Shown piece by piece: positions 1 through 40,410 of a stretch of 40,410 nt of DNA (the stretch's first letter is position 1; the number at the start of each line of letters is the position of its first letter). The notes beneath the pieces are model-generated. The model was not told the DNA's origin, did no database searches, and saw only the letters and a program-made list of their open reading frames with translations. The DNA is taken from positions 1 to 40,410 of the forward strand of contig LGGM01000005.1 of NCBI GenBank assembly GCA_001509345.1, given 5' to 3'. The stretch is from Clostridiales bacterium 38_11. GTDB taxonomy: Bacteria > Bacillota > Clostridia > Tissierellales > Dethiosulfatibacteraceae. A program made the translations under genes and the position numbers.

Positions 1-845
1 ATCAAGAATATTGTCAATATCTCTTTTGATTGATTCATAATCCCTTTGATTTCCATGAAACTACCAAGAACGAAATCGGTATTGTTAATAGTTCGGTACG
101 CCAAAAATCCTCTTTGTCCATCAACAACTGTTTCTTCAATTCCCTCATCTCCTCTTATCAAGGATGGCACCAATATTTCAGATATGTCTTTTAACGTTAC
201 TGTTTCATTTGATAGTTCATAAGGATAATATGGGTGGGCAAGTATTCTGCCTTTGCTGTCAATAAGAAACGAGTATCCATTGTCTTTAGTTTCGGTTTGA
301 TTGACTATATCCAGTATTTTGTCAATAGCAATGTCTCCCGCCACCACTCCAAGCAGCTGTGATTTTTGATTGTATACCGGTTGGGCAACCGTTATTATCC
401 ATTGATCACTTGAAGCATTGAGATATGCCTCTGTGTAGACCAGTTTGGTTTCTGTTGTGGCTTTGATGTACCATGGCCTTGTTCTTAAGTCAAATGAAGC
501 CGGCGGTGTCCACCCGCTGGCATTGATCATATGGTTGTTAACTGTTCCATAATAAACAGTCAGAAATGAGGGATTACTATCCCTAAGTGCTTTAAGATAG
601 TCTAAAATTGCATCATCCTTTGTATTCGCTGTAATAAAAGTCGAAGCGTCTTTAATCATCTGCCCTTTCCAGATCAGATGGTTGTCAATAACGCTTGCTT
701 TATAATCCCTTTCCAATTCTACAATCTTTTGTGTCTCTTGTTTTATGGTTTCATCCAAATAATTGAATTCTACAAACATGCCTAAGGCGATGATAATAGA
801 AACCACTATAACCACAAGATAAAAGTTGTTGATGAATCGATTCAT
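1..845 (-). CDS. dCache-domain membrane sensor protein, N-terminal part (runs off the left edge)
   Basis: The reading frame is open from an ATG at 845 to position 1, so only the first 281 or so residues are visible. A GGAGA ribosome site lies 7 nt before the ATG. The protein starts with a short cytoplasmic tail (MNRFINN) and one membrane segment at about residues 8-28. A long extracytoplasmic region follows with the look of a double Cache domain: RPWYIKA and the segment with GVVAGDI and GYSFLID are typical of dCache_1 sensors. Such domains bind small ligands such as amino acids, and are fused to chemotaxis-transducer, diguanylate cyclase, HD-GYP or histidine kinase outputs. The output module is outside the window, so the signalling class cannot be decided. 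Confidence 0.75.
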   Translation of the reverse strand, partial: MNRFINNFYLVVIVVSIIIALGMFVEFNYLDETIKQETQKIVELERDYKASVIDNHLIWKGQMIKDASTFITANTKDDAILDYLKALRDSNPSFLTVYYGTVNNHMINASGWTPPASFDLRTRPWYIKATTETKLVYTEAYLNASSDQWIITVAQPVYNQKSQLLGVVAGDIAIDKILDIVNQTETKDNGYSFLIDSKGRILAHPYYPYELSNETVTLKDISEILVPSLIRGDEGIEETVVDGQRGFLAYRTINNTDFVLGSFMEIKGIMNQSKEILTIFL

Positions 846-977
846 ACATGTTCTCCAAATTACTGTATCCACAAATCAAATTTATTTTTTTGATTTCATA
901 ACATGATTATTATTGTATCATATTTTGAATATTATTATTTTGATAACTAATAAAATTAATACCCTAAAATAACAGAT

Positions 978-2156
978 CTATTCAACAAATAGTACACTCT
1001 TAATATGTTGGACCGACAATTCCAACTCTTTCAGATCCTCAAATGTAGCTTGAGCTCTTACCTTGCTGCCACCCCCTTTGCCATTAAATCGATTAATACT
1101 ATCTCTAATAATCTGACCGCAATCAATATCTAATTTCCCATTATTGGCTAATATAATCTTTTTATCCGGCAGTGAGCTTGCAAGAATCAACACATTTTCT
1201 CTTTCTTGTATACCCTTTATTATTAGCCCTATTGCTTCAATCGACTTATCCTGAAAAGACAAGGCTAACTTATTATCCTTTATATTCTTGATCAAGTTGT
1301 CTGCTTCCAAAGATGCTAAGGTGCTTTGAATCTTTATGTGATTGTTTTTCAAATCATGATACTTTTCCTTTTCTTGGCTGATTTTGTCTATTAACGTTGA
1401 CAAATCGGCTGAATATCTCACGCTTAGCTCTGTTATGATCTGGTGCTCCTTCTGTAATTCCTGCAGGGCTCTAAGCCCGCATTTAAAGAACAGTCTGGTC
1501 ATTTTCTTATACCTTTGCACTTTTAGTATTTTTAAGATGCCTACCTCCCCTGTGCGGGCAGGATGTGTCCCACAGCAAGCGACACTGTCCACATCTGCTA
1601 TATATACAATCCTGAGATTCTCCTGCAGGTTTGGCATTTTTCTCACATGATATTGCATGGCTTTTTCAACACTGTCAACTGTATCAATGATGACAGGTCT
1701 GTTTTCATAGATTGCCTTATTGGCTAGAGTTTCAATATTAAGTAACTGTTCATCGTCTGTCAAATTGCCATCAATATCTATGCTGACATAAGATTCTCCC
1801 AGATGAAATCCTTTATTCAAATATCCGTAATGCTCCATAATGACGCCTGAGAGAATATGTTCTCCGCAGTGCTGTTGCATGTGGTCGAAGCGTCTGTCCC
1901 AATCCAATTCACATATATGGGATTCTCCAACCGGTACTTTGTCAACGTGGTGGTAGATAACACCATCCCTTTCAGAGACATGAATAACCTGGCTATCGCC
2001 AATGGTTCCTTTATCAGACGGCTGTCCTCCACCTTCAGGAAAGAAAATGGTTTTGTCCAAAACAAGAAACGTTCTATCTTTTTCGCGGATTACTTTTTGA
2101 ATCCTGCATTCGCTTCTTATTTTATATACATCCTTCTCAAATAGTTTGATTGTCAT
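978..2156 (-). CDS. alanyl-tRNA editing protein, AlaX-L-like, with C-terminal DHHA1 domain
   Basis: This 392-residue protein resembles the editing half of alanyl-tRNA synthetase without the aminoacylation domain. It would hydrolyse Ser-tRNA(Ala) or Gly-tRNA(Ala) in trans. The N-terminal barrel has the FPEGGGQPSD motif at about 39-48. The zinc/active-site signatures are H96-x3-H100 (HCGEH) and C194-x3-H198 (CCGTH). A helical stretch at about 225-300 leads to a DHHA1-like C-terminus with the glycine-rich GKGGGSKV segment near residue 365. This is the long AlaX form found in many Clostridia. It is last in a sbcD-sbcC-mutY-alaX order, 23 nt after mutY, and is probably co-transcribed. No clear hairpin terminator follows. 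The family is certain; the exact substrate (Ser versus Gly) is not. Confidence 0.9.
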   Translation of the reverse strand: MTIKLFEKDVYKIRSECRIQKVIREKDRTFLVLDKTIFFPEGGGQPSDKGTIGDSQVIHVSERDGVIYHHVDKVPVGESHICELDWDRRFDHMQQHCGEHILSGVIMEHYGYLNKGFHLGESYVSIDIDGNLTDDEQLLNIETLANKAIYENRPVIIDTVDSVEKAMQYHVRKMPNLQENLRIVYIADVDSVACCGTHPARTGEVGILKILKVQRYKKMTRLFFKCGLRALQELQKEHQIITELSVRYSADLSTLIDKISQEKEKYHDLKNNHIKIQSTLASLEADNLIKNIKDNKLALSFQDKSIEAIGLIIKGIQERENVLILASSLPDKKIILANNGKLDIDCGQIIRDSINRFNGKGGGSKVRAQATFEDLKELELSVQHIKSVLFVE

Positions 2157-2179
2157 CTTAATCCTTCCTCAATTTTTAC

Positions 2180-3250
2180 CTAAAGATATTTCAAAATTTT
2201 TCTGAATGCTGTTGATATGGCGAGTTTCTCTATTTCGTCAGTTCTAATCCATTGCGTTTTATGATTGTACTGCTCTTCTGATTCTCTTATTAATCTGCTA
2301 GCTTTATCGCGCGATTGAGAATTGTCCGTAATCCTGTAAACAGTCATCAGCCAAGTCTTGTGGGTAAAAATATGCTTTTCTTTTCCAGCCACAACGGGAT
2401 CTTTGACTATGATACTAAATTGCTTATTCAATAACTCTGTCAAATTTATTTTTGCAGTTTCCGTGTTCTCTCCTTCAGCCGACGGAAATCCCCAAAGCCC
2501 AGATAGCAATCCCTTATCTGACTTTGTGAAGAGAATTGTTTCTCCTTGTTTGATGATTGCAACTGCCAGATGAAGATTTTTGATTTTTATTTTCTGTCTC
2601 TTCACTGGCAGACAATCTTGTAGGCCAATTTCGAATGCCATGCAATCAGCATTGATAGGACAAGAAGGACAGTTTGGTCTTTTTGGTGTGCAAATCAATG
2701 CCCCCAATTCCATCAAAGCCTGGTTGAAATAACGTGGATTATCTGGTGTTATCGTTATTATTTTATCCTCAAATATTTTTTTTGACTTTGAATTGGCTAT
2801 ATCCTCTTTCATGTTAAATATTCTGGAAATTACCCGCATTACATTACCATCAACAGCAGGATATTTAAGATTATAAGCTATGCTCAGCACCGCTCCTGCG
2901 GTATAGGATCCAATTCCAGGTAGCTTTAATGCTTCTTCATAATCTGCAGGAAAAACACTATCGTAATCATCAGCAATTATCCTTGCACATTTAATCAGAT
3001 TTCTTGCGCGAGAGTAGTATCCAAGACCCTCCCACATTTTAAAGACTTCTTCTTCCTGTGCATTTGCGAGTTCTATAACGGTCGGGAACCGGATCATGAA
3101 ACGCTCATAATAGGAAATAACCGTGTCCATCCTGGTTTGTTGTAGCATAATCTCAGAAATCCAAACGCTATAAGGGTCATGACTCTCCCTGAAAGGCAGT
3201 TTTCTATGATATTGCATGTACCAATCCAATAATTTCTGCTGTATAATCAT
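2180..3250 (-). CDS. mutY: A/G-specific adenine DNA glycosylase
   Basis: This 356-residue protein removes adenine mispaired with guanine or 8-oxoguanine during base excision repair. It has the helix-hairpin-helix/GPD fold. SEIMLQQT carries the catalytic glutamate, LPGIGSYTAGA is the hairpin, and PAVDGNVMR holds the catalytic aspartate. An iron-sulfur loop C-x6-C-x2-C-x5-C lies at about residues 194-210. The C-terminal part, from about residue 222, is the NUDIX-like 8-oxoG recognition domain, with GLWGFPSAEGE. The length is normal for bacterial MutY. It starts 9 nt after sbcC ends and precedes the AlaX-like gene by 23 nt, so it is part of the repair operon. Confidence 0.95.
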   Translation of the reverse strand: MIIQQKLLDWYMQYHRKLPFRESHDPYSVWISEIMLQQTRMDTVISYYERFMIRFPTVIELANAQEEEVFKMWEGLGYYSRARNLIKCARIIADDYDSVFPADYEEALKLPGIGSYTAGAVLSIAYNLKYPAVDGNVMRVISRIFNMKEDIANSKSKKIFEDKIITITPDNPRYFNQALMELGALICTPKRPNCPSCPINADCMAFEIGLQDCLPVKRQKIKIKNLHLAVAIIKQGETILFTKSDKGLLSGLWGFPSAEGENTETAKINLTELLNKQFSIIVKDPVVAGKEKHIFTHKTWLMTVYRITDNSQSRDKASRLIRESEEQYNHKTQWIRTDEIEKLAISTAFRKILKYL

Positions 3251-3259
3251 CTACTACTC

Positions 3260-6200
3260 CTAGTTTAGCTCAATTCTAACCTTGCTTCCCCCCTCACCCG
3301 TCACCGCACCAGTTACAATCAGTTTTACAGGCACCCTGTTTTTGACAGATTCAACATGCGAGATGATTCCTACCTTCAGCTTGTCATGATGGATCTTTTC
3401 AAGTGAAGTCATAACCACATCCAAAAGATTATCGTCTAGCGTCCCAAATCCTTCGTCTAGAAAAAAGAGCTCAAGTGGGGCTGTGCCTTTCAATTGTATC
3501 TCAGCTGATAGAGCCAAAGCCAGGGCTAAAGATGTCAGAAACGTCTCTCCGCCTGATAAAGTAGAAGACTCCCTAAGAATGCCGCCGTTCTTGTTGTCTT
3601 TTATAAGGAATCTGCCCTCTTCATCAGTCTCCAATCCATAAACACCTCCGCTAATATTAAGCAGCCTGACAGAGGCCTCTCTTGATATGTATTTTAATCT
3701 TTCTGTTGCAATGAATTTAACAAATTCTTTGCCCTTAAAAAGCTTCTCAAGGTCTTCCAGTATCCCCAGTCTCTCATCAATCTTCTTGATTTGTACCATC
3801 AAACCTTTGATATTGGATAATTTATCTTTTGCATAATTGATCTCTTGCTCAAGCAGGGCATACTCCTTCTTCAGAAGATTCAATAGATTCTCTTTATCCA
3901 TCTTTTGATTTTGAATCTCCTGCCATTTTTCTTTGGTGATTTGTCTCCCTGCAAGTTTCTCCTCTATGCTTTCAAGAACACCTTTTATTCTGGAAACGGC
4001 GTCATCATAATCCTTGATTTCCTGCTCCAATTTTTTTATGTTGGCTTTATCAGTCAAAAGAATTTTGGCCTCTTCTATTGATGCGAGCCTGTTTTCATTT
4101 AACTTTTCGATAAGTGTTTTATCTGCTGATATGAACCTCTTTTCTATGTCATCCGAACTCTGTGATACCTTGTAAAATTCGTTGCTTACAGATTCGAAGT
4201 CTTCGATACACTTCGAATTCTTATCAGAGCGTGTCTTATAATTCTGCTCGATGAATATAATTTTTTGAGTAGTCTCATCCCTCAAGTGCCCTAGATTTTC
4301 AATAGTTCCCGCCTTTTTCACAATGCTGTTTGTCAATTTTTCGATTAGCTGCAGTTTGTTTTTATAATCGGCTTTTAATTCAATCAGTTCATTGGTGTCT
4401 CTTTTGATATCTGAGTCCGAAGCTTCCAATTCTTTTTTGATTTTCTTTTCATCATCCGATAAGATATTTATCTCGGCTTCTAGTCTTTCTCTTTGCTCAT
4501 CTTTTTTTCTGATGGCTTGTGATTCTTTTAGAAAGTCAATAATCCCCGTTTCTGCTTTCAATGATTCAATCTTCATTTGTTTTTCAGAAACTTTTTTCTC
4601 AAATGCTTTGAGTTCCTCATTGTAATCCTTCAGTTGAGAAGCGATTCCTGACAAGCTTGCGTCAATTGTTTCGAGACGACCTATTTGTTTGGTAATAGTG
4701 TTTGTGGTTTTAGATATATCCAGAGTAAGCTGATTGCTTTCTTCTTCAAATAAATTAATCAACTGCTTCAATTTGTCGAATTTTTCTTGCTCGCTTTCAG
4801 GGTTTTTAAGCAGATAATCCTTTCCAAGATTTTTTAATTCGGATGCAAATTTTATTTCTTGCTCGTTTTCAATGGATAATTTTACTATTATCTCATTTAT
4901 ATCCTTTTCTGTTTTTTTTAGTTTCTGCGTCTTATCACTTTTCTCCATTTCCAGCTTTTCACGGTTTTTTAGATCTATGGACTTCACTTGACTGGGATAG
5001 TGCTCTTTCGATCCGCAAACGGGGCAAGGCTCGCCTTCAGATAAAATCATTCTTAACTCATATACCACTGCTTCGTTTTTACTTTCATTGATTTCAGCAT
5101 TAATCTGTTCTAATTGACGCGTCAAATCCTGAAAAATCTGTTCCATAGAAGTCTTGTTATGATTTAGCTGTTGAATATTGTGCTTATTTTTTTTGATTGC
5201 TTCTTCAAGCTCCTCATGCTTTATCCATTTAGTCTTTAGTTCATAAAGGTTGTCTTGTATGTCAGACAAATTCTCTGGCGTTCCAGGGCAGTTTTCCTTC
5301 AACTCGTTAAGGTGAGCAGTCAGATTTTTCAGTGATTCTTCCGATTTATACTTTTCATAGTCAATTTCTTTCCTTTGACCACTGTATTCTTCTTGCTGTG
5401 CTGACAATTCAAGTAACTTCTTCTGAATCTTGCTAATGCTATCATTCAATGCCATAATGTCTTCTGTCAGCTTTTCACCTGTCCTGACCTTCTCTTGAAC
5501 AACGGTATCAACCTTTAAAGCACCAGACTCAATAATTAGTTTCTCCAACTCTTTTTCAATGATTTGGACTTTATGGACTCTGGATTGTTTGGTTTCATCT
5601 GCATCCTTCAGGAACCCCTCTAATTCAAGCACTCTTGATTTAAGAGGCTTCGATAGCTTCTCAGTTTCAATAAGCTCTTTTTCCTCTTCTAGAGCTTCTA
5701 TGACTTTCTGTTCTTTAATCCTTAAGCCTGGCAGTATATTCTCATATTGATCCTTTGCCAGTTCTAATTCCTTTTGACTCTTGGTTTTTTCTTCTTTGAT
5801 GGCTTGTCTTCTATCTGTGATTCTTTCTAGCCTCTTATTGATGTCAACTTTTTCATTGCGTATTTTTTCGAAGTCCTTTATGAGATTTGCCATTGAATTG
5901 GCATTCTTATGCTGTTCCAATTTTATACTTTTTTGTTTGAACATTTCTTTATTACTAAGGAGATTTTTATTTTCATTAAGATATTTTTCATATTCTTCCT
6001 GCATCTTATTGATTTCTTTACTTTCTTCAAACTGATGAATAATCAGCTTTAGCTCCTCCTGTTCTGTTGCCAACACCGTTCGCTTGGTGTTGTATTCTCT
6101 CTCCTTGGCTTCTATGATATCTTCACTGACCTCACCGAGTCCTTTGATCTCTCCCTCCAGTGAATTCTTGATGGAATTCTCCCTGTACAATCGTGCTTTT

Positions 6201-6760
6201 AATTTCTGACGGAGATTATCTCCGTATTCCTGCAGATTGAACAGTCTCTCGAGCATATCATTGCGGTTTTTCCCTTCCATTTTTAAAAAATCGCTGAATT
6301 TACCTTGAGGAAGGACAACCGTCCTTGTGAAGTCATCTTTGGACAGGCCTATAATCTCAGTGCATTTTTCGGTTACACCTTTGACGGATTCCTCAAGAAT
6401 GACAACATGGTTTGAAGTGATATCCATTATCTTACATTTGTCTGTTCGGGGTTTAAGGCTGTTTTTATCTCTTTTAAAGTCTCTCTGAACCAGATAACGC
6501 TTGTTTTCATTGCCTGATATTTGGAATTCGAAGCTGACGTGTGCCTTATCACCATTGACATTGATGAAATCAGCGCTATTTCTAGGTACGTCACCATACA
6601 ATGCAAGCATGATACCGTCCAGTATGGTGGATTTACCACTGCCTGTAGGCCCAAAAATACCAAAAAATCCACCACGAGTGAGTGCGATAAAATCTATCTC
6701 CTGCTCCTCTTCGAAGCTGTTCAATCCTTTTATTTTCAGGTTAATCGGCTTCATATTCAT
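3260..6760 (-). CDS. sbcC: SbcC, ATPase subunit of the SbcCD (Mre11-Rad50-like) nuclease
   Basis: This 1166-residue SMC-like ATPase partners with SbcD to cut hairpins and process double-strand breaks. The N-terminal lobe has Walker A GPTGSGKST at about residues 37-45. It is followed by long, heptad-rich coiled coils rich in Lys and Glu, broken near residue 579 by the zinc-hook motif CPVC, which dimerises Rad50-type proteins. The C-terminal lobe has the ABC signature LSGGET at about residue 1070 and Walker B LFFLDEGFGTLDD at about 1100. The start codon lies inside the 3' end of sbcD, with a 20-nt overlap. This arrangement and the matched motifs indicate translational coupling and a functional pair. 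Confidence 0.95.
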   Translation of the reverse strand: MNMKPINLKIKGLNSFEEEQEIDFIALTRGGFFGIFGPTGSGKSTILDGIMLALYGDVPRNSADFINVNGDKAHVSFEFQISGNENKRYLVQRDFKRDKNSLKPRTDKCKIMDITSNHVVILEESVKGVTEKCTEIIGLSKDDFTRTVVLPQGKFSDFLKMEGKNRNDMLERLFNLQEYGDNLRQKLKARLYRENSIKNSLEGEIKGLGEVSEDIIEAKEREYNTKRTVLATEQEELKLIIHQFEESKEINKMQEEYEKYLNENKNLLSNKEMFKQKSIKLEQHKNANSMANLIKDFEKIRNEKVDINKRLERITDRRQAIKEEKTKSQKELELAKDQYENILPGLRIKEQKVIEALEEEKELIETEKLSKPLKSRVLELEGFLKDADETKQSRVHKVQIIEKELEKLIIESGALKVDTVVQEKVRTGEKLTEDIMALNDSISKIQKKLLELSAQQEEYSGQRKEIDYEKYKSEESLKNLTAHLNELKENCPGTPENLSDIQDNLYELKTKWIKHEELEEAIKKNKHNIQQLNHNKTSMEQIFQDLTRQLEQINAEINESKNEAVVYELRMILSEGEPCPVCGSKEHYPSQVKSIDLKNREKLEMEKSDKTQKLKKTEKDINEIIVKLSIENEQEIKFASELKNLGKDYLLKNPESEQEKFDKLKQLINLFEEESNQLTLDISKTTNTITKQIGRLETIDASLSGIASQLKDYNEELKAFEKKVSEKQMKIESLKAETGIIDFLKESQAIRKKDEQRERLEAEINILSDDEKKIKKELEASDSDIKRDTNELIELKADYKNKLQLIEKLTNSIVKKAGTIENLGHLRDETTQKIIFIEQNYKTRSDKNSKCIEDFESVSNEFYKVSQSSDDIEKRFISADKTLIEKLNENRLASIEEAKILLTDKANIKKLEQEIKDYDDAVSRIKGVLESIEEKLAGRQITKEKWQEIQNQKMDKENLLNLLKKEYALLEQEINYAKDKLSNIKGLMVQIKKIDERLGILEDLEKLFKGKEFVKFIATERLKYISREASVRLLNISGGVYGLETDEEGRFLIKDNKNGGILRESSTLSGGETFLTSLALALALSAEIQLKGTAPLELFFLDEGFGTLDDNLLDVVMTSLEKIHHDKLKVGIISHVESVKNRVPVKLIVTGAVTGEGGSKVRIELN

Positions 6761-7961
6761 CCTCCCCGTAAACCAGACTCATGATCATATCCATGGTCTC
6801 CTGTGAAGCTTCTTTACCTCTTTGATGCATATAGAAATCTTTGAACAGATCCTCAAAGGCTCTCTCTCTGAAGGTTTTTGTTTCTTTGTTTCCAGCTATC
6901 TCCTCATGGGTTATGGGTCTGATGCTGATAATATCCTTTTTCAGCTCCTTCAATTCTTTAATCTGATTCTCCTTCAGATACTGGTCTGTTTTTATTTCGA
7001 GGTAAACCCAGCAATCCCTACTGCTGTTTTCTTCGCATTTTTTCAGCGCTGAGGCAAGATTATCACATTGCCATACTTCTATGGGTTTGTATGTTTTCAG
7101 TGGAATCTCCTCAATATCAGGCGCTTGCATGGGTGCCAGTCTTATTTTGACTAGGCTTTTCTGAAAATTAATCTCGTTCTTGCTGTAATGGATTGGCGAT
7201 CCCGAATATCTAGCGCGTTTATTACTTCCCGGAACCACTTGTGGTTTGTGGACATGCCCTAAAGCTATGTATTGTGCTGTTTCTGGAAGGATAGCGCTGT
7301 TAATCAGATAGCTCCCTCCAAGCTGTATGCTTCTCTCTGAACCACTTTCCACGCTGCCCATGACAAATAGATGGGAGACCAGAAGATTGATTGAATCTTC
7401 TCTGTAGTGTTTTTCCAGATTATTGAACAATAGCTTCATCCGGTCTTCATAGGAGGTTAGTTTTTCTTCATCGCTTTCCATCCCTGTATACAGCACTTCA
7501 TTTAGTCTTTTTTCACTAGGGAAAGCAACAGCGACAATGACTACACTCTCGCCGTTGATCTCAATTTCAATAAATCCTTCTTCTGAGTCAACAATCCGAT
7601 GCTGTCCGTAAACGCCTGGTTCTACGACTGTCTTGGGTGTCCCCATCATGATGATGCCGTGGTCTCTGGCAAGAGGGCCGGCTGCAACCAGCCTGTCCGG
7701 GCTGTCGTGATTTCCTGCTATAACAAGTGTCAAGCGTTTCCCGTCATCTGACAATCTCTTCAATGTGTCATAAAACATTTTTTCCGCTTTCGCGGACGGA
7801 TTGTAGCTGTCGTATACATCACCAGCGATAATTACAAGATCAATATGATGCTCTTCCACTATTCGGACAAAATCATCAAGAAATATCTCCTGCTCTTCCA
7901 ATCTGCTAAATCCCTCAAGCGTCTTTCCCAGATGCCAATCCCCTGTATGTAGAATATTCAT
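6741..7961 (-). CDS. sbcD: SbcD, nuclease subunit of SbcCD
   Basis: This 406-residue metallophosphoesterase is the Mre11-like nuclease that works with SbcC. All calcineurin-type motifs are present: HTGDWHLGK near the N-terminus, AGDVYD, GNHDS, VSHLF and GHVHKPQ, which together bind two Mn2+ ions. A capping domain follows from about residue 270. The last residues overlap the start of sbcC by 20 nt. It is the first gene of the sbcD-sbcC-mutY-alaX group. Its upstream neighbour yacP ends in a terminator at 8048-8077, so sbcD needs its own promoter in the gap of about 100 nt. A GGGGG-type ribosome site precedes the ATG. Confidence 0.95.
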   Translation of the reverse strand: MNILHTGDWHLGKTLEGFSRLEEQEIFLDDFVRIVEEHHIDLVIIAGDVYDSYNPSAKAEKMFYDTLKRLSDDGKRLTLVIAGNHDSPDRLVAAGPLARDHGIIMMGTPKTVVEPGVYGQHRIVDSEEGFIEIEINGESVVIVAVAFPSEKRLNEVLYTGMESDEEKLTSYEDRMKLLFNNLEKHYREDSINLLVSHLFVMGSVESGSERSIQLGGSYLINSAILPETAQYIALGHVHKPQVVPGSNKRARYSGSPIHYSKNEINFQKSLVKIRLAPMQAPDIEEIPLKTYKPIEVWQCDNLASALKKCEENSSRDCWVYLEIKTDQYLKENQIKELKELKKDIISIRPITHEEIAGNKETKTFRERAFEDLFKDFYMHQRGKEASQETMDMIMSLVYGEDEYEAD

Positions 7962-8019
7962 GTTTCCCCCTTATAGTATCGGTTTTTTTGAATTGGGTCC
8001 TATATCCAAATACCATTAA

Positions 8020-8028
8020 ATTTTAGCA
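8020..8028 (-). promoter_or_regulatory. candidate extended -10 element for the sbcDC operon
   Basis: On the minus strand the sequence reads TGCTAAAAT, an extended -10 (TGn-TAAAAT). It lies about 60 nt before the sbcD start and downstream of the yacP terminator. No good -35 is visible at the normal distance. The call rests on position and the extended -10 alone. Confidence 0.3.
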
Positions 8029-8039
8029 TAATTTCCGGC

Positions 8040-8077
8040 AATATAAAAGGCACACTGAATGGTTTCTCAAGGTGCCT
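8040..8077 (-). terminator. intrinsic terminator at the end of the gltX-yacP operon
   Basis: On the minus strand, AGGCAC (8077-8072) pairs with GTGCCT (8053-8048) across an 18-nt loop, followed by TTTTATATT. The first arm overlaps the last codons of yacP, whose stop codon is at 8067-8069, so the terminator is partly built into the coding sequence. It separates the translation cluster from sbcDC. Confidence 0.7.
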
Positions 8078-8624
8078 GCCCGTTATTATCTTTTTTCTTT
8101 TTTTGCCCCTCGTCCTCAATCAATTTCCTCAGCTTATCCAGGGTTCCTGTGTCAAGCGTTCCTCTATAGTTGATGCTGTTTTGAGAAATCTTTTTTCTTT
8201 TTCTTTCTATCTCAATTTCTGTATCTTTTACCAGATGATAAAATTCTCTTGCAGAAAGTCTTAGACCCCCTCTTGAGAGGATCATCTGCTGGAGCATGCC
8301 GTCGGATGTGGCAACGGTGACTTTTTTTATTCGGCCTATTTCATCCAATCTTCTTTCAATATAGGTATCTGCTGTTTCATTTTCTTTTGTGAAAATAACT
8401 TCCAACCTTCCGTATTTTTCTTTTCTAAGGGTGGTGCCCTTAACTTTATAGGCATCGAAAACCACAATCAAATTGATATCCCTGTAAGACTGATACTCTA
8501 TCATGATGTCAATCAACTCCTGTCTGGCTCCTTCAATGCTGGATTCAGCCATTTTCTGCAGCTCATCCCAGGAGTTAATGATGTTGTAACCATCTACAAA
8601 AAGATATTCCTTACCTATATGCAT
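8067..8624 (-). CDS. NYN-domain ribonuclease of the YacP/Rae1 family
   Basis: This 185-residue protein begins with the NYN/PIN-like signature FVDGYNIINSW, and keeps acidic residues in NLIVVFDAYKV and in the VATSDG segment, which form the metal site of this fold. In Bacillus subtilis the orthologous Rae1 (YacP) is a ribosome-associated endonuclease that cuts mRNA in the A site, and its gene likewise follows mrnC and rlmB. The same order here supports orthology. The C-terminus is Lys-rich (KKKKDNNG), suggesting RNA or ribosome contact. It begins 2 nt after rlmB ends and is the last gene of the operon. Family assignment is secure; the cleavage specificity is inferred from the Bacillus case. Confidence 0.88.
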   Translation of the reverse strand: MHIGKEYLFVDGYNIINSWDELQKMAESSIEGARQELIDIMIEYQSYRDINLIVVFDAYKVKGTTLRKEKYGRLEVIFTKENETADTYIERRLDEIGRIKKVTVATSDGMLQQMILSRGGLRLSAREFYHLVKDTEIEIERKRKKISQNSINYRGTLDTGTLDKLRKLIEDEGQKKKKDNNGQAP

Positions 8625-8626
8625 GT

Positions 8627-9358
8627 CTATCCTCTTTGCCTGATGACTTCATAAATCAAAAGAGTTGCCGCGCAGGACGCGTTCAATGAATTGATCCTAC
8701 CGTACATGGGTATCTCAATGAGAGTATCACATTTTTCTCTTGTCAGTCTGCTGATTCCTTTTCCCTCTCCTCCAATGACCAGTGCAACGGACCCATCGTA
8801 CCTTTCGCTGTAGTATGCTTTGTCACCATTCATATCCGCTCCATATATCCAAAATCCTTTATTCTTCAAACCATCGATTGTGGTGTTGAGATTCACAATT
8901 TTGATGATTGGCATATATTCAAGAGCACCTGCTGACGTTTTTGCGACAGTGTCGTTGATCTGTGCGGATCTTCTCTCTGGTATGATAATACCGTCCACAC
9001 CTGCACATTCACAGCTTCTAATAATTGCGCCAAAGTTGTGGACATCCGTTATACCATCCAATATAACCAGAAAAGGATTTTTATTCTTTTTTTGCGCTGT
9101 TTCCAAAACCTCATCTAGAGTACAATAGGCGTAATCTTCCACTATTGCGACTATCCCCTGATGGTTTCTGTCGTTTGCCAATGAGTCTAATTTATTTTTA
9201 TTCACTTCAATAACTGTTATGGATTTTTTCGCTGCCAGATTAATCAGTTCCTGATCTACTCCAGATTTATTTTTTTTCTCGAGGCAATAGATTTTCTCGA
9301 TTTTCTTGTTGCTTCGTAGTGCTTCCATCACCGGGTTTTTCCCAAATACAGTTCTCAT
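8627..9358 (-). CDS. rlmB: 23S rRNA (guanosine-2'-O-)-methyltransferase RlmB
   Basis: This 243-residue SpoU/TrmH-type methyltransferase is expected to methylate G2251 in the peptidyl-transferase loop of 23S rRNA using SAM. It has an N-terminal RNA-binding substrate domain (residues 1-75, starting RTVFGKNPVMEAL). The trefoil-knot catalytic domain follows, with motif 1 in DVHNFGAIIRSCE (Asn and Arg), motif 2 in VIGGEGKGISRL, and motif 3 in IPMYGRINSLNAS. Length and order are those of RlmB. It sits 3 nt after mrnC and 2 nt before yacP. TrmH-family paralogs can be hard to separate, but this neighbourhood is diagnostic for the yacO/rlmB ortholog. Confidence 0.92.
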   Translation of the reverse strand: MRTVFGKNPVMEALRSNKKIEKIYCLEKKNKSGVDQELINLAAKKSITVIEVNKNKLDSLANDRNHQGIVAIVEDYAYCTLDEVLETAQKKNKNPFLVILDGITDVHNFGAIIRSCECAGVDGIIIPERRSAQINDTVAKTSAGALEYMPIIKIVNLNTTIDGLKNKGFWIYGADMNGDKAYYSERYDGSVALVIGGEGKGISRLTREKCDTLIEIPMYGRINSLNASCAATLLIYEVIRQRG

Positions 9359-9361
9359 TTC

Positions 9362-9760
9362 TTACCTCGTTATTTCTGTTTTTATTTTTTCAAACAGTTC
9401 TTCTATTCTCTGATTCTGGTTGGACATGTAAAGATATCCAAATAATGCTTCGAGCCCAGTAGCATATTTGTAATCTGTTAATTTTGCATTTTTGGGTACT
9501 GTAACACTCTTGGCATTTCTACCCCTTTTGACAATTCGCAATTCTTCCTCTGTAAGGTCGTTTTCAAGAAATCTGAATGCCTCGGCTTGTGCCTCGGCTT
9601 TAACAAAAAGTATAGCCTTTCTGTGGAGATCATTGACGTTCATGTCATGATTTTCTATCAGATAAGACCTCACCAGCAGTTCGAAAACAGCATCACCTAT
9701 ATAAGCCAGCTGGAGTGGAGACATCAGCCTCGGATCCTTGGTCAATTTATTTTCTTCCAT
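9362..9760 (-). CDS. mrnC: Mini-ribonuclease III
   Basis: This 132-residue protein is an RNase III catalytic domain with no double-stranded-RNA-binding domain, as expected of Mini-III, which matures the ends of 23S rRNA in Bacillota. The catalytic signature is in LAYIGDAVFELLVRSYL, and the second acidic patch is in the YKYATGLEALFGYLYM segment (the conserved EAL[FI]G motif). Its start overlaps the end of cysS by 19 nt and its end is 3 nt from rlmB, reproducing the cysS-mrnC-rlmB order of Bacillus. Confidence 0.93.
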   Translation of the reverse strand: MEENKLTKDPRLMSPLQLAYIGDAVFELLVRSYLIENHDMNVNDLHRKAILFVKAEAQAEAFRFLENDLTEEELRIVKRGRNAKSVTVPKNAKLTDYKYATGLEALFGYLYMSNQNQRIEELFEKIKTEITR

Positions 9761-11136
9761 TTTACGCCATCTCTCGTATCTTCTATTTCAATTCCAATAT
9801 CCAACAATTGCTTTCTCAGGGCGTCAGCCAATTCGAAATCCTTATTTCTTCTAGCTTCGTTCCTTTTTTCAATGATTTGCTTTACGTCATCCGTTATTTC
9901 ATCATCCGGTTCTTTGTGTAGGATACCTAAAACATTGGCCATATCCATGTAGACATCAAGTGTGGATTGAATTGTCTCTTTGGTTGTGCTTTCATCAAAG
10001 TAAGTATTAATATATTTTGATGTCTCGAACATGGCTGTAACCGCGTCGGCTGTATTTATATCATCGTCCATCGCTTTTTCGAAGTCTCTTCTGAAATTTA
10101 ATAGTTTTAATTTTACGGTATTGTCCATCTCTCCGGATGGATTTTTCTCCAATAGTGAAGTTAACTTAATCTTTGAATTATATAATCTCTGTAGTGATGC
10201 TCCTGCTTGATGGATTGTCTCTCGACTATAATTGATAGGTTTTCTGTAGTGTCCTGAAACAATGAAAAATCTTAGGATTTCCAGGTTATATTCCTTGCTG
10301 ACATCCCTTACTGTAAAGAAATTGTTCAGTGATTTACTCATTTTTTCATCATTTATATTGATCATGCCGTTATGAAGCCAATAATTGGCAAATGGTTTAC
10401 CTGTCAACGCCTCGCTCTGAGCGATCTCATTCTCATGGTGAGGAAACTGCAAGTCCTCTCCACCTGCATGAATATCAATTGTATCACCCAAAATATCCCG
10501 GATCATAACAGAACACTCTATATGCCATCCTGGTCTTCCCTTCCCCCACGGACTGCCCCAGGATGGTTCTCCTGGCTTTTCTTTTTTCCATAAAACAAAA
10601 TCCGATGGTGATTGCTTCTCGTTGTTGACATCTGCTCTGGCACCTGATATTAATTCATCTGGATTTTTTTTGGACAGCTTCCCATAATCCTTGATTTTAG
10701 TCGTATCAAAATATACATTTCCTTCGATATTATACGCATAGCCCTTCTCTTCCAAGCTTTTTATGAACTTGATAATCCCGCCGATATGCTCGGTAGCTCT
10801 TGGATTGATGGTTTCATCCACCAATATATTTAGCCCTCTCACATCAATCAGATATTCGCGTATATATTTTTCTGCCAGTTCTTTGACAGTTGTATTTTCC
10901 TCTAAAGCTTTGTTGATAAGCTTGTCATCAATATCTGTAAAATTAACGACATAAGTCACCTTAAAGCCCTTGTATTTGAAGTACCGTCTCAAAGTATCAA
11001 AAATAACAGCTGGTCTTGCGTTCCCGACGTGGATATAATTATAGACTGTAGGTCCGCAGACATACATCTTCACCTTTTTGGATGCAATAGGTATGAATTC
11101 TTCTTTTTGTCTGGTTAATGTATTATACAATCTCAA
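9742..11136 (-). CDS. cysS: cysteinyl-tRNA synthetase
   Basis: This 464-residue class I synthetase charges tRNA(Cys). It has the HIGH-type motif HVGN at residues 36-39 and KMSKS near residue 266. Zinc ligands are visible at C27 (CGPT), in HIECSVM, and in HAGGEDLQFPHHENE. The start is TTG with a strong GGAAGGTGA ribosome site 7 nt upstream; no in-frame ATG fits better. It follows gltX by 15 nt and overlaps mrnC by 19 nt. Serine acetyltransferase (cysE), which lies between gltX and cysS in Bacillus, is absent here. Confidence 0.95.
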   Translation of the reverse strand: MRLYNTLTRQKEEFIPIASKKVKMYVCGPTVYNYIHVGNARPAVIFDTLRRYFKYKGFKVTYVVNFTDIDDKLINKALEENTTVKELAEKYIREYLIDVRGLNILVDETINPRATEHIGGIIKFIKSLEEKGYAYNIEGNVYFDTTKIKDYGKLSKKNPDELISGARADVNNEKQSPSDFVLWKKEKPGEPSWGSPWGKGRPGWHIECSVMIRDILGDTIDIHAGGEDLQFPHHENEIAQSEALTGKPFANYWLHNGMININDEKMSKSLNNFFTVRDVSKEYNLEILRFFIVSGHYRKPINYSRETIHQAGASLQRLYNSKIKLTSLLEKNPSGEMDNTVKLKLLNFRRDFEKAMDDDINTADAVTAMFETSKYINTYFDESTTKETIQSTLDVYMDMANVLGILHKEPDDEITDDVKQIIEKRNEARRNKDFELADALRKQLLDIGIEIEDTRDGVKWKKIN

Positions 11137-11151
11137 AAAATATTCACCTTC

Positions 11152-12633
11152 CTAATCGTTCAGGGCATCTAAGACAAACTCGATTCTCCTGATCAGCAAT
11201 GATTTGCCCAATATGATAAATGTTTTACCCATGTCCGGTCCATGAAGCTGTCCTGTCACAGCTGCCCTGATAGGCATGAACAAGCCTTTTCCTTTGGCTC
11301 CCGTCTCGTTTTTTAGAACATTGAATATATTTGCTGAGAACTCCTCATCCACGGCCTCTGTTTCTTTGAGTTTCACCATGAATGCGTTTAAGAGTCTTGT
11401 CACATGCTCCTGCTGAAGTGTATCGATGACCTCTTCGTTTTCGAATGAGACCTCATCTCCGAAGAATACATCCAGATGGTTATTGATTTGTGACATGTGA
11501 TCCAACTTTTCTTTCACTAAATCGATAATCTTAAGGTAGCGGTCTTTTTCTCGGCGTATGTTTTCTTCCGTATCTCTACCCGCTGCTATGATATGGTGAA
11601 TTGCCAATTCAAAGAGTTCCTCGTTGTCCGCTTTTCTGATGTATTGGCTGTTAATCCAGTTTAGTTTGTCTACATCAAATACTCCACCGGTGTTAGAGAT
11701 CCTGTCAAAAGAAAACTCTTGTATCAGTTCATCCATTGTAAACAGCTCTTGGTTATCCTTTGGACTCCATCCTACCAAAGCCAAATAATTAACCAATGCC
11801 TCCGGCAGATAACCTTTATCTAGAAAATCAGTCACAGAAACATCACCTTGTCTTTTGCTCAGTTTTTTCTTGTCCTTATTCAAAACTGTCGGAAGATGAA
11901 CAAAATCCGGAACGTTCCAACCGTAATAGTTGTAGAGAACAACCTGCTTAGGTGTTGAGGTCAACCACTCTTCCCCTCTGACTATGTGGGTTATCTTCAT
12001 GAGATAATCATCGATAACCACAGCAAAATGATATGTGGGGTAACCATCGGACTTGATTAGCACCTGGTCGTCAATATCACTGGAGTGTATTGCTATATCA
12101 CCCCTCACCAAATCGTGAAATCTTATTTCTTCATTGTCAGGCACTTTTAACCTTACCACGTATTCTTCTCCAGCTTTGATTCTAATCTCAGCCTCATCCT
12201 TGGATAGATTCAGACAATGTCTGTCATACATTGGCGTTTTACCTTCCGATTTTTGCTTGTCTCGGACTTCCTCCAACCTTTCTTTCGAACAAAAGCAATA
12301 ATATGCATATCCTTTATCGATCAGTGCATGTATGTACGACTGATATATATCCAGCCTCTCAGATTGGATATAGGGACCAAAATTACCTTTCTGCACTAGC
12401 TCACTATTTTCTATAAAAACTCCCTCATCGTGGTTGATGCCGGCCCATTTCAGAGAATCCAACAAATTCTCAATAGCACCTCCCACCAGTCTGGTTCTGT
12501 CTGTATCCTCTATTCTCAGCACAAATTGTCCCTTGTTTTTTCTGGCAAAAAGAAAATTGTATAATGCGGTCCTCAAACTACCGATATGCACGTATCCTGT
12601 GGGACTAGGTGCAAATCTGACTCTTATATCCAT
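11152..12633 (-). CDS. gltX: glutamyl-tRNA synthetase
   Basis: This 493-residue class I synthetase charges tRNA(Glu), and in many Bacillota also tRNA(Gln). The N-terminus MDIRVRFAPSPTGYVHIG carries the HIGH motif, RIEDTD is the conserved substrate loop, and KLSKRQGDV is the KMSKS-type loop at about residue 247. An in-frame ATG exists 48 nt upstream at 12681, but it falls at the predicted transcription start. The ATG at 12633 has a perfect GGAGG 5 nt before it and begins exactly at the conserved sequence, so that start is chosen. It is the first gene of gltX-cysS-mrnC-rlmB-yacP. No T-box is present in the leader of about 45 nt. Confidence 0.95.
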   Translation of the reverse strand: MDIRVRFAPSPTGYVHIGSLRTALYNFLFARKNKGQFVLRIEDTDRTRLVGGAIENLLDSLKWAGINHDEGVFIENSELVQKGNFGPYIQSERLDIYQSYIHALIDKGYAYYCFCSKERLEEVRDKQKSEGKTPMYDRHCLNLSKDEAEIRIKAGEEYVVRLKVPDNEEIRFHDLVRGDIAIHSSDIDDQVLIKSDGYPTYHFAVVIDDYLMKITHIVRGEEWLTSTPKQVVLYNYYGWNVPDFVHLPTVLNKDKKKLSKRQGDVSVTDFLDKGYLPEALVNYLALVGWSPKDNQELFTMDELIQEFSFDRISNTGGVFDVDKLNWINSQYIRKADNEELFELAIHHIIAAGRDTEENIRREKDRYLKIIDLVKEKLDHMSQINNHLDVFFGDEVSFENEEVIDTLQQEHVTRLLNAFMVKLKETEAVDEEFSANIFNVLKNETGAKGKGLFMPIRAAVTGQLHGPDMGKTFIILGKSLLIRRIEFVLDALND

Positions 12634-12686
12634 CTTTTCCTCCAAATTAATTAGTTTGTCTCTCTTGTTAACATAGTGCACACATC

Positions 12687-12715
12687 ATTATATAACAGTA
12701 GTCTATTAGTATCAA
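12687..12715 (-). promoter_or_regulatory. sigma-A promoter of the gltX operon
   Basis: On the minus strand TTGATA (12715-12710) and TATAAT (12692-12687) are separated by exactly 17 nt, a near-consensus vegetative promoter. The predicted start of transcription is near 12680, giving a leader of about 45 nt. Confidence 0.85.
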
Positions 12716-12744
12716 GAATTGTATTGAAACGTACTCTCCTTCAA

Positions 12745-12770
12745 ATAACCAGAGACGCTTACGCGTCTCT
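12745..12770 (-). terminator. hairpin immediately after the DUF896 gene, probable weak terminator
   Basis: On the minus strand AGAGACGC and GCGTCTCT form a perfect 8-bp GC-rich stem with a 4-nt loop (12770-12751). It starts right after the stop codon and is followed by GGTTATTTG, a poor uridine tract. It separates this transcript from the gltX promoter. The stem is clear; termination efficiency is uncertain. Confidence 0.6.
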
Positions 12771-12941
12771 CTAATCGACAATTTCTATATTGTCAAGCTG
12801 ATTTTTAAGCGAGGCTCTGAGATTTTTCAGATATGCCTGCCTCAGCTGTTTCTGCTCCTGTTTTTCCTCCTCGGAAAGCTCCTCTATCTTAGCCTTTTTG
12901 GCCAGATAGTTTATTCTTTCTATTCTTTCCTGCGATAACAT
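12771..12941 (-). CDS. UPF0291/DUF896 small protein (YnzC-like)
   Basis: This 56-codon gene begins at ATG 12941 after a GAGGTG ribosome site. The product is highly charged, starting MLSQERIERINYLAKKAK, with SEEEKQEQKQLRQAYL in the middle and ending NIEIVD. This is the layout of the DUF896 family (Bacillus YnzC), a two-helix soluble protein of unknown function often encoded near lexA/yneA. Here neither lexA nor yneA is adjacent; it lies downstream of a LacI-type regulator and a gene remnant. A GC-rich hairpin follows directly after the stop codon. Confidence 0.88.
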   Translation of the reverse strand: MLSQERIERINYLAKKAKIEELSEEEKQEQKQLRQAYLKNLRASLKNQLDNIEIVD

Positions 12942-13076
12942 GTGTCACCTCTTGTTAAAAAAGTATATGTTTTCAAGGGCTGATAAACCCTTCTGCCACC
13001 TGTCTGAACGCTCTGATAAAGAACGGCTGGAGTAATCCCAAAAATTTTGTTTCTCCTCTTAAGCCATCCCATACGG
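12942..13076. other. intergenic remnant region without a supported gene
   Basis: Between the thpR-like fragment and the DUF896 gene no frame has a good start plus ribosome site. A frame without a credible start runs to a stop at 12973 and ends in a plausible peptide (FFIRAFRQVAEGFISP), which I could not assign. A weak 5-bp hairpin (AAGGG/CCCTT) lies at about 12975-12992. The stretch may be decayed coding DNA. Confidence 0.35.
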
Positions 13077-13175
13077 TTATCTTCCTTTTTCGGCATTTTC
13101 CTTCAGAACATTTTGAATATCTGAATTTTTTTTGACAGTGCTATCGTCAAAACCGTATGCAATGAATAATCTCAT
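13077..13175 (-). pseudogene. truncated N-terminus of an RNA 2',3'-cyclic phosphodiesterase (2'-5' RNA ligase, ThpR-like)
   Basis: One nucleotide after the lacI stop codon an ATG opens a 32-codon frame starting MRLFIAYGFDD and ending LKENAEKGR before TAA. This matches the first 30 or so residues of ThpR/LigT proteins, which start MRLFIA, contain a short amphipathic helix and then reach a KGR/KGN turn before the first HxTL motif. Here the frame stops at that turn and neither HxTL motif is found downstream in any frame, so about 80% of the gene is missing. There is no ribosome site. An A8 run lies inside it. The match is by eye over a short stretch, so confidence is moderate. Confidence 0.5.
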
Positions 13176-13176
13176 C

Positions 13177-14178
13177 TTAATTCAAGTTTTTAACGCTATT
13201 TCTCTCCATAAAACAGTAAGGCAGTTCTATTGTTGTCCTGGCGCTCTTGTCCCCTTCAATTTTTTTGATCAATGTTCGGACCGTTACAGCTCCGACATCA
13301 TAGAATGGTTCAGAAATGGTGGTCAGTGTTGGTCTGACATGTTGGCTCTCCTTGTAATCTCCATAACCAACAACCGAAATATCATCCGGTACCTTGTACC
13401 CATCATCAAACAGATGATTGATCAGCCCAATAGCCAGTTCATCATTGGTACAGAAGACAGCCGTAACGTTTCCTAAATCCTTGATAACCTCCGTTGCCAT
13501 AGCATATCCGTCATTGTATCTTCTCCCCTCGGCCACATACACCTTTGAAAAATTGATATTGTTCTCTTTCAGCATTTCTTTATATCCTTTGATCTTATCA
13601 TGCTCATGAGTGGAGCTTTCGCCAAAATCAGACAAAAAAGCAATTCTGCTATGCCCTTCCCCTATTAGATATTTGGTCATCTCCGCTGATGCGAGAAAAC
13701 TGTTTATACTGATATGATCAATTGTATCATTCTTGATGTCTCTGGTAAAATACATCGAATGCTTGGTATTCTTCTTTACAGCTTCAATCAACTCATCATC
13801 AAAATGATATCCTATTAATATGATGCCCTCTGCCTGCTTTCTATTTAGCAACGACAAATGGTTCATCTGAGCCTCCCTGTCATAATAGGAACCACAAAGA
13901 AGTATATCATAATTATACATTCTACCCACTTCTTCTATACCTTTCACCATTTCAGCTATATACGAATTTGACAGGTCATTGACAATAACTCCTATCAGAT
14001 ATGATCGTCTCGTCACAAGACTTCTGGCGACCTCATTGGGTCTATAACCAGTCTCTTCAATTACTTCAAGCACCCTCTTGCGAACTTCCGGACTAACCGG
14101 TTTTGAATCGTTGATGACTCTGGATACTGTAGAGATAGATACTCCAGACATACGTGCAACATCTTTAATCGTTGTCAT
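13177..14178 (-). CDS. LacI/GalR-family transcriptional regulator
   Basis: This 333-residue protein begins MTTIKDVARMSGVSISTVSRV, the classic LacI helix-turn-helix, followed by the hinge sequence GYRPNEVARSLVTRRS. The rest is a periplasmic-binding-protein-like effector domain (IGVIVNDLSNSYIAEMV, AVFCTNDELAIGL, DISVVGYGD). An upstream in-frame start at 14232 overlaps the -10 box at 14224-14229, so the ATG at 14178 with GAGG 5 nt upstream is used. No sugar transporter or catabolic operon is adjacent, so the effector cannot be guessed. It may act on distant genes or on itself. The gene is followed by a thpR-like remnant. Confidence 0.9.
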   Translation of the reverse strand: MTTIKDVARMSGVSISTVSRVINDSKPVSPEVRKRVLEVIEETGYRPNEVARSLVTRRSYLIGVIVNDLSNSYIAEMVKGIEEVGRMYNYDILLCGSYYDREAQMNHLSLLNRKQAEGIILIGYHFDDELIEAVKKNTKHSMYFTRDIKNDTIDHISINSFLASAEMTKYLIGEGHSRIAFLSDFGESSTHEHDKIKGYKEMLKENNINFSKVYVAEGRRYNDGYAMATEVIKDLGNVTAVFCTNDELAIGLINHLFDDGYKVPDDISVVGYGDYKESQHVRPTLTTISEPFYDVGAVTVRTLIKKIEGDKSARTTIELPYCFMERNSVKNLN

Positions 14179-14223
14179 AAAAACCTCTTTTCGAAATAAT
14201 AAATCACTTTCCCATTTTCCTAT

Positions 14224-14251
14224 ATTATACATTTTTCTGACATAATTTCAA
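14224..14251 (-). promoter_or_regulatory. sigma-A promoter of the LacI-type regulator gene
   Basis: On the minus strand TTGAAA (14251-14246) and TATAAT (14229-14224) are spaced by 16 nt. Predicted transcription starts near 14217, about 40 nt before the ATG at 14178. Confidence 0.7.
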
Positions 14252-14278
14252 GGTTTATATCAGTATCGAATAATGTTC

Positions 14279-14307
14279 TTGTCATTGTAGAAGCATTGTT
14301 ATAGAAT
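14279..14307 (+). promoter_or_regulatory. candidate sigma-A promoter of the zinc-ribbon gene
   Basis: TTGTCA (14279-14284) and TAGAAT (14302-14307) are separated by 17 nt. The predicted start near 14314 would leave a leader of only about 11 nt containing AGGGTGAG as ribosome site. It faces away from the LacI promoter in the same gap. Confidence 0.5.
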
Positions 14308-14324
14308 GAATCAGGGTGAGAATT

Positions 14325-14549
14325 ATGGAGAATGAACAGTTATCTCTTTTTAAGCTTGTGCATTTCAACAAGCGGCCAGATACCAGCATACCGGATAAGA
14401 TTCATCTATCCGGCAAACAGAGATGGTGTCCTTATTGTTCCAATAAGGTTATTTTTGTGAGAGATAAAAAGCTCGGTGTAAAGAAATGTCCTGTCTGCAG
14501 TATAACTGAAAAGGATTACTGGGTTAAAAGAGTCAACAAGATTTTATAA
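14325..14549 (+). CDS. small zinc-ribbon protein of unknown function
   Basis: This 74-residue protein has two CxxC knuckles, C35-PY-C38 and C55-PV-C58, spaced as in a treble-clef or zinc-ribbon fold; the rest is basic and soluble. I do not recognise a named family. A GTG start at 14316 is possible, but it has no spaced ribosome site. The ATG at 14325 is preceded by AGGGTGAG 4-5 nt upstream and is preferred. It is one of only three plus-strand genes and is transcribed convergently with glmM, with only 3 nt between the two stop codons and no visible terminator, so the transcripts must overlap. Nucleic-acid binding is possible but unproven. Confidence 0.7.
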   Translation: MENEQLSLFKLVHFNKRPDTSIPDKIHLSGKQRWCPYCSNKVIFVRDKKLGVKKCPVCSITEKDYWVKRVNKIL

Positions 14550-14552
14550 AAA

Positions 14553-15899
14553 CTAGCCCAAGCGACTTTCTATCAGTTTGCTGAGATCTACTGCCTTCTG
14601 TCTGATTTCGAATTCATTTTCTCCTTCAATCATTACCCTAACCAATGGTTCTGTACCTGATGGTCTAATCAGTACTCTTCCTTTTCCTTCAAATTCCAAC
14701 TCCAACCCAATAATAGATTGGTTGATGATTTTATCTTCAAGATATAGCTTTTTATTCTCGTTCTTTACGCTTGCATTTACCAATACCTGTGGGTAATCAT
14801 ACATGATGGATGACAACTCAGTTAGCGTTTTGTTCTGCTCAACTAGAGCTGAAATCAGCTGCACAGCTGTTAAGAGTCCATCCCCTGTAGTATTGTAATC
14901 GAGGAATATGATATGTCCTGACTGCTCGCCCCCAAGCGTGAACCCACTTTGTCGCATTTCTTCCAATACATATCTATCACCAACTTGGGTTTTAATGATT
15001 GCAATGCCTCTTTCTTTCAGGCATATGTCCAATCCCATGTTGCTCATGACAGTTCCGACTATGGTATTGTTTTTTAGTTTACCCATTTTTTTCATGTAGT
15101 TGCCGCAAATTGCCATTATATGGTCGCCATCTACTATTTTCCCATTATGATCCACCGCTATGAGTCTATCCGCATCTCCATCAAAGGATAGCCCTATATC
15201 CGCACCTGTATCTTTGACAAGATTCTGCACTGCTTCAGGATGTGTAGATCCACAGTTGACATTAATATTGATACCGTTTGGTTTGTTGTTAATCACAAAC
15301 ACTTGAGCACCTAATGCCTTTAGTGCTTCCGGGGCAACTCCGTAAACAGCCCCATTGGCACAATCCATTGCAATTTTCAATCCAGAAAAATCAGACTTAG
15401 TAGTTTTCATGATGCAATCCATGTAGATTCCCATTGGATTTTCCAAAGGTATTTTTCTTCCTATGTCACCTTCCGTTGGATAATAATGGATATCCATTCC
15501 ACCCAAAATCACATTTTCTATTTCCTCCTCAAGGTCGTCTGAAAGCTTAAAACCATCTGAATTAAATAGCTTAATGCCATTATAGATGTAGGGATTGTGC
15601 GATGCTGAAATCATTACTCCACCATCTGCGTTTAACTCCCTGATCAGACAAGCTATTGCAGGTGTGGGCAGTACCCCGGCATACAAAACATCTACCCCTG
15701 CTGAGCATATTCCTGCTGTGACGGCTCCCTCTAGCATATCACAAGAAATTCTAGTATCCATTCCGATAACTATTTTAGGCTTCTTCTTGCCTTTTGTGAC
15801 ATGATATCCACCTATTCTTCCTATTTTATACGCCAGGTCTCCAGTTAATTCCTTATTAGCGATTCCTCTAACCCCATCAGTTCCAAATAATCTGCTCAA
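14553..15899 (-). CDS. glmM: phosphoglucosamine mutase
   Basis: This 448-residue protein converts glucosamine-6-phosphate to glucosamine-1-phosphate on the way to UDP-GlcNAc for peptidoglycan. It begins MSRLFGTDGVRG. The catalytic phosphoserine is S100 in SASHNP, the Mg2+ loop is DGDADR at about residue 240, the sugar-binding loop is GGEQSGH, and the phosphate-binding loop is RPSGTEPLVRVMIE near the C-terminus. A perfect AGGAGG lies before the ATG. Unlike in Bacillus it is not next to cdaA/ybbR. It stands between a histidine kinase gene (84-nt gap) and the convergent zinc-ribbon gene. Confidence 0.96.
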   Translation of the reverse strand: MSRLFGTDGVRGIANKELTGDLAYKIGRIGGYHVTKGKKKPKIVIGMDTRISCDMLEGAVTAGICSAGVDVLYAGVLPTPAIACLIRELNADGGVMISASHNPYIYNGIKLFNSDGFKLSDDLEEEIENVILGGMDIHYYPTEGDIGRKIPLENPMGIYMDCIMKTTKSDFSGLKIAMDCANGAVYGVAPEALKALGAQVFVINNKPNGININVNCGSTHPEAVQNLVKDTGADIGLSFDGDADRLIAVDHNGKIVDGDHIMAICGNYMKKMGKLKNNTIVGTVMSNMGLDICLKERGIAIIKTQVGDRYVLEEMRQSGFTLGGEQSGHIIFLDYNTTGDGLLTAVQLISALVEQNKTLTELSSIMYDYPQVLVNASVKNENKKLYLEDKIINQSIIGLELEFEGKGRVLIRPSGTEPLVRVMIEGENEFEIRQKAVDLSKLIESRLG

Positions 15900-15926
15900 T
15901 ATTTCCTCCTTGTAATTTGTTGCTTA

Positions 15927-15932
15927 ATACTA
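15927..15932 (-). promoter_or_regulatory. candidate extended -10 box for glmM
   Basis: The minus strand reads TGATAGTAT, an extended -10, with TTTTGA 16 nt upstream as a weak -35. It lies about 28 nt before the glmM start. glmM could also be read through from the histidine kinase gene, since no terminator is visible between them. Confidence 0.3.
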
Positions 15933-15983
15933 TCATTTTTCTACGAACTCAAAAGTATCTTTTTATTTTGTTTTGGTTGTGTT

Positions 15984-17282
15984 CTATTTGCTTATTGGAA
16001 ATTCAACAATAAAGGTGGTGCCCTGTCCAATTTTACTATCTACTGTTATTTTCCCTTTATGATTGTCTGCAATCCATTTTGCTATGCTCAAACCCAACCC
16101 TGTTCCTCCGTTTTCCCTGTGTCGGGCTTTATCTGCCCTATAGAATCTGTCAAAAATTCTCTCAGTATCTCTTCGGGACATACCCATACCACTGTCTGTT
16201 ATTCTAAAGGTAGCGCAGTCATTCTCGGACTTGAGTGTGATTTTGATTTTCCCGTTTCGGTTTGTATATTTGATAGCATTGTCTAAGAAAATGGTGATCA
16301 GCTGAGCAACTCTCAGACTATCCCCCATGATGAAGATATCCTCATCTATATTGGTATCCAATTCTAGATTGTTTTCTATCAGCTTTACTCTGAAACGATC
16401 AATGACACTCATGCAAATATCAGAAAAATTGATTTTTTCTCTGGTTATTCTAATCTGGTTGGCATCTATCTGCGCCAGCGTCAGCAATTCTTCCACGAGC
16501 TTTGTCATCAACTGTGTTTCTGTGTAGGCATTGTTCAGCCACATTTCATTATCACTAATTGTTCTTTCTTGGTCACATAAAGCGGCATCCAGATTTGTCT
16601 GAATAACCGAAAGAGGTGTCCTTAATTCGTGTGATGCATCTGCAACAAATTCCTTTTGTCTTAGCCATGCTTTTTTTACAGGACTGATGCTCAGTCCTGC
16701 CAGAAACCATGAGACAATCGTCAAAATAACAGCACTCATCAAGGATGTTATAATCAGTATTTTTTTTAGATGATTCAGAATGAACAACTCCATCGAAATG
16801 TCTTGGTAAAGCTGAAGCACACCCATGGTTCCCTCATTCCTGAAAAACTTTGTGTAAATTCTGTAATCGATATTGTCAATATTATCGATTACAAAACTGT
16901 ATCCTTGGTTTTTGTAAGCATTGAGAACATATTTTTCAAATTTTTCAAATGAAATACCACCGTTATTTCTGACATAAGCCATATTGAGACTTTTATCATA
17001 AATAGCATAACTCAATTTCAACTTGCTGTCGTTGAAAACCAGGCTCTGTCTGAATCTCTCAAAAAAATCTGTTGTATCCTCTGTATTAGGAAAGCCAAAA
17101 TAATCTTGTCCAATATTGTTGCCATATATTATATCATTTGCAGATTTTTCCAGTAAATTTCGGGATGAAGAATCAATCAGCGTCTTTGTGCCCATATATA
17201 ATGCACCCGATAATATTGACAGAAAAATAATCATCACCAAAAGAATAGATAAGGTAAATCTAATTCTTAGTTTTTTAAACAT
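15984..17282 (-). CDS. two-component sensor histidine kinase
   Basis: This 432-residue kinase has membrane segments at about residues 9-31 and 175-197, with an extracytoplasmic sensor of about 145 residues between them. The HisKA motif is DASHELRTPLS with the phosphoacceptor at H218. The ATPase lobe has N-box DNAIKYT, G1 DSGMGM and G2 GGTGLGLSIA. Only a very short linker joins TM2 to the dimerisation helix, so a full HAMP domain appears absent. The chosen ATG has AAGGAG 7 nt upstream and is 1 nt from the response regulator stop; an alternative start 45 nt upstream is unlikely. It is the last gene of an efflux operon and probably senses an envelope-active compound. Confidence 0.9.
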   Translation of the reverse strand: MFKKLRIRFTLSILLVMIIFLSILSGALYMGTKTLIDSSSRNLLEKSANDIIYGNNIGQDYFGFPNTEDTTDFFERFRQSLVFNDSKLKLSYAIYDKSLNMAYVRNNGGISFEKFEKYVLNAYKNQGYSFVIDNIDNIDYRIYTKFFRNEGTMGVLQLYQDISMELFILNHLKKILIITSLMSAVILTIVSWFLAGLSISPVKKAWLRQKEFVADASHELRTPLSVIQTNLDAALCDQERTISDNEMWLNNAYTETQLMTKLVEELLTLAQIDANQIRITREKINFSDICMSVIDRFRVKLIENNLELDTNIDEDIFIMGDSLRVAQLITIFLDNAIKYTNRNGKIKITLKSENDCATFRITDSGMGMSRRDTERIFDRFYRADKARHRENGGTGLGLSIAKWIADNHKGKITVDSKIGQGTTFIVEFPISK

Positions 17283-17283
17283 T

Positions 17284-17952
17284 CTATTTCTCCTTGAGGA
17301 TATATCCCACGCCTCTGATTGTTTCAATTTTGGTATTGGTCTCTTCCAGCCGTTTTCTTAAATGGTGGATATAAATCTCAATATTATTTTCGAGAACATC
17401 AGACTCAAGCCCCCAAAGACGGTCAACAATCTGATCTCTAGTAAATACCTGACCAGGCCTGCTGATCAACATTTCAAGAAGATCTCCCTCTTTCTTGGGT
17501 ATCTTGATATTGATACCACGGATGATAAGCTCAAAGTTTTTTGGCAAATAAGCAATGTCATTGAATTCATATTTTTCATTTATGTACTCGGTATTTTTTC
17601 TTCTCCCCAATGCTCTGACTCTAGCTATCAGTTCTTTTGTGGAAAAGGGTTTTACAAGATAATCGTCTGCCCCTGAATCAAGACCCAGCACCTTGTCATC
17701 CAAAGTGTCTTTTGCAGTCAACATAATCACAGGCGTTTTAATTCCTTTCTCCCTGATAATCCGAATAATCTCCAAACCGCTTACATTAGGTAACATGATA
17801 TCTAGCACAATCACATCGTAGATATCTTTTTCAGCCAGCATCAAGCCTTCTTCTCCATCGTTTGCAATCTCAACATCGATTTTTTGCTTATTGAAGAGGA
17901 ATTCCAAAGCTTGTGTCAATTTAACCTCATCTTCTACAATCAGTATCTTCAC
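17284..17952 (-). CDS. OmpR/PhoB-family response regulator
   Basis: This 222-residue protein has a receiver domain with acidic pocket E7/D8, phosphoacceptor D51 (VIVLDIMLP) and K101 (LVKPF), followed by a winged-helix DNA-binding domain at about residues 125-222 with GQVFTRDQIVDRLWG and IRGVGYILKEK. It is translationally coupled to the kinase gene (1-nt gap) and lies 18 nt after the permease gene. OmpR-type regulators bind direct repeats with about 11-bp period; exactly such a repeat is found at the promoter of this operon (21440-21456), so positive autoregulation is likely. Confidence 0.92.
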   Translation of the reverse strand: MKILIVEDEVKLTQALEFLFNKQKIDVEIANDGEEGLMLAEKDIYDVIVLDIMLPNVSGLEIIRIIREKGIKTPVIMLTAKDTLDDKVLGLDSGADDYLVKPFSTKELIARVRALGRRKNTEYINEKYEFNDIAYLPKNFELIIRGINIKIPKKEGDLLEMLISRPGQVFTRDQIVDRLWGLESDVLENNIEIYIHHLRKRLEETNTKIETIRGVGYILKEK

Positions 17953-17970
17953 TTTACACCCCTGTTATTC

Positions 17971-19140
17971 TTATTCATACCTTAGAGCATCAACAGGTTT
18001 CAGCTTTGATGCCTTGTTTGCAGGATACATCCCAAAGAAGACGCCAATAAACAAAGAAAATAGAAAAGCTATCAAAATAACCTGCATACTAGCACTGATC
18101 GGTATCTCAAATGCAGTGCTTATAATCCTGTTAACCAATATTCCCAGCATTATACCTATTATACCACCTATTCCACTGATTACGGATGATTCTATAAGAA
18201 ATTGGAATAAAATATTGCTTCTTCTTGCCCCTATTGCTTTTCTGACACCAATTTCCCTCGTCCTTTCGGATACAGTCACCAGCATAATATTCATTATGCC
18301 AATACCGCCAACCAGTAAGGAGATACCTGCTATACCTCCCAAGAGCAGTGTTAAAACTCCGGTTATTTCGTTCAGAGTCGATAGCAGTTGCTCCTGATTA
18401 AAGATTCGATAGGTGTCCGTGCCATACAAGGTCATTAGATATGTCTCGATTTTGCTTTGGGTTTTGTCTATAGACGCTGCATCTGTTCCTTGTATGGTAA
18501 TACTTGCGATTGAATTGGTTCTGAATTGCCTCATTCCTGTTGTATAAGGAACCAGCACCATGTTATTGTTATCTCCAAACAGGGTGTTTTCATTTTCCTC
18601 GAGCACCCCAACAACAGTATATTTTATTCCTGAAAGACTAATGCTCTCGCCAATGGGATTAAACTGGCCAAACAGGCTTTCTGATACCTCTGAACCCAGC
18701 AACACTACTTTGTTTCTGTTTTCGATATCTAAAGGATTAATCAATCGACCTGTCATCATTGTGTATCCATTTATTACCATATAATTTTCATTTACGCCTA
18801 CAACTGATGTCCCAGCCTCATTGTTCAAACCATATTTTACCGGTGCAACCCAATTGATATTTGGTGATAACATATGGACCCCTTCCAGCATTGACAATTC
18901 ACTCAGATTATCATTACTGAATCTGATTGTCCTGTCCGTCAGTGTAATATTGAGAAGATTTGAACCCATTCCTTCAATACTCTGGGTAACACTGGCTGTT
19001 GCGCCTTGTCCCATTGAAACCATTACGATAACAGAAAATACGCCAATAATGATTCCGAGCATAGTTAGGAATGTCCTCATCTTATTGCTCAGTATGGATT
19101 TAATCGCCATCTTCAAGGTATTTTTCAGACTCATATTCAT
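17971..19140 (-). CDS. MacB-like ABC transporter permease
   Basis: This 389-residue protein has one N-terminal membrane segment (MRTFLTMLGIIIGVFSVIVM), a large extracytoplasmic MacB-PCD-type domain (about residues 45-265), and three C-terminal membrane segments carrying the FtsX-type core with SERTREIGVRKAIGA. This is the topology of MacB/FtsX mechanotransmission transporters that export peptides, antibiotics or lipoproteins. It starts 1 nt after the ATPase gene and precedes the response regulator by 18 nt. Together with the adaptor and ATPase genes it forms a complete tripartite-type exporter lacking an outer-membrane factor, as expected in a monoderm. Confidence 0.92.
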   Translation of the reverse strand: MNMSLKNTLKMAIKSILSNKMRTFLTMLGIIIGVFSVIVMVSMGQGATASVTQSIEGMGSNLLNITLTDRTIRFSNDNLSELSMLEGVHMLSPNINWVAPVKYGLNNEAGTSVVGVNENYMVINGYTMMTGRLINPLDIENRNKVVLLGSEVSESLFGQFNPIGESISLSGIKYTVVGVLEENENTLFGDNNNMVLVPYTTGMRQFRTNSIASITIQGTDAASIDKTQSKIETYLMTLYGTDTYRIFNQEQLLSTLNEITGVLTLLLGGIAGISLLVGGIGIMNIMLVTVSERTREIGVRKAIGARRSNILFQFLIESSVISGIGGIIGIMLGILVNRIISTAFEIPISASMQVILIAFLFSLFIGVFFGMYPANKASKLKPVDALRYE

Positions 19141-19141
19141 G

Positions 19142-19816
19142 CTACTTCACCTTCCTATTCACAATGATGCCATCTCTTAAGGTGATTTCTGTTTTGGACC
19201 TGTCAGCCACTTCAAAATCATGGGTGATAACAATAATGGTTCTGCCCTTCCTATTGAGGCTTTCGAGTATGTCAAGCACTTCGTTTCCGGATTTTGTGTC
19301 AAGATTGCCCGTTGGTTCATCTGCGAGAAGTACTGATGGATTCCCTACAAGTGCTCTAGCTATAGCCACCCTTTGTTGTTGCCCCCCGGATAATTCATTG
19401 GGTTTGTGATGCATCCGATCGTATAAGCCGACACTATCCAGAGCTATTTCAGTTTCTTCTTTTCTTCTTTTGCTCTTTATACCCCTGTAGATTAAAGGTA
19501 ACTCAACATTTTCAAAAGCATCCAGCTTTGGTAGAAGATTGAACTTCTGAAAAATAAACCCAATCTTTTCATTTCTTATTTTGGCAAGATCATTTTCACT
19601 GTAGGTGCTTATTTCCTGGCCATCTAGGTAGTATTCTCCCGATGTAGGCACATCCAGACATCCAAGTATATTCATCAGCGTGGATTTGCCTGACCCCGAG
19701 GGTCCTATGATAGAAAAAAAATCGCCCTCTCGGACATCAATTGAGATGCCTTTTAATACAGTCAGTTCAATTTCTCCCATGATGTATGTCTTTGTTACTT
19801 TATCCAATAGTATCAT
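19142..19816 (-). CDS. ABC transporter ATP-binding protein (MacB/LolD type)
   Basis: This 224-residue ATPase has Walker A GPSGSGKST, Q-loop FQKFNLLP, signature LSGGQQQRVAIARAL, Walker B VLLADEPTGNLD and switch His in VITHD. The IYRGIKSKRRKEE segment and GCLDVPTSG are typical of the LolD/MacB/SalX subgroup. Its start overlaps the stop of the membrane-fusion gene by 1 nt, and its end is 1 nt from the permease start, so the three exporter genes are translationally coupled. Confidence 0.94.
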   Translation of the reverse strand: MILLDKVTKTYIMGEIELTVLKGISIDVREGDFFSIIGPSGSGKSTLMNILGCLDVPTSGEYYLDGQEISTYSENDLAKIRNEKIGFIFQKFNLLPKLDAFENVELPLIYRGIKSKRRKEETEIALDSVGLYDRMHHKPNELSGGQQQRVAIARALVGNPSVLLADEPTGNLDTKSGNEVLDILESLNRKGRTIIVITHDFEVADRSKTEITLRDGIIVNRKVK

Positions 19817-21396
19817 TAATTAGGACCCCCAGTACCGGGTCTTTGACCACCAGGAAAAAATTCGCCATTGTCTTGCAATACGTCTGAAGCAACAACATTG
19901 ATGATCATGTCCCCTTCTTGCAATCCTGACAGGACTTCCACAAAACTATCTGTTATGATTCCTGCCTTTATGGTTACAGGATATGGCTCATCGTCACCTA
20001 TCATCATGACAACATATTTTCCAGCAATTTTTGATACTGAGCTGATTGGTATCATTAATGCATTCTCTTTCTCCGCAACCAGAATTTCAACATCTACATT
20101 CATACCGGACATTAGATTTTTTCGATCAGCCATACCAATGACCACTTCAAATGTTGTTACTCCTCCTTGACTTACCCCGCTCAATGATATGTTCCTGACA
20201 AAGCCTTCAAAGACAGTGCCTTCAAACACATCCGATGTAATGGTGACCTTTTGGTTTTTTTCGATGCTAAGTATGTCAAGTTCATCTATATTGATTCTCA
20301 CTTCCATTTTTTCAAGATCAGCGATTTTAAGTAGCTGTGTTCCCCTATCAACATATGATTTTTCATTAACCATAATATCCAAGATAGTTCCATCGATAGG
20401 CGATGAGATAATGGTATCCTCTTCACCAAGTTCATTTACATCGAGCCTTCTCTGCTCTATAATTATCTCCTGCTGCCTTATGTTATAGGTCAGTTCTTCA
20501 CTTTCCAATATAGTTATCAAATCTCCCTCATTAACATATGATCCGTTCTCAACCATAAGCTGTTTCACTGTTGATGTATATGGTGCATTCAAAGTGACAG
20601 TCTGGTTTTTCAAAGACTCCCCTACGAAGGGAGAGGCAAATCGGCCAGATTTATTGATAACAGTCAATTTGGCACTTGTTCCAGCTTGCAGCGCACCATC
20701 ATAGCTGATTTCTACTTGGACCATATAACCTAGGGATCCACTGCCCATGGCAACTGGTGCCCTGTCAACACTGGTTACTTTGCCTGATAATGTTAAAAGA
20801 TAGTCCTGAAGGAATACCTCAACTTCGTCCCCTATATTGATTTTTTCTATCTGGTCTTTTGTGAAATAGGACTGAAGCTTGATTATGCCGACTTCAGAGA
20901 TTTCACCAAGAACCGCATTAGCTGGCACTAAATCTCCCTCGTCAACATTCAATCTTATGATACCGCTGTTTTCAGCGACTACACTCATCTCGCTTAGAAT
21001 CTCATTCAGATCATTCAATGTTTTGATAGCCTTTTGCAGGTTGAATCTGGCGTTTTCAGTATTGACTCTTTCAGCATTCTCATCCTTATCTATCTCATAC
21101 ATGGCTAAAACATCGTCTTTACTGACTAATTGTCCAATATCAGCAAACAACTGATCAATAACACCGGTTTTATCAGCGGATACCAATCTGGTATCACTTG
21201 GTTGGATGCTACCGCTTCCTGTTATTGTTTTTTTGATACTCCCGTAATCAACAATATATTCCTGTTGAGTCACATCAGATATTGCGCTGAGATTTCTCAT
21301 TGCATTAAATCGGTTATAAACAAAGATAGTAATTAGCACTATTATAACAATGACTGTGAAGATCACCACTCTCTTTTTTGTTTTCTTGTTTTTCAT
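19816..21396 (-). CDS. HlyD/MacA-like membrane-fusion adaptor with a repeated barrel-sandwich module
   Basis: This 526-residue adaptor has an N-terminal anchor (about residues 9-28) and a mostly beta extracytoplasmic region. Two consecutive lipoyl-like barrel-sandwich units can be seen. The first lies near residues 55-165, with VVAENSGIIRLNVDEGDLV. The second lies near 255-355, with TIISSPIDGTILDIMVNEK preceded by a half-motif NAPYTSTVKQLMVENGSYV. Beta-barrel and membrane-proximal domains follow. Typical MacA-like adaptors of Bacillota have one such unit and about 350-450 residues, so this one is longer. The TTG at 21408 is part of the ribosome site; ATG 21396 follows GGAGG by 5 nt. The C-terminus is Gly/Pro-rich (GGQRPGTGGPN). 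Confidence 0.88.
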   Translation of the reverse strand: MKNKKTKKRVVIFTVIVIIVLITIFVYNRFNAMRNLSAISDVTQQEYIVDYGSIKKTITGSGSIQPSDTRLVSADKTGVIDQLFADIGQLVSKDDVLAMYEIDKDENAERVNTENARFNLQKAIKTLNDLNEILSEMSVVAENSGIIRLNVDEGDLVPANAVLGEISEVGIIKLQSYFTKDQIEKINIGDEVEVFLQDYLLTLSGKVTSVDRAPVAMGSGSLGYMVQVEISYDGALQAGTSAKLTVINKSGRFASPFVGESLKNQTVTLNAPYTSTVKQLMVENGSYVNEGDLITILESEELTYNIRQQEIIIEQRRLDVNELGEEDTIISSPIDGTILDIMVNEKSYVDRGTQLLKIADLEKMEVRINIDELDILSIEKNQKVTITSDVFEGTVFEGFVRNISLSGVSQGGVTTFEVVIGMADRKNLMSGMNVDVEILVAEKENALMIPISSVSKIAGKYVVMMIGDDEPYPVTIKAGIITDSFVEVLSGLQEGDMIINVVASDVLQDNGEFFPGGQRPGTGGPN

Positions 21397-21423
21397 ATAT
21401 ACCTCCAATTTGAACCTACGTCC

Positions 21424-21456
21424 ATTATATTGGAAGCAACTTAATTAATTCTTAAT
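21424..21456 (-). promoter_or_regulatory. promoter with OmpR-type direct repeat for the efflux/two-component operon
   Basis: On the minus strand ATTAAG-AATTA-ATTAAG (21456-21440) is a direct repeat with an 11-bp period. A TATAAT -10 (21429-21424) follows 10 nt later. The repeat covers where the -35 would be and no good -35 is present, as in PhoB-type activated promoters. The operon's own response regulator is the natural candidate to bind it. Confidence 0.6.
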
Positions 21457-21469
21457 ATTGCAACAACAA

Positions 21470-21495
21470 TAGGACTCCGCCTGAATGAAGTCCTA
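21470..21495 (-). terminator. probable terminator of the mre/PBP2 envelope operon
   Basis: On the minus strand TAGGACT (21495-21489) pairs with AGTCCTA (21476-21470), loop 12 nt, followed by TTGTTGTTG. It lies 24 nt after the MinD-like gene. The 7-bp stem is modest and the tail is only T-rich. Confidence 0.5.
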
Positions 21496-21518
21496 AACTT
21501 GTTATGAATCATTTAAAG

Positions 21519-22229
21519 CTATAATTTTTCAACTATTTTGGCTGCAATTGCTTTGAAGTCTTTAAGGATTTGGCCCGTTTGGTTATTCATGACTTCTATG
21601 GATTCATAATCGCTATTGAACCCCATATCTCCTATTATATTGATCCGCATCATTTCTTCAAGTTCTTTCTGATTATACATTCTTCCTTTAAGCATTTCCG
21701 TTTTTGAAAACTTGTTGATCACTGTTAATAGGTTTTCTATATTTTCTTTTCCAATCTTCTGGATACATGAATCGATTTTTTTTAGGTCTTCCGTCTTGCT
21801 TTCGGTTATGAAAACAATCTTATCCAATCCGTCATAATCATAGTACACATCATCCTGATACAGGTCTATCCCATCAATAATAATATAATCATAGCTTTTA
21901 CTAAATATCATAAAAAACTTCTCAAACATTTTGGAGTCCTTGAATGTCTTATTTTTGAGCCTTGGCGCAGGTATCAAATCAAATGAATACGTATCATCCT
22001 GGTATTTGATGGTTGCTTCCTCCCCTGAACACATCCCAGACATCAAATCGACAAAATCATAGATGATGTTTTCGTCATTACCTAAATAAGAGGCAGCTGA
22101 TTTTGTAGATTTCGACATGTCTACAAATAGCACTTTATGTTTCATCGCAAGAATTTTGGCTATTTCAATGGCTAAAATCGTTTTACCCTGTTTGCCATTA
22201 CATGACGTTACTAGTGTGAATTTACTCAT
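21519..22229 (-). CDS. divergent MinD/ParA-like P-loop ATPase
   Basis: This 236-residue protein has the fold pattern of the MinD/ParA family: VTS-CNGKQGKT at residues 7-17, a helix, then KVLFVDMSKS, YIIIDG at the Walker B position, and DKIVFITES. The deviant Walker A of the family (KGGxGKT) is altered: the signature lysine is N11 and the second glycine is K13, while the P-loop K16 and T17 remain. No clear MinD C-terminal amphipathic helix is seen (it ends FKAIAAKIVEKL). It lies 13 nt after the PBP2 gene, the place where minC-minD normally follows in Clostridia. ATG 22229 has GGGGG 5 nt upstream; an ATG further upstream overlaps PBP2. Membrane or division-site positioning is possible but unproven. 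Confidence 0.8.
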   Translation of the reverse strand: MSKFTLVTSCNGKQGKTILAIEIAKILAMKHKVLFVDMSKSTKSAASYLGNDENIIYDFVDLMSGMCSGEEATIKYQDDTYSFDLIPAPRLKNKTFKDSKMFEKFFMIFSKSYDYIIIDGIDLYQDDVYYDYDGLDKIVFITESKTEDLKKIDSCIQKIGKENIENLLTVINKFSKTEMLKGRMYNQKELEEMMRINIIGDMGFNSDYESIEVMNNQTGQILKDFKAIAAKIVEKL

Positions 22230-22242
22230 TTTTTCCCCCTCT

Positions 22243-25200
22243 CTATTCATCAACTTTTTCAGGTTCAAGACCTAAATACTCTCCGATTATATCTCTGACC
22301 AATGGTGCTGGAAATCTGCCCGAACCTCCTTGAAATATGACAACTGCTACAGCTATTTGCGGATCATCTGCAGGTGCATAGGCTATATACCATGCAAAGT
22401 CATCATAGAGTTCCCCTGTTTCTGGATTTGTGCCCTCTCTTTGAGCTGTTCCTGTTTTTGATGCCACTCTCACCGGAAAATCATTGAACACTTTGCTGTC
22501 AGCAGATACCATTTCCATTCCCTGGGTCAATATGTCCAAATAGGAATAATCACTGATTTGTATGCGTTCTGAAGTTCTCAGCGGTTCGTATACAACTGAA
22601 GCATTATCGTATGTCTTGCCCTCCTTTATAACGCTAACGTTTCTAAGATATCCACCGTTAGCTATGGTAGCGATGTAGTTTGCCATCTGCAATGGCGTAT
22701 AGGCATTGCTTCCCTGTCCTATACTTATATTAAGATTGTCTCCATCATTCCACACAGCCTGATTGAGATAAGTGTATTTTATCATATCAACTAAAGGAAT
22801 ACCTTTAGCATCAACCTTGTCAGGTCTCAAGCCTAAATCCTTAAGATTCTCATAAACCTCTCCTCTTGTTAACGGCTCGTCTCCTCTGACCCAACTGACT
22901 ATTGTATTGATCATCTGTTCTTTCTCATCCGAGTTGTAATGCTTATCCAATGCGTAGAATCTATCTATATTTCTGTCCAAATAATCTCTCAAAAAATACT
23001 TGATGGAACCGATTTTAGCATCCGGACTTGGGACACCACCAGAAAATTCATTTGGTATCTGTATCTCAATCCCAGTCTTATCATTTAGTCCGAGTTGTTT
23101 TGCCATAGACAGCAAATCATCCAATTCAACTCTGGTCGATATTTTTTGGTTTGTTGCTCTGTTTTCTCCCAGCACCAGTGTATAGAAGTAGAAATTGCAT
23201 GAATCTCTGATCGCCTCAAACATGTTTTCATAACCATGAATCGCCTTATACATGTTCCATATCCAACATCCAAAAGTCTGATTGCCAATTTCAATATACC
23301 CGGCACCATATATCTTTTCATATGGTGAGATACCTTTTTCCAATGCTGCCAGTGCTGTAACCAGTTTAAATGTCGAGCCTGGTTGAATGGCTGTTAACAT
23401 GGAAATATTATACAGTGGCCTTGGGGCCATAGAATCTTTCGATTCATTTGAAAGGGTAATCCAATCTTCCTGTGATATTCCTGTAGCGAAAAGATTTGGA
23501 TCATAAGACGGATCATTGACCATTGCAATCAACTCACCCGTTTTAACATCTATAGCTACCACGGCACCCGAGTTTGCATTTTTGTATGCTCTGTCAAATT
23601 TGTAGTCTCCCCATTTGCTCTCGTAAACGCCTCCAGCTCTTATTTTATCCATGGTATAGGTCAATAAAGCTTCCGTCTTTTTTTGAAGCTCAATATCAAC
23701 TGTCAGGTATAGATTGTTTCCCGGTATTGGTTCTGCTGTCTCCAGTGAGCTGATTCTGTTTCCGTAAACATCCACTTTAAGTGTTTCTTTACCTTTTGTT
23801 CCACTTAAGAGTAATTCAAAACTCTCTTCTAATCCTGTCTTTCCAATCAAATCATCTTGTAAGTACCCTTCGGTCTCTACATATTTGGCAATCTCAAAAT
23901 CCTGTGAAATCTTGCCCATATATCCGATTATATGAGCTGCAGACTCATTTTGAGGATAATATCTGAGGGGTTGCACAACTACTTCAACACCTTTTAGCTT
24001 GTCTGAATTCTCAGCAAGTAAAGCTACTGTTTTCTCTGATACGCCATAGCACAAATCAATCGGATGATATGCAAGGTAACCTTGTTTGTCGTATCTTTCT
24101 TTAATGACAAAAAACTTTCTTGCAAGATAATCATTGACATCATCCAGTTCAGCACTTTGTTTAAGATTATGGAAAACGGCTTCTGCAGACATATCCATCG
24201 TAGCATTGCTACCTAGATTAGCCTTTACCCAATTATTTTTTTTGAGTACCGATGTATATTCCCATGCAGATACCGATATCATCGGATTGATGAATGACAA
24301 TAATCTTGATTGTGCAAAAAACTTGACGTCATCCTGCTGTATGACTTCGAAATCCACATTGCTCTTCATTGCCAGATCCAGTAGAATGTTGTATGCAGAC
24401 TCATCTTCAGAATAACCATATTGATTGATAAATACTGTTTTATCCTCATCATTAGTATAATTAAAATAGATGACATTTTGAGTTTCATCAAATCTATAGT
24501 CGATTGGCAAGTCCGGATAATCATTCAGCATCCTATCGTAAAGGATCACGCCAGGCATGATTTTGTTGTCACCATCAGTAAATACAAGCCTATAAAAGCT
24601 GTCCGAACAATAATATCTTACCAGATTCAAAAAGTCCGACTTTGCATCGGTTTCATAAGTTATGGATTCCAATACCGGTACTAGGTCTTTCTTAATCTGT
24701 TCATAATCATTATCAAATGTAAATGAATAGGGAATGAATTGTATTTCTTCATCCAATTCGCCCAATGTCAAAACATCAAAAATATGCTTGCGCAGCTCTG
24801 AATTTGCCAACAATTTCTTAATCAATTTGCTGTCATCGTATATAATCTGTGCCAAATATACTTCTGGAGCTTCCTCACGTGTGATGTCATTGAATTTATA
24901 TTGGCCATCGACATATGAAACTTCTATATTCTCCACTTCATTTTGCAGAATTAAAAGTATTCTTTCTTTAATACTAATCAATGAGTCGGTTTTGCTCTCT
25001 CTTTCAAATATCTGTTCAACTAGCTGATTGTTTATCAGCAAGTCCTCTACCAAATCTTCAATATAATAATATTCAGATTGTTCTAATCCTGTTTTAAATG
25101 TGATTCTGTTCAAAACTATTGGAAATTCATCAATGATTCTCTCATTATTCCTGTCAAGAATATTTGCAAGAAAGAAGACAGTCTCATCAAATTTTTTAAT

Positions 25201-25455
25201 TTCAATATCATCCTTCCTGATTTGCACTGTGAAACTGGGTATATTGCCAGCCAAAAGAACGCCATTTCTGTCATAGATATTGCCTCTTGGTGCTTTTATT
25301 GGAATGTCCCTAATGGTTTTAACATCCGCTTCCGCTCTGTATTCATCGCCATCAACAATTGTCATAACCGCCAGTCTGAATACTAGAATAGCAAACAATG
25401 CGACAACTATAAGAAAAAGAATATTATACCTATTTTTTAGACTCTTGGATTCTAT
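22243..25455 (-). CDS. penicillin-binding protein 2 (SEDS-partner class B transpeptidase), unusually long
   Basis: This is the elongation-specific transpeptidase of the mre operon. Counting from an in-frame TTG at 25398 it has 1051 residues; from the preferred upstream start it has 1070. Catalytic motifs (TTG numbering) are S675-TFK, S733-C-N735 and K981-TG. APRGNIYDRNG (36-46) opens the dimerisation domain. About 300 extra residues (roughly 120-430) precede the part equivalent to normal PBP2, which is usually 600-700 residues long. The TTG start would cut into the membrane anchor and has no ribosome site. Nineteen codons upstream, an ATA at 25455 is preceded by GGTGAT with 4-nt spacing, and restores a basic tail (SKSLKNR) plus a complete membrane segment. 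A non-canonical AUA start is therefore inferred. Confidence 0.9.
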   Translation of the reverse strand: MESKSLKNRYNILFLIVVALFAILVFRLAVMTIVDGDEYRAEADVKTIRDIPIKAPRGNIYDRNGVLLAGNIPSFTVQIRKDDIEIKKFDETVFFLANILDRNNERIIDEFPIVLNRITFKTGLEQSEYYYIEDLVEDLLINNQLVEQIFERESKTDSLISIKERILLILQNEVENIEVSYVDGQYKFNDITREEAPEVYLAQIIYDDSKLIKKLLANSELRKHIFDVLTLGELDEEIQFIPYSFTFDNDYEQIKKDLVPVLESITYETDAKSDFLNLVRYYCSDSFYRLVFTDGDNKIMPGVILYDRMLNDYPDLPIDYRFDETQNVIYFNYTNDEDKTVFINQYGYSEDESAYNILLDLAMKSNVDFEVIQQDDVKFFAQSRLLSFINPMISVSAWEYTSVLKKNNWVKANLGSNATMDMSAEAVFHNLKQSAELDDVNDYLARKFFVIKERYDKQGYLAYHPIDLCYGVSEKTVALLAENSDKLKGVEVVVQPLRYYPQNESAAHIIGYMGKISQDFEIAKYVETEGYLQDDLIGKTGLEESFELLLSGTKGKETLKVDVYGNRISSLETAEPIPGNNLYLTVDIELQKKTEALLTYTMDKIRAGGVYESKWGDYKFDRAYKNANSGAVVAIDVKTGELIAMVNDPSYDPNLFATGISQEDWITLSNESKDSMAPRPLYNISMLTAIQPGSTFKLVTALAALEKGISPYEKIYGAGYIEIGNQTFGCWIWNMYKAIHGYENMFEAIRDSCNFYFYTLVLGENRATNQKISTRVELDDLLSMAKQLGLNDKTGIEIQIPNEFSGGVPSPDAKIGSIKYFLRDYLDRNIDRFYALDKHYNSDEKEQMINTIVSWVRGDEPLTRGEVYENLKDLGLRPDKVDAKGIPLVDMIKYTYLNQAVWNDGDNLNISIGQGSNAYTPLQMANYIATIANGGYLRNVSVIKEGKTYDNASVVYEPLRTSERIQISDYSYLDILTQGMEMVSADSKVFNDFPVRVASKTGTAQREGTNPETGELYDDFAWYIAYAPADDPQIAVAVVIFQGGSGRFPAPLVRDIIGEYLGLEPEKVDE

Positions 25456-25469
25456 TTATATCACCACTT

Positions 25470-25961
25470 CTAATTGATTTTCAATTTTTTAAATATGCTT
25501 TTTTCGAGTCTGAATATTGGATAAAGGATAATTAGATTAAGTACAACTTCTATTAAGATTGGCGTTAACGTTATTAATATGGCTTCTGATCCAATCTTTA
25601 GAAAATAATGGATAAAATAAAAAAATATATGATAAAACAATGTTCCAAAGAGAACAAAATAGAGATTTGTAAAATAATCAAACTTGTAAACATCTTCAGA
25701 AATTCTTCCTGCCAAATAACCTATGCAAAAAAACAATAAGCTGTTCACCCCAAAAAACTGTGAATACAGGATATCAGTGAGAAACCCCAAAATAAAGCCT
25801 AATCCTGCTCCGGTTACTTCATTGGTCTGTAAGGAAATAACCACCAATACCACAAGAACCAAATTGATTGTAACACCAAAAATCTGTAAAAATTGAAGAA
25901 CTGTCGATTGCATTATGAAACTGATGAGTACCAATGCGACAAGTCCAAAATACTTTTTCAT
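25470..25961 (-). CDS. mreD: rod shape-determining protein MreD
   Basis: This 163-residue, very hydrophobic protein has about five membrane segments, with the conserved family stretch NEVTGAGLGFILGFLTDI. MreD bridges cytoplasmic MreB filaments and the PBP2/RodA machinery. It overlaps mreC by 4 nt (ATGA) and starts after an AAGGTGG ribosome site. Its stop codon lies 14 nt before the proposed AUA start of the PBP2 gene, whose ribosome site is in that gap. Confidence 0.93.
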   Translation of the reverse strand: MKKYFGLVALVLISFIMQSTVLQFLQIFGVTINLVLVVLVVISLQTNEVTGAGLGFILGFLTDILYSQFFGVNSLLFFCIGYLAGRISEDVYKFDYFTNLYFVLFGTLFYHIFFYFIHYFLKIGSEAILITLTPILIEVVLNLIILYPIFRLEKSIFKKLKIN

Positions 25962-26797
25962 CTTCTATCCACCTTGATAACGAACACTTCATAAAGTCTT
26001 TCAAAATCCACAATAGGGATTATAGTTATTTTTTCAGTCAACAGATCAGAAGTTTTTTCTATCTTTGCTACTTTTCCTATATAAATATTGGGCAAATAAA
26101 TCTCACCCAAACCCGATGTCACTATCTCGTCATCTACTTTAAGATCCTCTGTTTGACTGAACATGAAAGCTTCAATAATACCATTGATCGATCCCTTTGC
26201 AACTCCACCTTCATTAGTTCTCAGTACCTTTATACTGACACTGCTAATGATATCATCAATTGTTACAACCTTGGACCAATTGTATCCGACGTCCACCACC
26301 TTACCAATCAAACCTACTTTAACCAATTGATCCTCTGTTTTGACTGCCTTAATGACAATGTCATCAACCTGAATGCCATTGTTGGTCCCTTTATCGATCG
26401 TAAATCTTTCGAACCAATTCCCAATATCCCTTGATACTATCTGGCTTTTAACATAATCATATTGAATGTTGCTTAGCATCTCATATTCATTCTTAAGCGC
26501 CTCGGAATTGTTGACAATATATTTCAACTGAATATTTTCTTCCTGAAGCATGCTGTTCTTCTCTTGTAGCTGTAAGTTCTCCTCACGAATTCTGGAAATA
26601 TTGAGCAATAAGTCAAAGGAGTTGGTAAATGTCTGTCCAATAGAGTAAAATACCTTTTGCACGGGCGAAAACACGCTACCTACCATTCCTGATATTTGAG
26701 AAGGTTGGTTGCGTGTGGTGCTCAGTCCTATTGTAATCACCAGAACCAAAATGATAAATAAAAATATGAAGCTGTTTATTTTTTTTGTTTTCTGCAA
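25958..26797 (-). CDS. mreC: rod shape-determining protein MreC
   Basis: This protein of about 280 residues has one N-terminal membrane segment (FIFLFIILVLVITIGLS), a short coiled coil (REENLQLQEKNSMLQEEN), then the paired beta domains of MreC with IDKGTNNGIQVDDIVI and VGLIGKVVDVG. It organises the elongasome outside the membrane. Two starts are possible: GTG at 26806 without a ribosome site, or TTG at 26797 preceded by GGTGAT with 4-nt spacing; the TTG is preferred. It follows mreB closely and overlaps mreD by 4 nt. Confidence 0.93.
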   Translation of the reverse strand: MQKTKKINSFIFLFIILVLVITIGLSTTRNQPSQISGMVGSVFSPVQKVFYSIGQTFTNSFDLLLNISRIREENLQLQEKNSMLQEENIQLKYIVNNSEALKNEYEMLSNIQYDYVKSQIVSRDIGNWFERFTIDKGTNNGIQVDDIVIKAVKTEDQLVKVGLIGKVVDVGYNWSKVVTIDDIISSVSIKVLRTNEGGVAKGSINGIIEAFMFSQTEDLKVDDEIVTSGLGEIYLPNIYIGKVAKIEKTSDLLTEKITIIPIVDFERLYEVFVIKVDRR

Positions 26798-26813
26798 ATT
26801 AATCACCGTTTAT

Positions 26814-27833
26814 CTAAAACATATTATTATACTTATGGATATCGCCACACACTATACCAGTACCCTTTACGACACAGTCAAGTGGGTCTGCGGAAATTCT
26901 CACCGGAACACCTGTTTCTTTGCTTATTAGCTTATCAAGTCTTTTGAGTAAAGCACCGCCACCTGTCAATGTCAAGCCTCTTGTCAGAATATCCGCTGCC
27001 AGTTCTGGTGGTGTGATTTCCAAAACTCTTCTGATGGATCCAATAATAGCGACAATCGGTTCACTCATAGCCTCTCTTATCTCATAGTCTTTAACATTGA
27101 TTTTTTTAGGAAGGCCTGTCACAAGATCCCTGCCTGTCACATCCATGCAAGCCGGTTCTGCATCTTCTTCGTCATGCATCGCATCACCGATGGTGATCTT
27201 CGTCCTTTCTGCTGTTTTTATACCAATCATCATATTATAGTGATACCTGAAATAGTATTGTATAGCTTCATCCATCTTATCTCCAGCAATTTTCAACGAT
27301 TCGCTGGTAACAATGCCTCCCAGAGAAATAACCGCTGTATCGGTTGTACCGCCACCGACATCTACCACCATATTCCCAACTGGCTCATATATATCAATAC
27401 CTTCGCCAATCGCTGCCGCAACCGGTTCTTCTATCAGTATCGCTTTCCTGGCACCAGCTGAAACAGCCGCCTCCTCCACTGCCCTTTTTTCAACAGACGT
27501 GACTTTGGATGGTATACCGATAACAATAATAGGTTTTACAATTTGAAATGTCTTGAGCGCTTTTTTAATAAAATATTTGAGCATTATTCTTGTTATTTCA
27601 AAATCCGCTATCACACCATCTTTAAGAGGTCTGATAGTCACTATGTCAATGGGTGTTTTTTCAAGCATTTCCTTCGCTTCCAAGCCAATTGCTATAATCT
27701 CATTCGTTCCCCGTTTTAACGCAACAACTGATGGCTCGTTGATAAGTATTCCCTTGCCCTTCATAAATACAAGCGTGTTTGCTGTTCCAAGATCAATACC
27801 TATTTTCTTAGAGACTCCATCAAAAAAAGACAT
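26814..27833 (-). CDS. mreB: rod shape-determining actin homolog MreB
   Basis: This 339-residue bacterial actin shows phosphate-1 motif IGIDLGTANTLVF, the VVDVGGGTTDTAVISLGG phosphate-2 loop, and the adenosine-binding GLTLTGGGALLKRLD. It polymerises under the membrane and directs sidewall peptidoglycan synthesis with the MreC, MreD and PBP2 proteins encoded just downstream. A GGAGG ribosome site precedes the ATG; the gap to radC is 12 nt. Confidence 0.96.
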   Translation of the reverse strand: MSFFDGVSKKIGIDLGTANTLVFMKGKGILINEPSVVALKRGTNEIIAIGLEAKEMLEKTPIDIVTIRPLKDGVIADFEITRIMLKYFIKKALKTFQIVKPIIVIGIPSKVTSVEKRAVEEAAVSAGARKAILIEEPVAAAIGEGIDIYEPVGNMVVDVGGGTTDTAVISLGGIVTSESLKIAGDKMDEAIQYYFRYHYNMMIGIKTAERTKITIGDAMHDEEDAEPACMDVTGRDLVTGLPKKINVKDYEIREAMSEPIVAIIGSIRRVLEITPPELAADILTRGLTLTGGGALLKRLDKLISKETGVPVRISADPLDCVVKGTGIVCGDIHKYNNMF

Positions 27834-27845
27834 TTCTTCCTCCTG

Positions 27846-28538
27846 TTAGATAATATTTTCCTCTTTGAAGCTAAGATAAATCCCATCTCCCATAATTATA
27901 TGGTCCAATACTTTAATTCCCATCAATTCTCCAGCTTCTATCAATCTTTTGGTTATGTTGATATCCTCTCGGCTAGGTTGTGTTTCGCCACTCGGATGAT
28001 TATGAACCAGAATCATAGAAGCAGCGGATTTTTTTACTGCTTCGTGAAAGACTTCCCTTGGATGGACTATTGATGAATTCAAGCTACCTATAGATATGGT
28101 GCAGATGTCGTTTATCTTGTTTTTTGTATCTAAAATGACAATCTTAAAATGTTCTTTTTTCAGATAGCGCATATCCTCCATCAGATAATTGGCTATATCC
28201 TGAGGAGAGGTCACTTTAAACCTATCATCAAAATCAATTCTGGAAACTCTTTTTCCAAGCTCTACTGCAGCCATTAATTGTGAGGCTTTTGCGTGGCTGA
28301 TGCCATGAAATCCAAGTAAAAGTTCAGCATCGGGACTGGCGATGTTTTTCAGCCCTCTTTCTTTATAGTTCAGTATCTTTTGAGAAAGTGTTATAGCCGT
28401 GTCTTTGTTGCTTCCGACTCTGAGAATGATTGCCATCAACTCTGAATTAGTCAATGCCTGTGGTCCAAATTTAATCAGCTTCTCTCTAGGTCTTTCTTGT
28501 AAAGGCATCTGTTTGATTGTGTAATTTACATCTGTCAC
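27846..28538 (-). CDS. radC: RadC/JAB-domain protein
   Basis: This 230-residue protein has an N-terminal helix-hairpin-helix part (PREKLIKFGPQALTNSELMAI) and a JAMM metalloprotease-like domain with HNHPSGETQPSREDI, containing the H-x-H...S...D metal motif. RadC was once named as a repair protein, but its role is unsettled. It begins with GTG, with GGAGG 6 nt upstream. The position between maf and mreB is conserved in many Bacillota. Confidence 0.93.
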   Translation of the reverse strand: MTDVNYTIKQMPLQERPREKLIKFGPQALTNSELMAIILRVGSNKDTAITLSQKILNYKERGLKNIASPDAELLLGFHGISHAKASQLMAAVELGKRVSRIDFDDRFKVTSPQDIANYLMEDMRYLKKEHFKIVILDTKNKINDICTISIGSLNSSIVHPREVFHEAVKKSAASMILVHNHPSGETQPSREDINITKRLIEAGELMGIKVLDHIIMGDGIYLSFKEENII

Positions 28539-28550
28539 TTGTTACCTCCG

Positions 28551-29138
28551 TCAATTCAATAAGTTAAACCTATATAGATCCCATAGGTGTTTATTTATTT
28601 TGCTAATAGGCAATCCCATCACATTGGGATATGACCCATTGATACTATTCACCAGTAGCTCACCATAACCCTGAATACCATATGCTCCTGCCTTATCTGT
28701 GTATTCATTGGTATTGAGATAGCTTTCTATCATCTCATCACTCAAATCCTCAAAAAGAACATCCGTCACTTCAAAATCTATCAAACTTTTATTGATATTG
28801 CTGTGCAATATGGCAAATCCTGTAAAGACCTTATGGGTCTTTGCACTTAAACTCTTTAGAATATAGTATGCATCTTCTCTGCCTAGAGGTTTCCCGATTA
28901 TTCTATCGCAGTAAACAACTGTATCTGCAGCCAAAATAATTGTATTTTGATAATAACCGTTTTGGATTATGCTCACAGCCTTTTTAAGGGCGATAGCCAT
29001 CACCAATTCCTCAGGCTTTAATTTAGTAGTGACACTTTCAACCACAGAAGGTGATTTCGTTAATAAATCGTCCCGATATTTTTTAAGTATTTCAATTCTT
29101 CGAGGTGATTTTGAAGCTAATAGTAGTTTATCCATCAT
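28551..29138 (-). CDS. maf: Maf-family nucleoside triphosphate pyrophosphatase
   Basis: This 195-residue protein begins MMDKLLLASKSPRRIEIL, the Maf substrate loop, followed by ILAADTVVYCDRIIGKP and DKAGAYGIQGYG. These are hallmarks of the dTTP/UTP pyrophosphatase branch that removes modified or canonical nucleotides and is linked to septation. Two adjacent ATG codons exist (29138 and 29135); the second has better spacing from GAGG. It is 12 nt from radC and 4 nt from the DUF4321 gene. Confidence 0.93.
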   Translation of the reverse strand: MMDKLLLASKSPRRIEILKKYRDDLLTKSPSVVESVTTKLKPEELVMAIALKKAVSIIQNGYYQNTIILAADTVVYCDRIIGKPLGREDAYYILKSLSAKTHKVFTGFAILHSNINKSLIDFEVTDVLFEDLSDEMIESYLNTNEYTDKAGAYGIQGYGELLVNSINGSYPNVMGLPISKINKHLWDLYRFNLLN

Positions 29139-29142
29139 TTCC

Positions 29143-29388
29143 TCACATCTTTCTAAAAATTAAAACAACAATGATAATACCAATTATACCAGCAAGATTC
29201 AGATTGACATTGAAGCCAAATGTCACTGTCAAAAAGCTAAGATCTAAAGTGGCTGGTGTTAGACCTATAGATTCGGATAAGCTTAAAAAGGGTATGAATC
29301 CAGACAAAACAGTTCCAATAATATTTCCCATGATTGATCCAGCAACGATTATAAAAACCCATTTTATTATATTAACACTTTTACTCAT
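29143..29388 (-). CDS. DUF4321 small membrane protein
   Basis: This 81-residue protein has two hydrophobic segments (about 9-32 and 63-79) separated by a region with ESIGLTPATLDLSFLTVTFG. It matches the DUF4321 family found directly before maf in Clostridia. The function is unknown. The ATG follows GGAG by 5 nt, and the stop of the Gx transporter gene lies 1 nt before it, so it is clearly co-transcribed with the envelope operon. Confidence 0.82.
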   Translation of the reverse strand: MSKSVNIIKWVFIIVAGSIMGNIIGTVLSGFIPFLSLSESIGLTPATLDLSFLTVTFGFNVNLNLAGIIGIIIVVLIFRKM

Positions 29389-29389
29389 G

Positions 29390-29908
29390 TCAACTCCATT
29401 TCATTATTTGAAACTGCTTCTGAAGGTTATTGACGATGAAAATGGTTGCGTAACCAACAAAACAACCTGTAAAAAGGCTCACCAAATACATTATTGGCAG
29501 ATAGCTTAATATCCTAATATTTTGCACCACTAACGCAGCGGTCATTACTTGTGCTGTATTGTGAGCCATAGCCCCAAACAGACTAATCCCTATCAAACTA
29601 AACAAGCCACTAAAATATCTGTATGCGATAGCCATAATAATTGTGCTGAGCACCGCTCCTGATAAAGAATATAAAAATCCAGCTACATTCCCTGCAACCA
29701 GAAGGAACAGAATAGTTCTCAATATAGCAACTGTCATGCCGCTTTTGAACCCAAACAGCACGATTACCACCAGTGTAATCATATTAGGCAACCCAAGTTT
29801 AGCACCTGGTGCTACAAAAGGAAAGGGTATCATGCCTTCTATCAAACTTAAAATTAAAGCACCGGAAGTAAGCAGCGCCAAAAAAATATATTTTCTATTT
29901 CTGTTCAT
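29390..29908 (-). CDS. Gx transporter family protein (HepI-like membrane protein)
   Basis: This 172-residue integral membrane protein has about five segments. It contains AKLGLPNMITL and FKSGMTVAILRT, which are hallmarks of the Gx_transp family, annotated as heptaprenyl diphosphate synthase component I. The family resembles substrate-binding S components of ECF-type transporters, so uptake of a small molecule is more plausible than catalysis. It is almost always paired with a NusG-domain-II protein, as here (12-nt gap). Confidence 0.85.
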   Translation of the reverse strand: MNRNRKYIFLALLTSGALILSLIEGMIPFPFVAPGAKLGLPNMITLVVIVLFGFKSGMTVAILRTILFLLVAGNVAGFLYSLSGAVLSTIIMAIAYRYFSGLFSLIGISLFGAMAHNTAQVMTAALVVQNIRILSYLPIMYLVSLFTGCFVGYATIFIVNNLQKQFQIMKWS

Positions 29909-29920
29909 TCATTCTCCCTG

Positions 29921-30292
29921 TTAACGTGTAATTGTGTCAATCGATCCACTTTCACCTGTTACCATTATAATCAATCTGTTTGGAAGGCACACTATTATTT
30001 CACCTGGTTCGCTTATTTTAGACATTTGGACGCATATCTGATCCGGGCAATCACTTTCCTGCATGTATACATGGTCATTATCCACGCGAATAACATTTCT
30101 GCCATATTCACTTTCCACTACAATTGTTTCATCAACGCCATAGCCCAGTGTATACTTTTTATATAGTTCATTATTAATCAAAATCTCAGCATACAAATTA
30201 TTATAATTCAATGCGGCGCTGTTGACTGCTACAATCCCTGAGATACTTGCTATCAGAACAATAAATATTAGAATTTTATCATATTTTGTCAT
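29921..30292 (-). CDS. NusG domain II-containing membrane-anchored protein
   Basis: This 123-residue protein has one N-terminal membrane anchor (ILIFIVLIASISGIVAVNS) and an extracytoplasmic NusG-domain-II fold. The latter contains the conserved VIRVDNDHVYMQESDCPDQIC segment with two cysteines, and CLPNRLIIMV. This family pairs with Gx transporters; its role is not known. The ATG at 30292 is preceded by AAGGTGAT; a longer frame from 30331 is not needed. It is the first gene of the ten-gene envelope operon. Confidence 0.85.
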   Translation of the reverse strand: MTKYDKILIFIVLIASISGIVAVNSAALNYNNLYAEILINNELYKKYTLGYGVDETIVVESEYGRNVIRVDNDHVYMQESDCPDQICVQMSKISEPGEIIVCLPNRLIIMVTGESGSIDTITR

Positions 30293-30308
30293 GTAATCAC
30301 CTTGAAAT

Positions 30309-30337
30309 AGTTTATCATTAAAATAAAGCATTTACAA
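30309..30337 (-). promoter_or_regulatory. candidate promoter of the envelope operon
   Basis: On the minus strand TTGTAA (30337-30332) and TAAACT (30314-30309) are spaced by 17 nt, leaving a leader of under 15 nt before the NusG-II gene. It is back to back with the TetR promoter. The ten genes downstream have gaps of at most about 16 nt, so this may drive all of them. Confidence 0.45.
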
Positions 30338-30354
30338 GATTTAGAATTTTTTGG

Positions 30355-30382
30355 TTGACTAAAACTAATTTTGTAGTAAAAT
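30355..30382 (+). promoter_or_regulatory. promoter of the TetR/radical-SAM operon
   Basis: TTGACT (30355-30360) and TAAAAT (30377-30382) are spaced by 16 nt. The -10 is followed within 10 nt by the palindromic region at 30389-30428, a layout suited to repression. Confidence 0.55.
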
Positions 30383-30388
30383 ATAAGT

Positions 30389-30428
30389 GACACTAATGTC
30401 TTTAAAAACATTGATGTCGTTAAACATC
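30389..30428. promoter_or_regulatory. tandem palindromes, probable TetR operators
   Basis: Two similar imperfect palindromes lie end to end: AATGT-8 nt-ACATT (30395-30412) and GATGT-6 nt-ACATC (30413-30428). Both fit the pattern ATGTC-TTAAA-CAT. A third partial one, GACA-4 nt-TGTC, lies at 30389-30400. They sit between the -10 and the start codon of the TetR gene, the usual place for autorepression. Confidence 0.6.
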
Positions 30429-30447
30429 TGAACAGGGATGTGATTAT

Positions 30448-31044
30448 ATGCCTAAAATTGTCAATCATGAAAAGAGAAAGCTCCAGATCGCCAACCAAGC
30501 CATGAAGGTATTCAGTGAGAAAGGTTACTATAATACCAGCTTGGAAGATTTATCATCGAGTTGCAACATGGGTAGAACCACACTCTACAAGTACTTCAGA
30601 AATAAAGATGAGATCTATTTCTATATTTTGGAGCTTGGAATGACTTTCTACCAAATCAAATATGATGAAACTAATAAAGATAATTCCATGACTTATTTGG
30701 AAAAAATAACTTCCCAACTAGAGTTTCTCATTATGAGCCTCAATGGACAATCTGTCTCACAAGCTTTTCTGGACTTTTGGCTGATGGTTAGACATAATCA
30801 CTCGGGAATCGAAAATAAAATGGTGAAGCGCTATAATGAAATCATCGACGGGATTTCTTATTGGCTCGAACAAGGTGTTGATAGTGGTCAAATAACGCCC
30901 CTTGATACCAATTCAACAGCAGTAGTTATTTTGGGTATGGTTGAGGCTATATCTTTGCAGGAGCTCTCAAAAAGAAGCTTGAACCCAAAATCAGCATATA
31001 TGTCTGTTGTCAAACTAATTAACGGTCTTACAATAGGAGGATGA
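30448..31044 (+). CDS. TetR/AcrR-family transcriptional regulator
   Basis: This 198-residue protein begins with a TetR helix-turn-helix: IANQAMKVFSEKGYYNTSLEDL and then NMGRTTLYKYFRNKDEIYF. The C-terminal ligand domain (residues 65-195) is not recognisable by eye. Its stop codon (31042-31044) lies just before the start of the radical SAM gene, so the two are co-transcribed and translationally coupled. Tandem palindromes upstream suggest it represses this pair. The ligand is unknown, but it is probably tied to the substrate or product of the enzyme. Confidence 0.92.
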   Translation: MPKIVNHEKRKLQIANQAMKVFSEKGYYNTSLEDLSSSCNMGRTTLYKYFRNKDEIYFYILELGMTFYQIKYDETNKDNSMTYLEKITSQLEFLIMSLNGQSVSQAFLDFWLMVRHNHSGIENKMVKRYNEIIDGISYWLEQGVDSGQITPLDTNSTAVVILGMVEAISLQELSKRSLNPKSAYMSVVKLINGLTIGG

Positions 31045-31049
31045 GTATA

Positions 31050-32414
31050 ATGAAATCTTTAAAACAGTTTGCATCACAGGTAGCAGTAAACCAGGCGTTA
31101 AGCTACGTAGATAAAAACCCAAAGGAGAATCTGGCAAGGTTTCTCTCTGCGTCCGAAAAAGTTGTGATCAATCCCAGGGACATAAGTGTAATCAAAACAT
31201 TGCAGTCTGAAATGAAAAAGGAGAAGAGTCCTTGGATTGATTTGATTTACAGATTTTTTGACCACACTACGTCCGATAATCAAAAGAAATTCGTCAATAA
31301 TTTTATGATCAATTCTGTTGTTTATGGTATAGACAGAAGAAAAAAACTGATGGAAAACATGGATGTCTCTATACCTTGGACAATTCTAATAGATCCAACA
31401 TCAAAATGCAATCTCAAATGCACAGGATGTTGGGCTGCTGAATATGATAAAACCGATGAACTACCCATTGAAACAATAGATCGTATCATAACTGAAGGAA
31501 AAGATCTTGGGATCTATGTATATCTGTATTCTGGCGGAGAACCTTTTGTCAGAATAAAAGATATACTCACTCTATGTCGAAAACATAATGATTGTTATTT
31601 CAGTTGCTTTACAAATGGTACCCTTATCACTGAGGAGATAGCAAAAGAGATCGCTGAGGTCGGCAACTTCGCGCCAGGTATCAGTATTGAGGGATTTGAA
31701 CATGACACTGATTTCAGGAGAGGCGCCGGTACGTACGACAAAGCACTAAAGGGTATGGCTTATTTGAAAAAAGAGGGTGTCATGTTTGGTGCATCCTTAT
31801 GCTATCACCATTATAATTACAAAGAAATTGGCTCAGAGGAATTTTTTGATTTTCTGATTGATCAAGGTGTTTATTTCACATGGCTTTTCACCTATATGCC
31901 TATTGGCAAAGATGCTAATACTGATTTGTGCTGCAGACCGGATGAAAGAGAATTTATGTATCATAAAATTAGGGAATTTAGAAAAACGAAACCACTTTTT
32001 ACAATGGATTTCTGGAATGATGGCGAATTTGTTGAAGGTTGCATTGCGGGTGGAAGAAATTATTTTCATATCAACGCTCATGGGGATGTTGAACCGTGCG
32101 CTTTTGTTCATTACTCAGATACTAATATTAATGATGTTAGCTTGCTTGAGGCATTACACTCGCCTATATTTAAGGCTTACCAGAGAAGACAGCCTTTTAA
32201 TGATAACCACTTGCGTCCTTGCCCTATATTGGATAATCCAAGCATGATAGTAGAGATGGTAAATGAAACCAAGTCACAGTCAACTCAACCAATGGATAAA
32301 GAACCACCGGAACATTTGGAAGAAAAATGTTCGCCTATTGCTGATAAGTGGGCTGAAACAGCTGATGTGCTTTGGGAAGAAGCACACAGAAAAAGAAAAG
32401 TTCATAATGAATAA
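31050..32414 (+). CDS. radical SAM protein with C-terminal cysteine-rich (SPASM-like) region
   Basis: This 454-residue protein has an unusual helical N-terminal region of about 110 residues (SLKQFASQVAVNQAL onward). The radical SAM barrel follows, with C-x3-C-x2-C in CNLKCTGCW near residue 121 and the SAM-binding GGE (YSGGEPFV). The C-terminal part has EGCIAGGRNYFHINAHGDVEPCAF and LRPCPILDNP, the spacing of an auxiliary iron-sulfur cluster as in SPASM or twitch enzymes. ATG 31050 has GGAGG 9 nt upstream; ATG 31041 directly abuts it and is unlikely. The substrate is unknown: no peptide precursor or transporter is adjacent. Confidence 0.88.
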   Translation: MKSLKQFASQVAVNQALSYVDKNPKENLARFLSASEKVVINPRDISVIKTLQSEMKKEKSPWIDLIYRFFDHTTSDNQKKFVNNFMINSVVYGIDRRKKLMENMDVSIPWTILIDPTSKCNLKCTGCWAAEYDKTDELPIETIDRIITEGKDLGIYVYLYSGGEPFVRIKDILTLCRKHNDCYFSCFTNGTLITEEIAKEIAEVGNFAPGISIEGFEHDTDFRRGAGTYDKALKGMAYLKKEGVMFGASLCYHHYNYKEIGSEEFFDFLIDQGVYFTWLFTYMPIGKDANTDLCCRPDEREFMYHKIREFRKTKPLFTMDFWNDGEFVEGCIAGGRNYFHINAHGDVEPCAFVHYSDTNINDVSLLEALHSPIFKAYQRRQPFNDNHLRPCPILDNPSMIVEMVNETKSQSTQPMDKEPPEHLEEKCSPIADKWAETADVLWEEAHRKRKVHNE

Positions 32415-32426
32415 TAGTATTCAAAG

Positions 32427-32459
32427 TGCCTGTTCAATGAAGAGCAGGCATTTTATTTT
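32427..32459 (+). terminator. intrinsic terminator after the radical SAM gene
   Basis: TGCCTGTTC pairs with GAGCAGGCA (one G-U pair), loop of about 6 nt, followed by TTTTATTTT. It lies 12 nt after the stop codon and also separates the convergent speE gene. Confidence 0.85.
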
Positions 32460-32500
32460 AAGGCTTGAACATATTACAATTTGATATGATTTTTTCGGAA

Positions 32501-33352
32501 CTAATCGTTTGCAAGCATCTCTTTAACATAATTGGGAAGCATGAAAGACGCCCGATGCAAGTCTGTATTATAGTATTTTGTTTTCAGGTCTAAATTATCC
32601 CAATTATTAATATTATCATTGGCAATAGGATCAATTCCCTTAGAATTAAATCCAAATAGCCAATATCCTGAGGGATAAGTGGTCATATAAAACTGATAAA
32701 CCTTGACCAATGGAAATATCTTCTTGATCTTCTGATTGGCTCTTATTAGCTCTCTTCTTTCCTTGTCGTAGCAAGGACTCTCACTTTGATTGATCATGAT
32801 ACCATTTGATTTCAAAGCTTTATAGCAATCAGCATAAAAATCCTCAGTGAATAATCCCTCTCCAGGCCCAATTGGATCAGTTGAATCAATGATAATCAAA
32901 TCATACTTATCTTGTTGTTTTTTCATGAATTTGACACCGTCCTGATAAAAAAGTGTCACTCTTTCATCATCAAGCATGCAGGCTGTTTGTTGAATGAATT
33001 GTTTTGAAACATCCACCACAGTCTTGTCAATCTCAACCATATCTATTTTCTCTATTGTTTTATAACGAGTCAATTCTCTGACGGTTCCACCGTCTCCCCC
33101 ACCCACCACCAAAACATTTTTGATATTGGGGTTAGTTGCCATTGGAACATGTACAATCATCTCATGATAGACAAACTCATCTTTTTCTGTCACCATGATG
33201 ATACCGTCTATTGTCAGCATTTTACCGAACTCGTGTGTTTCAAAAACATCTATCTGTTGGAACTCCGTTTTTTCACTATGTAATTGTTGTTTGATCTTTA
33301 CACCAAATCTGACATTATTTGTGTGATTCTCTGTAAACCATAAATCCATCAT
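32501..33352 (-). CDS. speE: spermidine synthase
   Basis: This 283-residue aminopropyltransferase makes spermidine from putrescine and decarboxylated SAM. The dcSAM site is in VLVVGGGDGGTVREL and the catalytic Asp region is IIIDSTDPIGPGEGLF. The second ATG (33349) has slightly better spacing from AGAGG. It follows speD by 9 nt and uses that enzyme's product. No putrescine-forming gene (speA/speB) is nearby. Confidence 0.94.
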   Translation of the reverse strand: MMDLWFTENHTNNVRFGVKIKQQLHSEKTEFQQIDVFETHEFGKMLTIDGIIMVTEKDEFVYHEMIVHVPMATNPNIKNVLVVGGGDGGTVRELTRYKTIEKIDMVEIDKTVVDVSKQFIQQTACMLDDERVTLFYQDGVKFMKKQQDKYDLIIIDSTDPIGPGEGLFTEDFYADCYKALKSNGIMINQSESPCYDKERRELIRANQKIKKIFPLVKVYQFYMTTYPSGYWLFGFNSKGIDPIANDNINNWDNLDLKTKYYNTDLHRASFMLPNYVKEMLAND

Positions 33353-33361
33353 ATACCTCTC

Positions 33362-33784
33362 TTAAGCTATGTCTTCTTCCGGTTTGAAAGTTATCTTGCC
33401 TAAATCCTTATTAGAAAATCGACGGATTTTATCAACCATACCTCTTGCAATTTCAGTTGATTCGCTTTTTTCAGCTTTAAGACCCTCTAAAAGGAAGTCA
33501 AATGCTACCCAAGGATTCACCTTTTCACCACATGTGAATAGATCCACTGATGCGTATCCGTATTCAGGCCATGTGTGTATTGTCAAATGAGATTCTGATA
33601 TGACAACTGCCCCACTGACACCGTAGGGATTAAACAAATGGAATACACTTTCAACCACTGTTGCATTAGCTTTCTTTGCGGCTTTTACCATCAATTCTTC
33701 TATCAATTTATGATTATTTAAAATATCCTCGTTGCAATTATAGTATTCGACTAGGATATGTCTTCCCAATTGTTCTGTTTTCAT
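33362..33784 (-). CDS. speD: S-adenosylmethionine decarboxylase proenzyme (prokaryotic class 1B)
   Basis: This 140-residue proenzyme self-cleaves between E64 and S65 in [15 protein letters not shown], turning the serine into the pyruvoyl cofactor. H70 and C85 (LFTCGE) occupy the catalytic positions known from the Thermotoga-type enzyme. It provides decarboxylated SAM to SpeE, encoded next. The reading frame extends 45 codons further upstream but with hydrophobic, non-conserved sequence crossing the promoter; ATG 33784 with GGAG 6 nt upstream is the start. Confidence 0.95.
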
Positions 33785-33843
33785 ATCGTTCTCCTTTTTT
33801 TCATAAAGTTTAGTATAAGTAATTTTAAAATTTAACAAAACTA

Positions 33844-33871
33844 AATATATCACTTTTTCAAAAAATGTCAA
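33844..33871 (-). promoter_or_regulatory. promoter of speDE
   Basis: On the minus strand a perfect TTGACA (33871-33866) is followed after 16 nt by TATATT (33849-33844). The expected leader is about 53 nt. The remaining part of the gap up to 34030 is AT-rich and shows nothing else I can support. Confidence 0.75.
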
Positions 33872-34030
33872 TAGTTTTATTGCTATTTTATTGATTATTT
33901 GAATATATTGTATAACCACCTGATATCAATACTTTCAAAACTTTTATTTTTTATTTTTTTGATTGAATATTCCAACGCGGACAAAATGTTTATAAATACT
34001 AAACATTTAATATTTATTTTTATTTTTTAA

Positions 34031-34060
34031 ATAAAAAACTCTCCCAAATCAAGGGAGAGT
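34031..34060 (-). terminator. intrinsic terminator of the rnf operon
   Basis: On the minus strand ACTCTCCC pairs with GGGAGAGT (8 bp, 7-nt loop; 34060-34038), followed by TTTTTTATTT. It lies 20 nt after the rnfB stop codon. Confidence 0.9.
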
Positions 34061-34079
34061 CTTAGCAATACTTAGTTAG

Positions 34080-35054
34080 TTATCTCATTTCGATTGCATC
34101 AACCGGACATTTTTCATAACAAACACTGCATCCAATACATTTGCGATCATCAACAACATGAACCTTCTCTTTTTCACCTGCTATACAGTCAACAGGGCAA
34201 TTCTGTGCACATATGGTGCATCCTATACACTTCTCAGAAATGATATATGCTTTTTTCCTGTCCTCAATCATCGCTGTGATTGACTTAGTAGGACATTTTT
34301 CAGCACAAACCATGCAATTGGTACATTTTTCATAATCAATCCTTGCCAAGCTGTCAACAACATGAACCGCATCAAAAGCACATGCTTTTTCACATATTTT
34401 GCATCCAATACACCCAACCTTGCAATCTTTTTTGACCTCTTTGCCGAATAAGTGATTGGAACAGTCCACTACTACATTAGCTTGATATGGCACTAATTGA
34501 ATAATGCCTTTAGGGCATTCTTTGATACACTTCTCGCAGGCTGTGCATTTTTCTTCATCGACTATGGCAAGACCATTAACCACATGAATCGCATCAAAAG
34601 GACATATAGCAACACAAGAACCATTTCCCAAGCACCCAAATGGGCAGGCTTTATCACCACCTTGTATCATAACCGAAGCCTTACAATCCATAATACCGTG
34701 ATACTCATACTTCTTATTAGTTCTTTCGTAATTGCCTTTACACAAAACTCTGGCTACCCTCTTTGGACCGGCATGGCCTTCGATACCCATTATTTTGCTG
34801 ATTTCAACAACAGTCGATTCTCCACCAACAGGACAAGCTGATATGGCTGCTTCTCCGTTTACGATTGCCTTGGCTAAAGCATCGCATCCGGGGAAACCAC
34901 AAGCACCACAGTTGGCACCCGGCAATGCATTTCTTACATCAATTATTTTCGGATCAATTTCCACATGGAAAACCTTAGAGGCAAAAGCCAAGATCAAACC
35001 AAATCCCAACCCCAATCCTCCAAGTGTCGCTACTGCTTTTAATACGCTATCCAT
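34080..35054 (-). CDS. rnfB: Rnf complex ferredoxin-accepting subunit RnfB, multi-cluster form
   Basis: This 324-residue protein is the electron entry subunit, taking electrons from reduced ferredoxin. It has an N-terminal membrane helix (ATLGGLGLGFGLILAFASKVF), then the Rnf-type C-x2-C-x4-C cluster motif in NCGACGFPGC with a distal CPVGG. Six ferredoxin-type cysteine motifs in three pairs follow (around residues 135-180, 205-255 and 275-320), more than the single pair of proteobacterial RnfB. The pairs are joined by similar linkers (HVVNGLAIVD, HVVDSLARID, HVVDDRK), which points to internal duplication. In one motif the usual Pro after the fourth Cys is Ala (CEKACAFD). It is the last gene, 12 nt after rnfA. 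Confidence 0.95.
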   Translation of the reverse strand: MDSVLKAVATLGGLGLGFGLILAFASKVFHVEIDPKIIDVRNALPGANCGACGFPGCDALAKAIVNGEAAISACPVGGESTVVEISKIMGIEGHAGPKRVARVLCKGNYERTNKKYEYHGIMDCKASVMIQGGDKACPFGCLGNGSCVAICPFDAIHVVNGLAIVDEEKCTACEKCIKECPKGIIQLVPYQANVVVDCSNHLFGKEVKKDCKVGCIGCKICEKACAFDAVHVVDSLARIDYEKCTNCMVCAEKCPTKSITAMIEDRKKAYIISEKCIGCTICAQNCPVDCIAGEKEKVHVVDDRKCIGCSVCYEKCPVDAIEMR

Positions 35055-35066
35055 CTACCGTACCTC

Positions 35067-35642
35067 CTACAGCGCTAGTCCTGCAAAACCTAGGAAAGCA
35101 ATGGACATTAATCCCGCTGTGATCAATGCTATTGGAAATCCTTTTAACGGTTCTGGGACATCAGCTGTTTCTAATCTTTCTCTTATACCTGCAAATAGTA
35201 CGATAGCTATCGTAAATCCGATTGCAGCACCTAAAGAGTTGACGATTGTTTCTATAATTCCGAATCCTTCCGTTACATTAATGATTGCAAGCCCAAGTAC
35301 AGCGCAATTGGTGGTAATCAATGGCAGATATACCCCAAGTGCCTCATAAAGGGAAGGGCTGGATTTTTTCAAAAACATTTCAACAAATTGAACCAAAGCA
35401 GCAATGATGAGTATGAATGCAATTGTCTGCAAGTATTCAATCCCAAAATTCTCCAATACAGCAACCTGTACAAGATGCGTTATGATGGAAGCTAGCGTCA
35501 TTACAAATGTAACCGCAATCCCCATCCCCAATGAAGTCGCAACTTTTGTCGATACGCCCAGAAATGGACATATACCTAAGAATCTAGAAAGAACATAATT
35601 ATTAACCAGTGCCGCTCCTATAAAGATACTAAATAAACCCAT
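35067..35642 (-). CDS. rnfA: Rnf complex membrane subunit RnfA
   Basis: This 191-residue integral membrane protein with six predicted helices is homologous to RnfE and to NqrE/NqrD. It contains NNYVLSRFLGICPFLGVS with a conserved Cys and TTNCAVLGLAIIN with a second half-membrane Cys; in this family the two bind an intramembrane iron-sulfur cluster together with RnfE. It sits between rnfE (16 nt) and rnfB (12 nt). Confidence 0.96.
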   Translation of the reverse strand: MGLFSIFIGAALVNNYVLSRFLGICPFLGVSTKVATSLGMGIAVTFVMTLASIITHLVQVAVLENFGIEYLQTIAFILIIAALVQFVEMFLKKSSPSLYEALGVYLPLITTNCAVLGLAIINVTEGFGIIETIVNSLGAAIGFTIAIVLFAGIRERLETADVPEPLKGFPIALITAGLMSIAFLGFAGLAL

Positions 35643-35658
35643 AATCTACTCCTCCCTC

Positions 35659-36255
35659 CTAGACAGTTTTCTTTCTTGATATGACATTGATTCCTGCAAT
35701 CAGCAGACCCAGAATTATGAAAGCTCCAGGAGGAAGAATCATCACCAAAGCTGGTTTGAATGCTTCTCCAAACAAATGGAATCCGAATATGCTTCCTGCA
35801 CCTAATATTTCACGAACCGATCCCAGCAAGGTTAATGCCAAAGTGAATCCTAAACCCATGCCAACACCATCCACCATCGATGGTAGTACTGCATTCTTTG
35901 ATGCATAAGCCTCAGCTCGCCCAAGAATCAGGCAATTGACCACGATTAATGGGATAAACAAACCCAAAGCCTTATAGAGATCATAGGCATATGCATTCAT
36001 AAACATATCGATAATCGTAACAAATGTAGCTATTATTACGACAAAAGCAGGTATCCTAATTTTGTCTGGTATAACTTTTCTTAAAGAAGATATTGCCAAG
36101 TTAGACCCTATAAGAACTACGGTTGTTGCAACACCCATTCCTATGCCATTTATAGCTGAAGTTGTTACTGCCAACGTAGGACACATCCCTAACAATTGAA
36201 CAAAGGTAGGGTTTTCATCAATCAAACCATTTCTAAATATTTTCACATAATTCAT
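35659..36255 (-). CDS. rnfE: Rnf complex membrane subunit RnfE
   Basis: This 198-residue membrane protein with six helices is the inverted-topology partner of RnfA. It contains NPTFVQLLGMCPTLAVTTSA and IVVNCLILGRAEAYAS, with the two conserved cysteines of the NqrD/RnfE family. The start is 14 nt after rnfG. Confidence 0.96.
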   Translation of the reverse strand: MNYVKIFRNGLIDENPTFVQLLGMCPTLAVTTSAINGIGMGVATTVVLIGSNLAISSLRKVIPDKIRIPAFVVIIATFVTIIDMFMNAYAYDLYKALGLFIPLIVVNCLILGRAEAYASKNAVLPSMVDGVGMGLGFTLALTLLGSVREILGAGSIFGFHLFGEAFKPALVMILPPGAFIILGLLIAGINVISRKKTV

Positions 36256-36269
36256 TTTGAACCCTCCTC

Positions 36270-37361
36270 TTATTGTAAGTAATCTCTATAGATTGTCAAC
36301 GCATTGTTTATAGCACTTGTAAATGAAGCAGATGATAACGTAGCTCCTGTGATGGTATTAATTTCATCTTCCGTGGTCGCCGATTCCACTGGTTTTATCT
36401 CCGCACTCGAATCTTTCCCGATAAACTGATCCTGGAAGTCAGCATTTTCAACACTTGTTCCCAATCCTGGAGTTTCGCTGATTGTTATTACGGTCATGCC
36501 AACCACTTCACCATTCAGGTTTAATCCGACATTCAACTCAATATGATCATAAAACCCTTCTATTGTACTCCACGTCCTGATTACATATCCTATCAATTCA
36601 TTACTATCATTATATGCTTTCTTTAGATTGACAAACTGACTATTTTCTGAAGCAATCAGGCTAATCAATTCATCCTCAGCAGGTTCAAGTTTTGATGATC
36701 TCGGGATTAATGCTGTTTCATCAAGATTTACATCATCAGATTCCTCAATCAAACCACCCGATGACTCTTCATTGAAATAAGTGTCGTAAACGAGAACAGC
36801 ATTATTGATTGCACTTGTAAAAGATAGGGATGAAATAGTAGCGCCTGCTATAGCTGATATTTCACTTTCTGCTTCTGGAGTGGTCTTTATGACAGAAAAC
36901 ATCGCATCAGCTTTTTTCCCGATAAATTGTTCCTGAAATGAGTCATTCTCCACATTAGACCCCAGCCCAGGGGTTTCTTGCAATAAAAGTATTTTAAGGC
37001 CAGCTATCTCATGATTTGTTGTTATTCCAACAAACAATTCCATGTCTCCACCATAGCCCTTGGAAGTGGAGAATGTTCGAATCCCGTAACCCAGGAGATT
37101 ATCACTGCCATCAAGTATCTTCACTGCATCTGTAAACTGTTCGTTTTCGGATAGTATTTTTTCTACCATATCGCTCTCTACTGCTTCAAACTTTGCTCCA
37201 CCTGGTATCAACTCTCCCGCGACATCTCCGCCTTTGCTGGCAGCCTCTTCCACTTCTTTTATCTTGTCTGCCGTTAGATTGTTGGAAAATGCCAATATCC
37301 CAGCAGCTATAGACGTAATCAAAAATAGTGTGAGACCTAGTCTCAATGCTTCATTTTTCAT
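36270..37361 (-). CDS. rnfG: Rnf complex flavoprotein RnfG with two tandem FMN-binding domains
   Basis: This protein has 363 residues, against about 180-220 for usual RnfG. A membrane anchor (8-27) is followed by two copies of the FMN-binding domain, about residues 50-197 and 216-363. Matching segments include GYGIRTFST/GYVIRTWST, LLQETPGLGSNVEN/ITISETPGLGTSVEN, QEQFIGK/QDQFIGK and FTSAINNAV/FTSAINNAL. The acceptor threonine for covalent FMN is present in both (T175 in IAGAT, T341 in ITGAT). However, the Asp that normally starts the Dxx(S/T)GAT signal is Ser in copy 1 and Asn in copy 2, and copy 1 also has Ala at the S/T position. An acidic linker (EESDDVNLDE) joins the copies. It overlaps rnfD by 4 nt. 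Confidence 0.95.
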   Translation of the reverse strand: MKNEALRLGLTLFLITSIAAGILAFSNNLTADKIKEVEEAASKGGDVAGELIPGGAKFEAVESDMVEKILSENEQFTDAVKILDGSDNLLGYGIRTFSTSKGYGGDMELFVGITTNHEIAGLKILLLQETPGLGSNVENDSFQEQFIGKKADAMFSVIKTTPEAESEISAIAGATISSLSFTSAINNAVLVYDTYFNEESSGGLIEESDDVNLDETALIPRSSKLEPAEDELISLIASENSQFVNLKKAYNDSNELIGYVIRTWSTIEGFYDHIELNVGLNLNGEVVGMTVITISETPGLGTSVENADFQDQFIGKDSSAEIKPVESATTEDEINTITGATLSSASFTSAINNALTIYRDYLQ

Positions 37362-38302
37362 TTTCTGACACCTCCAATACCAAATACTTTTGGGGCAGTA
37401 TATTTTTCAATCAGAGGGGTAGCCACATTCATAAACAATATGGCATAGGTTACGCCTTCCGCCGAGTTACTGTATAACCTGATAATCATTGTTAGGAGAC
37501 CGGCTCCAATACCGAATAGAATCTTTCCCTTATTGGTGACTGGGCTTGATGAATATTCCGTTGCCATAAATATCGCCCCCAGCATCAGACCACCACCGAA
37601 AATGTGATAGGCTGTTAGAGTCAGATTAAAGTCCGTAGTGATAAACGCTATCAGCGCCACAGTTCCTATATAAGTCACTGGTATTCTCCAGGATATCACT
37701 TTTCTGTATAACAGGTATGCCCCACCTAACAACAATAATATGGCTGATGTCTCGCCCAAAGTCCCTGGAATTCTTCCCAAAATCACATCTGCCAAGGGCT
37801 GTAAATTCTCCTGTGAAGCTTTCAAAAGTGCTAATGGAGTGGCTGCAGTTACTGTATCAACTGAACCGGGATCAACCCATGCAGTCATTTGAACAGGCCA
37901 TGAGGCCATTAAAAACGCTCTGCCCGCTAAAGCAGGATTAATAAAATTATTGCCAATTCCTCCAAATACTTGTTTCCCTATCGCTATTGCCACAAAAGAT
38001 CCTATGACAGGAATCCACCAGGGTGTTGAAGGAGGTAGGTTGAATCCCAACAGTAAGCCTGTAATGACAGCGCTTAAGTCATTTATTGTAACTCTTTGTC
38101 TGGTTATTTTTTGAATGAGTGCTTCTGTTCCCACAGCTGATCCAATTGCTAGAGCAACTGTCACAGCAGCAGTGATGCCAAAAAAATATATACTAGCTAT
38201 CAAAGCTGGCACCAAAGCTATCACAACATCGAGCATAACAGTTGTGGTTGTGTCTTGCGATACGATGTGTGGAGATGATGTTGCTATTAATCTATTTTCC
38301 AT
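37358..38302 (-). CDS. rnfD: Rnf complex membrane flavoprotein RnfD
   Basis: This 314-residue membrane protein with about nine helices is homologous to NqrB. The covalent FMN site is T155 in DTVTAATPLALLK, which keeps the full Dxx(S/T)xAT flavinylation pattern, in contrast to RnfG here. Other family stretches are TGLLLGFNLPPSTPWW and FGGIGNNFINPALAGRAFL. It is 13 nt after rnfC and overlaps rnfG by 4 nt. An ApbE-type flavin transferase, needed to attach FMN, is not in the window. Confidence 0.95.
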   Translation of the reverse strand: MENRLIATSSPHIVSQDTTTTVMLDVVIALVPALIASIYFFGITAAVTVALAIGSAVGTEALIQKITRQRVTINDLSAVITGLLLGFNLPPSTPWWIPVIGSFVAIAIGKQVFGGIGNNFINPALAGRAFLMASWPVQMTAWVDPGSVDTVTAATPLALLKASQENLQPLADVILGRIPGTLGETSAILLLLGGAYLLYRKVISWRIPVTYIGTVALIAFITTDFNLTLTAYHIFGGGLMLGAIFMATEYSSSPVTNKGKILFGIGAGLLTMIIRLYSNSAEGVTYAILFMNVATPLIEKYTAPKVFGIGGVRK

Positions 38303-38315
38303 TAACCATAACCTC

Positions 38316-39644
38316 CTAACTTTTCTTTCTCTTTGTAATTATTTCCTTCTTAGCCATACGGATGGAATCCACTAAAGGTCTTTTGGACGGACAAACGAAT
38401 GAACAGATACCACATTCTATACAGTCCATTGCATTATAGCCTTCTGCTTCATCAAACCTTCCCATCAGCGAGTTTTTGCTTATCATTAAAGGCTGCAGAA
38501 AACTTGGACAATACGTTATACATCTGGCACATCTTATGCAGTTAGTGGGTTCCGGTCGGACTGCATCCTGCTTACTTAATACCAGTATTCCTGATGTTCC
38601 TTTGATAATTGGAACCTCATCTGTGTATTGAGCTATCCCCATCATAGGTCCACCATTAATCAGTTTGCCAAGCTCTTCCGAATAGCCACCGCAAAATTCA
38701 ATAACATCCTTAAAGGACGTTCCAATTTTGACCAATAAGTTTTTTGGCTCTCTAACCGCACTGCCTGTGACAGTCACAACTCTCTCAACCAACGGTATGC
38801 CAGTTTCGATCGCATTGCTGATGGCTACCACTGTTCCAATATTTTGCACGACAACACCAATATTCATTGGCAATCCACCAGAAGGCACCTCTCTTTTTGT
38901 TACTGCATAAATCAAACTTTTTTCCCCGCCTTGTGGGTATTTGGTCTGAAGTTCAGCGACGGTAATGTCTGGAAATACCTTCACTGCCTCCTTGATCACT
39001 TTGATGGCATCTGGTTTGTTGTTCTCGATAGCAATAACCGCTTTGTCCACCTCTAGAGCCTTCATGACAGCCCTGGTACCGTTAATAATTTTGTCAGGCA
39101 TTTCAAGCATGACTCTATGGTCAGATGTCAGGAAAGGTTCGCACTCAGCACCATTGATAATGAGAAGATCTATTTTTTTGTCTAGTGGAGGACTTAGTTT
39201 AACATGCGTTGGAAAGCCTGCCCCGCCCATACCGGTAATACCTGAATTCCTGATTATGGCCTTCACTTCATCAGCTGACAAATCCTCCAATTTGCCTTTT
39301 GAGACAACGGATTCGTGGATTGTCTGTTCCCCATCAGTCGTAATGATGACGCTGTTAACTCTTGCTCCAACTGGTGAAGGTCTATTTTCTATTTTCTTGA
39401 CCGTACCGGAAACACTTGAATGGACTGGCGTTGAAACAAAAGCTTTAGTTTCCCCAATTAATTGCCCAACTTTTACGTAATCCCCTACCTTGACAACCGA
39501 TCCACAAATAGCCCCTATGTGCTGAATTAAAGGAATCACCACCTCTTTTGGTACAGGAGCAACCTCAATCGCCTTATTCTCAGTATTCTCCTTATGGTGT
39601 AATGGGTGTATTCCTCCCTTAAATGTCAATCCTGCTTTGTTCAT
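38316..39644 (-). CDS. rnfC: Rnf complex NADH-side subunit RnfC
   Basis: This 442-residue peripheral subunit is where NAD+ is reduced. It has an N-terminal sandwich domain (GGIHPLHHKENTE), the NuoF-like nucleotide/FMN loop GITGMGGAGFPTHVKL, an SLBB-like part, and two ferredoxin motifs, CIRCARCITYC at about residue 369 and CIECGICSFVC at about 408. It is the first gene of rnfCDGEAB, the clostridial order, and has an AGAGGTGAT ribosome site 6 nt before its ATG. Confidence 0.96.
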   Translation of the reverse strand: MNKAGLTFKGGIHPLHHKENTENKAIEVAPVPKEVVIPLIQHIGAICGSVVKVGDYVKVGQLIGETKAFVSTPVHSSVSGTVKKIENRPSPVGARVNSVIITTDGEQTIHESVVSKGKLEDLSADEVKAIIRNSGITGMGGAGFPTHVKLSPPLDKKIDLLIINGAECEPFLTSDHRVMLEMPDKIINGTRAVMKALEVDKAVIAIENNKPDAIKVIKEAVKVFPDITVAELQTKYPQGGEKSLIYAVTKREVPSGGLPMNIGVVVQNIGTVVAISNAIETGIPLVERVVTVTGSAVREPKNLLVKIGTSFKDVIEFCGGYSEELGKLINGGPMMGIAQYTDEVPIIKGTSGILVLSKQDAVRPEPTNCIRCARCITYCPSFLQPLMISKNSLMGRFDEAEGYNAMDCIECGICSFVCPSKRPLVDSIRMAKKEIITKRKKS

Positions 39645-39672
39645 TAAATAATCACCTCTTGATTATAGTCTA

Positions 39673-39686
39673 GTGTGTGTGTGTGT
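39673..39686. repeat. (GT)7 dinucleotide microsatellite in the rnf leader
   Basis: Seven GT units on the plus strand (AC on the transcript) lie between the rnf promoter and the rnfC start, 28 nt before the ATG. Pure dinucleotide tracts of this length are uncommon in bacterial genomes and can change length by slippage. Confidence 0.9.
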
Positions 39687-39757
39687 TCATAACTTATCTC
39701 CCACTGATAGAAGTGAAAGTCTTAGCACTGTTAGTCATCGGATAAAATAGACAACAT

Positions 39758-39766
39758 ATTATATCA
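39758..39766 (-). promoter_or_regulatory. extended -10 promoter of the rnf operon
   Basis: The minus strand reads TGATATAAT, a perfect extended -10. The -35 is weak (TTCACA at 19 nt spacing). Transcription would start near 39752, giving a leader of about 108 nt that contains the (AC)7 tract. Confidence 0.5.
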
Positions 39767-39792
39767 TAAGATTTTTACTTGTTGTGAATTTT

Positions 39793-40350
39793 TTACTCCA
39801 AATGCATATGTTTTTTTAAGTCATCTATGTTTTCCCTGATATAATCTTTAATCCATAGCAAAACATCAGGGCTTGTGATATCCACATCATCCAATATGTT
39901 CTTGATTTCTACTGTGTCAAAAACAAATTCACCACCATTATAAATATGTTTGTAATAAATTTCAAATTTCTCAGAATTATTCAACAAGACCATCATCGTG
40001 TCACCCATTCTGCCAAGTGGTGCTCTGTCAATGTGATTGTACTCAAAAACAGCTTTTACCTCAGTCCCTATACGAATACTGGACTTTATCACAAAAAAAC
40101 CATTACATCTCTCCGCTGCTATTTTTAACAAGGGGATACCAAGCCCTACATTCCGTACAATCCTAGTGGTAAAAAAAGGATCTGTAACCTTTTGAAGCAT
40201 TTCCTCTTCCATACCGTTTCCGTTATCTTTTATTGATATGGACAACACATTGCTATTGGTATTCTCATTGATTTCAATTTCGATGAGAGTAGCAGCTGCT
40301 TTTATTGAGTTTTGTGCTATATCTAAAATATGCAATGATAATTCTTTCAT
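39793..40350 (-). CDS. orphan HATPase (GHKL-type) ATP-binding protein
   Basis: This 185-residue protein has only the ATPase lobe of histidine kinases. The N-box is at LHILDIAQNSIKAAA, G1 is DNGNGM, FFTTR is the F-box-like stretch, and VGLGIPLLK is the G2 lid. There is no dimerisation/His domain and no membrane segment, so it is either a stand-alone ATP-binding regulator (anti-sigma-factor-like) or a partner of another protein. The C-terminal 60 residues are acidic and unassigned. Similar proteins are encoded near hydrogenase or NADH-dehydrogenase-like genes in Clostridia; here it precedes rnfC. ATG 40350 follows GGAGG by 4 nt; a longer frame to 40392 lacks support. Confidence 0.8.
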   Translation of the reverse strand: MKELSLHILDIAQNSIKAAATLIEIEINENTNSNVLSISIKDNGNGMEEEMLQKVTDPFFTTRIVRNVGLGIPLLKIAAERCNGFFVIKSSIRIGTEVKAVFEYNHIDRAPLGRMGDTMMVLLNNSEKFEIYYKHIYNGGEFVFDTVEIKNILDDVDITSPDVLLWIKDYIRENIDDLKKHMHLE

Positions 40351-40410
40351 TGTGCCTCCTGTAACCCTGAAATAAATAGAACACGACCCCAAAAAACAAA
40401 AGGAACCGTC

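Follow-up and report, generated by a model that had tools for sequence, protein, structure and literature searches.

A conserved AUA, AUC or AUU start codon behind an extended Shine-Dalgarno sequence is probable for the PBP2 gene mrdA in several clostridial families

The gene for the cell-wall transpeptidase PBP2, mrdA, very probably starts at an AUA codon in the Tissierellales member Clostridiales bacterium 38_11. It lies on the minus strand of the window, which is the whole stretch of 40,410 nucleotides analysed (contig LGGM01000005.1, positions 1 to 40,410), in an operon with the order mreB, mreC, mreD, mrdA and with mreBCD directly upstream. From the sequence comparisons we conclude that mrdA carries what appears to be a conserved non-canonical start of the AUH type (AUA, AUC or AUU) with an extended, start-proximal Shine-Dalgarno (SD) sequence, and would join the class of infC, ccpN and sigR-like genes. 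The regulatory part of the explanation, a low PBP2 synthesis that varies with IF3, is argued by analogy and its chances are about even. Very few bacterial genes have been documented with AUA, AUC or AUU starts; infC is the classic AUU/AUA gene and is autoregulated by IF3.

The features around the start are listed in Table 1. The positions of the TAA, the ATA and the GGTGAT and the 4-nt spacing, all given in the initial annotation, were reproduced in the sequence, and the last three bases of the spacer are the in-frame TAA itself. With GGTGAT 4 nt ahead of its ATA, mrdA has the SD feature by which AUH-start genes are judged. The first in-frame ATG, GTG or TTG is TTG 25398-25396, 19 codons downstream of the ATA and inside the membrane helix, and no SD was found ahead of it; reading the frame thus bore out the earlier claim that this is the only conventional start, placed within the anchor and lacking a ribosome site. 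A frameshift or fusion from mreD was ruled out because the TAA shuts the PBP2 frame right before the ATA, and the third frame lacks any start codon and terminates at a TAG. RNA structure around the mrdA start did not exceed that of shuffled sequence (z +1.03).

Table 1. Features of the mrdA start region and its operon in the window
Feature	Position	Strand	Remarks
mrdA (PBP2 transpeptidase)	22243..25455	-	1070 codons from ATA plus stop; TIGR03423, Pfam Transpeptidase and PBP_dimer
ATA, proposed mrdA start codon	25453..25455	-	first codon past the in-frame TAA; homologous codon is ATC, ATA, ATT or ATG across the family
In-frame TAA closing the PBP2 frame upstream	25456..25458	-	kept in the same-genus relative (L003/L032)
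GGTGAT, extended start-proximal Shine-Dalgarno	25460..25465	-	4 nt 5' of ATA; pairing with the 16S 3' end expected
Codons 2-20, ESKSLKNRYNILFLIVVAL	25396..25452	-	basic tail and N-terminal half of the membrane helix; codon 20 is TTG 25398
mreD	25470..25961	-	ATG start, kept in relatives; stop 14 nt before ATA; TIGR03426
mreC	25958..26797	-	most likely TTG start 26797 after GGTGAT-TAAT
mreB	26814..27833	-	ATG start; control gene

TTG 25398, as the first conventional codon in frame, is the pick of an automatic ORF caller, and with this start the upstream stretch would be untranslated and codons 2-20 would be dropped. These codons were compared with those of an independent metagenome-assembled genome of the same genus (G001, JAUYTY010000040.1). 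Seven codon changes were synonymous and two non-synonymous, and 9 of the 11 base differences fell at third positions. The stretch had a codon score of 0.34, while its two alternative frames scored 0.10 and -0.12, and it contains the motif KNRYNIL, which is conserved in relatives. Since the motif is conserved, the divergence is mostly synonymous and the codon score is positive, the 19 codons upstream of TTG 25398 are read from sequence as protein coding. Only the ATA start gives the protein a basic cytoplasmic tail with its N-terminal membrane anchor (ESKSLKNRYNILFLIVVALFAILVFRLAVMTIV), as judged from the residues, in agreement with the tail and full membrane helix that had been proposed for the added residues. 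A start at TTG 25398 is very improbable, since it has no SD, would remove the conserved KNRYNIL tail and half of the helix from a stretch that evolves as coding, and is at odds with the start sites of relatives described below.

The identity of the product as PBP2 was supported by a TIGR03423 (pbp2_mrdA) score of 465.2 bits against the NCBIfam cut-off of 455 and by the Pfam domains PF03717 (PBP_dimer) and PF00905 (Transpeptidase). The protein of about 1070 residues is far longer than the PBP2 models of 593-634 positions. Its Pfam dimerisation match begins only at residue 438, and hence a large insertion is predicted between the anchor and the dimerisation domain; PBP2 proteins of similar length were found across the order. 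The gene after mrdA (21519-22268, minus strand) is MinD-like, but its score of 72.8 is well below the MinD cut-off of 212.9, suggesting a divergent ParA/MinD-type ATPase; a gene similar in sequence also appears to lie downstream of mrdA at another locus (L035). Upstream in the operon, the GTG at 26806, taken as the mreC start by the ORF finder, sits in an SD. TTG 26797, with GGTGAT and 4 nt ahead of it, is the likely mreC start and is conserved in L032 and L034, so that the same geometry claimed earlier for mreC and mrdA was recovered as GGTGAT-TAAT-TTG.

The initial annotation named an assembly error that changed ATG to ATA as its main alternative. The window does come from a draft genome of 156 contigs, ATG is one base from ATA, and ATG occurs at this site in two other members of the family (G002 and G005). 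However, the separate same-genus assembly has GGTGATATAA-ATC at the homologous site with the same TAA upstream. In Dethiosulfatibacter aminovorans DSM 17477, an isolate, the site reads GGTGATCCAA-ATA, again as GGTGAT-N4-ATA. The homologous codon is ATC in G004 and ATT in G007; altogether ATA, ATC or ATT was found in five of the seven family genomes with the site, ATG in the other two, and AUH is therefore not fixed in the family. Other families have ATA or ATT with no canonical alternative. An error is not credible because it would have had to occur independently at the homologous codon in many genomes, and we give this reading next to no weight.

In the 60 nt before the ATA (25456-25515, minus strand), 58 positions were identical between the window and its same-genus relative; of 4950 windows taken across 5 kb, only 11 were as similar. 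This identity suggests that the initiation region of mrdA is constrained beyond the needs of the MreD protein.

The start of mrdA was then assigned in 90 genomes of the order from the SD position and the distance to the motif [KR][DN]R[YF], usually 8-9 codons, with the final assignments made by hand. The start codon was TTG in 46 genomes, ATG in 29, GTG in 7, ATA in 4 and ATC and ATT in 2 each, and the aligned SD spacing was about 4 in most of them. Relatives that start at the downstream TTG position were sought among these 90 genomes and none was found; in all of them the start precedes this conserved motif. A quick tree of 50 PBP2 sequences placed the order's eight AUH genomes in three families (f1, f11 and f19), with basal or near-basal positions in three clades; four parsimony changes were needed. 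An ancestral AUH state with later switches to TTG or ATG is a possible reading of this distribution.

The trait also recurred outside the order, in two further families of the same class. In f58, 7 of 12 genomes had an mrdA start of ATA (G493, G466 and G619) or ATT (G620-G623); within f50, G649 and G435 had ATA. The proposal of an AUA start, when put to relatives, thus survived as a trait that recurs across several families and is not confined to one locus. From the upstream stop as far as the conserved N-terminus, no ATG, GTG or TTG at all was present in the window, G001, G493, G620, G621, G622, G623 and G649, which belong to three families. Several genomes of f58 are closely related or are drafts with partial contamination, and these eight genomes are therefore not eight independent events.

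The sequence just upstream of the ATA raises another candidate, a GTG start followed in the window's genus by read-through or re-initiation past the TAA. The window reads GTG GTG ATA TAA and D. aminovorans GTG GTG ATC CAA ATA, and in G003, G004, G007, G017, G185, G466 and G435 the upstream GTG is in frame with no stop in between. Judged by sequence alone, the GTG within the SD could be the start in D. aminovorans and in some relatives besides. This GTG is, however, part of the GGTG of the SD and is preceded by at most a weak SD, and its frame is shut by the TAA in both the window and G001. In G005, GTG-ATT-TAG stands immediately before an evident ATG whose spacing is the same, and an in-frame GTG is lacking altogether from G493, G620-G623 and G649. 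We regard a GTG start in the window as very unlikely, and the ATA as very probably the start there.

As controls, the same search for genes with no canonical start was applied to mreB and infC and, in line with expectation, yielded 0 of 19 and 5 of 13, respectively; most of the remaining infC genes had the layout GGAGGTG-N6-ATA/ATT or a similar one. The infC gene of the window's own genome (L153) reads GGAGGTGTA ATT ATT AAG. Its start is likely AUU; an ATG just upstream overlaps the SD and would be the annotators' choice. Among 225 coding ORFs, a sample from about 15% of the genome with the window included, mrdA alone had an SD of at least 6 bases directly before an ATA, ATC or ATT right after a stop, with no ATG, GTG or TTG within the next 12 codons. 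A configuration seen in only one of 225 coding ORFs goes beyond chance. Inspection of nine further ORFs whose first canonical start comes late mostly showed a weak coding signal or none ahead of that start, and mostly an ATG or another canonical start at a plausible N-terminus. Hence a genome-wide habit of AUH starts was not supported in the 225-ORF sample.

Even with AUA as the start codon, the codon may have no regulatory meaning and represent drift tolerated by clostridial ribosomes that start well on AUH given a good SD. This alternative agrees with our explanation on the start codon and differs only on its consequence. In C. butyricum and C. sporogenes, AUA, AUU and AUC gave 5-20% of AUG activity with one leader and 40-100% with another, and the higher range favors such tolerance; in E. 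coli they gave 0.1-0.3% or 0.04-3% (PMC9680021). The wandering of mrdA start codons among TTG, ATG, GTG and AUH is also in line with drift. On the other hand, mreB and mreD of the same operon and species hold ATG, which is retained in relatives of the family, and AUH is otherwise a mark of infC in these genomes. ATG is used in 145 of 191 SD-supported starts in the sample of the window's genome, whereas fewer than a third of mrdA genes in the order have it. Drift of this kind is a substantial possibility, somewhat short of even.

In the likely mechanism, the strong start-proximal SD, GGUGAU with 4 nt, would bring AUH into the P site, where the ordinary initiator fMet-tRNA presumably reads AUA with two of three bases paired and the third mismatched. 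IF3 would disfavor this pairing as it does in infC, and the yield of PBP2 would be low. From one mRNA, MreB and MreD would be made from ATG and PBP2 from AUA, so that PBP2 may be limiting, by analogy with known systems, and its synthesis might go up or down as IF3 activity or the supply of ribosomes changes. The putative conserved state is AUA, AUC or AUU at the mrdA start in several families of the class, with UUG in most other members of the order. More tentatively, mrdA may join infC as a second gene with a conserved AUH start in several families of the class, in which the IF3 level or initiation fidelity would directly set PBP2 dosage and couple cell elongation to the state of translation; we hold this broader proposal to be possible but rather unlikely.

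An AUH start in mrdA would be a new and unusually broad addition to a small known class. A cell-shape enzyme and β-lactam target would repeatedly have such a start, in lineages in which infC has a similar layout, and a possible control of cell elongation by initiation fidelity could thereby be tested directly. In many Clostridia-type genomes, standard gene callers would place PBP2 wrongly or cut it short, with either half of the membrane anchor lost or a GTG inside the SD called. A literature search found no link between mrdA or PBP2 and a non-canonical start; subscription journals were outside this search, and novelty is not proven. A recent report on Borrelia cautions that annotation error can lie behind a supposed non-canonical start (PMC13398362), though in mrdA a stop codon bars upstream starts.

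Compared with known systems, mrdA resembles infC in its AUH start, its strong start-proximal SD and its retention across species, and infC of the window's genome and its relatives has a similar layout, GGAGGTG-N-AUH. However, infC encodes the fidelity factor itself and forms an autoregulatory loop, whereas mrdA encodes a cell-wall transpeptidase within an operon. In S. aureus, infC and ccpN start with AUA and cvfC1 with AUU, all with extended SDs and about 10-30% of AUG activity, and citZ also has an AUA start with an extended SD (PMC13009471). The S. aureus genes ccpN, citZ and cvfC1 share the AUH start and extended SD with mrdA, but their starts were mapped experimentally, and they comprise metabolic genes and a small protein, with no penicillin-binding protein among them. 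In Streptomyces, a GTC start and IF3 repression hold SigR below its partner (PMC5472188). The proposed role in mrdA is alike in that a non-canonical start would keep one operon protein limiting relative to its partner, although sigR uses GTC, encodes a sigma factor and has a demonstrated dependence on IF3, which is proposed for mrdA. The window's gene shares with mrdA of rod-shaped bacteria (PBP2, TIGR03423) the mreBCD-mrdA operon order, the domains and the N-terminal membrane anchor, and differs from it in its unusual length and in the putative AUA in place of ATG, GTG or TTG.
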